A DNA stretch of 64,000 nucleotides from Streptomyces sp. NBC_00539 (lineage in GTDB: Bacteria; Actinomycetota; Actinomycetes; Streptomycetales; Streptomycetaceae), in assembly GCF_036346105.1 (NCBI RefSeq), contig NZ_CP107811.1:6095501-6159500 (forward strand), given 5' to 3'. Shown one piece after another: positions 1 through 64,000 of the stretch (position 1 is the stretch's first letter; every line of letters starts with the position of its first letter). The position numbers and the translations under genes were made by a program. The notes beneath the pieces are model-generated. The model was not told the DNA's origin, ran no database searches, and saw only the letters and a list, made by a program, of their open reading frames with translations.

Positions 1-713
1 GCGGCCGGGTAGGAGGCGACCGCGTTCTGGTCGTCCGGGATCTCCACGTTGACGACCTTGTCGCCCGACTTGGCGGAGTCCGTCTTGTAGACGAGACCGG
101 CGTCGGCCTCGCCGAGCTCGACCTTGCTCAGCACGGCGCGCACGTTGGGCTCCTGGGAGACCGGCTTCACCTCGATCTTCTGCGCGTCGAGGATCTGCTT
201 GCTGTAGCGGCCGACCGGCACCTCGGGCGCGGCGAGCACGACCTTGATCTTGCTGTCCGCGAGGTCCTTGAGCTCGTCGATCTTGAACGGGTTGCCCTTG
301 CCGGCCGCGATCACGAGGCGGTTCTTCGCGATGACCGTCGCCCCGCCCGTCTCGGCCTTGAGGCCGTCCATCGTCCTGGTGTCGGCGGTCACCAGCGCGT
401 CGGCCGGCGCGCCCTGCTTGACCTGGGCGGCGAGTTCCTGCGAACCGGCGAAGGAGAAGGTCACCTTCGTACCCGGGTGGGACTTCTCGTAGGCGGCGCC
501 CGCCGTCTTGAAGACGTCGGTGAGGGAGGAGGCGGCGAGGACGGTCAGGTTCGCCGGCTTGACCTGGGCGGAAGCGGATGAGGAGGCGCTCGGCGGGCCC
601 GCCGCGCCGGACTTCTCGTCGTCGGCGCCACACGCGGACAGGGCCGGCACGAGGAGCGCTGCGGTCAGGGCGGCGGCGGCAGCGGCGCGGCGGCGGGTCG
701 GGGTCGGGGACAT
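1..713 (-). CDS. modA: Molybdate ABC transporter substrate-binding lipoprotein (3' end outside window)
   Basis: Extracytoplasmic binding protein that captures molybdate for an ABC importer. The first 237 residues are visible. They begin with a lipoprotein signal (RRR, an alanine/leucine-rich core, lipobox LSAC with Cys28) and a Ser/Ala-rich linker. The mature start has the family motif [13 protein letters not shown], followed by [23 protein letters not shown], which lines the oxyanion pocket. The ATG at 711-713 is the start. The modB/modC permease and ATPase genes would be expected beyond the left edge. The gene lies 130 bp downstream of the HTH-TOBE regulator on the same strand, which fits a molybdate-responsive unit. 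The family assignment is firm; molybdate rather than tungstate is inferred. Confidence 0.93.
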
Positions 714-843
714 GGGCGGGTGCTCCTCGGTCGGGTCGGCGGCCGGCTCGGATGCCGGGGCCGCGCGGTGGTGACCCGCGCCGGGGACGGGCGGAGCGGG
801 TGGGGACGGTCGGTGGTGCCGAGCGGGGGTGCGGGAACCGCGG

Positions 844-1239
844 TCAGGCGCGGTCGACGTGCACACTGGTGGACTTCACGCGGGCGGTGGCCCGCATGCC
901 GACCTCCAGACCGAGCTCCTCGACGGCCTCACGGGTGAGCAGGGACACCAGGCGGTGGGGTCCGGCCTGGATCTCGACCTGCGCGGCCACGTCGCCGACC
1001 TTGACGGCCGTGACGATGCCGGGGAAGGCGTTGCGCGCCGAGGTGTACGGCTCCTCGTCCTCGCCGTGGGCGCCTTGGCCCACCTCGATGGAGAAGGCGG
1101 CCAGCGCCCGGCCCTCGATCAGCCGGCGCCCGCCCTCGTCGCGATGGGTCGCGACCCGGCCGGCGTCGGCCCAGCGGCGCGCCGTGTCCGGGCTGACGCC
1201 CAGCAGACGCGCGGCCTGTCCGATGGTGTAGGACTGCAT
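844..1239 (-). CDS. HTH-TOBE molybdate-responsive regulator (ModE-like)
   Basis: A 131-residue protein with two modules. Residues about 1-50 are a MerR/excisionase-type helix-turn-helix ([21 protein letters not shown]). Residues about 62-131 are a single TOBE domain ([23 protein letters not shown] and onwards) of the type that binds molybdate. The ATG at 1239 is preferred over an upstream ATG at 1323 because homologous sequence starts at SYTIGQ. No clear Shine-Dalgarno precedes it, so the message may be leaderless. It sits directly upstream of modA on the same strand and probably senses oxyanion and controls uptake. Unlike E. coli ModE it has one TOBE domain and a MerR-like, not LysR-like, DNA-binding head. 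Confidence 0.85.
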
Positions 1240-1373
1240 GAGCGACAAGGTAGGGGCATCTTCGGCGCATTTGCAATTCCCTCGGGCGGTTGTACATGGC
1301 AGATGCGGCGGCTGTTGTGTCATCCGCCGAAAGTGCTTCGCCTTCCGGCCGCCCGCCTCGATAAGGTCGGGAC

Positions 1374-1751
1374 ATGGCTGATGAGGTATCGGGAACGGTC
1401 CGGGTCGACGCGTGGATCTGGTCGGTGCGGCTGACCAAGACCCGTTCGACCGCGGCGACGGCCTGCCGCGCGGGCCATGTGAAGGTCAACGGCGATCGTG
1501 CCAAGCCGGCCCAGGCCGTGCGCGCGGGCGACGAGGTCCGGCTCTTCCACGCGGGCCGCGAGCGGATCGTGGTGGTGCAGAAGCCGGTGGCCAAGCGGGT
1601 CGGCGCGCCGGTGGCCGCCGAGTGCTACATCGACAAGAGCCCGCCGCCGCCGACCCCGGTCGAGGCGGCCGTGGTCGGCATCCGCGACCGCGGCGCGGGC
1701 CGGCCCACGAAGCGCGAACGCCGCGAGATCGAAATCCTGCGCGGACGGTAG
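1374..1751 (+). CDS. S4-domain RNA-binding protein, Hsp15-like
   Basis: A 125-residue basic protein. An S4 fold occupies residues about 9-55 (VRVDAWIWSVRLTKTRS, then AGHVKVNGDRAKPAQAVRAGDEV), the arrangement seen in Hsp15/RqcP-type proteins that bind ribosomal or structured RNA, often on stalled 50S subunits. The C-terminus (RPTKRERREIEIL) is charged, as in Hsp15. It is divergent from the HTH-TOBE gene and convergent with dhaM across a strong hairpin. Its role in ribosome rescue is inferred from the family; nothing around it adds evidence. Confidence 0.85.
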   Translation: MADEVSGTVRVDAWIWSVRLTKTRSTAATACRAGHVKVNGDRAKPAQAVRAGDEVRLFHAGRERIVVVQKPVAKRVGAPVAAECYIDKSPPPPTPVEAAVVGIRDRGAGRPTKRERREIEILRGR

Positions 1752-1774
1752 CGGACCGGTGGCGGCGGCCCGGC

Positions 1775-1813
1775 CCGGCCGGCCGCCCCCGTCCGACGGG
1801 CCCGGCCGGCCGG
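1775..1813. terminator. Bidirectional hairpin between S4 gene and dhaM
   Basis: An 11-bp GC-only stem (1775-1785 pairs with 1803-1813) with a 17-nt loop lies between two convergent genes. It could terminate transcription from both sides. No U-tract follows, as is common in Streptomyces. Confidence 0.55.
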
Positions 1814-2224
1814 TCAGCCCTTGCGGTATTTGTGCGCCTCGCCGGCCGCGGCTTCCACCGCGTCCAGCGGGGCACATGCGGAGGCGGCCACCACGGCGGC
1901 CACCGCACCCTCCAGGAACGGCGCGTCGAGCAGCCGGCTGCCGTCCGGCAGCTCCCCGTCCACCAGCAGGGACTTGACGGTGAGCACGGAACTGCCCAGG
2001 TCCGCCAGGATCGCCACGCCCGCGCCCGCGTCCACCTCCCGTGCGGCGCGCACGATCAGCTCCGCGCTGGTCCCGAGCCCGCCGTCCCCCGTGCCGCCCG
2101 CGACGCCGACGAGGACCGAAGGCGCGCCCCCGGCCAGGCCGCGGGCCAGCTCGGCCACCGCCTGCGCGACCCTCGCGCTGTGTGAGACCAGCACGATGCC
2201 GACGCAGGCCCGCGACGCGCTCAC
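1814..2224 (-). CDS. dhaM: Dihydroxyacetone kinase phosphoryl-donor subunit DhaM
   Basis: A 136-residue EIIA-mannose-type domain that passes phosphate from the PTS (HPr) to DhaL-bound ADP. The sequence opens with GIVLVSHS, whose His15 is the expected phospho-histidine, and contains the GGTGDGGLGTS glycine loop. It is a single-domain DhaM without the HPr and EI-like extensions of E. coli DhaM. The GTG start at 2222-2224 overlaps the dhaL stop by four bases, so the two are translationally coupled. Last gene of the dhaKLM operon. Confidence 0.92.
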   Translation of the reverse strand: MSASRACVGIVLVSHSARVAQAVAELARGLAGGAPSVLVGVAGGTGDGGLGTSAELIVRAAREVDAGAGVAILADLGSSVLTVKSLLVDGELPDGSRLLDAPFLEGAVAAVVAASACAPLDAVEAAAGEAHKYRKG

Positions 2225-2832
2225 GCCCCGCCCTCCGCGACCTCGGCGAGGGCGTCCAGCAGCAGGGCCGACGAGGTCGCGCCCGGGTCCTGGTGCCCGA
2301 TGCTGCGCTCGCCCAGGTAACTGGCCCGGCCCTTGCGGGCCTGGAGCGGCACCGTCGCCCGCGCGCCCTCCTCCGCCGCGTCGGCGGCCGCCCGGTAGGA
2401 GGTGGCGAGTGCGGCCACCCCCGGCACCAGCGCGTCCAGCATCGTCTTGTCGCCCGGCGCCGCCCCGCCGAGCTGCGCCACCGCGCCCACCCCGGCGTAC
2501 AGCGCCTCGCGCAGCGCGTCGTCGGAGACCTCGGTGGAGTCGCCGAGCTCCTTGCCCGTGCGGCGCAGCAGCGTCCCGTACAGCGGTCCGGACGCCCCGC
2601 CCACCGTGGAGATCAGGGTCCGGCCGGCGAGCTGGAGCACCTCGCCCGGAGACGCCGCGGCCGGTTCGCCGGAGGCGAGGGCCGCCCGTACGGCCATGAA
2701 GCCGCGCAGCAGGTTGCTCCCGTGGTCGGCGTCCCCGATCGGGGAGTCGAGCTCGGTCAGCCGGTCCGCCTCGCGTTCGACGGCCGCCGTGGCGGTGTCC
2801 ATCCAGCGCCGGAAGAAGTCTGTGTCACGCAC
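2221..2832 (-). CDS. dhaL: Dihydroxyacetone kinase ADP-binding subunit DhaL
   Basis: A 203-residue all-helical subunit that holds a permanently bound ADP and phosphorylates dihydroxyacetone on DhaK. The Mg2+/nucleotide motif SPIGDADHGSNLLRGF is intact near residues 35-50. SGPLYGT, a family-conserved stretch, follows. The GTG start at 2832 is chosen because AGGAG lies at correct spacing; an in-frame GTG six codons upstream (2850) has no such site. The following gene, dhaM, overlaps by four bases. A 126-bp gap separates it from dhaK upstream. Confidence 0.92.
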   Translation of the reverse strand: MRDTDFFRRWMDTATAAVEREADRLTELDSPIGDADHGSNLLRGFMAVRAALASGEPAAASPGEVLQLAGRTLISTVGGASGPLYGTLLRRTGKELGDSTEVSDDALREALYAGVGAVAQLGGAAPGDKTMLDALVPGVAALATSYRAAADAAEEGARATVPLQARKGRASYLGERSIGHQDPGATSSALLLDALAEVAEGGA

Positions 2833-2958
2833 CGGATCTCCTCGCCTCACGTCCGTCCGACCGGCCTTCCACCGCCACGATACGGTCCACCGGCGCGGGT
2901 ACGGGGCTTTGCCGACAGGGCTGCGACGACGGGCCGGGCCGGGGGCCCTGACGGCCGC

Positions 2959-3963
2959 TCACCGCCCCCACCGCAGGGCTGCGGTCTGCACCGGCGCGTC
3001 CCACAGGCGCAGCAGTTCCTCGTCGGCCCGGCACAGGGACACCGAACAGCCCGCCATGTCCAGGGAGGTGACGTAGTTGCCGACGAGGGTCCGGGCGACC
3101 GGCACCCCGCGCTCGGACAGTACCCGGGCCACCTCCGCGTGGAAGCCGTACAGCTCCAGCAGCGGCGTCGCGCCCATCCCGTTGACCAGCGCGATCACCG
3201 GCCCGTCGGCGGGAGCCACCTGCTCCAGGTCGTCCAGTACGGCGCCCACCGCCACGTCCGCGATCTCCCGTGCCGGCATCATCGCGCGCCGCTCCCGGCC
3301 GGGCTCGCCGTGGATCCCGATGCCCAGTTCGAGCTCGCCGACGGGGAGGTCGAAGGTGGGGCTCCCCTTGGCCGGAGTGGTGACGGCGCTCAGGGCGACG
3401 CCGAAGCTGCGCGAGGACTCGTTGACCCTGCGGGCGAGCGCCGCGACCTGCTCCAGCGGCGCGCCCTCCTCGGCGGCCGCTCCGGCGATCTTCTCCACGA
3501 ACAGGGTGGCCCCGGTGCCGCGCCGCCCGGCCGTGTAGAGGCTGTCGGTGACGGCGACGTCGTCGTTGACCAGCACCTGTTCGATCCGTACGCCGTCCTC
3601 GCCCGCGAGGTCGGCGGCCATCTCGAAGTTCAGCACGTCGCCGGTGTAGTTCTTGACGATGAACAGCACGCCCTGGCCGGCGTCGACTGCCGCGGCCGCC
3701 CGGACCATCTGGTCGGGCACCGGCGAGGTGAACACCTCCCCGGGACACGCCGCCGACAGCATGCCCGGGCCCACGAACCCGGCGTGCAGCGGCTCGTGCC
3801 CGGAACCGCCCCCGGATACCAGCCCGACCCGTCCGCCGTCCTCCGCGTCCCGTCGTACGACGACCCTTCGCTCGACGTCGACGTCCAATTCGGGGTGCGC
3901 TGCGGCCAGTCCGCGCAGCGCGTCGGCGACGACGGTCTCGGCACTGTTGATCAGCATCTTCAC
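2959..3963 (-). CDS. dhaK: Dihydroxyacetone kinase substrate-binding subunit DhaK
   Basis: A 334-residue subunit that covalently binds dihydroxyacetone as a hemiaminal with a histidine. The sequence shows the GSGHEPLHAGFVG substrate loop, the NYTGD motif and the covalent-His motif GIGIHGEPG. The GTG start at 3963 has GGAG six bases upstream. It is the first gene of the dhaKLM unit and is transcribed away from the molybdopterin oxidoreductase gene; the 227-bp spacer (3964-4190) must hold both promoters. No dhaR- or dhaS-like regulator is next to it. Confidence 0.93.
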   Translation of the reverse strand: MKMLINSAETVVADALRGLAAAHPELDVDVERRVVVRRDAEDGGRVGLVSGGGSGHEPLHAGFVGPGMLSAACPGEVFTSPVPDQMVRAAAAVDAGQGVLFIVKNYTGDVLNFEMAADLAGEDGVRIEQVLVNDDVAVTDSLYTAGRRGTGATLFVEKIAGAAAEEGAPLEQVAALARRVNESSRSFGVALSAVTTPAKGSPTFDLPVGELELGIGIHGEPGRERRAMMPAREIADVAVGAVLDDLEQVAPADGPVIALVNGMGATPLLELYGFHAEVARVLSERGVPVARTLVGNYVTSLDMAGCSVSLCRADEELLRLWDAPVQTAALRWGR

Positions 3964-4190
3964 GAGAATCTCCCGGTGCGGCTGGAGTGGTGCGCGTGTC
4001 TGCCCATGCTGACGGTTGGCGGCCCGGGGCGGGGGGACGACACCCCACGCGGCGGTCCGGCGGCAGTCACTTCCAGCCTCCCACCTCGGCGCACGGGGCG
4101 CCCGCAGGCCGCCCGCCCGCGCCGCGTCCGGGTTTCGAAGACGAGCCGCTTCGCAAGACGAGCCACTTCATGCGGTGAAGGGGCAATCCG

Positions 4191-5783
4191 GTGGCCCGGT
4201 GGCTCCGAAGACCCGGCGTGAGGATCGACCGAGCCACCTTCGCCCGTACCGCCCCGGCGGCGCTGAGCGGCCTGCTGTCCGGCTACGCCGCCCTGGCCGT
4301 CGCCGAACTGGTCGCGGCCGCCGTGCGCCCCGAGGCGGGGCCGGTGACCGCGGTCGGCGGCGCGGCCGTCGACCGTACCCCGTCCGCGCTCAAGGACTGG
4401 GCGATCCGGCACTTCGGCAGTGACGACAAGCTGGTCCTCCAGCTCGGCATCCTCGCGGTCCTCGCGCTGACGGGCGTCGTACTCGGCCTGCTCGCCCTGC
4501 GCCACCGCCGCTGCGGCTGCGCCGGGGTCCTGCTCCTCGGTCTCGTCGGCGGGACGGCCGCCGTCACCCGGCCCGACTCCACCGGCCCCGCCGACGCCCT
4601 GCCGTCCCTGGTGGGCGCCCTGGCCGCGGCGGCGCTGCTGTACGTGCTGACCGGCCGGGCGGCCGCGGCCCCCGGCGCGGTCTTCGGCGCAGCGCAGAGC
4701 CGTCGGCGGTTCCTCCTGGCGGCCGGCTCCACCGCCGTCGCCTCGACGGCCGCCGGAGTCTTCGGCCGGCGGCTGGGTGCCTCGAGGGTCCGGGACGCGG
4801 CCGCCTCCCGGGCCGCCGTACGGCTGCCCGCACCGGCCTCGCCCGCCCCGGCCGTGCCCCGCGGGGCGTCCCTGCGCATCCCCGGCATCAGCCCGTTCAC
4901 CACGCCCGGAGCGGACTTCTACCGCGTCGACACCGCCCTGGTGGTCCCCGCCGTCCCCGCCGGCACCTGGCGGCTGCGCGTCCACGGCAAGGGCGTCGGC
5001 CGCCCCCGCACCTACAGCTACGCCGACCTGCTCGGCCGGCCGCTCATCGAGCGCGACCTCACTTTGACCTGCGTGTCCAACGAGGTCGGTGGCCCGTACG
5101 TGGGCACCGCCCGCTGGCTCGGGGTACGCCTGGCCGACCTGCTGGCCGAGGCGGGCGTACGGCCGCCGTCGAAAGGGGGACCGGCCGACCAGCTCGTGGC
5201 GCGCTCGGTGGACGGCATGACCCTGGGCACCCCGGTGGAAGCCGTCATGGACGGCCGTGACGCGATGCTCGCCGTCGGCATGAACGGCGAACCCCTGCCC
5301 CTGGCCCACGGGTTCCCGGTACGGATGCTCGTGCCGGGCCTGTACGGATACGTATCGGCCTGCAAGTGGATCGAGGACATCGAGCTCACCACCTTCGCCT
5401 CCTACGACCCCTACTGGGTGCGGCGGAACTGGGCCCGCGAGGCGTCCGTCAAGACGCAGGCCCGCATCGACACCCCCAGGCCCTTCGCCCGCCCCGCGCC
5501 CGGCGTCGTCATGGTCGCCGGAGTCGCCTGGGCGCAGCACCGGGGCATCGACCGGGTCGAGGTACGCGTCGACGACGGCCCCTGGGAGCCGGCCGACCTC
5601 GCGGCCGAGCACACCGCCGACACCTGGCGGCAGTGGTCCTACCGCTGGCAGGCCGTCACCGGCGGCCACACCCTCACCGTCCGCGCCACCGACCGGTCCG
5701 GGACCACCCAGACCGAGGAACGCAAGCCCACGATCCCCGACGGGGCGAGCGGCCGGCACTCGGTCGTCGTCAGCGTCGGCTGA
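4191..5783 (+). CDS. Membrane-anchored molybdopterin oxidoreductase, sulfite-oxidase fold
   Basis: A 530-residue protein. Residues about 12-160 contain four hydrophobic segments (for example LVLQLGILAVLALTGVVLGLLAL). A twin-arginine motif, SRRRFLLAAGS (Ser170, Arg171, Arg172), and a further hydrophobic stretch follow. Residues about 230-400 form the oxidoreductase Moco domain; Cys294 in TLTCVSNEVGG is the expected molybdenum ligand. Residues about 420-530 are a sulfite-oxidase-type dimerisation/Ig domain ending in ERKPTIPDGASG. The substrate is unknown; sulfite or methionine sulfoxide would be guesses. It is followed 50 bp later by a fasciclin lipoprotein, a pairing seen in other actinobacteria. 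Confidence 0.88.
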   Translation: MARWLRRPGVRIDRATFARTAPAALSGLLSGYAALAVAELVAAAVRPEAGPVTAVGGAAVDRTPSALKDWAIRHFGSDDKLVLQLGILAVLALTGVVLGLLALRHRRCGCAGVLLLGLVGGTAAVTRPDSTGPADALPSLVGALAAAALLYVLTGRAAAAPGAVFGAAQSRRRFLLAAGSTAVASTAAGVFGRRLGASRVRDAAASRAAVRLPAPASPAPAVPRGASLRIPGISPFTTPGADFYRVDTALVVPAVPAGTWRLRVHGKGVGRPRTYSYADLLGRPLIERDLTLTCVSNEVGGPYVGTARWLGVRLADLLAEAGVRPPSKGGPADQLVARSVDGMTLGTPVEAVMDGRDAMLAVGMNGEPLPLAHGFPVRMLVPGLYGYVSACKWIEDIELTTFASYDPYWVRRNWAREASVKTQARIDTPRPFARPAPGVVMVAGVAWAQHRGIDRVEVRVDDGPWEPADLAAEHTADTWRQWSYRWQAVTGGHTLTVRATDRSGTTQTEERKPTIPDGASGRHSVVVSVG

Positions 5784-5833
5784 CCACAGTCCACCCCCCG
5801 ACCAACCACTCCCGATCAAGGAGAACCACCTCC

Positions 5834-6475
5834 ATGTACAGCCTTCGTTCGCGCCGTACGGCCCTCGCCCTCGCCGCTGCGGCCGTCCTGCCCTTCGCCC
5901 TCGTCGCCTGCTCCTCCGACTCCGGCCAGGAGGCGGGCTCCGGCAGCGCCGCCTCCGGTCCGGCCGATCCGGCGGGTGCCCCCTCGGCAGCCACGGCGGT
6001 GGACGCTCCGTTCGGTCCGGCGTGTGCCACGGTGCCCGAGCAGGGCGCCGGCAGTTTCGACGGGATGGCGAAGGACCCGGTGGCCACTGCCGCCTCGAAC
6101 AACCCGGCCCTGTCCACGCTGGTCACCGCCGTCAAGAAGGCCGGACTGGTGGACACGCTCAACAACGCGAAGGACATCACGGTGTTCGCGCCGACCAACG
6201 ACGCCTTCGCGAAGATCCCGAAGGCCGACTTGGACAAGGTCCTCGCCGACAAGGCCACCTTGACGAAGATCCTCACGCACCACGTCGTCGGCCGGACGCT
6301 GACGCCGCAGCAGCTGGAGTCCGGTTCGTTCGAGACCCTGGAGAAGGGCACTGTCACAACGGCCGGATCGGGCAGCTCCTACAGGGTCGGCGACAGCGCC
6401 AACGTGGTGTGCGGCAACGTCACGACGGCCAACGCCAAGGTCTACATCATCGACACGGTCCTGATGCCCAAGTAG
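5834..6475 (+). CDS. Fasciclin (FAS1) domain lipoprotein
   Basis: A 213-residue secreted lipoprotein. The signal is RSRRTALALAAAAVLPFALVAC with lipobox LVAC and Cys26, then a Gly/Ser/Ala linker. One FAS1 domain spans residues about 85-213, with the H1 box DITVFAPTNDAFAKI, the HHVVGRTL box and the closing box VYIIDTVLMPK. A good AAGGAG Shine-Dalgarno supports the ATG at 5834. FAS1 proteins mediate adhesion; in actinobacteria MPT70/MPT83-type proteins have this layout. It is probably co-transcribed with the upstream Moco enzyme. No SigK or anti-sigma gene accompanies it here, unlike some related loci. Confidence 0.9.
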   Translation: MYSLRSRRTALALAAAAVLPFALVACSSDSGQEAGSGSAASGPADPAGAPSAATAVDAPFGPACATVPEQGAGSFDGMAKDPVATAASNNPALSTLVTAVKKAGLVDTLNNAKDITVFAPTNDAFAKIPKADLDKVLADKATLTKILTHHVVGRTLTPQQLESGSFETLEKGTVTTAGSGSSYRVGDSANVVCGNVTTANAKVYIIDTVLMPK

Positions 6476-6514
6476 CGGCGGCAGCGGGGGAGGGGACCCC
6501 CCGGCGGCGGCGCC

Positions 6515-6979
6515 TCAGGCGCCCTGTTCCCTGAGCCGGCGGCCGACCTCACCGAGGCCGGCCGCCAGCGCGTCGAGCTGTTCGGGGGTCAGGACGTCCA
6601 CGAGGATCTCGCGGACGGTGGCCACGTGCCCGGGCGCCGCCTCCTCCAGCCGGGCGAGGCCCGCCTCGGTGAGGACGGCGAACACCCCGCGCACATCGGA
6701 GGGGCAGCTGCGGCGGCGGACCAGGCCCGCCTTCTCCATCTGGGTGATCTGGTAGGTCAGCCCGCTCTTGGAGTTGATCAGTCCGTTGGCCAGCTCGGTC
6801 ATCCGCAGTTCACGACCGGGCGCGGCGGCGAGCCGGACGAGTACCTCGTACTGGGGGTGCGACAGTCCGGCGTCTTCCTTGAGCTGCTGGTCGAGGCGGC
6901 GGTTCACCAAGGCGGAGGCGGCGAGGAAGCCGCTCCAGGCGCGCATCTCGCGGTCGTCCAGCCATCTCGTCCCAGCCAT
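6515..6979 (-). CDS. MarR-family transcriptional regulator
   Basis: A 154-residue winged-helix dimeric repressor. The recognition region TELANGLINSKSGLTYQITQMEKAGLVRRRSCPSD (quoted in part; about residues 60-95) is typical MarR, followed by the wing DVRGVFAVLTEAG. It is divergent from the doxX gene. Two 12-bp copies of TTCNAATTTGAA lie between them and are probably its operators. Small phenolic or redox ligands are usual for the family, but the ligand here is unknown. Confidence 0.9.
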   Translation of the reverse strand: MAGTRWLDDREMRAWSGFLAASALVNRRLDQQLKEDAGLSHPQYEVLVRLAAAPGRELRMTELANGLINSKSGLTYQITQMEKAGLVRRRSCPSDVRGVFAVLTEAGLARLEEAAPGHVATVREILVDVLTPEQLDALAAGLGEVGRRLREQGA

Positions 6980-7000
6980 GACACCAGCCTACACATGTTG

Positions 7001-7050
7001 TTCCAATTTGAATCAATGATTAAGGTCATGGAAGCCGGTTCGAATTTGAA
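7001..7050. promoter_or_regulatory. Paired MarR operators, TTCNAATTTGAA twice
   Basis: TTCCAATTTGAA at 7001-7012 and TTCGAATTTGAA at 7039-7050 are near-perfect palindromes 38 bp apart, in the marR-doxX spacer. They are the most AT-rich bases in this part of the window. One copy lies close to each divergent start, which suggests control of both genes. Confidence 0.7.
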
Positions 7051-7100
7051 CAACCCTGTGATCTGCCCCTCCGGACCGGCCCCGACCGGAAGGACCCCCC

Positions 7101-7664
7101 ATGACCAGCGCCTCCGCCGCCGCGACGAAGGCTCCGGCCGCCGCACCGGCCGCACCCGCCCCCACGACCGCCACCAGTGCCCACGACGCCGGGCTGCTGC
7201 TCCTGCGCGTCGTCCTCGGCCTCACCATGGCCGCCCACGGCACCCAGAAGCTGTTCGGCTGGTTCGGGGGCGGCGGCATCAGCGGCACGGGCCGGTTCTT
7301 CACCGCGAGCGGCTACCCGGCGGGCGACTCCATGGCCGCCCTCGCCGGTCTCACCGAGACCCTCGGCGGTCTCGGCCTCGCTGCCGGGCTGCTCACCCCG
7401 CTCGCCGGCGCCGCCGTCGTGGGCACCATGATCAACGCGATCGCCGTCCACGGCGCCGGTGCGTTCTTCGCCCCCGAAGGCATCGAATACGAACTGCTCC
7501 TGACCGCCGGCGCCGCCGCCCTCGCCCTCGCCGGCCCCGGCCGGTACGCCGCCGACCGCCTGCTGCCCGTACCGGCGTTGCGCACGCCCCGCCCCGCCCA
7601 CAGGGCGCTCGCCCTCGCCCTCGGCGTGGTCATGGGGGCGGCGCTGCTCCTCGTACGGAACTGA
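7101..7664 (+). CDS. DoxX-family membrane protein
   Basis: A 187-residue integral membrane protein. After an Ala/Pro/Thr-rich N-terminus it has the DoxX signature DAGLLLLRVVLGLTMAAHGTQKLFGWFGGGGISGTGRFF, of which only the core AAHGTQKLFGWFGG is diagnostic. Four hydrophobic segments follow to about residue 187 (LGGLGLAAGLLTPLAGAAVV, ELLLTAGAAALALA, LALALGVVMGAALLLV). DoxX relatives are associated with thiol or thiosulfate redox stress, and this one is probably derepressed through the divergent MarR protein. Biochemical function is not established. Confidence 0.87.
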   Translation: MTSASAAATKAPAAAPAAPAPTTATSAHDAGLLLLRVVLGLTMAAHGTQKLFGWFGGGGISGTGRFFTASGYPAGDSMAALAGLTETLGGLGLAAGLLTPLAGAAVVGTMINAIAVHGAGAFFAPEGIEYELLLTAGAAALALAGPGRYAADRLLPVPALRTPRPAHRALALALGVVMGAALLLVRN

Positions 7665-7671
7665 CCCCGGG

Positions 7672-7712
7672 GTCCGCGCCCTCCGGGCCCCCGGACCGGG
7701 CGCGGCGCGGAC
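7672..7712. terminator. Hairpin downstream of doxX
   Basis: Nested inverted repeats: GTCCGCGCC at 7672-7680 pairs with GGCGCGGAC at 7704-7712, with an inner TCCGGG/CCCGGA pair. It sits eight bases after the doxX stop and ahead of the GH15 gene. Confidence 0.55.
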
Positions 7713-7749
7713 CTGATTGACCTGCGGCGTTCGGGGGAAGAGCGCACAA

Positions 7750-9543
7750 ATGACACAACCCATCGAAGACTACGCACTCATCGGCGACCTGATGACCAGC
7801 GCACTCGTCGGCCGAGACGGGTCCATCGACTGGCTGTGCCTGCCCCGCTTCGACTCGGCCGCCTGCTTCGCCGCCCTCCTGGGGGACGAGGAGAACGGTC
7901 ACTGGCGCATCGCCCCGGCGTCCGCCGCGGACGGCGAAGGGTGCACGCGCCGCGCATACGTCGACGACTCGCTGATCCTGGAGTCCGTCTGGGAAACCGA
8001 GCACGGCACGGTCAAGGTCACCGACTTCATGCCGCAGCGCGACGTCATGCCCGACGTCATGCGGATCGTCGAAGGGATCTCCGGCGAGGTCACCGTACGC
8101 AGCACCCTGCGCCTGCGGTTCGACTACGGCGACATCGTGCCCTGGGTCCGGCGGCGCGACGGCGACCGCGTCGCCATCGCCGGACCCGATTCGGCCTGGT
8201 TCCGCAGCCGGCCGCCCGTACGCACCTGGGGCGAGGACAAGAGCACCCGCTCCGAGTTCACCGTCGCAGCCGGCGAGAAGGTCGCCTTCGTTCTGACCTG
8301 GCACCCCTCGCACGAGCCGCGGCCGGAGCCGCTCGACCCGGACGAGGCGCTCGAACAGAGCCTCGCCGACTGGCGGGAGTGGGCCTCACGCTGCGCCTAC
8401 GTGGGCCCCTACCGGGAGGCGGTCGTCCGCTCCCTGATCACCCTCAAGGCCCTGACGTACGCCCCGACCGGAGGCATCGTCGCCGCCGCCACGACCTCCC
8501 TCCCCGAGGAACTCGGCGGCGTGCGCAACTGGGACTACCGCTACTGCTGGCTCCGCGACGCCACCCTCACCCTGGGCTCCCTGCTGGCCACCGGCTACCA
8601 CGACGAGGCCCGCGACTGGCGGGCCTGGCTGCTGCGCGCGGTCGCCGGGAACCCCGCCGACCTCCAGATCATGTACGGGATCGCGGGCGAACGCAGGCTC
8701 CCCGAAACAGACCTGCCCTGGCTCCGCGGCTACGCGGGCTCCTCCCCGGTGCGCGTCGGCAACGCAGCCGTGGACCAGCTCCAGCTGGACGTGTACGGGG
8801 AGGTCATGGACGCCTTCTACCTGGCACGGGCCAGCGGGCTCCCCACGGAACGGCACGCCTGGAAGATCCAGCTCGCGCTGCTGGACTTCCTGGAGGACAA
8901 CTGGCGGCGCCCCGACGAGGGGCTCTGGGAAGTCCGCGGCCCGCGCCGCCACTTCACCCACTCCAAGGTGATGGCCTGGGTCGCCGCGGACCGCGCCGTC
9001 AGGACGCTGGAGCACGACCCCTCGATGCCGGGCGACGTGGAGCGCTGGCGGGCCATAAGGGACGAGGTCCACGCCGACGTCTGCGCGAACGCCTACGACC
9101 CGGAGCGCAACACCTTCACCCAGTACTACGGTTCGCGCGAGCTGGACGCCGCGACCCTGCTCATCCCCAGGGTCGGCTTCCTGCCGCCCGACGACCCGCG
9201 GGTGATCGGCACCGTCGACGCGGTGCGGGAGGAACTCGGGGCCAGTGGCTTCGTCCGCCGCTACAGCACCGAGGGCCCCTCCGTCGACGGACTGCCCGGC
9301 GACGAAGGGGTCTTCCTGGCCTGCTCCTTCTGGCTGGCCGATGCCCTGCACTTGACCGGCCGGAGCAAGGAGGCGCGCGAGCTGTTCGAGCGGCTGTTGG
9401 GCGTCTGCAACGACGTCGGCCTGCTCGCCGAGGAGTACGACCCCGTCGCAGGCCGCCAGCTGGGCAATTTCCCGCAGGCGTTCAGCCACATCGGACTGGT
9501 CAGCACCGCGCTCCTGCTCGGCTGGGGCCCGCCGCGGGACTGA
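7750..9543 (+). CDS. Glycoside hydrolase family 15 protein (glucoamylase/trehalase type)
   Basis: A 597-residue cytoplasmic enzyme of the (alpha/alpha)6-barrel GH15 family. The N-terminal motif IEDYALIGDLMTSALVGRDGSIDW is diagnostic, as are RNWDYRYCWLRDA (catalytic barrel entry), DEGLWEVRG and the C-terminal LGNFPQAFSH. The ATG at 7750 has a GGGGGAAG Shine-Dalgarno; an in-frame ATG 33 bases upstream is less likely. There is no signal peptide. Actinobacterial members include trehalases and alpha-glucosidases, and the substrate cannot be decided from sequence. It is convergent with the APC permease gene. Confidence 0.9.
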   Translation: MTQPIEDYALIGDLMTSALVGRDGSIDWLCLPRFDSAACFAALLGDEENGHWRIAPASAADGEGCTRRAYVDDSLILESVWETEHGTVKVTDFMPQRDVMPDVMRIVEGISGEVTVRSTLRLRFDYGDIVPWVRRRDGDRVAIAGPDSAWFRSRPPVRTWGEDKSTRSEFTVAAGEKVAFVLTWHPSHEPRPEPLDPDEALEQSLADWREWASRCAYVGPYREAVVRSLITLKALTYAPTGGIVAAATTSLPEELGGVRNWDYRYCWLRDATLTLGSLLATGYHDEARDWRAWLLRAVAGNPADLQIMYGIAGERRLPETDLPWLRGYAGSSPVRVGNAAVDQLQLDVYGEVMDAFYLARASGLPTERHAWKIQLALLDFLEDNWRRPDEGLWEVRGPRRHFTHSKVMAWVAADRAVRTLEHDPSMPGDVERWRAIRDEVHADVCANAYDPERNTFTQYYGSRELDAATLLIPRVGFLPPDDPRVIGTVDAVREELGASGFVRRYSTEGPSVDGLPGDEGVFLACSFWLADALHLTGRSKEARELFERLLGVCNDVGLLAEEYDPVAGRQLGNFPQAFSHIGLVSTALLLGWGPPRD

Positions 9544-9566
9544 CCCGCTGCGGGCCCCGGCGGGCC

Positions 9567-10997
9567 TTACGCCACGGCCCCCGCCACGGCCTCTTCCGCG
9601 TCCTCTTCCCCGTCCTGCGGGATGCTGACCAGCCAGCGGCTGTCCTGGCGCGGCCGCAGGTACAGGGCCCAGTACAGGGTGGCCACGGCGGTGATCCCGC
9701 CCGTCCACAGCAGGTACTGGGTCTCCTGCTGGGTCAGGATGTACGCGAACACCGCGATCAGTACCACCGGCACGGCCGGCCACATCGGCATCCGCCAGGC
9801 GGCCTTCTCACGGTGCGCCCCCCGCCGGCAGAACAGGGCGGCCACGGCGACCAGCAGGTACATGCCGGTCACCGAGACGCCGGTGACGCCGTACAGGGTG
9901 TCCAGGTTGACGAAGCACATCAGGGCGCCCGGGATGCCGACCAGCAGGGTGGCCACCCAGGGCGAGCCGAAGCGGCCGAGCTTCGCCAGGGCGTTGTTGA
10001 CCGGCTCCGGCCAGGCCTTGTCGCGGGCGGAGGCGAACAGCACGCGGGAGTTCTGGATGACCATGACGATGCCCGCGTTGACGATGGCGAGGGCGACGCA
10101 CAGGCTCACGAAGGTGCCGACGGCCGAGTTCGACCAGGCGGTGACCATCGCGCCGAGGTCACCGGCGCTCAGCGCGTCGAGGTCCGGGGCGCCCATGGTG
10201 ATCGCGATGACCGGGACCAGGATCACGGCGGTGGAGATGGCGAGCGTCGCGAGGACCGTCCGCGGGACGTTGCGGCGGGGCTTCTCCAGCTCCTCCGAGA
10301 GGTAGACGGCCGTCGAGAACCCCTGGGTGACGAACAGGGCGATCGCGAGGCCGGAGACGACCATCATCGCCGTCACGGTCGACGTGCCGCCGCCCTCGGC
10401 GGCGACCGAACCGTGCACCAGAGCGTCGGCGCCCCGCTCGCTGTGGGCGAAGCCGAGCACCGCCACCAGCGCGGCCGCCACGACTTCCAGGACCAGGAAG
10501 ATGCCGGTGATCCAGGCGTTGGCCCGCAGGTCCAGCAGGCCGGCGAGGGTGGCGAGCAGCATCACGGCGCCACCGGCGACCGGGGCGGGGATGTGCACGA
10601 CCGGGGCCAGGTAGTCGGCCGTGCCCATGGCGATCACGGGCGGCACGATCATCACGACGAGCAGCGACAGTACGAACACCAGCCAGCCTGCCAGCCTGCC
10701 GGCCATGGTCGATACCATCGCGTACTCACCGCCGGCGCTGGGGATGAGCGTCCCCAGCTCCGAGTAGCAGAACGCCACGCCGATACAGAGCAGCGAGCCG
10801 ATGGCGATGGTGAGGGCGGTCCAGGTGCCGAGGCCGGCGAACAGGTCGGGTACGACCACGAAGAGCGTCGAGGCGGGCGTCACGCACGAGAGCGTGAGCA
10901 ACGTTCCGCCGACCACGCCGATGGAACGCTTGAGCTTCTGGGGGACGGGCGCGGTCGCCGGCGCGAGGGCCTGCGGGGCGCTGATCGTGTCAGTCAT
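9567..10997 (-). CDS. APC-superfamily amino-acid permease
   Basis: A 476-residue transporter with about twelve hydrophobic helices. TM1 carries GVVGGTLLTLSCVTPASTLF, the unwound Gly-rich substrate helix of APC carriers. Later features include SAGGEYAMVSTMAGRLAG after TM2 and the LVTQGFSTAVYLSEELEKPRRNVPR-type loop near TM6 (FSTAVYLSEELEKPRRNVPR is typical of the family). The cytoplasmic tail is acidic. The ATG at 10997 fits the family length better than an upstream ATG at 11105. Amino acid or amine substrate is unknown. Confidence 0.88.
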   Translation of the reverse strand: MTDTISAPQALAPATAPVPQKLKRSIGVVGGTLLTLSCVTPASTLFVVVPDLFAGLGTWTALTIAIGSLLCIGVAFCYSELGTLIPSAGGEYAMVSTMAGRLAGWLVFVLSLLVVMIVPPVIAMGTADYLAPVVHIPAPVAGGAVMLLATLAGLLDLRANAWITGIFLVLEVVAAALVAVLGFAHSERGADALVHGSVAAEGGGTSTVTAMMVVSGLAIALFVTQGFSTAVYLSEELEKPRRNVPRTVLATLAISTAVILVPVIAITMGAPDLDALSAGDLGAMVTAWSNSAVGTFVSLCVALAIVNAGIVMVIQNSRVLFASARDKAWPEPVNNALAKLGRFGSPWVATLLVGIPGALMCFVNLDTLYGVTGVSVTGMYLLVAVAALFCRRGAHREKAAWRMPMWPAVPVVLIAVFAYILTQQETQYLLWTGGITAVATLYWALYLRPRQDSRWLVSIPQDGEEDAEEAVAGAVA

Positions 10998-11296
10998 CGG
11001 TGCGGTGTTCCGATCGGCAGATGCGGGGGAGTGAGCGCGGGAGCGGTATCGCCTCCGGGGCGGTGGTGAGCAGGGTGTTTCAGTGGCTCCCGGGCCGTCA
11101 TGCAATCTCCGCGAGATCCGCAGGTCAAGAGCTGTTCATGTGCGGATTCCCTTGTCCGCGGACCGCCGGTAACCCCTTTTCGGCGTCAAGGCGGCGTAAA
11201 TACTGCCCCCGCGGGGGTACGGGAACCGCACCTAGATCAGCGTGAATTTTCCTCCGCTTTGCCGAGCGGGCGCCCGTTCGTGACCACCGCGGGCCG
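10998..11296 (-). promoter_or_regulatory. Upstream region of the permease gene
   Basis: A 299-bp spacer between the PP2C phosphatase and the permease. On the minus strand a TTGACC box (11123-11128) and TTGCAT (11100-11105) with 17 bp between them could be a vegetative promoter, giving a leader of roughly 95 nt. A perfect 12-bp palindrome, CCCCCGCGGGGG (11205-11217), may belong to a terminator for the upstream gene. I recognise no riboswitch. Confidence 0.35.
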
Positions 11297-13417
11297 TCAG
11301 TCGGCCGGTCCGGTGCGCCACGCCAGCAGCAGGGCGATGTCGTCGGGCCGGTCACCGGTGGTGCCGGCCCCGCTCGCCAGCCGGTCGGCCGTCTCGGTCA
11401 GCGGGACGGGTCGGGCGGCCGCCAGCGCCACCCGCAGCCGCTCCACCCCGGCGTCGATGTCGGTGCCCGGCACCTCCACCAGTCCGTCCGTGTACAAGGC
11501 GAGCAGCGCCCCCGGCTCCAGCACGAACTCCGTCACGGGGTACGAGGCGGCCGCGTCGACACCGAGCACCACCCCGCCCCGAAGGTTCAGCACCTCCGTC
11601 CGGCCGCCGGGATGGCGCAGCAGCGGCTGGGGGTGGCCGGCGCGGACGGCCCGGGCCCGTCCCGTGGCGCGGTCGAGTTCGACGTAGCAGCAGCTCGCGA
11701 TCTGGCCCGGGTCCAAGTCGATCAACAGTCGGTTGGTGCCGCGCACCACCTGCTCCGGTGCGTTGCCGCCCAGCGCGAAGGCCCGCACCGCGCTGCGCAG
11801 CTGCCCCATCGTGGCCGCGGCGGCCACCCCGTGGCCCTGGACGTCGCCGATGACCAGGGCCAGGGTGTCCGGGCCGGTCTCCGTGACGTCGTACCAGTCG
11901 CCGCCGACGTCCATGCCGACCGTCCCGGGGAGGTACCGGCCCACGGTGACCACGTGCTCGTGCACCGGCAGCCGGTGCGGCAGCAGTGCCGACTGGAGGC
12001 CGCGGGCCAGCGCCGCCTCGCTGTCGTAGCGCCGGGCCCGCTCCAGGGCCTGCGCGATCAGCCCCGCCAGCGCGGTGAGCACCGTACGCTCCTCCGCGCC
12101 GAAGCCGCGCGGTGTGTCGAAGCCGAGGATGCAGGAGCCCACCGGGCGGCCCGAGGCGATCAGCGGCAGGAACGCGCGGGCGCCCACATGGGTGTCGAGG
12201 GGAATGCCCGGGTAGGCGGCGGCCAGGTGCTCCATCGACTCGAAGAACAGCGGACGGCCCGACGTCAGGGTCTCCACGCCGGGCAGCCGCACGTCCAGGC
12301 CCACTCCGTCGAAGCGGTCCAGGAACCCGCGGGGGAACCCGGTCTCCCACGCCAGGTGCAGATGGCGTTCGTCCAGCAGGTAGATCGCCAGCTGGCGACC
12401 GCCGAAGGCGGGCAGCAACTCCTCGGTGACCACCGCCGACACCTGGCGGGCGGTCACCGCCTCGGTCAGCGCGATCGCCAGCGCCACCGGCCGGTACAGC
12501 GCCGAGGAACGGTCCGCGGGGGAGCCGGCCCCCCGCGGCCCCGAGGAGTACGGGTCCGACCCGGCGGAGCCCAGCGTCACGGTCACCCCGTCCGGCCCCG
12601 GGTGCAGGCCGACCGACAGCCACGTCCCCGACGGGGGGTCACCCTCCCGCGCCACGAAGTACACCGGTTCGGGCGCCATGAAGACGGCCCGGAAGTGGTC
12701 CTCGTACGCCGGATGGCTCAGCCAGGGCAGCGCCTCCCACAGCACCTCGCCGAGCAGGGGCCGCCCCCGCGTGCCCGGCAGCGCCGCCGCGGCGGCGTTC
12801 GCGTAGCGGATCCTGCCCTGCCGGTCCAGCGACAGCACGGCCTGCGCGAGGCGGTCCACGGCCGTCTCCGCGCCGCCCCGGGGGACCACCGGCTCCGGGC
12901 GGACCGGGTCGCCGTCCCACACCACCGGGTCGCCGCTCGCCCTGAGCGCCGTCAGCTCGGCCGCCAGCCGCGCCGCGACGCCGCGCATCCTTTCCCGGTC
13001 CCCGGACTCCACCGCGGCGCCCGGGGTGGCCGGGCGCAGCACCATCAGCACCCCGAACCGTTCGTCCCCGGCGGTGACGGGCTCGTACAGCGACCCGAAC
13101 GTGAAGGGCAGCCCGGCCGTCAGCTGGGGGAAGCGCCGCATCGCCGACTCGGCGTCGGGCAGGTGCACCGCCTGCCCCGAGCGGTACGCCTCCGCGACGG
13201 GGTACGGCCGGTTCACGTGCATCCGCCACCAGGGCCGGAACAGCCTGCCCGGGAGTCCGTCCAGCGCTGCCAGCCGCAGCAGCCCGTCCGTGCGCGAGCG
13301 CAGGTAGACCCCGCCCGCGTAGCCGCCGACGGCCTCCTCCACGGCCATGGCTGCCCGTGCGAGCACCCGGGCCAAGGCGTCGGTGGCCGGGCTGCCGCTG
13401 TCGGGTCTCGCGGTCAC
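11297..13417 (-). CDS. GAF-PAS-GAF-PP2C (SpoIIE/RsbU-type) phosphatase
   Basis: A protein of about 706 residues. An N-terminal GAF-like sensor (residues about 10-170) is followed by a PAS segment (LAQAVLSLDRQGRIRYANAAAAAL), a second GAF domain (about 320-470) and a C-terminal SpoIIE/PP2C phosphatase. The phosphatase shows its metal-binding acidic motifs: DVGGDWYDV, VIGDVQGHGVAAAATM, YTDGLVE and DRPDDIALLL. Such enzymes dephosphorylate anti-anti-sigma factors. No partner anti-sigma or STAS gene is adjacent. The GTG at 13417 is preferred; an in-frame ATG at 13477 is possible. Confidence 0.9.
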   Translation of the reverse strand: MTARPDSGSPATDALARVLARAAMAVEEAVGGYAGGVYLRSRTDGLLRLAALDGLPGRLFRPWWRMHVNRPYPVAEAYRSGQAVHLPDAESAMRRFPQLTAGLPFTFGSLYEPVTAGDERFGVLMVLRPATPGAAVESGDRERMRGVAARLAAELTALRASGDPVVWDGDPVRPEPVVPRGGAETAVDRLAQAVLSLDRQGRIRYANAAAAALPGTRGRPLLGEVLWEALPWLSHPAYEDHFRAVFMAPEPVYFVAREGDPPSGTWLSVGLHPGPDGVTVTLGSAGSDPYSSGPRGAGSPADRSSALYRPVALAIALTEAVTARQVSAVVTEELLPAFGGRQLAIYLLDERHLHLAWETGFPRGFLDRFDGVGLDVRLPGVETLTSGRPLFFESMEHLAAAYPGIPLDTHVGARAFLPLIASGRPVGSCILGFDTPRGFGAEERTVLTALAGLIAQALERARRYDSEAALARGLQSALLPHRLPVHEHVVTVGRYLPGTVGMDVGGDWYDVTETGPDTLALVIGDVQGHGVAAAATMGQLRSAVRAFALGGNAPEQVVRGTNRLLIDLDPGQIASCCYVELDRATGRARAVRAGHPQPLLRHPGGRTEVLNLRGGVVLGVDAAASYPVTEFVLEPGALLALYTDGLVEVPGTDIDAGVERLRVALAAARPVPLTETADRLASGAGTTGDRPDDIALLLAWRTGPAD

Positions 13418-13563
13418 ACAGCCAGGATGCGCCCGGCGGATCGGGCCCGCACCGCGCGCGGAGCCCGTACGCCGCACCGACTGACCCGAACGCCTCCCCC
13501 GTGCGGGGGACGGTGCGGGCCGGGCGGCTGTCCGCCGGGCCGCCGCCGGGGAGGCATTGCGGC

Positions 13564-14271
13564 ATGCAACAGCAGTACGACACGTCGACGCCCCCGCCCG
13601 CCTTCTCGGAGGCCGACGCCCTCACCCTGCGCACCGCCCTGGACGCGCTCGGCGGGGTCCGGGGACTGGACGCCCTCGACCTCCCCTGCGGGAACGGCGG
13701 CACCGCGAGGCTGCTGGCGAGCGGCGGGGCCCGGCGCACCGTCGGCGTGGACAGCTGCCCCGACCGCATCCGCCGCGCGCGCGAGACCCACCACGACGCC
13801 CGGATCGAGTACGTCGTCGCGGACGCCGCCGGGATGCCGCAGCTGGGCCCCTTCGACCTGGCAACCGCCGTCTACCTGTTCAACCAGGCCCCCGACCGCG
13901 AGACCCTGCACGCCCTGTTCCGGTCCGTACGGGCCAATCTGCGGCCCGGGGGCCGGCTGCTGGCCATCGTGCCGAACCCGGGGGCGTTCCCCTGCCCGGA
14001 CTGGTCCCCCTACGGCGTACGGGTCCTGCGGCGCGAGCCGCACCCGGAGGCCCCGCTCGTGCGGGCCCAGTTCGTCTCCCGTCCCGACGCGCACTTCGAG
14101 TTCCGTGCCTGGGCGCACGCCGATTTCTGCGAAGCGGCGGTCGAGGCCGGGTTCACCACCGCCGGCTGGCAGCCCGTACGCACCCCGCCGCCCGACGCGG
14201 AGCGCGACGAAGCCTTCTGGGCGGCCTACCGGGCCCGGCCGGTCAGCTCGCTGATGACCTGCCTGGCCTGA
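13564..14271 (+). CDS. Class I SAM-dependent methyltransferase
   Basis: A 235-residue Rossmann-fold methyltransferase. Motif I is LDALDLPCGNGGTARLLA (variant of the E/DxGxGxG loop), then VGVDSC as motif II, EYVVADAAGMP, and LATAVYLFNQAP as motif IV/post-I. LRPGGRLLAIVPNPG follows. The ATG at 13564 has GGGGAGG upstream. The substrate is unknown; the closest general type is the UbiE/ToxA-like small-molecule methyltransferase. It is divergent from the PP2C phosphatase and convergent with the hydrolase gene. Confidence 0.87.
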   Translation: MQQQYDTSTPPPAFSEADALTLRTALDALGGVRGLDALDLPCGNGGTARLLASGGARRTVGVDSCPDRIRRARETHHDARIEYVVADAAGMPQLGPFDLATAVYLFNQAPDRETLHALFRSVRANLRPGGRLLAIVPNPGAFPCPDWSPYGVRVLRREPHPEAPLVRAQFVSRPDAHFEFRAWAHADFCEAAVEAGFTTAGWQPVRTPPPDAERDEAFWAAYRARPVSSLMTCLA

Positions 14272-14290
14272 GCGTGAGGCCGGTGCCGGG

Positions 14291-14310
14291 GCGCCGGCCG
14301 GGGCCGGCGC
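14291..14310. terminator. Perfect 9-bp hairpin between convergent genes
   Basis: GCGCCGGCC, two G, then GGCCGGCGC, lying between the methyltransferase stop and the hydrolase stop. Loop is very short; the palindrome could act on both strands. Confidence 0.45.
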
Positions 14311-14348
14311 ACGGCTCGCGGGCCGGGGCGGTGGCGCCCCGTCGTCCC

Positions 14349-15257
14349 TCACAGCTCTGCGGCGGCCCTGACCAGGTCCACGATCCGCTCCCGCGCCGCC
14401 CGGCCCTCCGGGACGGGCAGCAACGGGTAGCCGTGCGGCAGCCCCACCGCCTCGTGGAAGTCCACGTCCACGCCCTCCGCCCGCGCCCGCCGCAGCAGCT
14501 CCCGGCTGTCGGTGGTCAGCACGTCCCTGGTGCCCGTGAACGCCGTCAGCGGCGCCAGCCCCTCGAAGGACCCCAGCAGCGGGCTCACCCGGGGGTCGTC
14601 GGCGGCGAGGGTGCCCGCGTACAGCCGCCCGGCCTCGGCCAGCCCGGGCCGGGCCAGCAGCGGGTCCGCCCGCTCGATGTCCGGCTGCGCCGGATGGCTC
14701 ATCGACACGTCCAGCCAGGGCGAGATCAGCACGATCCGGGACGGCTGCGCCCCCGTTCGGTCCCGCAGGCGCTGCGCCGCGGCCAGTGCCAGACCGGCCC
14801 CCGCGCCGTCCCCGATCAGTACCGTCCCGCCCGCGCCACCGCTCTCGATGAGCCCGCTCAGCAGGTCGGCGGCGACCGGCACGTTCCGGTCTGCCGTCCC
14901 GCGGGGGGCCAGGATGTAGGCCGGTACGACGACGCGGGCACGGGCCCGGGCGACGAGCGTACGGATCATCGACCAGTGCGGCCGCACCAGTCCGTCGATG
15001 TAGGCGCCACCGTGCACGTACAGCACCTGCGCCACCGCTTCCGTCCCGCGCGGCGAGATGTCGTACACCGGCCAGGCCCCGACGAAGGCCCGCGAGACCT
15101 CGGCGATCCGGCCCAGCGAACGCGGCGGCAGGTGCGACGCCGGCCGCCTGGCGGCCTGCGCCACCCTGGCGCGCACCGCCTCGGCGCTCGCGAACCGTCT
15201 TCGCCGCCCCGTCGCGATCAGCGCGACCGACAGCGCCCTGCTGCGCAGACTCGGCAC
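14349..15257 (-). CDS. HSL-family alpha/beta hydrolase with altered nucleophile
   Basis: A protein of about 302 residues with an alpha/beta-hydrolase-3 (hormone-sensitive-lipase) layout. The oxyanion motif is HGGAY and the family fold is clear ([33 protein letters not shown]). The usual nucleophile elbow GDSAG reads GDGAG, so the catalytic serine is glycine. Aspartate ([13 protein letters not shown]) and histidine ([11 protein letters not shown]) of the triad remain. The GTG at 15257 has GGAGG eight bases upstream; an in-frame GTG at 15317 is the alternative. It may be a binding protein or pseudoenzyme. Confidence 0.85.
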
Positions 15258-15472
15258 GCCCCCCACCTCCCCGTTCCCCTGCTCCCGGCCCGGTCCCGGC
15301 CGGCCCTGCCCCGTCACCCGAGGAGCATAGGCGTGAAGCTGCGCTGTCGACCCGCTTAAGAAAGTCTCGATGGACTGATCACCGCGCCGCTCGGCAGATT
15401 GGTCCCGTCACCCCTCGGCCGCGCGGGCCCGCACGCCCGCCGCGTCACCCTTCACATGCCTGGAGCCACCCC

Positions 15473-16501
15473 ATGAAGGCACTCGTCAAGCACAAGGCCG
15501 AACCCGGGCTGTGGCTCATGGACGTCCCCGAGCCCGAGTACGGCCCCGGCGACGTGCTGATCAAGGTGCTGCGGACCGGTATCTGCGGGACCGACCTGCA
15601 CATCCGGGCGTGGGACGGCTGGGCGCAGGGCGCCGTCAAGACGCCGCTGGTGCTGGGGCACGAGTTCGTGGGCGAGGTCGCCGCGCTCGGCGCCGACGTC
15701 CGGGACATCGAGATCGGCGCCCTCGTCAGCGGCGAGGGCCACCTGGTGTGCGGCAAGTGCCGCAACTGCCTGGCCGGGCGCCGTCACCTGTGCCGCAGCA
15801 CGGTGGGCCTCGGCGTGGGGCGGGACGGCGCGTTCGCCGAGTACGTGGTGCTGCCCGCGCAGAACGTGTGGGTGCACCGGACCGCCGTGGACCTGGACGT
15901 GGCGGCCATCTTCGACCCGTTCGGCAACGCCGTGCACACCGCGCTGTCCTTCCCGCTGGTCGGTGAGGACGTCCTGATCACCGGCGCCGGCCCGATCGGC
16001 ATCATGGCCGCCGCCGTGGCCCGGCACGCCGGTGCGCGCAACGTCGTCATCACCGACGTCAGCCCCGAGCGCCTCGACATCGCCCGCAAGGCCGGGGCCA
16101 CCCTCGCGGTGAACGTCGCGGAATCCTCGATCGCCGACGCGCAGGCGCAGCTGGGGCTGCGCGAGGGCTTCGACATCGGACTGGAGATGTCGGGCCGTGC
16201 CGAGGCCATGCGCGACATGATCGACAACATGACGCACGGCGGCCGGATCGCCATGCTGGGCCTGCCCGCCCAGGAGTTCCCCGTCGACTGGGCCAAGGTC
16301 GTCACCTCGATGATCACTATCAAGGGCATCTACGGCCGCGAGATGTTCGAGACCTGGTACGCGATGACCGTGCTGCTGGAAGGCGGGCTGGACCTGAGCC
16401 CCGTCATCACCGGCCGCTACTCCCACACCGACTTCCAGGCCGCCTTCGACGAGGCGTCGACCGCCCGCAGCGGCAAGATCATCCTGGACTGGACGGCCTG
16501 A
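15473..16501 (+). CDS. tdh: L-threonine 3-dehydrogenase
   Basis: A 342-residue zinc-dependent MDR dehydrogenase that oxidises L-threonine to 2-amino-3-ketobutyrate with NAD+. Catalytic-zinc ligands include Cys38 ([10 protein letters not shown], the same position as E. coli Tdh) and GHEFVGEV. The structural-zinc cysteines are [15 protein letters not shown]. The nucleotide loop is [19 protein letters not shown]. The C-terminus ([22 protein letters not shown]) is typical for Tdh. The product is used by the next gene, kbl, 133 bp downstream across a hairpin. The 5' spacer contains AGTC-N6-GACT near 15365. Confidence 0.96.
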
Positions 16502-16507
16502 CCGCCA

Positions 16508-16546
16508 CCGGGGACCGGGACGGCACCACCGTCCCGTGCTCCCCGG
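16508..16546 (+). terminator. Nested hairpin between tdh and kbl
   Basis: CCGGGGA (16508-16514) pairs with TCCCCGG (16540-16546), and inside it GGGACGG (16517-16523) pairs with CCGTCCC (16529-16535). It may partly terminate the tdh transcript or stabilise its 3' end, so kbl may be expressed at a different level. Confidence 0.5.
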
Positions 16547-16634
16547 ACCCTCTACTCCGGCCGCCCCCGCACCCACCCTCCGCGGGGGCCCCGCCCCCCT
16601 CCCTCCGCCACCAGGAGAAAGAGAGCACCGCCCC

Positions 16635-17837
16635 ATGTTCGAGACCGTCCGCGCCGACCTGCGCACCACCCTCGACGAGATCCGGTCCGCCGGCCTGCAC
16701 AAGCCCGAGCGCGTCATCGGCACCCCGCAGAGCGCGTCCGTCGCCGTCACCTCCGGTGGCTCCGCCGGAGAGGTCCTGAACTTCTGCGCCAACAACTACC
16801 TCGGGCTGGCCGACCACCCCGAGGTGGTCGCCGCCGCCAAGGACGCGCTGGACCGCTGGGGCTACGGCATGGCCTCGGTCCGCTTCATCTGCGGCACCCA
16901 GGAGGTGCACAAGGAACTGGAGGCCCGCCTCTCTGCGTTCCTCGGCCAGGAGGACACGATCCTCTACTCCTCGTGCTTCGACGCGAACGGCGGCGTCTTC
17001 GAGACCCTGCTCGGCGCCGAGGACGCGGTGATCTCCGACGCCCTCAACCATGCCTCGATCATCGACGGCATCCGCCTGTCCAAGGCCCGCCGCTACCGCT
17101 ACGCGAACCGCGACCTCGCAGAGCTGGAGACCCGGCTCAAGGACACCCAGGACGCCCGTCGCCGCCTGATCGTCACCGACGGCGTGTTCTCGATGGACGG
17201 CTACGTCGCCCCGCTCGCCGAGATCTGCGACCTCGCCGAGCGCTACGACGCCATGGTCATGGTGGACGACTCGCACGCCGTCGGCTTCGTCGGCCCCGGC
17301 GGCCGCGGCACCCCGGAGCTGCACGGCGTCATGGACCGCGTCGACATCATCACCGGCACCCTCGGCAAGGCCCTCGGCGGCGCCTCCGGCGGCTACGTCG
17401 CGGCCCGCGCCGAGATCGTCGAGCTGCTGCGCCAGCGCTCGCGCCCGTACCTCTTCTCCAACTCCCTCGCCCCGGTCATCGCGGCCGCCTCCCTCAAGGT
17501 CCTGGACCTGCTGGAGTCCGCCGGCGACCTGCGGGAGCAGCTGGCCGCCAACACCGAGCTGTTCCGCACGAAGATGACCGCGGCCGGATTCGAGGTCCTG
17601 CCCGGGGACCACGCCATCGCCCCCGTCATGATCGGCGACGCGGCCGAGGCGGCCCGCATGGCGGAGCTCCTGCTGGAGCGCGGCGTGTACGTGATCGGCT
17701 TCTCCTACCCGGTGGTGCCGATGGGCGCGGCCCGCATCCGCGTCCAGCTGTCGGCCGCCCACTCGACGGCGGACGTGGAGCGTGCGGTGGCCGCCTTCGT
17801 CGACGCCCGCGCGGCGCTGGCGACGGCGGGGGCCTGA
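16635..17837 (+). CDS. kbl: Glycine C-acetyltransferase (2-amino-3-ketobutyrate CoA ligase)
   Basis: A 400-residue PLP enzyme of the alpha-oxoamine synthase family that cleaves 2-amino-3-ketobutyrate with CoA to glycine and acetyl-CoA. Visible motifs are [16 protein letters not shown], the [13 protein letters not shown] stretch, [13 protein letters not shown] and the PLP-lysine motif [15 protein letters not shown] (Lys245). AGGAGAAAG lies upstream of the ATG at 16635. With tdh it forms the complete two-step threonine-to-glycine route. Length and motifs match E. coli Kbl closely. Confidence 0.96.
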
Positions 17838-17871
17838 GCCGCGGGGCCCGGTGCGGCGGGGGTCCCCGAGA

Positions 17872-17957
17872 CGCCGGGGGCCGTGACCGCGGGGGCCCGT
17901 GAGGGCCGGGGGCCGGTGACGGCGGGGGCCCGCGGGACCGCCGGGGCCTGCGACAAT
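17872..17957. repeat. Degenerate 16-18 bp tandem repeat
   Basis: About five imperfect copies of a unit resembling GCCGGGGGCCCGTGACC run head to tail between kbl and the LysR gene. The LysR promoter or start region follows immediately. It may be slippage-prone low-complexity sequence. Confidence 0.6.
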
Positions 17958-17963
17958 GGCGGG

Positions 17964-18878
17964 GTGATCGACCCCCGCCGGCTGCGTGTCCTGCGGGCCG
18001 TGGCGGACCACCGTACGGTGACCGCCGCGGCCGCAGCCCTGTACCTGACCCCCTCCGCCGTATCGCAGCAGCTCGCGGCGCTGGAGCAGGAGACCGGGCA
18101 CGCCCTGCTGACACGGAGCGGCCGGGGCGTGCGGCTCACCGCCGCCGGGGAGATCCTGCTCGGGCACGCCCACGAGGTGCTGGCCCAGCTGGAGCGGGCG
18201 GAAGCCGAACTCGCCGCCTACGCGGGCGGCTCGGCGGGCGAGGTCACGGTGGCCGCCTTCGCCACCGGCATCGCCGAGGTCCTGGCGCCGGCGATCGCCC
18301 GGCTGGCCGTGGACCACCCGGGCATCCGGCTGCGGGTCCGCGACGCGGAGGGCGACCAGAGCCTGCCGCTGCTGCTGGACGGCGAGGCGGACCTGGCCCT
18401 GGCCGTGGAGTACCGGGGCGCCCCGGGCGCCGACGACGGCAGGCTGTCCGTTCTCCCGCTCTACGCGGAACCCTTCGACGCGGTCCTGCCGGTGGGGCAC
18501 CGCCTCGCCGGCCTGCCCACGGTGTCGCTCGCGGAGCTGTCGGACTCGGACTGGGTGGGTCAGTACCCCGGCAACCCGTGCCACGACGTGACGCTGCTGG
18601 CCTGCGAACTGGCCGGCTTCCAGCCCCGTTTCGCGCACTCCTCCGACGACTTCCGCGCGGTGACGGCCCTGGTGGGGGCGGGCGCGGGCGTCGCTCTCGT
18701 GCCGCGCTCCGCCCTGCGCGGCATGGACCTCAAGGAGGTCCAGGTCCGCCCGGTCTCCGGCCCGGCCGCCACCCGCCGCGTCTTCGCGGCGACCCGGCGC
18801 GGCGCGGAGACCCACCCCCTGATCGCCCCGGTCCTCGCCGCCCTGACCCGCGAGGCCCAACGCGTCCCCACCCCCTGA
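17964..18878 (+). CDS. LysR-family transcriptional regulator
   Basis: A 304-residue LTTR. The HTH at residues 2-60 reads LRVLRAVADHRTVTAAAAALYLTPSAVSQQLAALE (core TAAAAALYLTPSAVSQQL). The periplasmic-binding-like effector domain follows from about residue 90. The GTG at 17964 is preferred; the upstream in-frame ATG would translate the tandem repeat. The hexamer GACAAT lies just upstream, so a leaderless message is possible. Its position after tdh-kbl suggests, but does not prove, regulation of threonine or related amino-acid metabolism. Confidence 0.88.
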   Translation: MIDPRRLRVLRAVADHRTVTAAAAALYLTPSAVSQQLAALEQETGHALLTRSGRGVRLTAAGEILLGHAHEVLAQLERAEAELAAYAGGSAGEVTVAAFATGIAEVLAPAIARLAVDHPGIRLRVRDAEGDQSLPLLLDGEADLALAVEYRGAPGADDGRLSVLPLYAEPFDAVLPVGHRLAGLPTVSLAELSDSDWVGQYPGNPCHDVTLLACELAGFQPRFAHSSDDFRAVTALVGAGAGVALVPRSALRGMDLKEVQVRPVSGPAATRRVFAATRRGAETHPLIAPVLAALTREAQRVPTP

Positions 18879-19632
18879 CCCCGCTACCGGTAGAGCCCCC
18901 GGCCGGGCCCGGGATCACCTCCGCCCAGCCGGTGTTCGCCGGGCCGGGAGGGGCTGCGCGGCGCGGACTGTCCGTCCGCACGCCGGGTCGGAACACGGCC
19001 CGTGTGGCCGTGACCCGGACCGGGGGCGCGGCCGCCGTCGCTACCGGTGAGCGCGCCGGGGGCCCGCCGCCTTGCGGGACGGCGCGGCCGGTCCGGTGGC
19101 ATCGGGCGCACGGGCGAGGGGCAGTCCGGGCGCGCGGTCCGGGCATCCGCTCGTCGCCGAGGCCGTCGCCCGCGGGCCTGACGCGGTCCGTGGAGCCAGA
19201 GCCGGCAGTTCCCGGAGAGTGAGGTCCGGCCGTCACCTGCTCGCCGTGCGGGGTTCGCTGACGCCCCGGAGACCGGGAAGCGTGGTTTCCCGAAGCCCGC
19301 CCGGACCAGGCGGTCACCGAGCAGCGCGCGGCCCGGCCGGGCGCTCGCCGATACCCGTCGGCCGGCCGGTCCGAAGGCCCGCGCAGCCGTGCCCCACCGG
19401 CACCACGTCCCGTAAGGGCTGTCCCGGCGCGGTGCCCCGAGCACGACCCCCGCCCACCCGGGCCGGGCGCCCACCGCCCGGCCGACGGCCGACTGCCCAC
19501 GGCCGACGCCGAGGCCGCTGCCCGGGCGGCGCCCGCTCGCCGTCGCCCGGCCGGTGCACCGGATGGCAGCCGGCAGCGCCGTGCGCCGCACGGGCGAGAC
19601 GTCGTGCGTGCGGCCCCGAATGCCGGCCGCCG
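18879..19632. other. Gene-free GC-rich stretch
   Basis: A stretch of 754 bp. Open frames on both strands lack any recognisable family, sensible start context or Streptomyces-like codon bias. It is rich in CCGG/GGCC words. The first 50 bp contain GC-rich inverted sequence that could terminate lysR. I see no RNA gene. Confidence 0.5.
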
Positions 19633-20412
19633 TCACACCCGGCGGACCTCCACCCCCGCCGCGGTGAAGGCCTTCGCGACCGTCTCCGGGAGGCCCGTGT
19701 CCGTCACCAACACGTCCACCGCGTCGGTCGCGCAGATGCGCGCGAAGGCCCGGACCCCGAGCTTGCTGGAGTCCGCCGCGATCACCACCCGCCGGGCCCG
19801 CTCGCACAGCAGGCGGTTCATCGCCGCCTCGTCCTCGTGGCGGGTCGCCGCGCCGTCGGCCGGGTCGAAGGCGTCCACACCGACCACCGCGGTGTCCATG
19901 CTGAGCTGCCCGAGCACCTGCTGAGCCAGCGGGCCGGTCAGTTCGTAGGACTGCGGCCGGGCCACCCCACCCGTCAGCACGATCTTGAACTGCGGCCGGA
20001 TCACCAGCTCGCCCGCGATGTTGAGGGCATTGGTCACCACGGTCAGGGCGGGCGAGCCGGTGGCGAGGTCCGGGCGGGCGGCAAGGGCCCGGGCGACCTC
20101 GGTCGTCGTCGTCCCGCCCGTCAGGCCGATCACCTCGCCCGGGGCGATGAGGGCGGCCACCGCCTCGCTGATCCGGCCCTTCTCGGCGGCCCGGCGGGAC
20201 GTGCGGTAGCGCAACGGCAGTTCGTACGACACCCCGTGCGGCACCGCCCCACCGCGCGTACGGACCAGCATCTGCTGCTCGGCCAGCTGGTCGAGGTCGC
20301 GCCGGATGGTGGCCGCGGACACGCCGAGGAGCTCGGCGGCCGGTTCCACCTCCAGCCCGCCCCGCTCGACCAGCAGATCCAGCAGTCTCTGCCAGCGTTC
20401 CTTGCGGGTCAT
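19633..20412 (-). CDS. DeoR/GlpR-family transcriptional regulator
   Basis: A 259-residue sugar-metabolism repressor. The N-terminal HTH reads LEVEPAAELLGVSAATIRRDLDQLAEQ, a DeoR hallmark, followed by VRTRGGAVPHG. The C-terminal ISOCOT/sugar-phosphate sensor has VIGLTGGTTTTEVARAL and VVGVDAFDPADGAAT. The ATG at 20412 (MTRKERWQ) is preferred over one 13 codons upstream. It is divergent from the SIS-aldolase operon and probably represses it; the inducer would be a phosphorylated sugar. Confidence 0.92.
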   Translation of the reverse strand: MTRKERWQRLLDLLVERGGLEVEPAAELLGVSAATIRRDLDQLAEQQMLVRTRGGAVPHGVSYELPLRYRTSRRAAEKGRISEAVAALIAPGEVIGLTGGTTTTEVARALAARPDLATGSPALTVVTNALNIAGELVIRPQFKIVLTGGVARPQSYELTGPLAQQVLGQLSMDTAVVGVDAFDPADGAATRHEDEAAMNRLLCERARRVVIAADSSKLGVRAFARICATDAVDVLVTDTGLPETVAKAFTAAGVEVRRV

Positions 20413-20493
20413 GGCCCCCCTCCCACTTTCCCGGCCCGTCGTTCGGCCCACGGCTCGAGATTAACCCAGACGATGGGGCCGCAGATGCTTGAA

Positions 20494-20505
20494 GTTGCGC
20501 GAAAC
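20494..20505. promoter_or_regulatory. Candidate DeoR operator
   Basis: GTTGCGCGAAAC matches its own reverse complement at 10 of 12 positions and lies in the 149-bp spacer between the divergent deoR and SIS genes. It is a plausible operator for the adjacent regulator. Confidence 0.45.
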
Positions 20506-20561
20506 GGCCCGATACCGTGCAAGAACACGCATCGGTAGACCCACTGCTCCAGGGAGCCCCT

Positions 20562-21464
20562 ATGAGTCACGTCGCGCACGAGCTGGTCACGCAACCCGCA
20601 TGCTGGGAGCGGGCCGCCGAACTGGCCCCCGCGCGGCGGACGGTGCTGCCGCAGCCCGGGGAGCGGACCGCGATCGTCGGATGCGGCACCTCGTACTACA
20701 TGGCCCAGGCGGCCGCCGCCTTGCGCGAGGAAGCCGGGCAGGGCGAGACCGACGCCTTCCCCGCCTCCGAGTTCCCCCGCCACCGGCGCTACGACCGGGT
20801 GGTGGCACTGACCCGGTCCGGCACGACCACCGAGGTGCTCGACCTGCTGGCCGGGCTGCGGGACGCCGGGGTGGCCACCACCGCCGTCATCGGCGACCCG
20901 GCCACCCCCGTGATGACCCTCGCGGACGAACTCGTGGTACTGGACTTCGCCGACGAGCAGTCCGTCGTGCAGACCCGGTTCGCCACCACGGCCCTGACGC
21001 TGCTGCGCGCCCACGTCGGCGCGTACGACCCCGCCGTCGTGGCGGACGCCCGCACCGCACTCGCCGAGCCGCTGCCCGAAGGGCTCGACACCCGGGGGCA
21101 GTTCACCTTCCTCGGCCGCGGCTGGAGCGTCGGGCTGGCGAACGAGGCCGCGCTCAAGATGCGCGAGGCCTCCCTCTCCTGGGCCGAGTCCTACCCGGCG
21201 ATGGAATACCGGCACGGACCGATCAGCGTCACCGGACCCGGAACCGTCACGTGGTCCCTCGGCGAGACCCCGGAGGGGCTCGCCGAGCAGGTCCTGGCGA
21301 CCGGCGCGGAGTGGGTGGCCGGGCGGCTCGACCCGCTCGCCGAGCTGGTACGGGTCCACCGGCTGGCCCTCGCCGTGGCCGCCCACCGCGCCCTCGACCC
21401 CGACGCGCCACGGCACCTGACCCGCTCCGTGATCCTGACGGCGGGCGAGGAGGCGGTCCGATGA
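20562..21464 (+). CDS. SIS-domain sugar-phosphate isomerase/deaminase, AgaS-like
   Basis: A 300-residue protein with two SIS domains, as in the GlmS C-terminal half and AgaS. The first domain has IVGCGTSYYMAQAAAALRE and LTRSGTTTEVLDLLAGL. The second has FLGRGWSVGLANEAALKMREA and the catalytic-region motif AMEYRHGP. It probably deaminates or isomerises an amino-sugar phosphate such as galactosamine- or glucosamine-6-phosphate. The ATG at 20562 has AGGGAG upstream. The stop overlaps the aldolase start by four bases. Confidence 0.88.
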   Translation: MSHVAHELVTQPACWERAAELAPARRTVLPQPGERTAIVGCGTSYYMAQAAAALREEAGQGETDAFPASEFPRHRRYDRVVALTRSGTTTEVLDLLAGLRDAGVATTAVIGDPATPVMTLADELVVLDFADEQSVVQTRFATTALTLLRAHVGAYDPAVVADARTALAEPLPEGLDTRGQFTFLGRGWSVGLANEAALKMREASLSWAESYPAMEYRHGPISVTGPGTVTWSLGETPEGLAEQVLATGAEWVAGRLDPLAELVRVHRLALAVAAHRALDPDAPRHLTRSVILTAGEEAVR

Positions 21465-22297
21465 GCCTCGTACCGGCGGGCGCGCTCGTCACGGAGGCGG
21501 CGGCGGCCGGCCGCGCCGTCGCCGCCTTCAACATCATCACGCTGGAGCACGCCGAGGCCGTCATCGAGGGAGCCGAACGGGCCGGGCTGCCGGTCATCTT
21601 GCAACTGAGCGAGAACGCGGTGAAGTTCAGGTCCGGCCGGCTGCTCCCCATCGCCCGGGCGGCCTCCGCGAGCGCAGAGGCCGCGGGGGTACCCGTAGGC
21701 CTCCACCTCGACCACGTGAAGAGCTCGGAACTGCTGCGCCAGGCCGTGGACGCGGGGTTCGGATCGGTGATGTACGACGCGGCGCAACTGCCCTACGCCG
21801 AGAACCTGGAGGCCACCCGCTCCGCAGCCGAGTGGGCCCACGCCAACGGCCTGTGGATCGAGGCGGAGCTGGGGGAGGTCGGCGGCAAGGACGGCGCCGC
21901 CCCGCCGGACCCGCACGCGCCGGGCGCCCGTACCGATCCCGACGAGGCGCGGCGGTTCGTCGCCGACTCGGGGGTGGACGCGCTGGCCGTCGCCATCGGC
22001 AGCAGCCACGCCATGACCAGCCGGACCGCTTCCCTGGACCACGGGCTCCTGGGCCGCCTGGCCAAGGCGGTGGAGGTCCCGCTCGTCCTCCACGGATCCT
22101 CGGGACTCCCGGACGCCGAACTCGCGGCGGCCGTCGCGGGCGGCATCCGCAAGGTCAACATCGGCACCGCGCTGAACGTGGCCATGACCGAAGCGATCCG
22201 CACCCACCTCACCCCGGCGGACCCCCGCCCGTACCTCACCGCCGCCCGCACGGCGATGGCGGCGACGGCCGCGGCGATGATCGCCGCCCTCACCTGA
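21461..22297 (+). CDS. Class II ketose-bisphosphate aldolase (GatY/KbaY/Fba type)
   Basis: A 278-residue zinc-dependent aldolase. The motifs AFNIITLEHAEAVIEGAE, LHLDHVKSSE (zinc His and catalytic Asp), EAELGEVGGKDG, LAVAIGSSHAM and LVLHGSSGL are all present. The spacing is that of tagatose- or fructose-bisphosphate aldolases. It is translationally coupled (ATGA) to the AgaS-like gene. A sugar-phosphate kinase, needed for a full AgaS-type pathway, is not nearby. Tagatose-1,6-bisphosphate is the best guess for substrate. Confidence 0.9.
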   Translation: MSLVPAGALVTEAAAAGRAVAAFNIITLEHAEAVIEGAERAGLPVILQLSENAVKFRSGRLLPIARAASASAEAAGVPVGLHLDHVKSSELLRQAVDAGFGSVMYDAAQLPYAENLEATRSAAEWAHANGLWIEAELGEVGGKDGAAPPDPHAPGARTDPDEARRFVADSGVDALAVAIGSSHAMTSRTASLDHGLLGRLAKAVEVPLVLHGSSGLPDAELAAAVAGGIRKVNIGTALNVAMTEAIRTHLTPADPRPYLTAARTAMAATAAAMIAALT

Positions 22298-22300
22298 GCC

Positions 22301-22339
22301 CCGGCCGCGGTCACCGCCCTCGGCGGTGACCGCGGCCGG
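22301..22339 (+). terminator. Strong terminator of the SIS-aldolase operon
   Basis: A perfect 18-bp GC-rich inverted repeat (22301-22318 with 22322-22339) with a 3-nt loop begins four bases after the aldolase stop. Confidence 0.85.
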
Positions 22340-22426
22340 CAGGGCGGGCGGGCACGGCGCGAGAGCGCCGCCCCCCCCCGCGCGTGCATGCCGAAAGCCC
22401 GGCCCGGCACCACACTTCCGGATTCT

Positions 22427-22440
22427 TGAAACAGGTTCTA
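22427..22440. promoter_or_regulatory. KstR-type operator (TGAAACAGGTTCTA)
   Basis: The 14-mer fits the mycobacterial KstR consensus TnnAACnnGTTnnA exactly. It lies 62 bp upstream of the FadE26-like acyl-CoA dehydrogenase, in an AT-richer promoter segment. KstR is the TetR repressor of sterol catabolism; its gene is not in the window. Confidence 0.7.
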
Positions 22441-22502
22441 ATCTACGCTGCGCCGGCGGACGGACCGGCCGACGGACGGACCGCGAGACACCCGGAGGGG
22501 CC

Positions 22503-23693
22503 GTGCACCTCGAATACACGCCTGAGCAGGAGCGGTTGCGCAGCGAACTGCGCGCCTACTTCGCCGAGCTGGTCCCGCAGGACGTCTACGCACGCTACGA
22601 GGACCCCGCCGCCCAGAAGCGCTTCTACCGCGAGACCATCCGCCGCCTCGGCGCCGACGGCTGGCTCGGCGTCGGCTGGCCGCAGGAGTACGGCGGGCGC
22701 GGCATGTCGCCCATGGACCAGTTCATCTTCTTCGACGAGGCCGCGCAGGCCGTCGTACCGCTGCCGCTGATGGCGCTGAACACCGTCGGGCCGACGCTCA
22801 TGCAGTTCGGCACCGACGAGCAGAAGGCGTACTTCCTGCCCCGCATCCTCTCCGGCGAGATCGACTTCGCCATCGGCTACAGCGAACCCGACGCCGGGAC
22901 CGACCTGGCCGCACTCAAGTGCAAGGCGGTGCGGGAGGGCGACGAGGAGACCGGTACCTACGTGGTCAACGGCCAGAAGATCTGGACCACCAACGGCGAC
23001 ACGGCCGACTGGGTCTGGCTCGCCGTCCGCACCGACCCCGACGCCCCCGCGCACAAGGGCATCAGCATGCTCCTCGTGCCGACCTCCGGCCCCGGCTACT
23101 CCTGCACCCTCATCAACACCCTGGCCTCGCACGACACCACCGCCAGCTACTACGAGGACATCCGGGTCCCCGCGAGCCGGCGCGTCGGCGCGGAGAACAA
23201 GGGCTGGCGCCTGATCACCAACCAGCTCAACCACGAGCGCGTCACCCTCGCCGCCCACGGCACCATGGCCATCCGGGCCCTGCACGACGTCCAGCGGTGG
23301 GCGGCGCAGACCAAACTGGCCGACGGGCGCCGGGTCATCGACCTCTCCTGGGTCCGCGGCCGCCTCGCCCGCACCCACGCCCGGCTCGACGCGATGAAGC
23401 TCCTCAACTGGCAGATGGTGAACGCCGTCCAGTCCGGGACCCTCACGCCCCAGGACGCCTCCGCCGTCAAGGTCTACGGCTCGGAGGCCCGCCGGGACGC
23501 CTACGCCTGGCTCATGGAGGTGGTCGGCGCGGCCGGCTCCCTCAAGGACGGCTCCGCGGGCGCGGTCCTGCACGGCGAACTCGAACGCGGTTACCGCAGC
23601 GCCGTGATCTTCACCTTCGGCGGCGGCAACAACGAGATCCAGCGCGAGATCATCTCGTGGATCGGGCTCGGCATGCCGCGCGTCCGCCGCTGA
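22503..23693 (+). CDS. Acyl-CoA dehydrogenase, FadE26 (ChsE4)-like
   Basis: A 396-residue flavoprotein. Compared from memory with M. tuberculosis FadE26, it shares the N-terminal YTPEQERLRSELRAYFA pattern, MDQFIFFDEAAQA, IGYSEPDAGTDLA, NQLNHERV and the C-terminal TFGGGNNEIQREII. FadE26 is one half of the ChsE4-ChsE5 heterotetramer that oxidises sterol side-chain acyl-CoA. Glu245 in NHER is close in position to the catalytic base I recall for ChsE4. The GTG at 22503 has GGAGGGG upstream. No FadE27 partner follows; the next gene is convergent. A KstR-type operator precedes it. Confidence 0.88.
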   Translation: MHLEYTPEQERLRSELRAYFAELVPQDVYARYEDPAAQKRFYRETIRRLGADGWLGVGWPQEYGGRGMSPMDQFIFFDEAAQAVVPLPLMALNTVGPTLMQFGTDEQKAYFLPRILSGEIDFAIGYSEPDAGTDLAALKCKAVREGDEETGTYVVNGQKIWTTNGDTADWVWLAVRTDPDAPAHKGISMLLVPTSGPGYSCTLINTLASHDTTASYYEDIRVPASRRVGAENKGWRLITNQLNHERVTLAAHGTMAIRALHDVQRWAAQTKLADGRRVIDLSWVRGRLARTHARLDAMKLLNWQMVNAVQSGTLTPQDASAVKVYGSEARRDAYAWLMEVVGAAGSLKDGSAGAVLHGELERGYRSAVIFTFGGGNNEIQREIISWIGLGMPRVRR

Positions 23694-23714
23694 GTCCGTG
23701 GTGGAGCCGGGCCG

Positions 23715-24095
23715 TCACAGGGGCGGGAGGCGGCCGGCCAGCAGGCAGAACTCGTTGCCTTCGGGGTCGGCGAGGACGTGCCAGGACTCTTCCCCGGTCT
23801 GGCCGACGTCGGCCGGGCGGGCCCCGAGCCCCAGGAGGCGTTCGAGCTCGGCGTCCTGGTCGCGGTCGGTGGCGTTGACGTCGATGTGCAGCCGGGGCTT
23901 GGCGGGCTCCGGCTCGTCGCAGCGGCTGAGGAAGATCGTCGGCTGCGCGCCGCCGAACCCTTCGCGCGGCCCGATCTCGATGCTCCCGTCGTCCTCGCGG
24001 GAGAGCACCACGAAGTCCAGGACCTCGCACCAGAACCGGGCCAGTACCTCGGGGTCCCGGCAGTCGAGGACGAGCTCACCGATACGGCATGCCAT
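23715..24095 (-). CDS. VOC-superfamily (glyoxalase-like) protein
   Basis: A 126-residue single-domain protein of the glyoxalase/bleomycin-resistance fold. It shows the repeated beta-alpha-beta-beta-beta pattern: LVLDCRDPEVLARFWCEVLDF, RLHIDVNATDRD and WHVLADPEGNEFCLLA, the last being the standard VOC C-terminal strand. The ATG at 24095 gives the usual length. Metal and substrate are unknown. It is convergent with the acyl-CoA dehydrogenase. Confidence 0.88.
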   Translation of the reverse strand: MACRIGELVLDCRDPEVLARFWCEVLDFVVLSREDDGSIEIGPREGFGGAQPTIFLSRCDEPEPAKPRLHIDVNATDRDQDAELERLLGLGARPADVGQTGEESWHVLADPEGNEFCLLAGRLPPL

Positions 24096-24405
24096 GGACG
24101 CAACCCAACTTTCGCCGTGGGAACTTCCGGGTGGGGGCCGCGCGCAGATCCCAGGGGCTCCCGGCAGTACGGAACTTCCTCGCGACGGTACCGGGCGGGG
24201 CGAGCGGCGGCGAACGGTTTGCGGCCCCCGCCCGGCCGGCCGGGTGTGCGGCGTGGGGTCCGGCCGGCGCCGCCGCGTGGCGGTCCCGGCGGGGGGACGG
24301 GAGAATGGGTACGCCGGGGCAGGAGCGTCCCTGGCCGAACGACTGACTCCCGGCTCCGCGGTTCCGCTCCGCCGGCGCCGTAGGGAGGGACACAGGTGAT
24401 CGCCC
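24096..24405. other. Divergent spacer, VOC gene and glutamine amidotransferase gene
   Basis: A 310-bp intergenic region. The left part is AT-richer near 24105-24125 and is the likely VOC promoter. The right end has GGAGGGA about 20 bp before the amidotransferase start. No further gene or operator is evident. Confidence 0.4.
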
Positions 24406-25239
24406 ATGTGCAGATGGCTGGCGTACTCGGGAACGCCCCTGCTGCTCGATGCCCTGCTGTACAAGCCGGCGCACTCGCTGATCGACCAGAGCCTGCACTC
24501 CCGCCTGGGGGCGGAGACCACCAACGGTGACGGCTTCGGCGTCGGCTGGTACACGAAGGAGGACGTCACCCCGGCCGTCATGCGGGACATCGGCCCCGCC
24601 TGGAACAACCGCAACCTGCGCGAGATCGCGGACCACGTCCGCTCCCCCCTGTTCTTCGCCCACATCCGTGCGTCGACGGGAACCGCGGTTCAGCAGTCGA
24701 ACTGCCACCCGTTCCGGCACGGTCGCTGGATGTGGATGCACAACGGTGCCATATCCGGCTTCCACTTGATGCGCCGTGACCTCTGCATGCTCGTGGACCC
24801 GGCCCTGTTCACCGGTATCGAGGGCACCACCGACTCCGAAGTGATGTTCTACCTCGCCGTCACCCTCGGCCGGGACCAGGACCCGCCCGGCGCCGTCGCC
24901 CGGATGGTGGGGGTCGTGGAGCGCAGCGGCCGCGAGCACGGGGTGGAGTTCCCGATGCAGATGACCGTCGCCGTGACCGACGGGGAACGCCTCTGGGCCT
25001 TCCGCTACTCCAGCCAGGGCGCCTCCCGTTCGCTGTTCTACAGCAGCCGGGTGGACACGCTGCGCACACTGCATCCGGACGTCCCCTACTTGGAGGACCT
25101 CTCCGAGGAGACCCGGCTGATCGTCTCCGAACCCCTGTCGGACCTGCCCGGCGCCTGGAACGAAGTCCCGGAGAGCAGTTACGGCGTCGTCCAGCCCGGG
25201 GCGGACGAGATGTTCCGCTTCACCCCGGAACCCGCGTAA
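24406..25239 (+). CDS. Class II glutamine amidotransferase (YafJ/EgtC-like)
   Basis: A 277-residue Ntn-hydrolase. Cys2 (MCRWLAYSG) becomes the N-terminal nucleophile after removal of Met. Family motifs are NGDGFGVGWY, FFAHIRASTGTAVQQSNCHPF and WMHNGAISGF. These proteins release ammonia from glutamine or, in the EgtC branch, hydrolyse a gamma-glutamyl bond. There are no ergothioneine genes around it, so a YafJ-type general role is more likely. Convergent with the DUF4180 gene. Confidence 0.9.
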   Translation: MCRWLAYSGTPLLLDALLYKPAHSLIDQSLHSRLGAETTNGDGFGVGWYTKEDVTPAVMRDIGPAWNNRNLREIADHVRSPLFFAHIRASTGTAVQQSNCHPFRHGRWMWMHNGAISGFHLMRRDLCMLVDPALFTGIEGTTDSEVMFYLAVTLGRDQDPPGAVARMVGVVERSGREHGVEFPMQMTVAVTDGERLWAFRYSSQGASRSLFYSSRVDTLRTLHPDVPYLEDLSEETRLIVSEPLSDLPGAWNEVPESSYGVVQPGADEMFRFTPEPA

Positions 25240-25375
25240 CCAGGCGGGAAGAACCCGCACACCACGCCACCACGACGAAGGGTCCGGCGATGCCCGACTC
25301 TGCCCCGGCCCGGGACGGCCGCCACCGTCGGCGCGGCCCAAGTACCGTGACGGCACCGGGTGTTCATGTCGGCAG

Positions 25376-25741
25376 CTAGGGGGCCAGGCGCGCCGTCAGG
25401 GCGGCGAAGTCGGGGACGAACCAGACGTGGTGGCCACGGTTCGCCTCGCGCACCAGGTCCCGCAGGGCGGTGCCGGAGCGCAGGTGGGGGGAGAGGTCGC
25501 CCACGACCACCAGCCGCAGGCGGTAGTTGACGAACTTCTGCATGACCGCGCCGGCCAGACCCGTGCTCAGGTCGAAGAAGCGGTCGTCGAACCGTACCGC
25601 CGGGACCGCCACCACGTCCGCGCCCTGGAAGGCGCCGCCGATCAGGTGGTCCAGAGCGTCCTGCTCGGTGGAGATCCGCGGCCCCTCGGCGTCGCAGACG
25701 AGGACGGGCACGCCGTGCCGGCGCACCACCACGTCAGCCAC
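25376..25741 (-). CDS. DUF4180 protein
   Basis: A 121-residue protein. It contains the DUF4180 core: PRISTEQDALDHLIGGAF, ADVVAVPAVRFDDRFFDLSTGLAG and MQKFVNYRLRLVVVGDLS, with a conserved ALRDLVREANRG near the end. No biochemical function is known for the family. The GTG start overlaps the stop of the upstream HTH gene by eight bases, so the two are almost certainly co-translated. The pairing suggests a regulated or regulator-modulating role. Confidence 0.85.
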   Translation of the reverse strand: MADVVVRRHGVPVLVCDAEGPRISTEQDALDHLIGGAFQGADVVAVPAVRFDDRFFDLSTGLAGAVMQKFVNYRLRLVVVGDLSPHLRSGTALRDLVREANRGHHVWFVPDFAALTARLAP

Positions 25742-26222
25742 GGTCGACTCCCTGCGCGGAGTCGTCCGACAGGATGCCGTTGCCCGGGCCGAGTACGCCG
25801 TCGAGCAGGAGCAGCAGGTCGGCGGTGGCGGCGGCGTTGCCGAGGACCACGATCTTCATACGGGCCCGTGCCTCGTCGTAGACGGTCTGGATGCGCAGGG
25901 GCTCGGGGGTGTCGCGGGAGAACTGGCCCCCGGCCGTGACGAGGGTGCTCAGCCGGCTCGCCGCGTCGGGGCCGATCGCGTCGATCTGGACGATGCTCGA
26001 CACCTCCACGTGGCCGCGCGGGGCGACGGTCTCCGCGACCGCGCCGGCGGCCGGGCCTCCCGTCAGCGCCTCGAAGTCCTCGCGGGCGATCCGGTACTGC
26101 TTACCGATGCGCACGGCCTTGAGGCGACCCTCGCGCACGTACGCCCGGACGGTCCGCACGTGCAGCCCCAGGCGCTGCGCCACCTCACCGACCGAGTACA
26201 GCTCTCGTTCAGAACTCTCCAT
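25734..26222 (-). CDS. HTH (MerR/excisionase-type) regulator coupled to DUF4180
   Basis: A 162-residue protein. Residues about 5-52 form a DNA-binding head (YSVGEVAQRLGLHVRTVRAYVREG, then AVRIGKQYRIAREDFEAL). The C-terminal 90 residues are a small alpha/beta domain of no family I recognise (VEVSSIVQIDAIGPDAASRL, RMKIVVLGNAAATADLLLLL). Starts at 26222, 26234 and 26246 are all possible, and none has a strong Shine-Dalgarno. ACGG-N6-CCGT at about 26226-26239 overlaps the likely start region and could be an autoregulatory site. Confidence 0.82.
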   Translation of the reverse strand: MESSERELYSVGEVAQRLGLHVRTVRAYVREGRLKAVRIGKQYRIAREDFEALTGGPAAGAVAETVAPRGHVEVSSIVQIDAIGPDAASRLSTLVTAGGQFSRDTPEPLRIQTVYDEARARMKIVVLGNAAATADLLLLLDGVLGPGNGILSDDSAQGVDRG

Positions 26223-26536
26223 ACTAACGGACATTACCGTAACCATCCCTGATGAGAGAAGAATAGGGAAGGATGAGGAGTGCCGCGCAGGGAAGGCGGG
26301 CCGTCGTATCCGCGACCGACCCGGCCGCCCTCAGCCGCCCCCCGCGCCCCACCAGCCGCCTGCTGCCCACCATCCCCCCAGGTCCGCGCCGCCGGCCCCC
26401 GTCAGGTCACATCTTGAAAGCGATGCGCCGCAGGGGCCCCGGGAGTCGCCCCTCGGCGTACACACTGCGTACATCAGCGGCCATACTGGACCGTCCGGGG
26501 AGGGCGTGGCACGACACACGGGGGCGGCTTCAAGAC
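26223..26536. other. Divergent spacer upstream of the TPR kinase
   Basis: A 314-bp region. The left 50 bp are AT-rich and should hold the HTH-gene promoter. The remaining sequence is ordinary GC-rich leader; open frames through it are N-terminal extensions of the kinase frame with no family similarity. Confidence 0.4.
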
Positions 26537-28603
26537 ATGGCGGAGTCCAGACTGATCCAGGGCCGGTACCGGTCGCTCGATCTGATCGGGCGCGGCGGCA
26601 TGGGCGAGGTATGGCGGGCCCGGGACGAATCACTCGGCCGCCAGGTCGCCGTGAAGTGCCTCAAGCCCCTCGGACCCGAGCAGGACACCCACTTCACCCA
26701 GGTGCTGCGCGAACGCTTCCGCCGCGAGGCGCGGGTTGCCGCAGCGCTCCAGCACCGCGGCGTCACCGTGGTCCACGACTTCGGCGACGACAGCGCGGCC
26801 GGCGGCCCCCTCTACCTCGTCATGGAACTCCTGGACGGTCGCAACCTCAGCCAGCTCCTCGCCGACAACGAGTCGCGCCCGCTGCCCGTGGACGTCGTCG
26901 TCGACATCGCCGAACAGATGGCCGCGGCGCTCGGCTACACCCACGACCAGGGCGTCGTCCACCGCGACCTCAAGCCCGCCAACATCATGCGGCTGACCGA
27001 CGGCACCGTGAAGATCTGTGACTTCGGCATCGCCCGCCTCGCCCACGACATCGGCTTCACCGCCAAACTCACCGGCGGCGGCATGGCCATGGGCACCCCG
27101 CACTACATGTCGCCCGAGCAGATCGCCGGCGGCGAGGTCGACCACCGCAGCGACCTCTACTCCCTCGGCTGCGTCCTGTACGAGATCGCCACCGGCGCCC
27201 CGCCCTTCGACCTCGGCGACTCGTGGTCCGTCCTGGTCGGCCACCGCGACACCGCGCCCGTACCGCCGCGCGAACACCGCCCCGAGCTGCCCGAGTACTT
27301 CGACCGGCTCGTCCTCGAACTGCTCGCCAAGCAGCCCGAGGACCGCCCCGGCGACGCCCGCCACCTGCACCGGCGGCTCGTCGAGTACCGCCTCGGCGCC
27401 GGCGGGCCGTCCGGCGCGCAGCCTCCGCTGCCCGACTGGGCCCGGGGGATGACCGCCGGGCGCAAGGCCGGTACCGACGCCCGCCCCGCCAGCGGGGAGT
27501 GGGCCGTGCTCACCGGTTCCTGGACCACTGCCCGGCCCGGCGTGACCCGCCCGATCCAGCGGCCCGACGCCGCCGCCGACCCCCGGCTCACCCTCGCCGT
27601 CGGGCTGCCCCGCGCCGGTGCCCCCGGCGGCGACCAGGAGCACCCCGAGGCGCTCAGCGCCGCCCATGCCCGCGCCTACGCCCTCAGCCGCGCCGGCCGG
27701 CCCGAGCAGGCGCTCGCCGTGTACGCAGCCGTGGCCCGGGGGAGGGCCACGGTGCTGGGGCCCGACCACGGCGACACCCTCGCGGCCCGTCAGGAGGAGG
27801 CGTACGAACTGGGCCGCCTCGGACGTCACCGCGAGGCCTGCGAGATCTACGGTGCGGTGCTCGCCGCCCGTGTCCGCACCGCGGGCCCGCGCCATCCCGA
27901 CACCCTGCTCTGCCGCCACAACCTCGCCTGCGCGCTGGGCGCCCTCGGCCGGTACGAGGACGCCCACCGCACCGCCGCCACGGTCGCGGCGGACCGCGCG
28001 GCCGTGCTCGGCGCCGAACACCCCGACACGCTGCTGACCCGGTACGAGGTCGCGTACGCGCTCGGTCGCCTCGGCCGCTGGGACGAGGCGCTGGCCGGCT
28101 TCCGGCAGGTCGCCGCCGTCCGCGAACGGATCCTGGGCCGCGACCATCCCGACGCCCTGGCCGCCCGCTACGAGACCGGGGTCGCGCTCGGGCGCACCGG
28201 CCGCGCCGTGGAGGCCCTCGACCTGTTCCGCGCCCTGGTGCGCGACCGGACCCGCGCGTACGGCGACACCCACCCCGAGACCCTGCGCGCCCGGCACGTC
28301 CTCGGCGTGAACCTCGGCCGGCTGGACCGCTGGGAGGAGGCGGTGGCCGAGGCGGGCAAGGTCGCGAAGGCGCGGGTCGAGGTGCTGGGCGCGGAGCACC
28401 CGGACACGCTGGTCAGCCGCCGCGAACTCGCCGTCGGACTGGGCCGGCTGGGCCGCTGGCACGAGGCGCTGCCCCTGTACCGGGAACTCTCGGGCATCCG
28501 TGAACGGTCCCTCGGCGAGGGGCACCCCGACACGGTGCTGGCCCACGCCGACGAGGCCTACTGTCTGGAGCGGCTCGGCCAGGTGTGCTACCAAGAGCCA
28601 TGA
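26537..28603 (+). CDS. Soluble Ser/Thr protein kinase with C-terminal TPR repeats
   Basis: A 688-residue protein. The Hanks-type kinase domain (residues about 9-280) has the P-loop LIGRGGMGEVWRA, catalytic Lys40, the HRDLKPAN loop with Asp144, the DFG Asp162, the activation segment ending GTPHYMSPEQ and a YSLGCVLYE helix. A Pro/Gly-rich linker leads to about seven 42-residue TPR_10/12-type repeats (recurring unit like VLGAEHPDTLLTRYEVAYALGRLG) from residue 375 to the end. No transmembrane helix or PASTA domain is present. The stop overlaps the start of the FAD oxidoreductase (ATGA). Confidence 0.93.
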   Translation: MAESRLIQGRYRSLDLIGRGGMGEVWRARDESLGRQVAVKCLKPLGPEQDTHFTQVLRERFRREARVAAALQHRGVTVVHDFGDDSAAGGPLYLVMELLDGRNLSQLLADNESRPLPVDVVVDIAEQMAAALGYTHDQGVVHRDLKPANIMRLTDGTVKICDFGIARLAHDIGFTAKLTGGGMAMGTPHYMSPEQIAGGEVDHRSDLYSLGCVLYEIATGAPPFDLGDSWSVLVGHRDTAPVPPREHRPELPEYFDRLVLELLAKQPEDRPGDARHLHRRLVEYRLGAGGPSGAQPPLPDWARGMTAGRKAGTDARPASGEWAVLTGSWTTARPGVTRPIQRPDAAADPRLTLAVGLPRAGAPGGDQEHPEALSAAHARAYALSRAGRPEQALAVYAAVARGRATVLGPDHGDTLAARQEEAYELGRLGRHREACEIYGAVLAARVRTAGPRHPDTLLCRHNLACALGALGRYEDAHRTAATVAADRAAVLGAEHPDTLLTRYEVAYALGRLGRWDEALAGFRQVAAVRERILGRDHPDALAARYETGVALGRTGRAVEALDLFRALVRDRTRAYGDTHPETLRARHVLGVNLGRLDRWEEAVAEAGKVAKARVEVLGAEHPDTLVSRRELAVGLGRLGRWHEALPLYRELSGIRERSLGEGHPDTVLAHADEAYCLERLGQVCYQEP

Positions 28604-30201
28604 CGACGACCTCGGAGCCCTTCCGGCAGGCGGCCTACGACGTGGTGATCGTGGGCGGCGGCCACAACGGCCTGGTGGCCGCCGCGTACCTGGCCCGCGC
28701 GGGCAAGTCCGTACTGGTCCTCGAACGGCTCGGGCACACCGGTGGCGCCGCCGTCTCCACCCGCCCGTTCGCGGGCATGGACGCCAGACTCTCCCGCTAC
28801 TCCTACCTCGTCTCGCTCCTCCCGGCGAAGATCGTGCGCGACCTGGGCCTGGACTTCGCGGTACGCGGGCGCACGGTCTCCTCGTACACGCCCGTCGAGC
28901 GCGGCGGCCGCGCGGGCGGACTGCTCGTCGGCGGCTCCGAGGCCCGCACGCGGGAATCCTTCGCACGGCTGACCGGCTCCGACCGGGAGTACGAGAGCTG
29001 GCGCGCCTTCTACGCGATGACGGGCCGGCTCGCCCGGAAGGTGTTCCCGACCCTCACCGAGCCGCTGCCCACCCGCGCCGGGCTACGGGCCCGCATCGAC
29101 GACGAGGCCGCCTGGCGGATGCTGTTCGAGGAACCGCTGGGCCGGGCCGTGGAGCACCACTTCGCCGACGACCTCGTGCGCGGCGTGGTGCTGACGGACG
29201 GCCTGATCGGCACCTTCGCCGACGCCCACGACGTCTCCCTCGCGCAGAACCGCTGCTTCCTCTACCACGTCATCGGCGGCGGCACGGGCGACTGGAACGT
29301 CCCCGTCGGCGGTATGGGCGCGCTCACCGACGCCCTCGCGCGGGCCGCGCGGTCGGCGGGGGCGCAGATCCTCACGGGCCACGAGGCGCTGCGGATCGAC
29401 GCGGACGGCACGGCCGCGCCGGCCGAGGTGACGTTCCGGACGCCGACCGGCGAGGGCGCCGTCGCGGGCCGCACGGTGCTGGTGAACGCCTCGCCGCAGG
29501 CCCTCGCGGAACTGCTCCGCGAGACCCCGGCCGCCCCGGCGGAGGGCGCCCAGCTCAAGGTCAACATGCTGCTGCGGCGGCTGCCCCGGCTCAAGGACAC
29601 CTCGGTTGACCCGCGCGAGGCGTTCGGCGGCACCTTCCACATCGCCGAGGGGTACGAGCAGCTCGCACGGGCCTACGCGGAGGCCGCGAGGGGTGAACTG
29701 CCCTCCGTGCCGCCCTCCGAGATCTACTGCCACTCGCTGACGGACCCCTCGATCCTCGGGCCCGAACTCGTGGCGCGCGGCTACCAGACCCTGACCCTGT
29801 TCGGCCTGCACACCCCGGCCCGGCTGTTCGAGAAGGGACACGGCGGCAACACCGTCGCGCGCGAGGTGCTGCTGGCCGGCACCCTGGCCCAGCTCGACGC
29901 GCACCTGGCCGAGCCGCTCACGGAGTGCCTCGCGCTCGACGCGGACGGCCGGCCCTGCATCGAGGCCAAGACCCCGCTCGACCTGGACCGCGAACTGCGC
30001 CTGCCCGGAGGGCACATCTTCCACCGCGACCTGTCGTGGCCCTACGCCGATGAGGGCGCGGGCGATGCGGCGGGCGCGGGCCGTTGGGGCGTGGAGACGG
30101 CCTACCCGAACGTGCTGCTGTGCGGGGCGGGCGCGGTGCGCGGCGGCGGTGTCAGCGGGGTCCCCGGCCACAACGCCGCCATGGCGGTCCTGGGCCGCTG
30201 A
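28600..30201 (+). CDS. CrtI/phytoene-desaturase-like FAD oxidoreductase
   Basis: A 533-residue flavoprotein of the phytoene dehydrogenase/amine-oxidase superfamily (PYROXD2-like). The dinucleotide-binding motif VVIVGGGHNGLVAAAYLARAGK and the ER-GHTGGAAVS stretch come at residues about 9-50. The C-terminus carries GGHIFHRDLSWPYAD and LCGAGAVRGGGVSGVPGHNAA, typical of the family. The substrate is unknown. Its start is fused to the stop of the TPR kinase gene, which implies coupled expression and perhaps phospho-control. Confidence 0.88.
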   Translation: MTTTSEPFRQAAYDVVIVGGGHNGLVAAAYLARAGKSVLVLERLGHTGGAAVSTRPFAGMDARLSRYSYLVSLLPAKIVRDLGLDFAVRGRTVSSYTPVERGGRAGGLLVGGSEARTRESFARLTGSDREYESWRAFYAMTGRLARKVFPTLTEPLPTRAGLRARIDDEAAWRMLFEEPLGRAVEHHFADDLVRGVVLTDGLIGTFADAHDVSLAQNRCFLYHVIGGGTGDWNVPVGGMGALTDALARAARSAGAQILTGHEALRIDADGTAAPAEVTFRTPTGEGAVAGRTVLVNASPQALAELLRETPAAPAEGAQLKVNMLLRRLPRLKDTSVDPREAFGGTFHIAEGYEQLARAYAEAARGELPSVPPSEIYCHSLTDPSILGPELVARGYQTLTLFGLHTPARLFEKGHGGNTVAREVLLAGTLAQLDAHLAEPLTECLALDADGRPCIEAKTPLDLDRELRLPGGHIFHRDLSWPYADEGAGDAAGAGRWGVETAYPNVLLCGAGAVRGGGVSGVPGHNAAMAVLGR

Positions 30202-30205
30202 GCCG

Positions 30206-30658
30206 TTACGCGACCTGCCGCACGGGCTCGATGACCACGATCGGGATCTCGCGGTCCGTCTTGGTCTGGTACTCGTCGTACGCGGGCCAGTGCCCCACCA
30301 TCACGGGCCAGTACGCGGCGCGCTCCTCGGAGGTCGCGGTGCGCGCGGTGCCCTGGACGACCTTCGGGCCGACCTGGACGCGGACCTCGGGGTGGGCCTT
30401 CAGGTTCTTGTACCAGAGCGGGTCCTCGGGGTGGCCGCCCTTGGACGCCACGACGAGGTACCGGCCGTCGGCCTCGCCGTAGATCAGGGGCGTGCGTACG
30501 GGCTTGCCGGAGATCCGGCCGAGGGTGGTGAGGAGCAGGGTCTGGGTCCCGTTCCAGAACTGGCCCTCGGCCCCGTTCGAGCCCACGTACAGCTTGACGT
30601 GGTCCAGCGTCCAGCCGGGCTTGGGGTCGATCGGGTGGTCCCAGTCGATATCGGTCAT
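30206..30658 (-). CDS. Nitroreductase/deazaflavin (F420)-dependent oxidoreductase
   Basis: A 150-residue split-barrel protein of the DDN/F420H2-dependent reductase family. Motifs are LLTTLGRISGKPVRTPLIYGEADGRYLVVASKGG, of which RTPLIYGEADGRYLVVASK binds the cofactor phosphate and isoalloxazine, and PLWYKNLKAHPEVRVQVG. The ATG at 30658 gives the usual size; an ORF extension to 30703 is not family-like. The stop lies five bases from the stop of the convergent FAD oxidoreductase gene. Confidence 0.9.
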   Translation of the reverse strand: MTDIDWDHPIDPKPGWTLDHVKLYVGSNGAEGQFWNGTQTLLLTTLGRISGKPVRTPLIYGEADGRYLVVASKGGHPEDPLWYKNLKAHPEVRVQVGPKVVQGTARTATSEERAAYWPVMVGHWPAYDEYQTKTDREIPIVVIEPVRQVA

Positions 30659-30747
30659 GTTCCTGGCCTGCCTTCGTGTCGGACGGTCAACGAACTTCGG
30701 CAACGAGTCGCAACGCGGACGCGGACGCGTTCATTCCGAACCGACGC

Positions 30748-32718
30748 TCAGTCGGCCGAACGGGTCCATCCCGTGGCCTCCAGGCGGTCCGCGTCGGCCG
30801 GACGGTCCTCGGCGAAGAGCAGGCGGCCGGGCTCGGCGACGCGGATGACGTCGACGTACACGCCGCGCCCCACGTAGCGGCCGGTGGCGGTGTGGCGGAA
30901 GCGCAGCCGCACCTCCCTGCCCGCCCAGGGGGCGAGGGGGGCTTCGAGGCGGTGCCAGATGCGGCCCGACCAGCCGTCGGCGCGGCCCTGGGGCCACGGT
31001 TCGGGCGTGCCGCCGGTGGAGCGCACGGTGGTGAAGGGCAGGGGCTCCCAGGTCCGCCCGTCGGCGGAGGCCTCCAGGTGGACGGCGCCTTCGCCCGGCA
31101 CGGTGTCCCACCACAGGGCGCAGCGCAGCCGGGCGGCCGCGGTTGCGGGCGTGAGCGGGGGGAGGGTGAGGGTGCCCGAGCCGCCCGGGGTGATGCCGGA
31201 GAACCAGGCGGGGCCGCCGTGCCTGGTGCGGACGGGAACGGCGCGGGCGAAGCGGTTGCCCGTGGCGACCCGGGGCGCGCTGCCGGCCCGCCAGGTCCGC
31301 ACGGGGTGCACGGAGTTGCCGAGCAGGATCAGGAAGGAGTCGGTGGAGGGGTCCAGGACCAGGGAGGTGCCGGTGAAGCCGGTGTGGCCCGCGGAGTGCG
31401 GGGTGGCCATGGCGCCCATGTACCAGTGCTGGTAGAGCTCGAATCCCAGGCCGTGGTCGTCCCCGGGGAAGGCGGTGTTGAAGTCGGTGAAGAGCAGCTC
31501 GACGGAGGCGGGGCGCAGGATGCGCTTCCCGGCGTAGACCCCGCCGTCGAGCAGGGCGCGGGCGAGGACGGCCAGGTCCCAGGCGGTGCCGAAGACGCCC
31601 GCGTGGCCGGCGACGCCGCCGAGGGCGTACGCGTTCTCGTCGTGGACCTCGCCCCACACCAGGCCGCGGTCCAGGCCGGACCAGGGCGGACGCTGCACCT
31701 CGGTGGCGGCGGTGGTGCGGCGCCAGGAGAGCGGGGGCCGGTAACGGGTGCGGTGCATCCCGAGCGGAGCGGTGATCTCCTCGTGGAGCAGGGTGTCCAG
31801 TGTGCGGCCGGTGATCCGTTCCAGAAGCAACTGGAGCGTGATGAGGTTCAGGTCGGAGTACCGGTACACCGTCCCCGGGGTGTCCTGCGGTCGCACCGAC
31901 CACAGCAGCCTCAACTGCCCCTCGCGGGTGGACTCCCGGTAGAAGGGCGCCCACGAGCGCATCCCGGAGGTGTGGGTGAGCAGCTGACGGACCGTGATCA
32001 GCTCCTTGCCGCCCCCGGTGAACTCCGGCAGGTACCGCTCCACCGGAGCCTCCAGCTCCAGCCGCCCCCGCTCCATCTGCTGGACGGCCAGCAGGGAGGT
32101 GAACAGCTTCGTGAGCGAGGCCAGGTCGAAGACGGTGTCCTCCGCCATCGCGATCCGTTCGGCCGCGGGGAACTCCCGGACCCGGTCGGTGCGCCCGTCG
32201 TAGTCCGCGTACCGCACCGCGTGGCCCATGGCCCGGTGCAGGGCGACGGTGCGGCCGCGCCCGGCGAGGACGACCGCCCCGGCGTAGTAGGGGTGTTCGG
32301 GGGAGGGGCCGAGGAAGCGCCGGGCCTCCTCCGCCACCCCTTCGAGGTGCTTCTCCAGCAGCCCGGCCTGGCGTGCGGAGCCGTAGCGCAGTCTCAGGCC
32401 CTGGAGGGCGCGCCGCTCGGCCGGGTTGCCGCGGGCGCCGGCGGACCCGGGCAGGGCCGCCTGGAGGACGAGCACCCCGCCGAGTGCGAGCAACCGCGCC
32501 CCGAGCCGTCTGCGGCTGAGCCCGCCCGCGCCGACGCCCGCGCCGACGCCCGCGCCGGCCTCCCGGCCGGCCCCCGCGGTCGGGCCGGCTCCCGCCGCGA
32601 CGGCCGGTGCCGGCGGCGGTGTCGCCCCGCCCGCCGGGCCGCCCGCCGCTCCACCGGCCGCCCCGCCCGCCGGGCCGGGCCCGGTCGTCCCGTCGGGCGC
32701 CCCCGTGAACTCGTCCAT
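30748..32718 (-). CDS. Exported serine hydrolase (class C beta-lactamase fold) with beta-sandwich tail
   Basis: A 656-residue protein. Residues about 5-78 are extreme Gly/Ala/Pro low complexity. A signal-like SRRRLGARLLALGGVLVLQAALPGSAGA follows (quoted core SRRRLGARLLALGG), possibly Tat. The hydrolase domain has the SLTK tetrad (Ser201, Lys204), YRYSDLN as the second motif and SAGHTGFTGTSL as the KTG-equivalent. The C-terminal about 150 residues look like a jelly-roll carbohydrate- or protein-binding domain (VRLRFRHTATGRYVGRGVYVD). Strong AGGAGG upstream supports the ATG. Esterase or D-peptidase activity cannot be decided. Confidence 0.85.
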   Translation of the reverse strand: MDEFTGAPDGTTGPGPAGGAAGGAAGGPAGGATPPPAPAVAAGAGPTAGAGREAGAGVGAGVGAGGLSRRRLGARLLALGGVLVLQAALPGSAGARGNPAERRALQGLRLRYGSARQAGLLEKHLEGVAEEARRFLGPSPEHPYYAGAVVLAGRGRTVALHRAMGHAVRYADYDGRTDRVREFPAAERIAMAEDTVFDLASLTKLFTSLLAVQQMERGRLELEAPVERYLPEFTGGGKELITVRQLLTHTSGMRSWAPFYRESTREGQLRLLWSVRPQDTPGTVYRYSDLNLITLQLLLERITGRTLDTLLHEEITAPLGMHRTRYRPPLSWRRTTAATEVQRPPWSGLDRGLVWGEVHDENAYALGGVAGHAGVFGTAWDLAVLARALLDGGVYAGKRILRPASVELLFTDFNTAFPGDDHGLGFELYQHWYMGAMATPHSAGHTGFTGTSLVLDPSTDSFLILLGNSVHPVRTWRAGSAPRVATGNRFARAVPVRTRHGGPAWFSGITPGGSGTLTLPPLTPATAAARLRCALWWDTVPGEGAVHLEASADGRTWEPLPFTTVRSTGGTPEPWPQGRADGWSGRIWHRLEAPLAPWAGREVRLRFRHTATGRYVGRGVYVDVIRVAEPGRLLFAEDRPADADRLEATGWTRSAD

Positions 32719-32804
32719 CACCGGTCCTCCTGTCCGCCGTCGCGCCTCTCGCAGTATCTGCCCGCGCGGCCCGCGCCTCCCGCACCGACCGGTCCGCAAA
32801 GAAT

Positions 32805-32819
32805 CTGACGCTGCATCAG
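32805..32819. promoter_or_regulatory. CTGAY-N5-RTCAG palindrome upstream of the nitronate monooxygenase operon
   Basis: CTGACGCTGCATCAG is the first of three related 15-bp sites in the window (others at 42678 and 50905). It lies 44 bp before the nitronate monooxygenase start, probably over the promoter, in a divergent spacer. Confidence 0.55.
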
Positions 32820-32863
32820 GAAACCCCTTCCCTCGACCGTCGCGCTGCGGCATCCTCACGCCC

Positions 32864-33982
32864 ATGGAGACGGAGCTGAGCAAGAAACTGGGAGTCGAGC
32901 ACGCCATCTTCGGCTTCACGCCCTTCCCGGCGGTCGCCGCTGCCATCACCCGCGCGGGCGGATTCGGCGTACTCGGCGCCGTCCGCTACACCGCCCCCGA
33001 CGACCTCAAACGCGACCTCGACTGGGTGCAGGCGCACACCGACGGCAAGCCCTACGGCCTCGACGTCGTCATGCCCGCCAAGAAGGCCGTCGACGGCATC
33101 GCCGAAGCCGACATCGAGGCGATGATCCCCGCCGGACACCGCGCCTTCGTCCGCGACACCCTCGCCAAGCACCACGTGCCCGAGCTCGCGGAGGGCGAGG
33201 CATCCGGCTGGCGGATCACCGGCTGGATGGAACGGGTGGCACGGAACCAGCTCGACGTCGCCTTCGACTACCCCATCAAACTCCTGGCGAACGCGCTCGG
33301 TTCCCCTCCCGCCGACGTCATCCGCCGCGCCCACGACCACGGCGTCCTCGTCGCCGCCCTCGCGGGCAGCGCCAAACACGCCCGTCGTCACGCCGAAGCC
33401 GGCATCGACGTCGTCGTCGCCCAGGGCTACGAGGCCGGCGGCCACACCGGGGACATCGCCACGATGGTGCTGGTCCCCGAGATCGCCGAAGCCGTCGCCC
33501 CGCTCCCCGTCCTGGCCGCGGGCGGCATCGGCAGCGGCGAGCAGATCGCCGCGGGCCTGGCCCTCGGCGCCCAGGGCGTCTGGCTCGGCTCCCTCTGGCT
33601 CACCACCACCGAAGCCGACCTGCACTCCCGCGCGCTCACCGCCAAACTCCTCGCCGCCGGCTCCGGCGACACCGTCCGCTCCCGCGCCCTCACCGGCAAG
33701 CCCGCCCGCCAGCTGCGCACCGAGTGGACCGACGCGTGGGACGACCCGGACGGCCCCGGCGCGCTCCCCATGCCGCTCCAGGGCCTGCTGGTCGCCGAGG
33801 CCGTGTCACGGATCCAGAAGTACGAGGTCCAGGCGCTGCTCGGAACCCCGGTCGGCCAGATCGTCGGCCGGATGAACAGCGAACGCAGCGTGCAGGCCGT
33901 CTTCGACGAGCTGACCAGCGGCTTCGAGAGGGCCATCGACCGAATCAACCGCATGGCCGGCCGTCGAACCCGAGAGGCGTGA
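32864..33982 (+). CDS. Nitronate monooxygenase / 2-nitropropane dioxygenase-like flavoprotein
   Basis: A 372-residue FMN TIM-barrel protein. It begins with IFGFTPFPAVAAAITRAGGFGVLGAV. The flavin-phosphate and glycine loops (VVAQGYEAGGHTGDIATMVLVPEI, LAAGGIGSGEQIAAGLALGAQGVWLGS) follow (core QGYEAGGHTGD and AAGGIGSGEQIA). Members oxidise nitronates or act as enoyl-type reductases in lipid and sterol pathways. It is five bases upstream of an acyl-CoA synthetase gene, so an acyl-CoA-linked role is more likely than detoxification. Start chosen at ATG 32864; no good Shine-Dalgarno, so leaderless initiation is possible. Confidence 0.88.
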   Translation: METELSKKLGVEHAIFGFTPFPAVAAAITRAGGFGVLGAVRYTAPDDLKRDLDWVQAHTDGKPYGLDVVMPAKKAVDGIAEADIEAMIPAGHRAFVRDTLAKHHVPELAEGEASGWRITGWMERVARNQLDVAFDYPIKLLANALGSPPADVIRRAHDHGVLVAALAGSAKHARRHAEAGIDVVVAQGYEAGGHTGDIATMVLVPEIAEAVAPLPVLAAGGIGSGEQIAAGLALGAQGVWLGSLWLTTTEADLHSRALTAKLLAAGSGDTVRSRALTGKPARQLRTEWTDAWDDPDGPGALPMPLQGLLVAEAVSRIQKYEVQALLGTPVGQIVGRMNSERSVQAVFDELTSGFERAIDRINRMAGRRTREA

Positions 33983-33987
33983 GCTGC

Positions 33988-35535
33988 ATGACCGAGACCA
34001 ACGGCTTCTGGGCCCAGGCCGCCGCCGAGCCCGACCGCACCGTACTGACCGCCCCCGACGGTGAACAGTGGAGCGCGGGCCGGCTGCACGCCGACGTCAA
34101 CCGGCTCGTCCACGGGTTGCGCGCCGCCGGGATGCGCACCGGCGACTCCTTCGCCGTCGTCCTGCCCAACGGCGTCGAGTTCCTCACCGCCTACCTCGCC
34201 GCCTCACAGGCCGGCTTCTACCTCGTCCCGGTCAACCACCACCTCGTCGGCCCCGAGATCGCCTGGATCGTCGCCGACAGCGGGGCCAAGGTGCTCATCA
34301 CCCACGAGCGCTTCGCCGAGGCCGCCACGGCGGCGGCCGACGAAGCCGGCCTGCCCGCGGGCCACCGCTACGCCGTCGGAGCGGTGGCCGGTTTCCGCCC
34401 CTACGAGGACCTCCTCGCCCCGCACCCCGCCACGCCGCCCGCCGACCGCACCCTCGGCTGGGTCATGAACTACACCTCCGGCACCACCGGCCGGCCGCGC
34501 GGCATCCGTCGCCCGCTGCCCGGGAAGCTCCCCGAGGAGACGTACCTCGGGGGATTCCTCGGCATCTTCGGCATCCGCCCCTTCGACGGCAACGTCCACC
34601 TCGTCTGCTCGCCGCTCTACCACACCGCCGTCCTGCAGTTCGCGGGCGCCGCGCTGCACATCGGGCACCCGCTGGTCCTCATGGACAAGTGGACACCGGC
34701 CGAGATGCTGCGCCTGATCGACCAGTACGCGTGCACCCACACCCACATGGTGCCGACGCAGTTCCACCGCCTGCTCGCACTCCCGCAGGAGACGAAGGAG
34801 GCCTACGACGTCAGCTCCATGCGGCACGCCATCCACGGCGCCGCGCCCTGCCCCGACCACGTCAAGCGGGCGATGATCGACTGGTGGGGCGGGTGCGTGG
34901 AGGAGTACTACGCCGCCAGCGAGGGCGGGGGTGCCTTCGCCACCGCCGAGGACTGGCTGAAGAAGCCCGGAACCGTCGGCAAGGCCTGGCCGATCAGCGA
35001 ACTCGCCGTCTTCGACGACGACGGCAACCGGCTGCCGCCCGGCGAACTCGGAACCGTGTACATCAAGATGAACACCGGCGGTTTCAGCTACCACAAGGAC
35101 GAGGGCAAGACCCGAAAGAACCGCATCGGCGACTTCTTCACCGTCGGCGACCTGGGGCTGATGGACGAGGAGGGGTACCTCTTCCTCCGGGACCGCAAGA
35201 TCGACATGATCATCTCCGGCGGGGTCAACATCTATCCGGCGGAGATCGAATCCGCCCTCCTCACCCACCCGGCGGTCGCGGACGCCGCCGCCTTCGGCAT
35301 CCCGCACGACGACTGGGGCGAGGAGGTCAAGGCCGTCATCGAGCCCGCCGAGGGCTTCGAGGCGGGTGACGCGCTGGCCGCCGAGATCCTGCACCACTGC
35401 GAACGGCAGCTGGCCGCCTACAAGCGCCCCAAGACGGTCGACTTCATCGCGACGATGCCCCGCGATCCCAACGGCAAGCTGTACAAGCGGCGGCTGCGCG
35501 ACCCGTACTGGGAGGGGCGTGAGCGCGCCGTGTGA
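33988..35535 (+). CDS. Acyl-CoA synthetase (ANL superfamily)
   Basis: A 515-residue adenylate-forming ligase. The P-loop motif is MNYTSGTTGRPRGIRRPL, A5 is AASEGGGAFA, A8 includes GDLGLMDEEGYLFLRDRKIDMIISGGVNIYPAEIE (core DRKIDMIISGGVNIYP) and the A10 lysine is in PNGKLYKRRL. It activates a carboxylate as CoA thioester. It forms an operon with the nitronate monooxygenase upstream. The substrate is unknown; the neighbours and the shared CTGAY-N5-RTCAG promoter site point to sterol or branched-chain acids. Confidence 0.9.
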   Translation: MTETNGFWAQAAAEPDRTVLTAPDGEQWSAGRLHADVNRLVHGLRAAGMRTGDSFAVVLPNGVEFLTAYLAASQAGFYLVPVNHHLVGPEIAWIVADSGAKVLITHERFAEAATAAADEAGLPAGHRYAVGAVAGFRPYEDLLAPHPATPPADRTLGWVMNYTSGTTGRPRGIRRPLPGKLPEETYLGGFLGIFGIRPFDGNVHLVCSPLYHTAVLQFAGAALHIGHPLVLMDKWTPAEMLRLIDQYACTHTHMVPTQFHRLLALPQETKEAYDVSSMRHAIHGAAPCPDHVKRAMIDWWGGCVEEYYAASEGGGAFATAEDWLKKPGTVGKAWPISELAVFDDDGNRLPPGELGTVYIKMNTGGFSYHKDEGKTRKNRIGDFFTVGDLGLMDEEGYLFLRDRKIDMIISGGVNIYPAEIESALLTHPAVADAAAFGIPHDDWGEEVKAVIEPAEGFEAGDALAAEILHHCERQLAAYKRPKTVDFIATMPRDPNGKLYKRRLRDPYWEGRERAV

Positions 35536-35570
35536 CGCAGGGGGGTGACGGTTCTGGCAAGTTGGCCGAC

Positions 35571-36695
35571 ATGAGTACGGCAACGCACAGAACGTCCCTG
35601 TTCGACTGGACCGTCGTGGTCCCCGTGGTGGCCATCGTCGCGCTCGTCCTCAGCTGGGGGCGCGACCTGCCGGCCTTCGCGGTGGGGCTGGTCTCCCTTT
35701 GCCTGGCGGGCGCGGTCCTGGCGGCCGTCCACCACGCGGAGGTGGTGGCCCTCCGGGTCGGCGAACCCTTCGGCTCCCTCGTCCTGGCCGTCGCCGTCAC
35801 CATCATCGAGGTGGCCCTGATCGTCACCCTGATGGCCGGTGGCGGCGACAAGACCGCCTCGCTGGCCCGGGACACCGTCTTCGCCGCCGTCATGATCACG
35901 TGCAACGGCATCGTCGGCGTATCCCTCCTGGTCGGCGCCCTGCGCAACCGGGTCGTCGTCTTCCACGCCGAGGGCTCGGGCGGGGCGCTGGCCACCGTCG
36001 CGACGCTCGCCGTACTGAGCCTGGTGCTGCCGACGTTCACCACGAGCAAGCCCGGCCCCGAGTTCTCCAGCGCCCAGCTGACCTTCGCCGCGTGTGCCTC
36101 CCTCGCGCTCTACGGCCTGTTCATCGCCGTACAGACGGTCCGTCACCGCGACTACTTCCTCCCGGTGGACACCCGGGGGAGCGGGGCGCCGGAGGCCGGG
36201 GACGCGTCGGGGGAGGACGCCCACGCGGTGGCGCCGAGCCTGCGTGCCGCCCTGATCAGTCTCGGTCTGCTGCTGGTCGCGCTCGTCGCGGTGGTGGGCG
36301 ACGCCAAGGCCGTCTCGCCGACCATCGAGCGGGGCGTCGCCGACGCCGGGCTGCCGCACGCCGTCGTCGGTGTGATCATCGCACTGCTGGTGCTGGCTCC
36401 CGAGACCCTGGCCGCCGTCCGCGCCGCCCGCCGCGACCGGATGCAGACCAGTCTCAACCTGGCCTACGGCTCCGCCATCGCCAGCATCGGCCTGACCATC
36501 CCGGCCATCGCGCTGGCCACGATCTGGCTCTCCGGACCGCTGCTGCTGGGTCTGGGCCCGGTCCACATGGTGCTGCTGGCGCTGACGGTGGTCGTCAGCG
36601 CCCTGACGATCGTGCCGGGGCGGGCGACGTTGCTCCAGGGCGGCGTGCACATCGTGCTCCTGGCCGCGTACCTGTTCCTCGCCGTGAGCCCGTGA
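35571..36695 (+). CDS. Calcium/proton antiporter (CaCA family, ChaA-like)
   Basis: A 374-residue membrane protein with about 11 hydrophobic helices. The two alpha-repeat signatures of cation/H+ exchangers are visible: TIIEVALIVTLMAGGGDKTASLARDT in the first half and VLAPETLAAVRAARRDRMQ in the second, each with a membrane glutamate. An acidic hinge loop separates them. It exports Ca2+ (or Na+/K+) in exchange for protons. It follows the acyl-CoA synthetase after 35 bp but is functionally unrelated. Confidence 0.9.
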   Translation: MSTATHRTSLFDWTVVVPVVAIVALVLSWGRDLPAFAVGLVSLCLAGAVLAAVHHAEVVALRVGEPFGSLVLAVAVTIIEVALIVTLMAGGGDKTASLARDTVFAAVMITCNGIVGVSLLVGALRNRVVVFHAEGSGGALATVATLAVLSLVLPTFTTSKPGPEFSSAQLTFAACASLALYGLFIAVQTVRHRDYFLPVDTRGSGAPEAGDASGEDAHAVAPSLRAALISLGLLLVALVAVVGDAKAVSPTIERGVADAGLPHAVVGVIIALLVLAPETLAAVRAARRDRMQTSLNLAYGSAIASIGLTIPAIALATIWLSGPLLLGLGPVHMVLLALTVVVSALTIVPGRATLLQGGVHIVLLAAYLFLAVSP

Positions 36696-36755
36696 GGCGT
36701 CTCGTACGCCCCCGGCGGCACGGGCCGGGGGCGTACGTCCTCGCGCCGGGCGGGG

Positions 36756-37622
36756 TCAGGCGTCGTCGAAGTCCGTGCCGCGGCTGACGGTCTCCCAGGC
36801 GTCGGCCTCGGCGCGAACGGCGTCCGCGTGGGCCCGGATGAACTCCACGGCGTCAGTGCCCAGCACGAGCCGCAGCGGGGTCTGCGGGGCGTCCAGGGCG
36901 GCGAGGATCGCGGCGACGGCCTTGACGGGGTCCCCGGGCTGGTGGCCGTCGCTCGCCGGGAGCCCGACCCGCACGGGGCCGACGATGTCCTCGTAGGCGG
37001 GCAGCGGGGTCGTGGACCGCAGCGCGCCACCGCCCGCGAAGCTCGTGCGGAACGAGCCGGGTTCCACGATCAGCACCTTGATCCCGAAGGGGGCCACCTC
37101 GGCGGCGAGCGCCTCGGTCAGACCCTCCAGGGCGAACTTCGTCGCGCAGTAGGCCCCGACGCCGGGGAAGGCCAGCCGTCCGCCCATGCTGCTCATCTGC
37201 ACGATGGCCCCCGACTTGCGGGAGCGCATGTGGGGCAGCGCCGCGCGCAGCAGCGCCGCCGGACCGAAGAAGTGCAGGTCCATGAGTTCGCGGAGTTCGG
37301 TGTCGCTCGCTTCCTCCACGGCGCCGACCAGGCCGCGCCCGGCGTTGTTGACCAGGACGTCGATCCGGCCGAAACGGTCCACGACCCCGCCGACGGCCTC
37401 CTCGGCGCGGGCCGTTTCCGTCACGTCCAGGGCCAGGGGGACGAGCCGGCCGGGGTGCTCGGCGGCCAGGGAGTCGAGGGTGCCGGTGCGGCGGGCGGCC
37501 GCCACGACCGTGTCGCCGGCGGCCAGCGCGGCCTCGGCCAGGATCAGGCCGAACCCGGAGGACGCCCCGGTGATCAGCCAGACGCGGCCCTCGGGTGCGT
37601 CCGTCGGAAACTGCGTAGTCAT
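36756..37622 (-). CDS. Classical short-chain dehydrogenase/reductase
   Basis: A 288-residue SDR. Cofactor motif VWLITGASSGFGLILAEAAL (TGxxxGxG), LVNNAGRGLVG (NNAG), catalytic Ser region VQMSSMGGR and YCATKFALEG (YxxxK) are intact. The downstream PG motif is VEPGSFRTSF. It has the look of the NADP-dependent oxidoreductase group often annotated as ketoreductase; substrate unknown. The ATG at 37622 follows GGGGG. Confidence 0.92.
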   Translation of the reverse strand: MTTQFPTDAPEGRVWLITGASSGFGLILAEAALAAGDTVVAAARRTGTLDSLAAEHPGRLVPLALDVTETARAEEAVGGVVDRFGRIDVLVNNAGRGLVGAVEEASDTELRELMDLHFFGPAALLRAALPHMRSRKSGAIVQMSSMGGRLAFPGVGAYCATKFALEGLTEALAAEVAPFGIKVLIVEPGSFRTSFAGGGALRSTTPLPAYEDIVGPVRVGLPASDGHQPGDPVKAVAAILAALDAPQTPLRLVLGTDAVEFIRAHADAVRAEADAWETVSRGTDFDDA

Positions 37623-37689
37623 CAATCCCCCTGCGAGTGACTGGTGTTACTGGATCACCCTGATCCTCGCACCGGCGGGGCCCGTGGCG

Positions 37690-38553
37690 TCAGTCGGTTC
37701 TCGGACCATGCGCATCAGGTCCCTCCCCGGTGAGGGCGCCGGTTCTGTGCAGCCGGCGCAGGGTGAGCCGTTCGTGGGCCAGGCGGCCGACGAGGGAGCC
37801 GCCGTAGACGACGAAGCCGACACCGACCAGCCAGGACTGCACCACGAGGAGGGTGCCGAACGGCCCGTACGTGACGGCGCTGGAGGCGATCAGGGGGGAG
37901 AACACCAGCTGGGAGAAGACGCGCAGGCCCAGCAGGCCGACGCTGGTGAGGACCGCCCCCGGGAGCAGGGCGCGCCAGCGGACGCGGCCTCCCAGCAGGA
38001 GGCGCTGGGAGGTCCAGAAGAAGATGACCGTGCCGATGAGGTCGCTGACGGTGCCGAGGGCGATGCCGACGGCGTTCTTCGAGGGGGCCGGGATCTCGAC
38101 GAGGAGGGCGAGGTAGCAGACGAGCAGGGCGAGCCAGACGACGTGGCGCCACATGGTGTGCCACCGGGCGGTCGGAAGGTCCCAGACCTTTTCGTAGCCG
38201 GTCTGGACCGCCGACCCGAAGGTCAGGCCGAATACGGCGAGGGCGGCCAGACCGAAGGCGGTGGTCCGCTCCAGCGCCAGGTCGGCGGCGCTGAACAGCA
38301 TCTCGACCCGGGCCCGCGAGGACTGCGTCACCCCGAGGGCCTGCCCCAGCCAGCGCCCGAAGCCGGAGCCGGAGCCCGGGGCGGCGGCCGCGACGACCAC
38401 GAGCAGCGGCACCAGGGTCAAGAACCCCAGGGCCGCGAAGCCCATCGCCCGGTGCATCAGCTCCATCTGGCGCCCCCGGCTCCAGGCCAGCCCGACGAGG
38501 GAGGCCCGGAGCCGGTCGTGCGGCGGCCGGGGCTTCGAGGTCACACCCTTCAC
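37690..38553 (-). CDS. YihY/BrkB-family inner-membrane protein
   Basis: A 287-residue protein with about six membrane helices and the YihY signature: MGFAALGFLTLVPLLVVVAAA, LAVFGLTFGSAVQTGYEKVWDL, FGTLLVVQSWLVGVGFVVYGGSL (shortened: GSAVQTGYEKVWDL and LLVVQSWLVGVGFVVYGG). Function of the family is not settled; it was once, wrongly, called RNase BN. Start GTG at 38553; GTG at 38544 is equally possible. A 231-bp spacer full of CGGCTGCGG words separates it from paaK. Confidence 0.85.
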   Translation of the reverse strand: MKGVTSKPRPPHDRLRASLVGLAWSRGRQMELMHRAMGFAALGFLTLVPLLVVVAAAAPGSGSGFGRWLGQALGVTQSSRARVEMLFSAADLALERTTAFGLAALAVFGLTFGSAVQTGYEKVWDLPTARWHTMWRHVVWLALLVCYLALLVEIPAPSKNAVGIALGTVSDLIGTVIFFWTSQRLLLGGRVRWRALLPGAVLTSVGLLGLRVFSQLVFSPLIASSAVTYGPFGTLLVVQSWLVGVGFVVYGGSLVGRLAHERLTLRRLHRTGALTGEGPDAHGPRTD

Positions 38554-38785
38554 CTACCCGGCCGCACCCCGATCGCCCCGGAGGCACCGGTGAAAACGGC
38601 CCGAAGGGGTGGTTTTCCCGCGTCCGCGCGGCTGACCGGAGTCGCCCGCCGAGGGCACGTACCTGCGCAGGTGCCCCGCGTCGTCACCGGCTGAGGCCTC
38701 CGCGCAGCTGCGGAAACGGCTGCGGCCTCGGCGCGGCTGAGGGACCGGCTGCGGCATCCGGCGCGGCTGCGGCCGCCGCCCGCGG

Positions 38786-40102
38786 TCAGGGCCGTATCGG
38801 GGGCTCCGCCCGCAGGTCCCTGATGCGCTTGATCTTGCCGACCGACCGCTCCAGCGTCTCCGGATCGACCACCTCGACCCCGACGGACACCCCGACCCCC
38901 TCCTTCACGGCTCTGACCACCGCCGCGGCCGCCGCTTCCCGCTGGGCGGAATCGGCCTCGCGACGGGCCTCGACCCGGACGGTCAGCGCGTCCATCCGCC
39001 CTTCCCGGGTCAGCCGGAGCTGGAAGTGCGGGGCCAGGGCCGGGATCCGCAGGAGGATCTCCTCGATCTGCGTGGGGTAGAGGTTCACCCCGCGCAGGAT
39101 GATCATGTCGTCGCTGCGGCCCGTGATCTTCCCCATCCGGCGGAAGGCCGGCCGGGCGGTCCCCGGCAGCAGCCGCGTCAGATCCCGGGTGCGGTACCGG
39201 ATGACGGGCATGGCCTCCTTCGTGAGCGAGGTGAACACCAGCTCCCCCGGCTCGCCGTCCGGCAGTACCGCCCCGGTGATCGGATCGACCACCTCGGGGT
39301 AGAAGTGGTCCTCCCAGATGTGGAGCCCGTCCTTCGTCGAAGCGAATTCCTGCGCCACTCCGGGGCCCATCACCTCCGACAGGCCGTAGATGTCCACGGC
39401 GTCGATGCCGAGCCGGTCCTCGATCTCCCGGCGCATCTCCTCCGTCCAGGGCTCCGCGCCGAATATCCCCGTACGGAGCGAGGTCGAACGGGGGTCGATC
39501 CCCTGGCGCTCCATCTCGTCCAGCAACGTCAGCATGTAGGAGGGGGTGACCATGATGACCTCCGGCCGGAAGTCCTGGATCAGCCTGACCTGGCGGTCCG
39601 TCATGCCCCCGGAAGCGGGTACGACCGTACAGCCGAGCCGTTCGGCGCCGTAGTGCGCGCCGAGGCCGCCGGTGAACAGGCCGTACCCGTAGGCGATGTG
39701 CACGACCTGCCCCGGCCGCCCGCCCGCCGCCCGGATGGAGCGGGCCACGACATCGGCCCAGGTGGACAGGTCGCCCTCGGTGTACCCCACCACCGTCGGG
39801 CGCCCGGTCGTTCCGCTGGAGGCGTGGATGCGGCGCACCTGCGGGCGGGGGACGGCGAACATCCCGAAGGGGTACTGGTCGCGCAGATCGGCCTTGGTGG
39901 TGAAGGGGAAGAGGGAGAGGTCCGCCAGGGAGCGGCAGTCGTCGGGGTGCACACCGGCCTTGTCGAAGGCCTGCCGGTAGAAGGGCACCCGGTCGTAGAC
40001 GCGGTGCAAGGTGGCGCGCAGCCGGCTCAGCTGGAGGGCCGCGAGCTCGTCACCGCTCAGCAGCTCGCCCTGATCCCGCTCCTCGTCTGCGAAGTCCGAC
40101 AT
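38786..40102 (-). CDS. paaK: Phenylacetate-CoA ligase
   Basis: A 438-residue PaaK-type ligase that activates phenylacetate to its CoA thioester. It has the N-terminal LSRLRATLHRVYDRVPFYRQAFD, the phosphate loop IHASSGTTGRPTVVGYT, AEPWTEEMRREIEDRLGI, DIYGLSEVMGPGVA and the C-terminal RSDDMIILRGVNLYPTQIEEI. The rest of the paa pathway is not in the window. A PaaR-like palindrome lies 27 bp upstream of the start, between it and the divergent DUF2278 gene. Confidence 0.94.
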   Translation of the reverse strand: MSDFADEERDQGELLSGDELAALQLSRLRATLHRVYDRVPFYRQAFDKAGVHPDDCRSLADLSLFPFTTKADLRDQYPFGMFAVPRPQVRRIHASSGTTGRPTVVGYTEGDLSTWADVVARSIRAAGGRPGQVVHIAYGYGLFTGGLGAHYGAERLGCTVVPASGGMTDRQVRLIQDFRPEVIMVTPSYMLTLLDEMERQGIDPRSTSLRTGIFGAEPWTEEMRREIEDRLGIDAVDIYGLSEVMGPGVAQEFASTKDGLHIWEDHFYPEVVDPITGAVLPDGEPGELVFTSLTKEAMPVIRYRTRDLTRLLPGTARPAFRRMGKITGRSDDMIILRGVNLYPTQIEEILLRIPALAPHFQLRLTREGRMDALTVRVEARREADSAQREAAAAAVVRAVKEGVGVSVGVEVVDPETLERSVGKIKRIRDLRAEPPIRP

Positions 40103-40128
40103 GTCCTCACCCCATCGTGAACGAACCG

Positions 40129-40142
40129 ACCGATCATTCGGT
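40129..40142. promoter_or_regulatory. PaaR-like operator ACCGATCATTCGGT
   Basis: A 14-bp palindrome (ACCGA with TCGGT arms) close to the ACCGnnCGnnCGGT sites reported for actinobacterial PaaR repressors. It lies in the paaK promoter. Confidence 0.5.
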
Positions 40143-40273
40143 AGCCTGCCGGACGCCGACGGCTAAAGCAATGACTCGAACGAGTGAGCGGTGGTCCCGA
40201 CCGCCCCGACGCGCGGGAAAGGCCGGTCCGCATCTCGGTCGCCGCCCGGGTCCGGCGGTGGTTCACTGGCCGC

Positions 40274-40921
40274 ATGCCGCTCGCCGACTACGGGGTGCTG
40301 TGCGGAACGCTGCACCGCCACTTCCGCGACGAACCCGATGCGCAGGGCCGCTGGTCCCACGTCAACCTGGAGGTCGACGCCCCCGAGGGCCGCTACCGCT
40401 GCGCCGTCGACGTCGACAGCAAGCACCCCGCCGTCGGCGTGCAGTGGAAGGTCCTCACCCTGGCCGCCTCGGTGCTCGAACCGGCCTCCGCGCTGCCGCC
40501 GGGCCACCACGACCTCGCCCGCACCTCCGGATCGGGCGCCATCGACTTCCAGCGCCACCCCGCGCTCGCCGACCGGGCCGGCTGCGTGCTCGCCCGGCTC
40601 CGCCCGCTCCTCGGCCGGCTCAGCCCCCCGCACCCCTGGATCTCGGGCTCCTGCCTCGAAGCCTCCGAGGCCCTGGAGCCCCTCCTCGTGCCCGGCCGGC
40701 CCGTCATGGTCTTCGGGGAGTCCTTCGACCACGGCGGCCCCGGCATGCGCCACGTCCACCAGAACCAGGGCTCGCCGTACGACAGCCGGTGGTGGCCGCA
40801 GAACGGGATCTGGCAGGACGGTGCGACGATGACCCGAAGGGAAGACGGCTGGTACGACGTCTTCCTCTCCAAGTTCTCCACGCAGGCCGACCGGACCGGC
40901 CCCGACGGCCACCCCGAGTGA
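40274..40921 (+). CDS. DUF2278 family protein
   Basis: A 215-residue protein with the DUF2278 layout. It opens with LADYGVLCGTLHRHF, has a beta-rich core and the conserved MVFGESFDHGGPGMRHVHQNQGSP (core FGESFDHGGPGMRHVHQNQG), a His/Asp-rich motif that may bind metal. The end contains GIWQDGATM and DVFLSKFSTQ. No function is known for the family. ATG at 40274 chosen because YGVL marks the family start. Confidence 0.85.
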   Translation: MPLADYGVLCGTLHRHFRDEPDAQGRWSHVNLEVDAPEGRYRCAVDVDSKHPAVGVQWKVLTLAASVLEPASALPPGHHDLARTSGSGAIDFQRHPALADRAGCVLARLRPLLGRLSPPHPWISGSCLEASEALEPLLVPGRPVMVFGESFDHGGPGMRHVHQNQGSPYDSRWWPQNGIWQDGATMTRREDGWYDVFLSKFSTQADRTGPDGHPE

Positions 40922-40939
40922 TCCGCTCCCCCTCCTGCC

Positions 40940-42571
40940 TCAGTGGGCGGCGTCCGCCTCCGTGGCCACGGCCTTCGCCCAGCGGTAGTCCGCCTTGCCG
41001 CTCGGGGAGCGCTGGATCGCGGGTGTGACGACGAGCTGGCGCGGGATCTTGTACCCCGCCAGCCGGGTGCGGCAATGGGCCCGGATCTCCTCCAGCGTCG
41101 GCTCGGCCGCCCCCGCGCGCAGCTGGACCACCGCCGCCACGTGGCTGCCCCACGTCGGGTCCGCCACCCCCGCCACCAAGGCGTCGTACACGTCCGGGTG
41201 TGACTTCAACGCCTGCTCCACCTCCTCCGGGTAGACCTTCTCGCCTCCGGTGTTGATGCACTGGGAGCCGCGCCCCAGCACGGTGACGATCCCGCTCTCG
41301 TCCACCGTCGCCATGTCGCCGAGCAGCACCCACCGCTCCTCGCCCTTGCGGAAGAAGGTCTCGGCCGTCTTCACCGGGTCGTTGTAGTAGCCGAGCGGTA
41401 CGTGCCCGCGCTGCGCCAGACGCCCCGGCCGGCCCACCGGCACCGGCTCGTGCGTGACCGAATCCACCACCTGCGTACGGTCGTTGACCTCCAGCCGGAA
41501 CCCCTTTTCGGGGCCGGAGTCGTCGGCCGCCCGGCCGTTGGAACCGGACTCCGAGGAACCGAAGTTGTTCAGCAGCACCACGTGCGGCACCAGCCGCTGG
41601 AATTCGGCCCGGACCGTCTCCGACATGATCGCCCCGGACGAGGAGACGCTGAACAGCGACGACAGGTCGGTGCCCTTGAGCGGGCCGTTCAACGCGTCGA
41701 TCAGCGGCCTCAGCATCGCGTCGCCCACCAGGGACACGCTGGAGACCTTCTCCTTCTCGATCGTGCGCAGCACTTCCTCGGGCGCGTACTTGCGGTGGAT
41801 GACCACCCGCTGGCCGTAGTTGAAGGCGATGAACGAGGTCAGGGTCGACGTGCCGTGCATCAGCGGCGGCGCGGGGAAGAACGTGAGGCCGGCGCCGCGC
41901 GCCGCGACCCGCTCGGCCAGCTCCTGCGGGCGCTTCACCGGTTCGCCGGACGGCTCGCCGCCGAACAGGCCTGCGAAGAAGAGGTCTTCGGCCCGCCACA
42001 TGACGCCCTTGGGCATCCCGGTGGTGCCGCCGGTGTAGATGATGAACAGGTCGTCGGAGGAGCGGGGCGCGAAGCCGCGCTCCGGGGAGCCGGCCGCCTC
42101 CGCGTCCGCGTACGCCACGGGCGCGATCGCGGGCTCAGGTGCGCCCTCGGGGACCTCGCCGACCCGGATCAGGTGTCGCAGCCTGGTCGTCTGCGGGAGC
42201 GCGGCGGCCACCCGCTCGGTGAACTCGCCCTCGAAGACGAGTGCGGCGAGGTCGGCGTCGTTGTAGAGGTAGACCAACTCCTCCTCGACGTAGCGGTAGT
42301 TGACGTTCACCGGCACCAGACGCGCCTTGAGGCAGGCCAGGACGGTCTGGAGGTACTCGACCCCGTTGTACAGGTGCAGCCCGAGGTGCTCGCCGGGCGT
42401 CAGCCCGCTGTCGAGGAGGTGGTGTGCGAGGCGGTTAGCCGCCGCGTCCAGTTCCGCGTACGTCAGGCGGCGCTCGGCGCCGGTCCCGGGGTGGTCCACG
42501 TAGACGAGGGCCTCCCGGTCGGGGACGACGTCGACGACCGACTCGAACAGGTCGGCAAGGTTGTACTCCAC
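40940..42571 (-). CDS. fadD19: FadD19-like sterol side-chain acyl-CoA synthetase
   Basis: A 543-residue ANL ligase. From memory it resembles M. tuberculosis FadD19 through most of its length: NVNYRYVEEELVYLYND, SPERGF, IYTGGTTGMPKGVMWR, HRKYAPEEVLRTIE, FGSSESGSNG, GRGSQCINTGGEKVYPEEVEQALKSHPDVFDAL-type core (here HPDVYDALVAGV) and the final SGKADYRWAK. FadD19 activates the C24/C27 carboxylate of sterol side chains. The GTG at 42571 has AGGAGG four bases upstream and is better placed than the ATG at 42610. It is divergent from the echA19-like gene, as in Mycobacterium, with a KstR-type site between. Confidence 0.87.
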   Translation of the reverse strand: MEYNLADLFESVVDVVPDREALVYVDHPGTGAERRLTYAELDAAANRLAHHLLDSGLTPGEHLGLHLYNGVEYLQTVLACLKARLVPVNVNYRYVEEELVYLYNDADLAALVFEGEFTERVAAALPQTTRLRHLIRVGEVPEGAPEPAIAPVAYADAEAAGSPERGFAPRSSDDLFIIYTGGTTGMPKGVMWRAEDLFFAGLFGGEPSGEPVKRPQELAERVAARGAGLTFFPAPPLMHGTSTLTSFIAFNYGQRVVIHRKYAPEEVLRTIEKEKVSSVSLVGDAMLRPLIDALNGPLKGTDLSSLFSVSSSGAIMSETVRAEFQRLVPHVVLLNNFGSSESGSNGRAADDSGPEKGFRLEVNDRTQVVDSVTHEPVPVGRPGRLAQRGHVPLGYYNDPVKTAETFFRKGEERWVLLGDMATVDESGIVTVLGRGSQCINTGGEKVYPEEVEQALKSHPDVYDALVAGVADPTWGSHVAAVVQLRAGAAEPTLEEIRAHCRTRLAGYKIPRQLVVTPAIQRSPSGKADYRWAKAVATEADAAH

Positions 42572-42677
42572 CGTTCCTCCTGGCCCGAAAGTGTCCACGG
42601 CTGACCCCATGGTCGGCCCGGCTCGGCGGTCATTAGAGCGCCGGGACGGTCAACTGGGAAGGTGCGCACCAAGAAAA

Positions 42678-42692
42678 CTGACTGTGTGTCAG
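42678..42692. promoter_or_regulatory. CTGAC-N5-GTCAG palindrome in the fadD19/echA19 spacer
   Basis: CTGACTGTGTGTCAG is a perfect 5-bp-arm palindrome, the best of three such sites. It shares the flank AGTTTTCTGAC (minus strand) with the site upstream of the KstD-like gene. Confidence 0.65.
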
Positions 42693-42720
42693 AAAACTCT
42701 TGAACTGCATCCCTCCCTCC

Positions 42721-42734
42721 TGCAACCTGTTCTA
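42721..42734. promoter_or_regulatory. KstR-type operator (TGCAACCTGTTCTA)
   Basis: An exact match to TnnAACnnGTTnnA, 23 bp upstream of the echA19-like start and 149 bp from the fadD19-like start. It could repress both divergent genes. Confidence 0.75.
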
Positions 42735-42757
42735 GGTCTTCAGACGGGAGGACGGCA

Positions 42758-43558
42758 ATGGGTGGGACGGAACACCTGACCGTGGAACGCCACGGCGCCA
42801 CGCTGGTGCTCACCATGAACAGGCCGGAGGCGAAGAACGCGCTCTCGCTGCCACTGCTGGTCGGGCTGTACGACGGCTGGCTGGAAGCCGACGCCGACGA
42901 CGCCATCCGCTCGGTGGTCCTGACCGGTGCGGGCGGGGACTTCTGCGCGGGCATGGACCTCAAGGCGCTTGCCGGGCGGGGGATGGCGGGCGACCAGTAC
43001 CGGGACCGGCTCGACGCCGACCCCGACCTGCACTGGAAGGCGATGCTCCGCCACCACCGGCCGCGGAAGCCGGTGATCGCGGCGGTGGAGGGGTACTGCG
43101 TGGCCGGCGGCACGGAGATCCTCCAGGGGACCGACATCAGGATCGCGGGGGAAGGGGCCACGTTCGGGCTGTTCGAGGTCAAGCGGGGCCTGTTCCCGAT
43201 CGGCGGCTCGACGGTACGGCTGCCACGGCAGGTCCCGCGCACGCACGCGCTGGAGATGCTGCTGACCGGCCGGCCGTACTCGGCGGCGGAGGCGGCGCGG
43301 ATCGGCCTGATCGGGCGGGTGGTAGCGGACGGCACCGCGCTGGAGCAGGCCCTGGAGACCGCCGAGCGGATCAACGCGTGCGGACCGCTGGCGGTGGAGG
43401 CGGTGAAGGCCTCGGTGTACGAAACGGCGGAGATGACGGAGACGGAGGGGCTGGCCGCCGAACTGATCCGGGGATGGCCGGTCTTCGCCACGGCGGACGC
43501 GAAGGAGGGCGCCCGTGCGTTCGCGGAGAAGCGCCCGCCGCGGTACCACCGCGCGTAA
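42758..43558 (+). CDS. echA19: EchA19-like enoyl-CoA hydratase
   Basis: A 266-residue crotonase. It matches what I recall of M. tuberculosis EchA19 at many motifs: LTMNRPEAKNALS, LTGAGGDFCAGMDLKA, AVEGYCVAGGTEILQGTDIR, FGLFEVKRGLFPIGGSTVRL and the C-terminal DAKEGARAFAEKR. Oxyanion-hole residues and both catalytic glutamates (AGGTE and FEV) are present, so a hydratase is expected. EchA19 hydrates the enoyl-CoA of sterol side chains after FadE action. A terminator hairpin follows. Confidence 0.9.
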   Translation: MGGTEHLTVERHGATLVLTMNRPEAKNALSLPLLVGLYDGWLEADADDAIRSVVLTGAGGDFCAGMDLKALAGRGMAGDQYRDRLDADPDLHWKAMLRHHRPRKPVIAAVEGYCVAGGTEILQGTDIRIAGEGATFGLFEVKRGLFPIGGSTVRLPRQVPRTHALEMLLTGRPYSAAEAARIGLIGRVVADGTALEQALETAERINACGPLAVEAVKASVYETAEMTETEGLAAELIRGWPVFATADAKEGARAFAEKRPPRYHRA

Positions 43559-43578
43559 CGCTGCGCGGTACGGGACGG

Positions 43579-43613
43579 CGGGCCGCCGGCGGGCAGGTCC
43601 CCCCGGCGGCCCG
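43579..43613 (+). terminator. Hairpin downstream of echA19
   Basis: A perfect 11-bp stem (43579-43589 with 43603-43613) and 13-nt loop, 20 bases after the stop. Confidence 0.65.
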
Positions 43614-44085
43614 GTGCCCGGCGGGCTCCCGGCCCGGGCGGCCGGGTTCCGACGACGCACCGGCCCGAACCAGGAGGGGAGCGCGCTCTGACCGATCACC
43701 GCCGGCATCGCCCCGGGCGCACCAGTCGGCCGGCGGACGGCCCGATCGGACGGCCCGGCCGGCGCCGCCCACCAGGACCGGGCCTGACCGGTCCCGCCGA
43801 CCCACGGCAGCGGCGGGCCAGACGGTCGGCCGACGGGCCGAGCCGGATGGCGGGGCACACGGCTCCCGGGAACGACCGGACGGCTGCCGGAACGCCGGCC
43901 GACCGGCAGCAATGCCTGACCGAAGCGAACCGCCGGCCCCGGTCGACCGGCAGGAGTGCCCGAACGGGGCCCACGGCGGATCGACCGACCCTGCTTGACC
44001 TGCCCGGTCCGTCAGACCCCGCCGCCCCGGCCGACCGGCCCCGGGCCGGGTGTTACTCGTCGTGCCATCAGATAGGAGCCCGCAC
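43614..44085. other. Gene-free spacer rich in CGGCC/GACCGG words
   Basis: About 470 bp between echA19 and the DUF35 gene. Open frames exist on both strands but none has recognisable protein sequence or codon usage. The last 60 bp (44035-44085) include AT-richer GTGTTACTCGTCG and an AGGAG before the DUF35 start. In M. tuberculosis this interval holds cyp142 and several other genes; here they are absent. Confidence 0.5.
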
Positions 44086-45078
44086 ATGACCGCAGCCGCA
44101 GAAGCCGCCGCGTCGCCGCCCGGGGTGCTGCGTGCGCCCCTGGTGGTCGAGTTCCCGTTCACACGGTCCCTCGGGCCCGTGCAGAGCGCCTTCCTCACGG
44201 GCCTGCGCGAGAGCGTCGTGCTGGGTGTGCGGACCACCGCCGGCCAGGTGATGGTCCCGCCCGTCGAGTACGACCCCGTCACCGCCGAAGAGATCCGCGA
44301 ACTGGTCCAGGTCGCCGCCACCGGCACCGTCACCACCTGGGCCTGGAACGGCCATCCGCGCCCCCACCAGCCCCTCGACCGCCCCTTCGCCTGGGTCCTG
44401 GTCAGGCTCGACGGCGCCGACACCGCCCTCCTGCACGCCCTCGACGCGCCCGGTCCCGACGCCGTCCGCACCGGAATGCGCGTCCGCATCCGCTGGGCGG
44501 CCGAACGCACCGGAGCCATCACCGACATCGCCTGCTTCGAGCCGCACGAGGGCGAGGAGCCCACGGACCCCGAAACCGCCCCCCGAGCCGCCCCCCACGA
44601 CGGGACGTTCGCGGCCCCCGTCACCGGCATCATCGCCGAGGCCCGGCTCGACTACACCTACAGCCCCGGACGCGCCCAGACCGCGTACATCAACGCCCTC
44701 TCCGAGCGGCGGACCATCGGCGAGCGCTGCCCCTCCTGCCACAAGGTGTACGTGCCCCCGCGCGGCGCCTGCCCCACCTGCGGCGTCGCCACCACCGACC
44801 GGGTCGAGGTCGGCCCGGCCGGCACCGTCACCACGTACTGCGTCGTCAACATCAAAGCCCGCAACCTCGACATCGAAGTCCCCTACGTCTACGCCCACAT
44901 CGCCCTCGACGGCGCCGGCCTCGCCCTGCACGGCCGGATCGGCGGCATCCCCTACGACCAGGTCCGCATGGGCCTGCGCGTCGAACCGGTGTGGACCGAA
45001 GGCGGCCGGTACCCCGACCACTACCGCCCCACCGGCGAACCGGACGCGGACTACGACGCGTACAAGGAGCTCATCTGA
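44086..45078 (+). CDS. DUF35/OB-fold acyl-CoA-associated protein, Rv3521-like
   Basis: A 330-residue protein with two OB-fold (DUF35) halves. The N-terminal half (residues about 15-165) lacks the zinc ribbon. The C-terminal half (about 190-320) has it complete: CPSC (Cys215, Cys218) and CPTC (Cys229, Cys232). The OB strands include GTVTTYCVVNIKARN. DUF35 proteins are partners of thiolase-fold Ltp enzymes and MaoC-type hydratases in sterol side-chain retro-aldol cleavage. It is translationally coupled to the first Ltp-like gene by a one-base overlap. Confidence 0.85.
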   Translation: MTAAAEAAASPPGVLRAPLVVEFPFTRSLGPVQSAFLTGLRESVVLGVRTTAGQVMVPPVEYDPVTAEEIRELVQVAATGTVTTWAWNGHPRPHQPLDRPFAWVLVRLDGADTALLHALDAPGPDAVRTGMRVRIRWAAERTGAITDIACFEPHEGEEPTDPETAPRAAPHDGTFAAPVTGIIAEARLDYTYSPGRAQTAYINALSERRTIGERCPSCHKVYVPPRGACPTCGVATTDRVEVGPAGTVTTYCVVNIKARNLDIEVPYVYAHIALDGAGLALHGRIGGIPYDQVRMGLRVEPVWTEGGRYPDHYRPTGEPDADYDAYKELI

Positions 45079-46148
45079 TGGCCACGCCCCACAGGTACGC
45101 CCGCGAGGTCGCGGTCGTCGCCTTCGCGCAGAGCGACCACCGGCGCCGCACCGACGAACTCAGCGAAGTCGAGATGGTCATGCCGGTCCTCCACCAGGTG
45201 CTGGCCCGGACCGGCCTCAAGACCGGCGAGATCGGCTTCACCTGCTCAGGCTCCAGCGACTACCTGGCCGGCCGGGCCTTCTCCTTCACCATGACCCTCG
45301 ACGGCGTCGGCGCCTGGCCGCCCATCTCCGAGTCCCACGTCGAGATGGACGGCGCCTGGGCCCTCTACGAGGCCTGGGTCAAGATCCAGACCGGAGAGGC
45401 CGACACCGCGCTCGTCTACGCGTACGGGAAGTCCTCGCCCGGACCGGTACGCGACGTCCTCACCCGCCAGCTCGACCCCTACTACCTCGCCCCCCTCTGG
45501 CCCGACTCGGTCGCCCTGGCCGCCCTCCAGGCCCAGGCGCTGATCGACGCGGGCGAGACCGACGAGCCGGCCCTCGCCGCCATCGGCGCCCGCAGCCGGG
45601 CCTCCGCCGCTGCCGGCAACCCGCACGCCCAGCTCACCGGCGCCGTTCCGCAGGGCGACTACCAGGTCCGGCCGCTGCGCACTGGCGACTGCCCGCCCAT
45701 CGGCGACGGCGCCGCCGCCGTCATCCTGGCGGCGGGCGACACCGCACGCCGGCTGTGCGAGCGGCCGGCCTGGATCACCGGCATCGACCACCGGATCGAA
45801 GCGCACGCCCTGGGACTGCGCGACCTCACCGACTCTCCCTCGACCCGCACCGCCGCCGAACACGCGGGCCTCTTCGAAGCCCCCGTGGACACGGCGGAAC
45901 TGCACGCCCCCTTCTCCTCCCAGGAGGTGGTGCTCCGCAAGGCACTCGGGCTCGACGACGGCGTGGCCGTCAACCCGTCCGGCGGGGCCCTCGCAGCCAA
46001 CCCGATCATGGCGGCCGGCCTGATCCGCATCGGCGAAGCCGCCGCACGCATCCACCGCGGCGCCTCCGACCGGGCCGTCGCGCACGCCACCTCCGGCCCC
46101 TGCCTCCAGCAGAACCTGGTCGCCGTCCTGGAAGGGGACCGAGCATGA
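45078..46148 (+). CDS. ltp4: Thiolase-fold protein, Ltp4-like (SCP-x/lipid-transfer family)
   Basis: A 356-residue thiolase-fold protein. It begins VAVVAFAQSDHRRRTDELSEVEMV and includes SESHVEMDGAWALYEAWVKIQTG at the place where a thiolase has its nucleophile cysteine, here aspartate. The C-terminus has NPSGGALAANPIMAAG, where the catalytic GHP histidine is replaced by NP. It therefore cannot be a normal thiolase and is better read as a retro-aldolase-type Ltp. Overlaps the DUF35 stop and the next Ltp start (ATGA), so the three are one translation unit. Confidence 0.84.
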   Translation: MATPHRYAREVAVVAFAQSDHRRRTDELSEVEMVMPVLHQVLARTGLKTGEIGFTCSGSSDYLAGRAFSFTMTLDGVGAWPPISESHVEMDGAWALYEAWVKIQTGEADTALVYAYGKSSPGPVRDVLTRQLDPYYLAPLWPDSVALAALQAQALIDAGETDEPALAAIGARSRASAAAGNPHAQLTGAVPQGDYQVRPLRTGDCPPIGDGAAAVILAAGDTARRLCERPAWITGIDHRIEAHALGLRDLTDSPSTRTAAEHAGLFEAPVDTAELHAPFSSQEVVLRKALGLDDGVAVNPSGGALAANPIMAAGLIRIGEAAARIHRGASDRAVAHATSGPCLQQNLVAVLEGDRA

Positions 46149-47326
46149 GCAAGGCCGCGACATCGAAGGAGAGCGTGGCCGTCGTCGGCATCGGCCAGAC
46201 CAAGCACGTCGCCGCCCGGCACGACGTCTCCCTCGCCGGACTGGTCCGCGAGGCCGCGGTGCGCGCCCTCGCCGACGCAGAACTGACCTGGGCGGACATC
46301 GACGCCGTCGTCATCGGGAAGGCCCCCGACTTCTTCGAGGGGGTGATGATGCCGGAGCTGTACCTGGCGGACGCCCTCGGCGCGGTCGGCAAACCGATGC
46401 TCCGCGTCCACACGGCCGGATCCGTAGGAGGGTCCACCGCGCTCGTCGCCGCCAACCTGGTGGCGGCCCGCGTGCACCGCACCGTCTTGACCCTGGCCTT
46501 CGAGAAGCAGTCCGAATCCAACGCCATGTGGGGCCTCTCGCTCCCGGTGCCCTTCCAACAGCCCCTGCTGGCGGGGGCGGGCGGGTTCTTCGCACCGCAC
46601 GTACGCGCGTACATGCGCCGCACCGGCGCGCCCGACACGGTGGGTTCGCTCGTCGCGTACAAGGACCGGCGCAACGCGCTGAAGAACCCCTACGCGCACT
46701 TGCACGAGCACGACATCACGCTGGAGAAGGTCCAGGCCTCACCGATGCTGTGGGACCCGATCCGGTACTCGGAGACCTGCCCCTCCTCCGACGGTGCCTG
46801 TGCGATGGTGCTCACCGACCGGGCGGGCGCGGCCCGTTCGCCCCGGCCTCCGGCGTGGGTGCACGGCGGGGCGATGCGCAGCGAGCCGACCCTCTTCGCC
46901 GGCAAGGACTTCGTGTCCCCGCAGGCGGGCAAGGACTGCGCGGCGGACGTGTACCGGCAGGCGGGGATCACGGACCCGCGCCGGGAGATCGACGCGGTGG
47001 AGATGTACGTACCGTTCTCCTGGTACGAGCCGATGTGGCTGGAGAACCTGGGCTTCGCCGAGGAGGGCGAGGGCTGGAAGCTCACCGAGGCCGGGGTCAC
47101 CGAACTCGACGGCGACCTGCCCGTCAACCCGTCGGGCGGTGTCCTGTCGACCAACCCCATCGGCGCATCCGGCATGATCCGCTTCGCCGAGGCGGCGCTC
47201 CAAGTACGGGGCCGGGCGGGCGAACACCAGATCGCGGGCGCCCGCCGGGCCCTCGGGCACGCGTACGGCGGCGGGGCCCAGTTCTTCGCGATGTGGCTGG
47301 TGGGGGCCGAACCGCCCGCCTCCTGA
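46145..47326 (+). CDS. ltp3: Thiolase-fold protein, Ltp3-like
   Basis: A 393-residue thiolase-fold protein. It starts with VAVVGIGQTKHVAARHDVSLAGLVREA, has HTAGSVGGSTALVAANL where thiolases carry a cysteine, and ends with NPSGGVLSTNPIGASGMIRFAEAALQVRG where the GHP histidine is NP. Length is like M. tuberculosis Ltp3 (Rv3523). It is coupled to the preceding gene. Together with the Ltp4-like and DUF35 subunits it probably forms a complex acting on sterol side-chain CoA esters. Confidence 0.86.
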   Translation: MSKAATSKESVAVVGIGQTKHVAARHDVSLAGLVREAAVRALADAELTWADIDAVVIGKAPDFFEGVMMPELYLADALGAVGKPMLRVHTAGSVGGSTALVAANLVAARVHRTVLTLAFEKQSESNAMWGLSLPVPFQQPLLAGAGGFFAPHVRAYMRRTGAPDTVGSLVAYKDRRNALKNPYAHLHEHDITLEKVQASPMLWDPIRYSETCPSSDGACAMVLTDRAGAARSPRPPAWVHGGAMRSEPTLFAGKDFVSPQAGKDCAADVYRQAGITDPRREIDAVEMYVPFSWYEPMWLENLGFAEEGEGWKLTEAGVTELDGDLPVNPSGGVLSTNPIGASGMIRFAEAALQVRGRAGEHQIAGARRALGHAYGGGAQFFAMWLVGAEPPAS

Positions 47327-47437
47327 GCGCCGGCCGGGCGGACGGGACCGGTCGCGGCCGGGACGCCGGGGGCCTGTGCGGCACCCGCCCGCGTGGTTAA
47401 CCTGGCCCTCGGACGACGTACCGGGAGGAGCACGCAC

Positions 47438-47677
47438 GTGGCCGAGAGCATGACTTCGCAGGCCCCCGCCGGCTGGGGCAAGCCGGACCTGGACCTCAGC
47501 GGGGCGCACTGGCGGTCGAGCAGCCGGGGAGCGGGGGATGTCCAGATCGCCTTCGTGGAGGGGTTCATCGCGATGCGCAACGGCGAGCGGCCCGACAGCC
47601 CCTCGCTGATCTTCGCGCCCGATGAGTGGCGCAAGTTCGTCCTGGACGCCCGGGGCGGGGAGTTCGACCTCACCTGA
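47438..47677 (+). CDS. DUF397 protein
   Basis: A 79-residue protein. LDLSGAHWRSSSRG, a stretch running VQIAFVEGFIAMRNGERPDSPSLIF, and the ending FAPDEWRKFVLDARGGEFD are diagnostic for DUF397. Such proteins normally sit next to an XRE (Scr1-type) regulator in Streptomyces; here none is adjacent. The GTG at 47438 has GGGAGGAG eight bases upstream; ATG 47450 is an alternative. Confidence 0.87.
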   Translation: MAESMTSQAPAGWGKPDLDLSGAHWRSSSRGAGDVQIAFVEGFIAMRNGERPDSPSLIFAPDEWRKFVLDARGGEFDLT

Positions 47678-48551
47678 CGCCGGGGCAGCCGGTGCGGGTG
47701 TCGGTGCGGGCGCGGCCGGACCCGCACCGGGACGGCCAGGACGACCGGCCGCCGTAGGGCGGCCGCGTCACCGTCCCGGCAACCCGGTGCTCCTGACGTC
47801 CCCGGCCTGCCCGGTCCGCCCGGGTGCGCGCCGGAGCCGTTCGCCGGCGCATCAGGACGTAGGAACCCGCCGGCGGGCCGGGCCCAGTGGCCGCACGGAC
47901 GAGATCGCCGGGCGGTCGACCCGAGCGGGCGGCCGCCCCTGGTGCCCTCCTGCCCCGCCCCCTCGGACCCCTCCCCCCCACGGGCTCCCCTCCGACCCTC
48001 CGACCCTCCGACCCGGCGGCCCGGGCCGCGTGGCCGAGGCCGGACCGGACCCCGACGCTCGATCCGGGTACCCGGTGCCCGGATCACTGATCGACTGGTT
48101 CGCCGAGGGCGCGGCGACGCTGGTGGAACCGTTCCGTACGCCCGGCCCCGACGTCCCGGTGTGGACCTGGGTCCTCCGAACGGACCAGCGGCTGCCGACT
48201 GCGGATGCAGCCGATCGAGCCCGCCCTGCACCGGTGGGACGCGGAGGCCGTGACGGGACACCGGAGCCCGTGCCCACCGGAGCCCGGGCCCACCGGCCCG
48301 GTGGACGTCGAAGCCGCCGGGACGGCCTCGGAGCCGATGCCCTTCCTCTGGCAGCGGCTTCCCCGCCTCCGCGCTGACGGTCACCGGTGACCTCGGCCGC
48401 CCTCGGCCACTGCTTCGAGCTGGTCCCGCCCGTCCACGGGGCCCGCCGCCCGCCGCAGGCCCCCCGCCCCGGTCCCGCCTCCCGCTCCCGCCCCCGCGGT
48501 GGAAGCGGGGCCCCGGGCCGGAAAACGCGGTCGGCCACGTACCATGGCGGC
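47678..48551. other. Gene-free GC-rich stretch
   Basis: An 874-bp stretch with no recognisable gene. Long open frames are present on both strands because of base composition. Around 47960-48020 there is a pyrimidine-biased run of CCC and TCC words (three CCGACCCTC-like repeats near 47995-48020). It may be a degraded gene or a spacer. Confidence 0.45.
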
Positions 48552-49052
48552 ATGTCCTTCCTCCGCCGCCACCGCGCCGCCACACCCGCCGGCCCGGACT
48601 TCGACGTCCTGGCCATGGACCCGGGGGACTGGCCGGGCAACCTCGGGGCCGGGCTGCTCCCCGCCCCCGACGGCAGCTGCCAGGGCGTCTTCCTGCGCTA
48701 CGACCTCTTCGGCGGCCGCGGCCCCGCGATGATCATCGGCAACCTCCCCGAGGGCTCCCCGGCCCGCGAGCTCGCCGACAAGCAGGTGCCCTTCGAGGTG
48801 GCCCAGCTCCTGGACGCCTTGGAGAACGACGAGGAGGTCGAGGTCACCGGGGTCGAGGACTGCCCCGTCATGCAGGGCGACAACCTCCTCATCGTGCGGA
48901 AGGTCAAGCTCTCCGAGGGCCGCATCAGCTGCGTGCAGTTCGACCGCAGCGACAACGTGCTGGTCACCATCGCCAGCTGGGACCGCCCCATCACCGATGA
49001 CCTGTACGCCCTGCTCAAGCCCCTCCCGGCGGAGCTCTTCCAGCAGGGCTAG
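48552..49052 (+). CDS. Conserved hypothetical protein
   Basis: A 166-residue protein without signal peptide or membrane helix and with an alternating alpha/beta pattern. The start MSFLRRHRAATPAGPDFDVL is followed by DPGDWPGNLGAG, FLRYDLFGGRGPAMIIGNLPEGSP and a long acidic helix (LLDALENDEEVEVTGVED). The end reads NVLVTIASWDRPITDDLYALLKPL. I do not recognise a named family. Codon use is typical of the genome and the reading frame is clean. It is convergent with the KstD-like gene, ten bases apart. Confidence 0.8.
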   Translation: MSFLRRHRAATPAGPDFDVLAMDPGDWPGNLGAGLLPAPDGSCQGVFLRYDLFGGRGPAMIIGNLPEGSPARELADKQVPFEVAQLLDALENDEEVEVTGVEDCPVMQGDNLLIVRKVKLSEGRISCVQFDRSDNVLVTIASWDRPITDDLYALLKPLPAELFQQG

Positions 49053-49062
49053 GCACCTGCGC

Positions 49063-50859
49063 CTACGCGTCCGCGATGTCGTTCGCCGCCACGTAGCCGA
49101 ACGTCATCGCGGGGCCGATCGTCGATCCGGCGCCCGCGTAGCTGTGCCCCATCACCGCCGCGCTGGCGTTGCCCGCCGCCCACAGGCCCCGGATCACCGA
49201 CCCGTCCGGGCGCAGCGCCCGGGCCCGCGCGTCCGTGACGATGCCGCCCTTCGTGCCCAGGTCCCCCGGGACGATCTTGAAGGCGTAGAACGGCGGCACC
49301 CAGACCGGCGCCAGGCACGAGTTCGGCTGGACGTTCGGATCCGTGTAGTAGTGGTCGTACGCCGTGTCACCGCGGTGGAAGTCCGGGTCCGACCCGTTCC
49401 ACGCCTGCGCGTTGAAGCGGCCCAGCGTCGCCCGCAGCGCGGCGGCCGGCACCCCGATCTGCCCGGCGAGCGCGTCCCACGTCCACGCCTTCTTCGCGGC
49501 CCCCGCCTCGTACCAGGCGTCCGGGAAGGCCAGCGTCGGAAGGACGTCCTTGAAGAGGTACCGGTTGCGGTAGTTCTGGTCCACGATCAGCCAGGCCGGA
49601 ATGTGCGAGCCGGTCGCGCCCCGGTCCTTCTCGTACATCACGTGCACCACGTCGCTGTACGGGGCGGCCTCGTTGACGAACCGCGTGCCGTTCGCGTTCA
49701 CCATCAGCCCGCCCGGAAGGGTCCGCTCCGCCAGGCAGAAGTACGGCTCTCCGGGCAGCGGGATCGAAGGCCCCCACCAGGCGTCCTCCATCAGCGCGAG
49801 CGCCGCCCCGGCCCGCTGGCCCGCCCGGATGCCGTCGCCCGTGTTCTCCTTCGCCCCCACCGACCACTGGGTGCCGATCGGCTGCTGCTGGTACTGCGCC
49901 CGCATCGCCGCGTTGTGCTCGAATCCGCCGGAGCCGATGACCACCCCCTTGCGGGCCCGCACGACGCCCCGGGCGCCGTCCTTCTCCACGACCACCCCGG
50001 TGACCGCCCCGCCCTCCTGCACCAGATCCACCAGCGGACTGTTCAGCCATACCGGCACCCCCGCCCGCATCAGGCCCGCCCGTAGCCCCGCGGCCAGCGC
50101 CTGGCCCATGGTCAGCGGCTTCTCCCCGCGCAGCGCCGCCTTCGCGCCGCGCGCCAGGCACTCCGTGGACACCGCCAGTCCCTTCGCGGTGACCGCCGCG
50201 AGGTTGAGCCACTTGTAGTCCTGGCTGAACACCACCATCCCGGCGGGCACCGCCATGTACGCCGGGTTGAGGCGGGCCAGTTCGGCGCCCAGCACGTTCC
50301 CGTCGATCTGGTCGGGCTCGACGGAGCGCCCGTTCGGCAGACCGCCGGGCAGGTTCGGGTAGTAGTCGCTGTAGCCGTCCATGAAGCGGAACTTCAACGG
50401 GCTGTTGGCCATGACGAAGTCCAGCATCCGGGGGCCGTTGGCGAGGAACGCCCGCTGCCGGTCGGCCGGTACGTCGGGACCGACGACCGCCGCCAGGTAC
50501 GCCGAAGCCTTCTCCGGGGTGTCCGGCACGCCCGCCCCGAGGATGACGGAGTTGTTCGGCAGCCAGATCCCCGCGCCGGATCGGGCCGCGGAGCCGCCGA
50601 ACGTCGGGGCCTTCTCCACCACCAGCACGCTGAGCCCGCGCCCCGCGGCGGTGAGCGCGGCGGTCATCCCGGACGCCCCCGACCCGACCACGACGACGTC
50701 GTACTCGCCGAGCGGGACCCCGTCGGGGCCGGCGGCGGCCGAGGCCCGCGCGGCGGCGGCCGGCAGCACGGTGGCGGCGAGCACCCCGGCGGCGGTACCG
50801 GCGAGGACCGTCCGGCGGGCCGGGAAAGGAGCGCGTGCGTGGTCGGACCGTGCGGACAT
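49063..50859 (-). CDS. KstD-like FAD dehydrogenase with twin-arginine signal
   Basis: A 598-residue flavoprotein of the 3-ketosteroid-delta1-dehydrogenase/fumarate-reductase group. An N-terminal Tat-type signal (ARRTVLAGTAAGVLAATVLPAAAARA, Arg15-Arg16, quoted in part) is followed by the FAD motif VVVVGSGASGMTAAL. The C-terminus has HSYAGAGSTIGPAMTFGY; Tyr574 and Gly578 match the Tyr-x3-Gly that I recall as Tyr487/Gly491 in Rhodococcus KstD1. The likely reaction is introduction of a 1,2-double bond in a 3-ketosteroid, though other flavoprotein dehydrogenases share the fold. A CTGAY-N5-RTCAG site lies 46 bp upstream. Confidence 0.8.
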   Translation of the reverse strand: MSARSDHARAPFPARRTVLAGTAAGVLAATVLPAAAARASAAAGPDGVPLGEYDVVVVGSGASGMTAALTAAGRGLSVLVVEKAPTFGGSAARSGAGIWLPNNSVILGAGVPDTPEKASAYLAAVVGPDVPADRQRAFLANGPRMLDFVMANSPLKFRFMDGYSDYYPNLPGGLPNGRSVEPDQIDGNVLGAELARLNPAYMAVPAGMVVFSQDYKWLNLAAVTAKGLAVSTECLARGAKAALRGEKPLTMGQALAAGLRAGLMRAGVPVWLNSPLVDLVQEGGAVTGVVVEKDGARGVVRARKGVVIGSGGFEHNAAMRAQYQQQPIGTQWSVGAKENTGDGIRAGQRAGAALALMEDAWWGPSIPLPGEPYFCLAERTLPGGLMVNANGTRFVNEAAPYSDVVHVMYEKDRGATGSHIPAWLIVDQNYRNRYLFKDVLPTLAFPDAWYEAGAAKKAWTWDALAGQIGVPAAALRATLGRFNAQAWNGSDPDFHRGDTAYDHYYTDPNVQPNSCLAPVWVPPFYAFKIVPGDLGTKGGIVTDARARALRPDGSVIRGLWAAGNASAAVMGHSYAGAGSTIGPAMTFGYVAANDIADA

Positions 50860-50904
50860 GGCGGGCTCCGGGGGAGTGAGGACGGGGCGACGGCTCCGGC
50901 ACGT

Positions 50905-50919
50905 CTGATGCCGGGTCAG
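50905..50919. promoter_or_regulatory. CTGAY-N5-RTCAG palindrome upstream of the KstD-like gene
   Basis: CTGATGCCGGGTCAG, third copy of the palindrome. Its TTTTCTGAC flank (minus strand) is shared with the copy at 42678. Confidence 0.55.
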
Positions 50920-51048
50920 AAAACTGTTCGCAGGATCATGTGATGTCAAGGCATCCGACGCCGCCGCCCCGGTACGTGCCCGGTACGCGCCGAAGCGAGA
51001 CCCCGTGGCGGTGGGAGCCACGGGGCCTCGCGTACGGGGGACGGTGTG

Positions 51049-52173
51049 TCAGCGGGTGCCGACCACCGCCCGGACCGCCCTGCGGGCCATCCCGCAGTCG
51101 TCGTGCAGCCGGCGAAGCAGCAGCCGCTGCTCCTCACCCGAGGACAGGGCGCCCGCGGGCAGCGGCTGCATCGGGGCGGTCGCCGTCATAGAGCGCTGCA
51201 CCGCCGTCTCGGACATCCGGATCTCCCGGGTCAGGATCAGCATCAGGTTCACCAGGAACGCGTCCCTGACCGCCGGCCCCTGCTGCTGCGCCATCCGGCT
51301 GATCTGGCCGCGCGCCGCCGGGGCGTCGCCCAGTACCGTCCACAGCGTGGCCAGGTCGTAGCCGGGCAGGTACCAGCCCGCGTGCTCCCAGTCGAGCAGT
51401 ACGGGCCCGGCCGGGGAGAGCAGCAGGTTCGACAGCAGGGCGTCACCGTGGTTGAACTGCCACGGCGTCCCGGCCAGCTTGAGGCCGTGCAGCAGCTTCT
51501 GCAGGTCGCCGAAGTCGCGGTCGGTCAGCATCCCCAACTGGTGGTCGCGGGCGATCCGCCGGGTGTAGTCCAGCGGGTGCCCGAACAGCTCGGCCGACGG
51601 CCGCCACTGGTTCACCCGGCACACCGCCCCCAGCGCCGTCCGTACGTCTGCCCGCGGCGGAGCCTCCACGGGGTGCCGCTGCAGGGCCGCCACCCGGCCC
51701 GCCATCCGCTCGACGACCAGGACGCAGTTCTCCGGGTCGGCGGCGATCAGCCGGGGCACCCGGACCGGCGGACGGTGCCGGACGAAGGCCCGGTACGCAG
51801 CTATTTCGTGCCGGTACCGCTCGCGCCACTCGGGCGAATGGTCCAGTAAGACCTTCGCGACGGCGGTCATCCGTCCCGTCGTCCCCACCAGCAGGACCGA
51901 CCGGCCGCTGCGCCGCAGGACCTGTACGGGCGCGAACTCCGGACAGATCCGCTGCACCGAGGCGAGCGCCGTGCGCAGTTGGGCGCCCTGCGGCCCGGAC
52001 AGGTCGATTCTTCCGCTGGGCGGCTGGGTCCCGGTCCCCGGCATCCGCCGGGCCCGTACGGCGCCCTGCGCCGGGGCGGCCGGCCGGCCGGGTTCGAGGT
52101 AGGGGCCGCCGCCCGCCTGGAGCGTGCGGTGCGGCCGGACCGGGGCGGACACGGAGGACGTTGCTGCGTACAT
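51049..52173 (-). CDS. APH-fold phosphotransferase family protein
   Basis: A 374-residue protein with a kinase-like fold. Residues about 60-150 are the N-lobe. The catalytic motif [27 protein letters not shown] carries the brenner-type HGD-x4-N (quoted [10 protein letters not shown]) and the magnesium Asp in [19 protein letters not shown] follows. Such proteins phosphorylate small molecules (choline, aminoglycosides, sugars); substrate unknown. Resistance should not be inferred. The N-terminal 50 residues are low complexity, so the start is uncertain. Confidence 0.85.
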
Positions 52174-52404
52174 GGCGTTTACGGTTCCCTTCGTGCGCCG
52201 ACGAGTTGCGTACGCCGCCCCGCCGGATCCCGTACTTCACCCTGGGGAGTTCCGCCGGGGGCCGGGTCGGGGAGGCGCATTCCTACATGACACCCCGCCG
52301 TGGGTGGCACACCATCTGGCGGACCCTGGCGAACCCTGGCGAATAGTCGCTGGGCATCTGACGGCGGGCTACTGTCAACTCAGCCGAGAACCTGGGGGCT
52401 TGAC

Positions 52405-53892
52405 GTGAGCAAAGGTCCAAACACCCGTCTGAACGACCTGTTCGGCCTGGCCGGCTGGTCCAAGGGCGAACTGGCGAGGATGGTCAACCGGCAGGCGGCC
52501 GCCATGGGCCACCACCAGCTGGCCACCGACACCTCGCGGGTGCGGCGCTGGATCGACATGGGGGAGACCCCGCGCGAACCGGTGCCCACGGTACTGGCAG
52601 CACTGTTCACCGAGCGGCTCGGTCGTGTCGTGACCATCGAGGACCTCGGGTTCGTACGGCAGCGGCGCACCGCGAAGCGGCAGCCGGAGGGGGCGCAGGA
52701 GAACCCCGACGGAGTGCCATGGGCGCCCGAACGCACAGCCGCGGTCCTCACCGAATTCACGGGAATGGACCTCATGCTCAACCGTCGCGGTCTGATGGGC
52801 GCGGGAGCCGCGCTCACCGCCGGCTCAGCCCTCAGCAACGCCATGTACGACTGGCTGCACACCGACCCCGCCACCGCCAAGGAGGCCGACCGCTTCGGCG
52901 GGGGCGCCCACCAGGCCGACCCGGCCGGCTACGACCGCTACGAGGCGGCCCCGATCGGCTCCCAGGAGATCGATGCCCTGGAGCGCTCCGTCGAGGTCTT
53001 CCGCGCCTGGGACGCTTCCAGGGGCGGCGGACTCCAGCGCAAGGCCGTCGTGGGCCAGCTCAACGAGGTGGGTGGAATGCTCGCCTACCACCACCCCGAC
53101 CACCTCCAGCGCCGGCTGTGGGGAGTGGCCGCGAACCTGGCGGTGCTCGCCGGCTGGATGTCCCACGACGTCGGCCTCGAACCCACCGCACAGAAGTACT
53201 TCGTCATCGCCGCGCACGCCGCACGCGAGGGCGGCGACCGCCCGAGGGCCGGCGAGGCGCTGTCGCGGGCGGCCCGCCAGATGGTGCACCTGGGCAAGCC
53301 CAACGAGGCCCTGGACCTGATGAAGCTGGCGAAGTCCGGCTCCGGCGAGGAGACCCTGCCGCGCACCCGCGCCATGCTCCAGACCATCGAGGCCTGGGCA
53401 CAGGCCGCCATGGGCAAGGGCCAGGCGATGCGCCGCACGCTGGGCGAGGCCGAGGACCTGTTCGTCTCGGACAAGGGCGATGTCCCGCCGCCCTCGTGGA
53501 TGCAGCACTTCGACGAGGCCGACCTGCACGGGATGCAGGCGCTGGCCTTCCGGACGCTGGCCGACCACGACCCCACGGCAGCGCCGATCGCCCAGCGCCA
53601 CGCCAAGGAGGCGCTGCGGCTGCGCGCCCAGGGGCACCAGCGCTCGCAGATCTTCGACTACATCTCCATGGCCTCGGCCTGCTTCATCGCCGACGACCCG
53701 GAACAGGCGGACCGGTACGCCCGTCTCGCGCTGGTGTCGATGAACGAGACCTCCTCGCACCGGACGTGGGACCGGCTGCGCGAGATGTACCGGCTCACCG
53801 GCCAGTACTCCGGCTACGCGCGCATCGAGGACCTGCGCGAGGAGATCAAGCTGGCCCTACCGGACACCCCGAAGGCGGCGAGCCACGTGTGA
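52405..53892 (+). CDS. NsdA-like TPR transcriptional/developmental regulator
   Basis: A 495-residue protein resembling Streptomyces NsdA, a negative regulator of differentiation and antibiotic production. The N-terminus has FGLAGWSKGELARMVNRQAA and DTSRVRRWIDMGETPREPVP (HTH-like). A hinge, TGMDLMLNRRGLMGAGAALTAG, precedes a helical TPR-rich region (KAVVGQLNEVGGMLAYHHPD, AGWMSHDVGLEPTAQKYFVIAAHAAREGG, shortened). GTG start at 52405. The upstream sequence has a tandem duplicate of CCTGGCGAA. I cannot tell whether it is the NsdA ortholog or a paralogue. Confidence 0.82.
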   Translation: MSKGPNTRLNDLFGLAGWSKGELARMVNRQAAAMGHHQLATDTSRVRRWIDMGETPREPVPTVLAALFTERLGRVVTIEDLGFVRQRRTAKRQPEGAQENPDGVPWAPERTAAVLTEFTGMDLMLNRRGLMGAGAALTAGSALSNAMYDWLHTDPATAKEADRFGGGAHQADPAGYDRYEAAPIGSQEIDALERSVEVFRAWDASRGGGLQRKAVVGQLNEVGGMLAYHHPDHLQRRLWGVAANLAVLAGWMSHDVGLEPTAQKYFVIAAHAAREGGDRPRAGEALSRAARQMVHLGKPNEALDLMKLAKSGSGEETLPRTRAMLQTIEAWAQAAMGKGQAMRRTLGEAEDLFVSDKGDVPPPSWMQHFDEADLHGMQALAFRTLADHDPTAAPIAQRHAKEALRLRAQGHQRSQIFDYISMASACFIADDPEQADRYARLALVSMNETSSHRTWDRLREMYRLTGQYSGYARIEDLREEIKLALPDTPKAASHV

Positions 53893-54010
53893 CCGGAGCC
53901 AGGTGTGACCGGGCCAAGGTCCGAACCGGGAAGGGCCGCGCCCGGCGGCGCGGCCCGTGCATCCTCGTCGTCCGTTCTCCGTGGTCAGGGGGCGGGGCCG
54001 GAGGGCGCGG

Positions 54011-55438
54011 TCAGAGGCCGATCCGGGCCACGAGCACGCAGGCGTCGTCCTCGCGCTCGTTGTCCCCGAACTCCTCGGTCACGATGCGTACGCACTCCTG
54101 TGCCGACCGCGCCGTCGAGAACCTCGGTGCGAGCGCGAGCAGCCGCTCGGTACCGTCCGCCCGGCTGAACTCGATGCTGCGCGGGGTCAGTCCGTCCGTG
54201 TGCAGGACCACCACGTCGCCCGCTTCCAGGCGTTCCTCGGCCTGGCCGTACACCGCCCCGGAGGTCGCCCCCAGCAGTACGCCCTCCGGCGGCTGGAGCG
54301 AGCGGCCCTGGCCGTCGCGGAACAGCAGTGGCGCCGGGTGGCCGGCCTGTGCCCAGGACAGCACGCGACGGGCGGGATCGTAACGGCAGCAGACGGCCGA
54401 ACCGAGGGCCGGCTGGACGGAGCTCTCCAGGAGTTGGTTGAGCCAGCCCATCAACGGGCCGGGTTCGATGCCGGCCATGGCCATCCCCCGCAGGGCGCCG
54501 AGCATCATCGCCATCCCGGAGGTGGCGGTCACGCCGTGGCCGGTCAGGTCACCGACCGTCAGCAGCGAGCGGCCGTCGCTCAGTTCGAGCGCGTCGTACC
54601 AGTCCCCGCCGATCAGCGCGCTGGTGGCGGAGGGCATGTAGTACGCGGCCACGTCCAGGGCGCCGGTGCTGTCGTGCGGGAACCGCAGGGAGCCGCGCCA
54701 CGGGGGGAGCACGGCCTCCTGCAGCTCGACCGCCAGCCGGTGCTCGGTCTGCGCGATCTCCCGGTGGCGCTGGAGCGAGTCCCGGGACTCGCGCACCGCG
54801 CGCTGGCTGCGGCGCAGTTCGCTCACGTCCCGCAACACGGCCCACATCGATGCCGTGCAGCCGTCGGAGTCGAGTACCGGCTCGCCCCTCATGTGCAGCG
54901 TACGGACCCGCCCGTCGGCCCGGACGATGCGGAACTCGCCGTCTATGGGCTTGCCGTCCACCAGGCAGTCGGTGACCATCGCGGTGAGCAGCGGCTGGTC
55001 CTCGGAGAACAGGGTCGAACCCAGTTCGTCCAAGGGCAGCGCACCGGCCTCGGGCGACCGGCCGAAGATCTGGAAGAGTTCCTCGGACCAGGTCACCTCG
55101 TCCGTGAGCAGGTTCCACTCGGCGCTGCCGACCCGGGTCGGGCGGTCCTCGACCGTGGTCTCGGGAGCCGCCGCCGGCGCCGCGACGGGCTGCTGCGGCG
55201 TGGGCGGCAGGCCCTCCTTGAGCTGACCGAGGTGCTGGCCCAGGTCGTCGAGGTGGTGGACGGCGAGATCGCACAACGCGCGCTGCCAGCGGCCCTGGGC
55301 GTCGTCGTCGTCCGCGACGGTGTCGCGGCGCACGGCGTCCACTTCGCCCCGCAGCCGCCGGGTCTGTGAAATCAGTGCGTCCACCGACCCCGGCTCGGGC
55401 GGCTGCGCGGGACGGTCCGCGAACAGGTGGGACGGCAT
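54011..55438 (-). CDS. PAS-PP2C (RsbU-type) phosphatase
   Basis: A 475-residue protein. The N-terminal 95 residues are a helical region. A PAS domain at about 105-230 (VGSAEWNLLTDEVTWSEELFQIFGRSPE, shortened core EWNLLTDEVTWSEEL) with a PAC-like GEFRIVRADGRVRTLHM follows. The C-terminal PP2C has GGDWYDALELSDG, VGDLTGHGVTATSGM, HTDGLTP and EREDDACVL. It is expected to activate an anti-anti-sigma factor in response to a bound ligand. No partner gene is adjacent. Confidence 0.9.
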   Translation of the reverse strand: MPSHLFADRPAQPPEPGSVDALISQTRRLRGEVDAVRRDTVADDDDAQGRWQRALCDLAVHHLDDLGQHLGQLKEGLPPTPQQPVAAPAAAPETTVEDRPTRVGSAEWNLLTDEVTWSEELFQIFGRSPEAGALPLDELGSTLFSEDQPLLTAMVTDCLVDGKPIDGEFRIVRADGRVRTLHMRGEPVLDSDGCTASMWAVLRDVSELRRSQRAVRESRDSLQRHREIAQTEHRLAVELQEAVLPPWRGSLRFPHDSTGALDVAAYYMPSATSALIGGDWYDALELSDGRSLLTVGDLTGHGVTATSGMAMMLGALRGMAMAGIEPGPLMGWLNQLLESSVQPALGSAVCCRYDPARRVLSWAQAGHPAPLLFRDGQGRSLQPPEGVLLGATSGAVYGQAEERLEAGDVVVLHTDGLTPRSIEFSRADGTERLLALAPRFSTARSAQECVRIVTEEFGDNEREDDACVLVARIGL

Positions 55439-55630
55439 GAGAACTCCGATACAGGCGCGGCACGGCCATGAAGGAAGGACCGGTTACGACTGTTGCACAG
55501 GCCGGAACGGCCTGTAAGGCGTTTGGCAACATCCGCAACATGGTTGCTCAAGGCATATGCCGCAGGCCTTCGGGGCCTCCTTCGTGTGTACGAATGTTTC
55601 CGGTCACGGCGGTCGGGAACCGTCGTGGAG

Positions 55631-55879
55631 CTACACCACCAGCGGCACGGGGTGGATCTCGTTCGCCGGGTGCCCGGTCCGCTCGTGGATGCGCTGCACC
55701 GCCTCGGCCGTCGGCGCCTCCGACAGGCAGTACACCGTGCCCGACTCCGGGTCGGCCCAGGCCTGCTTGAAGTGCACGCCTTCCTCGCCCTCGATCGCCT
55801 GGTCCGCGCGGTGGGCCTCCATCAGCGCCTCCGCGGTGATGCCCTTCATGCCGGTGTGGACGTCCATGAACGTGGCCAT
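55631..55879 (-). CDS. Nickel-binding DUF4242 protein, SCO4226-like
   Basis: An 82-residue ferredoxin-like-fold protein, the same length as S. coelicolor SCO4226, a homodimeric nickel-binding protein. Sequence features are [38 protein letters not shown] and [30 protein letters not shown]; the histidines are candidate metal ligands. A CGAGGAGG Shine-Dalgarno supports the ATG at 55879. It is divergent from the molybdenum hydroxylase genes. Confidence 0.9.
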
Positions 55880-56181
55880 CGCCCCACACCTCCTCGCTGT
55901 TGCGGTCGTCTCCGGCCCCTGCATCTTCCATCGTCCACCTGCGGCCGGAAAACCGCCGTCCGGCCGCGCGAAGTCGAGCGTACGCGCGAGGGGTACGAGC
56001 CCCCGGAGTGCTTCAAGTGCCTCCCGGCGCCGGTCATCACCCGACGGCGGGACCGCTCGAACGAAGGACCCCGCCCGCCGCGATCGCTTCCCACCCCACC
56101 CCCTGATCGCTACCCTACGTGTCGGTAATCAACGGGGGGTCCACTCAGGTGGACCGCGCGCGGGGTGGGGGACAAGAAGAC
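55880..56181. promoter_or_regulatory. Divergent promoter region, nickel-binding gene and Mo-hydroxylase
   Basis: A 302-bp spacer. TACCCT at 56112-56117 could be a -10 box for the hydroxylase. A perfect 7-bp inverted repeat, GGTCCAC-TCAG-GTGGACC (56138-56155), sits between it and the start codon and could be an operator or 5' hairpin. Confidence 0.4.
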
Positions 56182-58410
56182 ATGAGCGGGCACAGCCCCA
56201 CCTCCGACCGGAGCCGGCGCTCCTTCCTCACGCACCTCGTCGCGGCCCCGACCCTCGCCCTCGTCACCCGGGCCGGGGCGGACGCCCTGGCCCCGCAGCC
56301 CGCCGACGCCGCGGTGCCGACGCTTCCCGCCCTCGCCGACCTGGTGGACCTCGGAGACCTGTTCATCCTGGCGGGCGCCCCCACCGCCGCGCTGCTCGCC
56401 CTCGCCGTCGAAGCGGACGGGACCATCCGCTTCCGGCTGCCGCGCGAGGAGGTCGGCCAGGGCCTGACCACGGCCGTCGCCGTCCTCGTCGCCGAGGAGC
56501 TCGACGCACCGCTGACCGCCGTACGCGTCGAACTCGACGACGCGCGTCCCGAGTTGCTGTTCAACCAGCTCACCGGCTCCTCCAACTCCATCCGCTCCCT
56601 GTACGGGCCGGTCCGGCAGACCGCCGCCACCGCCCGGGCCCGGCTGGTCGCGGCCGCAGCCGCCCGCTGGAGACTCACCCCCTCCGCCCTGACCACCGCG
56701 AACGGCGTCGTCCGGGCCCCCGACGGCCGTACCGCCGACTACGGGAGCCTCGCGGAGGCCGCCGCGGACCCCGCCCTCCCGGTCCTCGGCTCCGCCCCGA
56801 AGCCGGCGGCCCAACACGCCCTCGTGGGGAAGCCCGCCGGCCGGATCGACGCCCGCGCCATGGTCACCGGCGCCCAGCGCTACACCCTCGACCTCGACGT
56901 ACCCGGTGCCAAGCCCTGCGTCGTGCGCCGCCCGCCCACCCTCGGCGGCAGCGTCCGCGCCGTCGCCAACCGCGCCGCCGTCCAGGCCATGCCCGGAGTC
57001 CTGCACGTGGTGACGATCCCGACCGGGGTGGCCGTCGTCGCCGAGACCTTCGGCCAGGCCCTCGACGCCAAGGCCGCGCTCCAGGTCACCTGGGGACCCG
57101 GCCCGGCCGACCGGCTCTCGGACGCCCAGGTCCGGGCGAAGCTGCGCGCCGTCAACCCGCCGCCCCTGCTGCCGCCGCTGCTCACCCCGTACGTGGACGC
57201 GGAATTCGACTTCGCCTTCGTCAGCCACGCGCCGATGGAGACCAACTCCGCCGTGGCCGACGTGCGCGAGGACCGCGCCGAGATCTGGTCCGGGCTGAAA
57301 TCGCCGATCGTGGCCCGCGAGAGCATCGCCGCCGACCTCGGACTGCCCCTGGACAAGGTCACCGTGCACGTCGTCCAGGCCGGCGGCTCCTTCGGCCGGC
57401 GGCTCTTCTTCGACGCCGCCCTGGAAGCGGCCCGGGTGTCCAAGATCTGCCGCCGCCCGGTACGGCTGATGTGGACCCGTGTCGACGACACCCGCCACGG
57501 ACGGATGCGGCCCGCCACCCACCACCGGATACGCGCCACCTACGCCCTGGGCGAGGTGCTGAGCTTCGAGCACCGCGTCGCCGCCGCCGAAACCGACTTC
57601 CGGCACGGCCTCGGCGAGATCATCACCGCCACCGCGGCCGGCCTGCCCTCGGGGCTCGGCAACGCCACCCTCGCCCAGACGCTCTTCCTCACGACCGTCA
57701 AGTCCCCGTACCACTGCGGACTCACCACCCAGACGCTCACCGAGACACCCACCGGAGTCCCCACCGGCTCCTGGCGATCGGTGTACTCCGCCAACACCCG
57801 GGGCGCGGAGGAGATCGTGGTCGACGAACTGGCCGCGCGGACCGGCAAGGACCCCTACCGGTTCCGGCGCGCCTTCCTCAAGACCGACGCCCAGCGCGCG
57901 GTCCTGGACAAGGCCGCGCAGGAAGGCGAATGGGGACGCCCGATGCCCGCGGGCTGCGCACAGGGCATCGCCTTCCACGAGGAGTACAAGTCCCGTACCG
58001 CGTGCCTGGTCGAGATCGACACCCGGGATTCGCGGCACGTCCGGGTCACCAAGGCGGTCGTCGTGGCCGACGTCGGCCTGCCCGTGAACCCGCGGGGTGT
58101 GGAGGCCCAGATGATCGGCGGTCTCACCGACGCGATCTCCACCACCCTGCGCGCCGGCCTCCACCTGGACGACGGCCTGCCGTTGGAGGGCAGTTACAGC
58201 CAGTTCCACTGGGCGCAGCAGCGGGACACCCCGCGCGACGTAAGGGTCTTCGTCCTCCCGGCGACCGGTACGGAGCCGGGCGGCGCGGGCGAACTCGGCG
58301 TACCCGCCGCGGTGGGCGCGATCGCCAACGCGTGGGCCCGCGCCACCGGATCCAAGCCGCGCTCCTTCCCGCTCTCCTTCGACGTCGACTTCACCCCCTA
58401 CCCGCGCTAG
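56182..58410 (+). CDS. Molybdenum hydroxylase large subunit, isoquinoline 1-oxidoreductase (IorB) type
   Basis: A 742-residue Moco subunit of the xanthine dehydrogenase superfamily. A Tat signal ([13 protein letters not shown], Arg12-Arg13) heads it. Two aldehyde-oxidase-like halves follow: [55 protein letters not shown] (Moco binding) and the catalytic-Glu motif [19 protein letters not shown]-heterocycles or aldehydes are typical substrates. It precedes, rather than follows, the 2Fe-2S subunit gene, 35 bp away. Confidence 0.9.
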
Positions 58411-58445
58411 TCCGCCTCCCGCCGCGCCAGCTCAGGAGCCCCGCC

Positions 58446-58910
58446 GTGCCCTCGCACACCTTCACCGTCAACGGACAGAGCGTGACCGTCGACGCGCCCG
58501 ACGACCTGCCCCTGCTGTGGGTGCTCCGCGACATGCTGGGCGTGCGCGGGCCGAAGTACGGCTGCGGGGTGGACGTCTGCAAGGCCTGCACCAGCCATCT
58601 CGACGGCGCGGACGTCCGACCGTGCGTCGTGCCCGTATCCGCCTGTGCCGGGAAGACGGTCACCACCATCGAGGGGCTGGCCGAGGGGGACAGGCTCCAC
58701 CCGGTGCAGGAAGCCTGGCTCGAACAGGACGTCTCCCAGTGCGGCTTCTGCCAGCCCGGCCAGATCATGGCGGCGGTCGCCCTGCTGGAGCGCACCGCCA
58801 CCCCCACGGACGAGGACATCGACGCCATAGCCAACATCTGCCGCTGCGGCACCTACTTCCGCATCCGGGAGGCCATCCGCAGCGCGGCGGCCAAAATGCG
58901 CACGGCGTAG
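58446..58910 (+). CDS. 2Fe-2S subunit of the molybdenum hydroxylase (IorA type)
   Basis: A 154-residue subunit with two 2Fe-2S clusters. Cluster I cysteines are in [16 protein letters not shown] and RPC; cluster II cysteines are in [12 protein letters not shown] and [15 protein letters not shown]. It passes electrons from the Moco of the upstream subunit. GTG at 58446 has CAGGAG upstream. No FAD-binding middle subunit or XdhC-like Moco chaperone is adjacent. Confidence 0.92.
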
Positions 58911-59065
58911 TGACGACGGGCCCCGGGCACCGACGGGCCCGCCGACGTCCGGGGCGCCGAAGGGTCCGGGGCGTCCCCCGCCCGACGGCGGCCCCGCGCC
59001 ACCCGGATCCGGGACACAGCACCGATAGAGGATGGAATGCACGGAAAATGGCTGATCATGCCTGA

Positions 59066-61015
59066 ATGAGGCGTATCAATGCGAAACGCGTGTTGGTGGG
59101 TGAGCCGCTCGACACCGCCCGACTGGGCGAGACGCTCCTGCCCAAGCGGCTCGCCCTGCCGATCTTCTGCAGCGACCCGCTGTCCTCGGTGGCTTACGCC
59201 ACCGAGGAGATCCTGCTGACCCTCGCCCTCGGCGGCGTCGCCCTGCTCCACCTCGCCTGGTACGCGGCCGCCGCCATCGTCTTCCTGCTCGTGGTGGTCG
59301 TCGCCTCGTACCGCCAGACCTGCCACGCCTACCCGGGCGGCGGAGGCGCGTACGTCGTCAGCGCGGAGAACCTCGGCCAAACCGCCGCGCTGACCGCCGC
59401 CAGCGCGCTGCTGGTCGACTACGTGCTCACCGTCGCGGTGTCCGTCGTCTCCGGCGTCGCCGCCATCACCTCGGCCATCCCCGCCCTCAACGACCACCAA
59501 GTCGCCCTCTCGGTCGCCTTCGTGGTGCTGCTCACGCTGATGAACCTGCGCGGCGTACGGGAGTCCGGGCGCGTCTTCGCCGTCCCGACGTACGGCTTCG
59601 TCCTCGTCATCTACCTCATGTTCGCGGTCGCCGCGTTCCGGATCGGGACCGGCGACACCATCCGGGCCGAGTCCGCCACGCTCCCGATCACCGCGGACGG
59701 GACGTACACCGGGATCGCGCTGGTGTTCCTCGCGATGCGTGCCTTCGCCTCCGGCTGTACGGCACTGACCGGCGTCGAGGCGATCAGCAACGGCGTGCCC
59801 GCCTTCCGCAAACCCAAGAGCCGCAACGCCGCCACCACGCTGGCCGCGATGGGCGCCCTGGCGGTGACCATGTTCATGGGCATCACCGTCCTCGCCATGG
59901 TCTACGAGGTGCACGTCGCCGCCGACCCCACCGAGCTGGGCCTGCCCCCGGGAACGCCGATGTCGACCGCGCTCGCCCAGATCGGACGGGCCACCTTCGG
60001 CGACTGGCACCCGCTCTTCTACCTGCTCCAGGCCGTCACCGCCGGCGTACTCGTCCTCGCCGCGAACACCGCCTTCAACGGCTTCCCGATGCTCGCCTCC
60101 ATCCTCGCCCGGGACCGGTACGCGCCGCGCCAGCTCTCCAACCGCGGCGACCGGCTCGTCTACTCCAACGGCATCGTGCTGCTCGCCCTCGCCGCGATCG
60201 CCCTGATCGTCGCCTTCGACGCCCAGCTGACCCGCCTCATCCAGCTCTACATCATCGGCGTCTTCGTCTCCTTCACCCTCTCCCAGGCCGGGATGGTCCG
60301 GCACTGGAGGCGCGAACTGGCCTCGCCCGCCACCCCGAGGGAGGAGCGGATCCACATCCACCGCCGGCTCGCCATCAACGCGGTCGGCGCCACCCTCACC
60401 GCACTGGTCCTGGTCATCGTCCTCGTCACCAAGTTCACCCACGGCGCCTGGCTGGTCTGCATCGCCATGCCCGCCCTGTTCCTGGGCATGAAGGGGGTCC
60501 GGCGGCACTACGACGCCGTCACGCGACAGGTCGCCGTCCCCGCCGGCGCCCTTCCCCGCATGCCCGCCCGCCACCACGTCCTGGTGCTGGTCTCCTCCGT
60601 GCACGCCCCGACGCTCAAGGCGCTCGGCTACGCGCAGGCCCTGCACCCCGACACCCTGACCGCCGTGTCCGTGGCCGCCGACGAGCACGACATGCGGCGG
60701 CTGCGCGAGGCGTGGGCGGACCACGCCCCCGGGATCAGCCTCAAGGTGCTGCATTCGCCCTACCGCGAGGTGGTCGGCCCGATGATGGCCCACATCCAGG
60801 AGCTGGCGGCCACCGAGGGCGGGGACGTGCTGTCGGTGGTCATCCCGGAATACGTGGTGGGCCACTGGTGGGAGCAGCCGCTGCACAACCAGAACGCGCT
60901 GCGGCTCAAGGCGAGGCTGCTGTTCACCCCGGGCGTCGCGGTGATCGACGTGCCGTACCTCCTGGAGTCGGCGCAGGCCGGGGAAACCGGCGGGGCCGGG
61001 CTACCGGCCGGGTAG
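59066..61015 (+). CDS. kimA: KimA/YdaO-type potassium transporter
   Basis: A 649-residue APC-type K+/H+ symporter matching B. subtilis KimA along its length, including SDPLSSVAYATEEIL, GGGAYVVSAENLGQTAALTA, LLVDYVLTVAVSVVSG and SGCTALTGVEAISNGVPAF. The K+-binding residues I recall for KimA (Asp36, Asp117, Thr121, Thr230) correspond to Asp37, Asp118, Thr122 and Thr235. Twelve membrane helices end near residue 480; the remaining 170 residues are a cytosolic UspA-like domain. A c-di-AMP riboswitch was looked for in the 155-bp upstream region and not found. Confidence 0.93.
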   Translation: MRRINAKRVLVGEPLDTARLGETLLPKRLALPIFCSDPLSSVAYATEEILLTLALGGVALLHLAWYAAAAIVFLLVVVVASYRQTCHAYPGGGGAYVVSAENLGQTAALTAASALLVDYVLTVAVSVVSGVAAITSAIPALNDHQVALSVAFVVLLTLMNLRGVRESGRVFAVPTYGFVLVIYLMFAVAAFRIGTGDTIRAESATLPITADGTYTGIALVFLAMRAFASGCTALTGVEAISNGVPAFRKPKSRNAATTLAAMGALAVTMFMGITVLAMVYEVHVAADPTELGLPPGTPMSTALAQIGRATFGDWHPLFYLLQAVTAGVLVLAANTAFNGFPMLASILARDRYAPRQLSNRGDRLVYSNGIVLLALAAIALIVAFDAQLTRLIQLYIIGVFVSFTLSQAGMVRHWRRELASPATPREERIHIHRRLAINAVGATLTALVLVIVLVTKFTHGAWLVCIAMPALFLGMKGVRRHYDAVTRQVAVPAGALPRMPARHHVLVLVSSVHAPTLKALGYAQALHPDTLTAVSVAADEHDMRRLREAWADHAPGISLKVLHSPYREVVGPMMAHIQELAATEGGDVLSVVIPEYVVGHWWEQPLHNQNALRLKARLLFTPGVAVIDVPYLLESAQAGETGGAGLPAG

Positions 61016-61016
61016 T

Positions 61017-62192
61017 TCAGCCGGCGGCGTGCTGGAGCACCGCCGCGTGCGCCAGCGCCAGTTCCACGACCTGTGCCGGATCGGACAGCGACCGGCCGGT
61101 GAGCCGCTCCAGTCGGCGCAGCCGGTTCGAGACGGTGTTGCGGTGGCAGTACAGGCGCTGCGCGGCGTACGTGGTCGAGCCCCCGCAGGCCAGCCAGGTT
61201 CCCAGGGTCGTCAGCAGCACCCGGCGGTCCTCCGGCGGCAGCTCCAGCACCGGGCCCAGCACCACCTTGCGCAGCCGCCCCGCGAGTTCGGCGTCAGAGG
61301 CGACCAGCGCCGCCGGGAGCCGTTCGTCCAGGAGCGTGGCGCCCGGGCCACCCGCCGCCGGGGCGGTGTGCAGGGCCAGCTCCGCCAGCCTGCGGGCGCC
61401 GGCCAGTTCGGCGGGGGACACCACCACCGGGCTCACCCCGGCCCGCGCGCCGGGCGGCGCGAGGAGCTCCCGTACGGCCTCCAGGGGATGGTGGCCCAGC
61501 TCCACCAGCCCGCTCGCGCCACCGGCGCGCACCCGCCACCACACGCGCGGGGCGCCGGCCGCAGCCGGGGCGGGGACCGGGCCGGGAGGGGACCCGCCCG
61601 GCCCGGACGCGATCACCGCGAACCGGCCCCGCTCCGGGAGTCCGAGCCGGGCGGCGGCCTCCGCGGCCTCCGCGGCCGTCCCCCCGTTGTCCAACAGCGC
61701 GTCGAGGAGGGCCGCCCGGTGCTCCCGGTCCCGGTCGGCGCGCGCGGCGACGGCGTCCCGGTACGCCTCTGACGCGGCGTCCGACATCCGCTCCAGCACC
61801 TCCCACAGCTCCGCCGCCGCCGGCAGCAGCCGCGGCAGCGCAGCCCGGTCGTGCGCGGTCACCGCCTCGGTCAGCGCCTGCCACAACGACCGCCCGGCGC
61901 GCCGGTATCCGCGCAGCAGGGAATCCAGCGGCAGTCCGCGCTCGGCCGCCTCCGTCCCCTCGGCGCGAGCCGTGTCGGCGCAGGCCCGATCCACCGGCAG
62001 CCCCCGGGAGACCCGGGCCAGGCCCGACACGGCCTGCCCCAGCGTGCGGTGGATCCGCTCGTGCAGCCCGGGCCGCCCGATCAGCGCGGCGTACGCGGGG
62101 TCCTCGGCCTGCGTCCGGTCGGTGAGCCGGTCCGCCGCCACGGTGATCCGGCGTTCCAAGTCCTCGCGTATCTCCTCGATGAGCCGCTCCAT
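61017..62192 (-). CDS. PucR/CdaR-type transcriptional regulator
   Basis: A 391-residue regulator. The N-terminal 150 residues are a helical region ending in RGYRRAGRSLWQAL. A middle domain with GGDEF-like CdaR character follows. The C-terminal HTH_30 reads LLTTLGTWLACGGSTTYAAQRLYCHRNTVSNRLRRLERLTGRSL (core YCHRNTVSNRLRRLE). Targets are often purine, sugar-acid or amino-acid genes. It is one base after the stop of the convergent KimA gene. Ligand unknown. Confidence 0.9.
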   Translation of the reverse strand: MERLIEEIREDLERRITVAADRLTDRTQAEDPAYAALIGRPGLHERIHRTLGQAVSGLARVSRGLPVDRACADTARAEGTEAAERGLPLDSLLRGYRRAGRSLWQALTEAVTAHDRAALPRLLPAAAELWEVLERMSDAASEAYRDAVAARADRDREHRAALLDALLDNGGTAAEAAEAAARLGLPERGRFAVIASGPGGSPPGPVPAPAAAGAPRVWWRVRAGGASGLVELGHHPLEAVRELLAPPGARAGVSPVVVSPAELAGARRLAELALHTAPAAGGPGATLLDERLPAALVASDAELAGRLRKVVLGPVLELPPEDRRVLLTTLGTWLACGGSTTYAAQRLYCHRNTVSNRLRRLERLTGRSLSDPAQVVELALAHAAVLQHAAG

Positions 62193-62325
62193 GCCGGGCA
62201 GCGTGACACGCGCGGGGGCGCGGTGGGGAGCCCCGGGAACGGCCCGCGTCCCCCGCGGCGTCAGGCACGCCGCCGCGGGCCTTGCCCGTGGCGAGGCGGA
62301 ATCCGAAAGACCTCACCCGCGCGAA

Positions 62326-62814
62326 CTAGCGCACCCCGGACTCCGGTTGGGGCAGGCCCAGGCCGGCGAACAGGTCCTGCGCGAGGTGCTCGGTGAAGAC
62401 GGCCGACTCCGTCAGGGCGCGGCGGACCGCGGCCCCGTCGGCGGTGAGTCCGGCCGCCGCCGACCACGCCAGGGCGGCGCACACCGCCGGCAGCACGGGG
62501 AACTCGTGCACGGGTATCCCGTAGTCCACCGCCTTGGCGCGATCGAGCAGCGCCCTCCAGCGGTGCCCGGCCGGCGCGGTGGCCTCGACGAAGCCGACGT
62601 CACTGTCGAGGAACTCCACCGCCACCACCGGCGCGTCCACGAGCCGGGCCAGCCGCGCCACACCCTGCCGGTCCGCTTCCTCGAACTCCGCGGACCGCCA
62701 GCCGGCCACCGCCGGGGCCGACGCCTCGACACCGGTGAAACCTGCGGCTTCCATCAGGTCCGGCAGCCGTCGCGCCGCGGACCGTACGACCAAGGATCCC
62801 CCTGAGTTACCCAT
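62326..62814 (-). CDS. Hypothetical protein
   Basis: A 162-residue protein of no family that I recognise, starting at an ATG (62814). It is rich in alanine and valine with an alpha/beta pattern: SLVVRSAARRLPDLMEAAGF, ADRQGVARLARLVDAPVVAVEFLDSDVGF and PVLPAVCAALAWSAAAGLT. No signal peptide or transmembrane helix is clear. It lies between the PucR-type gene (same strand, 133 bp downstream) and the divergent HTH gene. Confidence 0.65.
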   Translation of the reverse strand: MGNSGGSLVVRSAARRLPDLMEAAGFTGVEASAPAVAGWRSAEFEEADRQGVARLARLVDAPVVAVEFLDSDVGFVEATAPAGHRWRALLDRAKAVDYGIPVHEFPVLPAVCAALAWSAAAGLTADGAAVRRALTESAVFTEHLAQDLFAGLGLPQPESGVR

Positions 62815-63023
62815 GCCGACAACGGTACGGCGGCCCACTGACAATCACCGGGAAGTCCGTACCCGCGCAGGGGAACCGCCCGCTCCCACGAGGAAGATCG
62901 CGCTTCCCGGGCGCCGGGCGGTGGTTGATCTTATGCTCAGGTTTACGCGAGTCAGCTGGTTTTGTGGCCGGTGAGCGACTTTGATGGGTTTGCCAGCCTC
63001 GTCACGGAGCAGGGGGACTCATC

Positions 63024-63266
63024 ATGGGCACCGAGCACACCCACAAGGACAGCGCACCCACCCTGATCGGTTCCGTGCAGCGGGCGCTGCGCCTCGTGGA
63101 GGCGATGCACGCGGAGGGCGGTGCCACAGCCAAGCGGCTCTCGCGGATCACCGGGATCCCGCTGCCGACCGTCTACCACCTCTTGCGCACCCTCAGCCAC
63201 GAGGGGTACGTACAGCGCGAGGGCGGAGCGTTCCGGCTCGCGGACGACCTGCCACTGGCGTCGTGA
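63024..63266 (+). CDS. Stand-alone IclR-type HTH protein
   Basis: An 80-residue protein holding only the winged HTH of the IclR family: LIGSVQRALRLVEAMHAEGG, ATAKRLSRITGIPLPTVYHLLRTLSHEGYVQREGGAFRLADD. The usual C-terminal effector domain (about 170 residues) is absent; the frame stops at 63266 and neither other frame continues an IclR domain. A CAGGGGGACTC Shine-Dalgarno region precedes the ATG. Could be an intact mini-regulator or a truncated gene. Confidence 0.8.
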   Translation: MGTEHTHKDSAPTLIGSVQRALRLVEAMHAEGGATAKRLSRITGIPLPTVYHLLRTLSHEGYVQREGGAFRLADDLPLAS

Positions 63267-63435
63267 GCGGAGCGTCCCGCTCGGGCCGCCGGAAGGAAGC
63301 CGGTGGCGCTCGGCCGTCGTGATCGAGCCGTCAGGATCCGGCCCTCGTGATCGGAAGCTGACACGTTCCGGCCAAGCTGGCACGTGCTACCGCGCATGTT
63401 CCAGCGGAAAATGCCAGAACGCCTTTTCGCTCTGT

Positions 63436-63453
63436 GGAAGTTGAGTAAGTTCC
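63436..63453. promoter_or_regulatory. Imperfect palindrome GGAA-TT...AA-TTCC upstream of 63511 gene
   Basis: GGAAGTTGAGTAAGTTCC pairs at 12 of 18 positions and lies 57 bp before the next start in an AT-richer segment. It could bind the adjacent mini-IclR protein or another regulator. Confidence 0.3.
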
Positions 63454-63510
63454 CTCCTGTCGCGCCGTACGACCGTGCACCCAGCACGTCAAGCCGGGAG
63501 GGGAGCCCGC

Positions 63511-63945
63511 GTGCCCGGGATCGACGAATGTCTGCTCGAAGCCATGGCCCTGCCCGGTGCGCGGGGCGCCGCGCTGGTCGACTGGAGCAGCGGACTGGCC
63601 CTCGGTACCGCGGGGGACTCACCGGTGGGCGACCACGAGACCACCGCCGCCGAGACCGCCGAGCTGGCCCGCGCGGCCGCGGAGTACGAGTCCTTCGCCC
63701 CGGCGGAACCGGGAACCGAAGCCGGATCCGGTCCGGGAGCGGGACCCGGCCCGGGCGCCCCCGCGGGCCCGCCCGTGGAGGACCTGATCGTCACCACCCG
63801 GACCGGCTACCACGTCCTGCGCTTCGTGGAGACCAGCTTCGACAGCAGCGTCTTCCTCCACCTCTGGCTCGACCGCGCCGACGGCAACCTGGCCCTCGCC
63901 CGGCACAGACTCCGCACCCTGGCCGAGGGACTGGTGCTCAGATGA
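63511..63945 (+). CDS. Small hypothetical protein, roadblock/LC7-like pattern
   Basis: A 144-residue protein. It has GARGAALVDWSSGLALGTAGDS at the N-terminus, a Gly/Pro/Ala-rich middle and LIVTTRTGYHVLRFVETSFDSSVFLHLWLDRADGNLALARHRL at the end, the strand-helix order of roadblock-type domains. The family call is tentative. GTG at 63511 has GGGAGGGG upstream. Its stop overlaps the next start (ATGA), so it is the first gene of a unit running off the window. Confidence 0.65.
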   Translation: MPGIDECLLEAMALPGARGAALVDWSSGLALGTAGDSPVGDHETTAAETAELARAAAEYESFAPAEPGTEAGSGPGAGPGPGAPAGPPVEDLIVTTRTGYHVLRFVETSFDSSVFLHLWLDRADGNLALARHRLRTLAEGLVLR

Positions 63946-64000
63946 CCGCCGCAACAGCGAGCCCCGCCACCGCCGTCTCCCCGCTGCTCACCCGCCTCGC
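63942..64000 (+). CDS. Start of next gene (truncated by window edge)
   Basis: The ATG at 63942-63944 overlaps the previous stop. Only 19 residues are visible (MTAATASPATAVSPLLTRL), too few to assign. Confidence 0.5.
   Translation, partial: MTAATASPATAVSPLLTRL

Follow-up and report, generated by a model that had tools for sequence, protein, structure and literature searches.

A conserved FadD19-EchA19-DUF35-Ltp4-Ltp3 block in Streptomyces: probable part of a dispersed sterol side-chain pathway uncoupled from ring degradation

C24-branched sterol side chains are the subject of the fadD19/ltp3/ltp4 system of Rhodococcus rhodochrous (Wilbrink et al., as cited in passages of PMC6273163 and PMC10398937); the former states that C24-branched beta-sitosterol requires FadD19, and cites Ltp3 and Ltp4 as indispensable where the side chain is branched. 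A thiolase-fold Ltp protein with a DUF35 partner is seen in the Ltp2-ChsH2(DUF35) aldolase complex (PDB 6ok1). In mycobacteria, such genes form the KstR-regulon block fadD19-echA19-cyp142-...-Rv3521-ltp4-ltp3-kshA within one large sterol cluster. The block corresponds to what we take to be the Rv3515c-Rv3523 region, and the order of the igr operon is presumably cyp125-fadE28-fadE29-chsH2-chsH1-ltp2. A passage of PMC9782250 places Rv3521 close to ltp4. The KstR-type motif TNNAACNNGTTNNA comes from PMC1995591; an excerpt of PMC3388012 dates KstR to the Mycobacterium-Rhodococcus ancestor and gives two to three KstR paralogues to organisms more distant from M. tuberculosis. As to Streptomyces, a ring-gene-based survey is quoted as having detected the cholesterol pathway in one species out of more than 50 (PMC4810484, in part), and S. 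peucetius CYP125A13 hydroxylates cholesterol in vitro (excerpt of PMC9728343).

The window, i.e., the whole stretch of 64,000 nucleotides of Streptomyces sp. NBC_00539 that was analysed, carries a compact version of the mycobacterial block at positions 40940-47326. The relevant features of the window are as follows.

22427..22440, unstranded: second KstR-type operator, TGAAACAGGTTCTA, ending 62 bases before the start of the FadE26-like gene
22503..23693, plus strand: acyl-CoA dehydrogenase, FadE26(ChsE4)-like, with ACAD domains
40940..42610, minus strand: FadD19-like steroid acyl-CoA synthetase (NCBIfam PRK07798, 728.8 bits, cut-off 543)
42721..42734, unstranded: KstR-type operator, TGCAACCTGTTCTA, in the fadD19-echA19 divergent promoter
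42758..43558, plus strand: EchA19-like enoyl-CoA hydratase (PRK07799, 409.6 bits, cut-off 316)
44086..45078, plus strand: DUF35 protein, Rv3521-type (Pfam OB_ChsH2_C in two stretches, and zf-ChsH2)
45078..46148, plus strand: Ltp4-like thiolase-fold protein (PRK07937, 563.6 bits, cut-off 419)
46145..47326, plus strand: Ltp3-like aldol-lyase candidate (PRK08313, 721.1 bits, cut-off 514)
49063..51021, minus strand: KstD, 3-oxosteroid delta1-dehydrogenase (PRK07843, 903 bits, cut-off 788)

The five genes were reproduced in the order, strands and coordinates with which an earlier note had described a syntenic sterol side-chain block. The DUF35 and Ltp4 genes overlap as TGATG, and the Ltp4 and Ltp3 genes as ATGA. 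FadD19 and EchA19, for which the note had claimed strong motif-level matches, pass the cut-offs of PRK07798 and PRK07799, respectively; EchA19 falls short of the strict equivalog NF051848 (370.4 bits vs a cut-off of 400). The DUF35 protein, which had no match in the NCBIfam search, has 6ok1_B, ChsH2(DUF35), as its top solved-structure match, and with its zinc ribbon and OB-fold it is likely to be the Ltp partner. Although a thiolase-fold Ltp with a DUF35 partner is common to 6ok1 and the block, the block has two Ltp proteins, and its DUF35 protein is longer, Pfam detecting OB_ChsH2_C twice in it and MaoC not at all. In the alignment with FadA5, neither the Ltp4-like nor the Ltp3-like protein has a cysteine in the two FadA5 cysteine columns. 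KstD was considered as a block member and rejected: it lies near the block in only one (L047) of 20 genus neighbourhoods, and is a lineage-specific neighbour.

The sterol region of G301, a mycobacterial-type genome, served as the reference for an orthologue-versus-paralogue test of four enzymes. Each is much closer to its G301 counterpart than to the paralogues of that region, in agreement with the expectation that the top matches lie in the sterol branch: FadD19 is 44% identical to its counterpart vs 26% to the next FadD, and the identities to the counterpart and to the top paralogue are 54% vs 31% for EchA19, 56% vs 33% for Ltp4 and 67% vs 30% for Ltp3. The P450s of G301 are CYP125 and CYP142 by solved-structure searches, which replaced naming by position alone; NCBIfam, at the cut used, named neither.

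For gene order, we used 80 loci retrieved by a mycobacterial-type Ltp4, mostly from Mycobacteriaceae, plus a small number of bins with loose names, among them one called Bifidobacterium breve, a set in which M. tuberculosis itself is absent. DUF35-Ltp4-Ltp3 is present in all 80, and the DUF35 protein is 38-48% identical to the corresponding gene products. The mycobacterial order that the note had given is seen at named loci, the full arrangement with its inserted genes, FadD19(-) EchA19(+) cyp142-type(-) Rv3520c-type(-) DUF35 Ltp4 Ltp3(+), occurring in 47 loci, with KshA next after the block in 40 of these. The other 33 comprise 21 short and 12 full-length loci; in 11 of the latter a FadD19 or EchA19 match is missing or misplaced, and the twelfth (L312) is without only the cyp142-type gene. 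The five genes, their order and their strands, as well as a KstR-type operator near echA19, are common to the mycobacterial and the Streptomyces block, whereas the Streptomyces block has neither cyp142-type genes, as the note had said, nor Rv3520c-type genes in between, and no kshA beside it. By its enzyme set (orthologues over paralogues) and its mycobacterial gene order, the block is classed as a predicted FadD19-Ltp3-Ltp4 C24-branched module; the earlier interpretation as a sterol side-chain block is supported. The FadD19, Ltp3 and Ltp4 set, here predicted from genes, is also the one named for R. rhodochrous.

Unlike in mycobacteria, the other sterol genes of this genome are found at unlinked loci. 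At one of these, a CYP125 gene is divergent from a FadA5 gene. The P450 scores 504 bits to solved CYP125 chains vs 316 to the next family, CYP124, with no CYP125 model match in NCBIfam; FadA5 matches the steroid 3-ketoacyl-CoA thiolase PRK07850 with 691 bits (cut-off 515). Another locus carries an igr-like operon, in which FadE, MaoC-DUF35 (ChsH2-type), FadE, MaoC (ChsH1-type) and Ltp2 genes are consecutive on one strand. Ltp2 is 66% identical to that of G301, and the ChsH1-like and ChsH2-like proteins are 51% and 38% identical to the G301 proteins, the MaoC domain of the former being just below the Pfam cut-off. This operon differs from the igr operon in its order, FadE-ChsH2-FadE-ChsH1-Ltp2, in having CYP125 elsewhere, divergent from FadA5, and in having no KstR-type box nearby (at least 10 of 12 positions; 6/6 genomes). 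Within the window, the acyl-CoA dehydrogenase at 22503..23693 is 51% identical, over 399 columns, to a G301 FadE adjoining an SDR gene and the Mce4 operon; we infer the name FadE26 from the position of that gene.

The operator at 42721..42734, in the fadD19-echA19 promoter, is an exact match to the motif (0.03 matches expected per window) and has the form of the TnnAACnnGTTnnA operator of the KstR regulon. Seven or more of its 8 fixed positions are conserved at 16 of the 20 genus loci (8/8 in 10), and it is degraded or not found in the other four. Four other loci carry exact sites: those of a KstR-like gene, of a FadE with two domains, of a MaoC-ADH-SDR group, and of the FadE26-like gene, which is probably in the same regulon as the block. 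Between cyp125 and fadA5, sites with one mismatch are present in 6/6 genomes. The KstR-like gene encodes a TetR protein (L122:12904-13623) whose top family is NF033703 KstR, with 191 bits, below the cut-off of 280; the gene and its nearby site are also present in two other genomes (G005 and G015). Note that the motif is weak by itself, since it has 21 sites genome-wide vs 13 for a reversed control. Three of its sites lie inside mechanically called ORFs, the starts of which are possibly too early. A further site of this genome (G000:C1:2832768) precedes an ORF of L144 by 16 bases.

For the actinobacterial cholesterol (9,10-seco) pathway, the side-chain part is present (CYP125, FadA5, ChsE/ChsH/Ltp2), and the ring-opening part, sought as KshA (PF19298) and as an HsaC-type dioxygenase (TIGR03213, to which we take HsaC to belong), has no match in the window's genome, unlike the mycobacterial system. 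This absence is judged on these two markers, and KstD is present in the genome. As a positive control, TIGR03213 gave E 3e-90 or better, below its curated cut-off, in 10/10 strong-KshA genus genomes. Hence, of the proposal that the organism degrades sterol, side-chain removal stands as a prediction but not degradation of the whole sterol.

The neighbourhood conservation expected by the note was observed: the compact order is present in 20/20 genus neighbourhoods, selected for carrying Ltp4. The compact version is therefore real, but it is the usual form among the genomes of the genus that were sampled and not peculiar to this one. Three plasmid records of Streptomyces clavuligerus also align with 77% of the block, with 80.8% DNA identity. 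Orthologues of Ltp4, Ltp2 and CYP125, from unlinked loci, are all present in 86 of 121 genomes (71%) and all absent from 33, with two discordant. On a rapidly built rpoB tree of 80 selected genomes, there are at least 13 supported presence/absence changes. Of 13 independent pairs with and without Ltp4 on supported branches, 12 are concordant for CYP125 and 11 for Ltp2, and none shows the opposite pattern. In contrast, the negative control, weak KshA_C-family matches (25 genomes), is independent of Ltp4 (19/87 vs 6/34, p 0.80). In Mantel tests of block protein vs rpoB distances (18 genomes), only FadD19 was significant (r 0.39, p 0.001), with r of 0.16 for EchA19, 0.03 for DUF35, 0.15 for Ltp4 and 0.14 for Ltp3. 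Vertical inheritance is therefore unsupported by the distance correlation, and we do not claim the changes on the tree as losses; the poor fit makes transfer between species possible.

Taken together, these genes probably constitute a dispersed sterol side-chain pathway that includes a C24-branch module, is putatively controlled by a KstR-like TetR repressor, and is uncoupled from ring degradation. From the sequences we infer its substrates, reaction order, regulation and end product. CYP125 would oxidize the terminal methyl to the acid, and FadD19 would convert the side-chain acid into the CoA ester, which would undergo dehydrogenation and hydration by FadE enzymes and EchA19. Retro-aldol cleavage by Ltp3-Ltp4, together with the DUF35 protein, would then release the alkyl branch that plant or fungal sterols carry at C24. 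Chain shortening would fall to FadA5 and to Hsd4A/MaoC-like enzymes, and the igr-like set would take off the last C3 unit. Since there is no KshA or HsaC-type match, the steroid nucleus would be expected to persist in C19 (or C22) form.

A different substrate, namely a non-sterol branched isoprenoid acid such as a hopanoid, carotenoid or terpenoid tail, would extend to CYP125 and the igr-like set and reduce the likeness to shared chemistry. The missing ring markers (strong KshA in only 9/121 genomes), the moderate identities to mycobacterial enzymes (44-67%), and the second rank, among solved families matching the P450, of CYP124, a methyl-branched lipid hydroxylase, would all fit. We nevertheless consider it unlikely, because the margin for CYP125, the FadA5 equivalog, Ltp2 and the KstR-type sites together make up a sterol set, and a Streptomyces CYP125 does act on cholesterol in vitro according to the excerpt of PMC9728343.

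The genes might instead be a relic of a whole pathway, decaying after the ring genes were lost. While all nine strong-KshA genomes have the block and the operator is degraded or undetected at four of 20 loci, dN/dS is 0.05-0.27 in 30 comparisons (5 genes x 6 genomes), no in-frame stop occurs among the Ltp4 matches listed, and three unlinked loci come and go together; decay is accordingly very unlikely. Least credible of all is a chance gathering of generic fatty-acid beta-oxidation genes with over-annotated sterol names: the FadD and crotonase families are large and EchA19 misses its strict cut-off, but we reject this explanation on the orthologue-over-paralogue matches and the co-occurrence with CYP125 and Ltp2, the five-gene order common to mycobacteria also speaking against it.

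If the sterol side-chain genes work as predicted, sterol modification by common soil bacteria would be extensive, and these organisms would be natural producers of the C19/C22 steroids from which the steroid industry starts. Ring-gene-based surveys count few Streptomyces as steroid degraders, yet the side-chain genes occur in most of the genomes sampled. Propionyl-CoA is a polyketide precursor. Quite possibly, although we propose it only tentatively, most Streptomyces are sterol "tail-cutters" that, under a KstR-type repressor, convert plant and fungal side chains into C2 and C3 units and leave the nucleus as C19/C22, with a regulon that predates the Mycobacterium-Rhodococcus ancestor and is separable from ring degradation. 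If true, KstR-type control would be earlier than the excerpt of PMC3388012 proposes, and the question left in the quoted part of PMC9728343, of which genes act with S. peucetius CYP125A13, would have a partial answer.

The earlier note had proposed that five genes at window 40940-47326, FadD19-like (-) and then EchA19-like, DUF35 (Rv3521-type), Ltp4-like and Ltp3-like (all +), form a block syntenic with the mycobacterial Rv3515c-Rv3523 region, and all five were found where it had placed them. The FadD19-, EchA19-, Ltp4- and Ltp3-like proteins match the NCBIfam models PRK07798, PRK07799, PRK07937 and PRK08313, respectively, each above its cut-off; the only model to fall short is the strict EchA19 model (370 bits, cut-off 400). 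The DUF35 protein carries the Pfam domains OB_ChsH2_C and zf-ChsH2, and the DUF35/Ltp4/Ltp3 genes overlap by TGATG and ATGA. As a reference, we used the sterol region of G301, a mycobacterial-type genome whose Ltp4 is 96% identical to that of a named Mycobacterium. FadD19, EchA19, Ltp4 and Ltp3 are each nearest to their own counterpart there, with the paralogues of that region far, so that the proposed sterol-branch identity stands. Aligned with G301 FadA5, Ltp3 and Ltp4 lack a Cys at either of the two columns that we take to be the thiolase cysteines, and Ltp2 retains the first; this would fit an aldol-lyase role for Ltp3 and Ltp4. Ltp2-type aldolases pair with DUF35 domains, according to passages of PMC10398937. 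In M. smegmatis, passages of PMC6273163 give fadD19 as required for sitosterol and dispensable for cholesterol, echA19 as non-essential for both, and Ltp3/Ltp4 as cited to be essential for branched side chains.

For the mycobacterial-type comparison, 80 loci were retrieved with G301 Ltp4 as the query. DUF35-Ltp4-Ltp3 is present in all 80, and the mycobacterial gene order given in the earlier note was seen in 47, with cyp142-type and Rv3520c-type genes inserted: FadD19(-) EchA19(+) cyp142-type(-) Rv3520c-type(-) DUF35 Ltp4 Ltp3(+). KshA comes next in 40 of these 47. The remaining 33 comprise 21 short loci and 12 full-length loci in which the FadD19, EchA19 or cyp142-type match is missing or displaced at the threshold used. 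Conservation within the genus was likewise observed, the compact order occurring in 20 of 20 neighbourhoods, all picked for carrying Ltp4. Three Streptomyces clavuligerus plasmid records share 80.8% DNA identity with the block over 77% of it; their annotation names four of the five block genes, with no enoyl-CoA hydratase among the annotated features.

Several neighbouring stretches were also recorded. Between the EchA19-like and DUF35 genes (window 43559-44085) lie about 490-530 GC-rich bases, depending on the start codon, with no evident gene. Window 38786-40102 encodes a phenylacetate-CoA ligase PaaK (TIGR02155, 702 bits, cut-off 646), a homologue of which falls inside the retrieved 20 kb in 14 of 20 genus neighbourhoods. 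A molybdenum hydroxylase-like large subunit and a 2Fe-2S subunit were recognized by eye from translations at 56119-58910.

Further sterol-type genes and KstR-type sites of the window's genome (G000) are as follows.

Sterol-type genes and sites of G000
Window 22503-23693: FadE26-like dehydrogenase
Away from the block: igr-like row FadE-ChsH2-FadE-ChsH1-Ltp2 (46, 38, 34, 51 and 66% identity to G301)
Locus L089, also away from the block: MaoC, ADH and Hsd4A-like SDR genes
KstR-type site 1: fadD19-echA19 promoter
KstR-type site 2: 5' of the FadE26-like gene
TAGAAC-half sites (five of six): fadD19-echA19, FadE26-like gene, KstR-like TetR gene, two-domain FadE, MaoC-ADH-SDR group

Likewise outside the block is a CYP125, which scores 504 bits against solved CYP125 chains and 316 against CYP124, the next family; it is divergent from a FadA5-type thiolase that exceeds the steroid thiolase equivalog cut-off. 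In G301, FadA5, Ltp2 and the Rv3520c-type gene were named by NCBIfam, CYP125 and CYP142 by solved chains, and KshA and Mce4 by Pfam; the names ChsH1, ChsH2, ChsE, Hsd4A and FadE26 are presumed from mycobacterial gene order. Another locus of G000 (L087, 8516-9673) encodes a second Ltp2-family protein (PRK07855, 578 bits; 44% to G301 Ltp2), adjoined by a FadD that is 49% identical to a G301 FadD. Side-chain removal would yield propionyl-CoA, which could be used for polyketides. CYP125A13 of S. peucetius hydroxylates cholesterol, and passages of the same paper describe the ring genes as still sought by its authors (PMC9728343).

Across 121 genomes of the genus, for which presence/absence lists were transcribed by hand, Ltp4 was detected in 87 (in two of them split in two pieces, one open frame), Ltp2 in 87 (one partial) and CYP125 in 88 (one partial, at a contig end). 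All three orthologues occur in 86 genomes and none in 33, which leaves two discordant: G079, which is 78% complete and without Ltp4, and G073, with 1,140 contigs, whose Ltp2 match is a 48% paralogue only. A quick rpoB tree was built from 80 genomes, namely all 34 without Ltp4 and 46 chosen with it, leaving in G119, whose rpoB stretch is interrupted by stops in all frames. At least 13 Ltp4 changes are required by supported branches, and the tree does not separate them into gains and losses; among 13 independent pairs differing in Ltp4, CYP125 differs in the same direction in 12 and Ltp2 in 11, with none opposite. Protein distances agree poorly with rpoB distances, and block-less genomes are smaller (mean 7.8 Mb, in a comparison that is not size-matched).

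Profile searches of G000 gave no match to KshA_C, the ring-opening marker, and none to TIGR03213, which we take as the family that includes HsaC. As a positive control, TIGR03213 matched all 10 strong-KshA genus genomes at E 3e-90 or better, though below the curated cut-off of the model. Among seven other members searched, it was absent from G000, G078 and G089, and matched at about 1e-4 in G005 and G015, 3e-17 in G049 and 7e-20 in G018. Nine of the 121 genomes, all block-bearing, have strong KshA (> 250 bits), an association that is not significant (p 0.06) because the block is so common; weaker-only KshA_C matches, in 25 genus genomes, do not track Ltp4. Among 296 genomes sampled from the class, 78, including 60 from outside the genus, gave Ltp4 matches at E 1e-40 or better, some of which are partial. 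All 36 strong-KshA genomes have an Ltp4 match, and strong KshA is missing in 25 of those 60; in these samples, therefore, no ring marker was found without Ltp4, and Ltp4 was often found without the ring marker. Window 49063-51021 encodes a 3-oxosteroid delta1-dehydrogenase (best solved match 7p18; N-terminus Tat-like by eye), which lies near the block in only 1 of 20 genus neighbourhoods, that of the closest relative.

The KstR operator is given as TnnAACnnGTTnnA in passages of PMC1995591, and the window holds two matches, where 0.03 would be expected by chance. At the fadD19-echA19 site, 16 of 20 genus loci conserve 7 or more of the 8 fixed positions, and 10 of them conserve all 8; in the other four (L061-L064, from G018, G035, G060 and G058, the L062 extract being 50 bases only) the site is degraded or was not found. 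The Ltp4 proteins of these four block-bearing genomes are among the more divergent ones. Whole-genome matches number 21 versus 13 for a reversed control, and the motif is therefore weak by itself. Of the six TAGAAC-half sites in G000, five are at the 5' ends of sterol-type genes and the sixth is at locus L144; those at the KstR-like gene, the two-domain FadE and the MaoC-ADH-SDR group are inside mechanically called ORFs, whose starts are possibly too early. One-mismatch KstR-type sites lie between cyp125 and fadA5 in all six genomes inspected, and no KstR-type site was found near the igr-like row in 6 of 6 genomes inspected. The best match of the KstR-like TetR protein is NF033703, at 191 bits versus a cut-off of 280. 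A distinct operator-like motif, the palindrome TTGAACNNGTTCAA, occurs at G000:C1:1176101 and 1176141, at 2834999 and 2835043, and at C2:53194, being twice paired about 40 bases apart.

In passages of PMC4810484, the cholesterol pathway is counted in 1 of over 50 Streptomyces. Among the matches listed from open-licence PMC papers, no title concerns a side-chain-only sterol regulon in Streptomyces. Passages of PMC3388012 place the origin of KstR itself in the Mycobacterium-Rhodococcus ancestor and report KstR paralogues in more distant organisms as well. The KstR-type sites described here suggest that this control may be of older origin, although the KstR-like protein scores below the equivalog cut-off.
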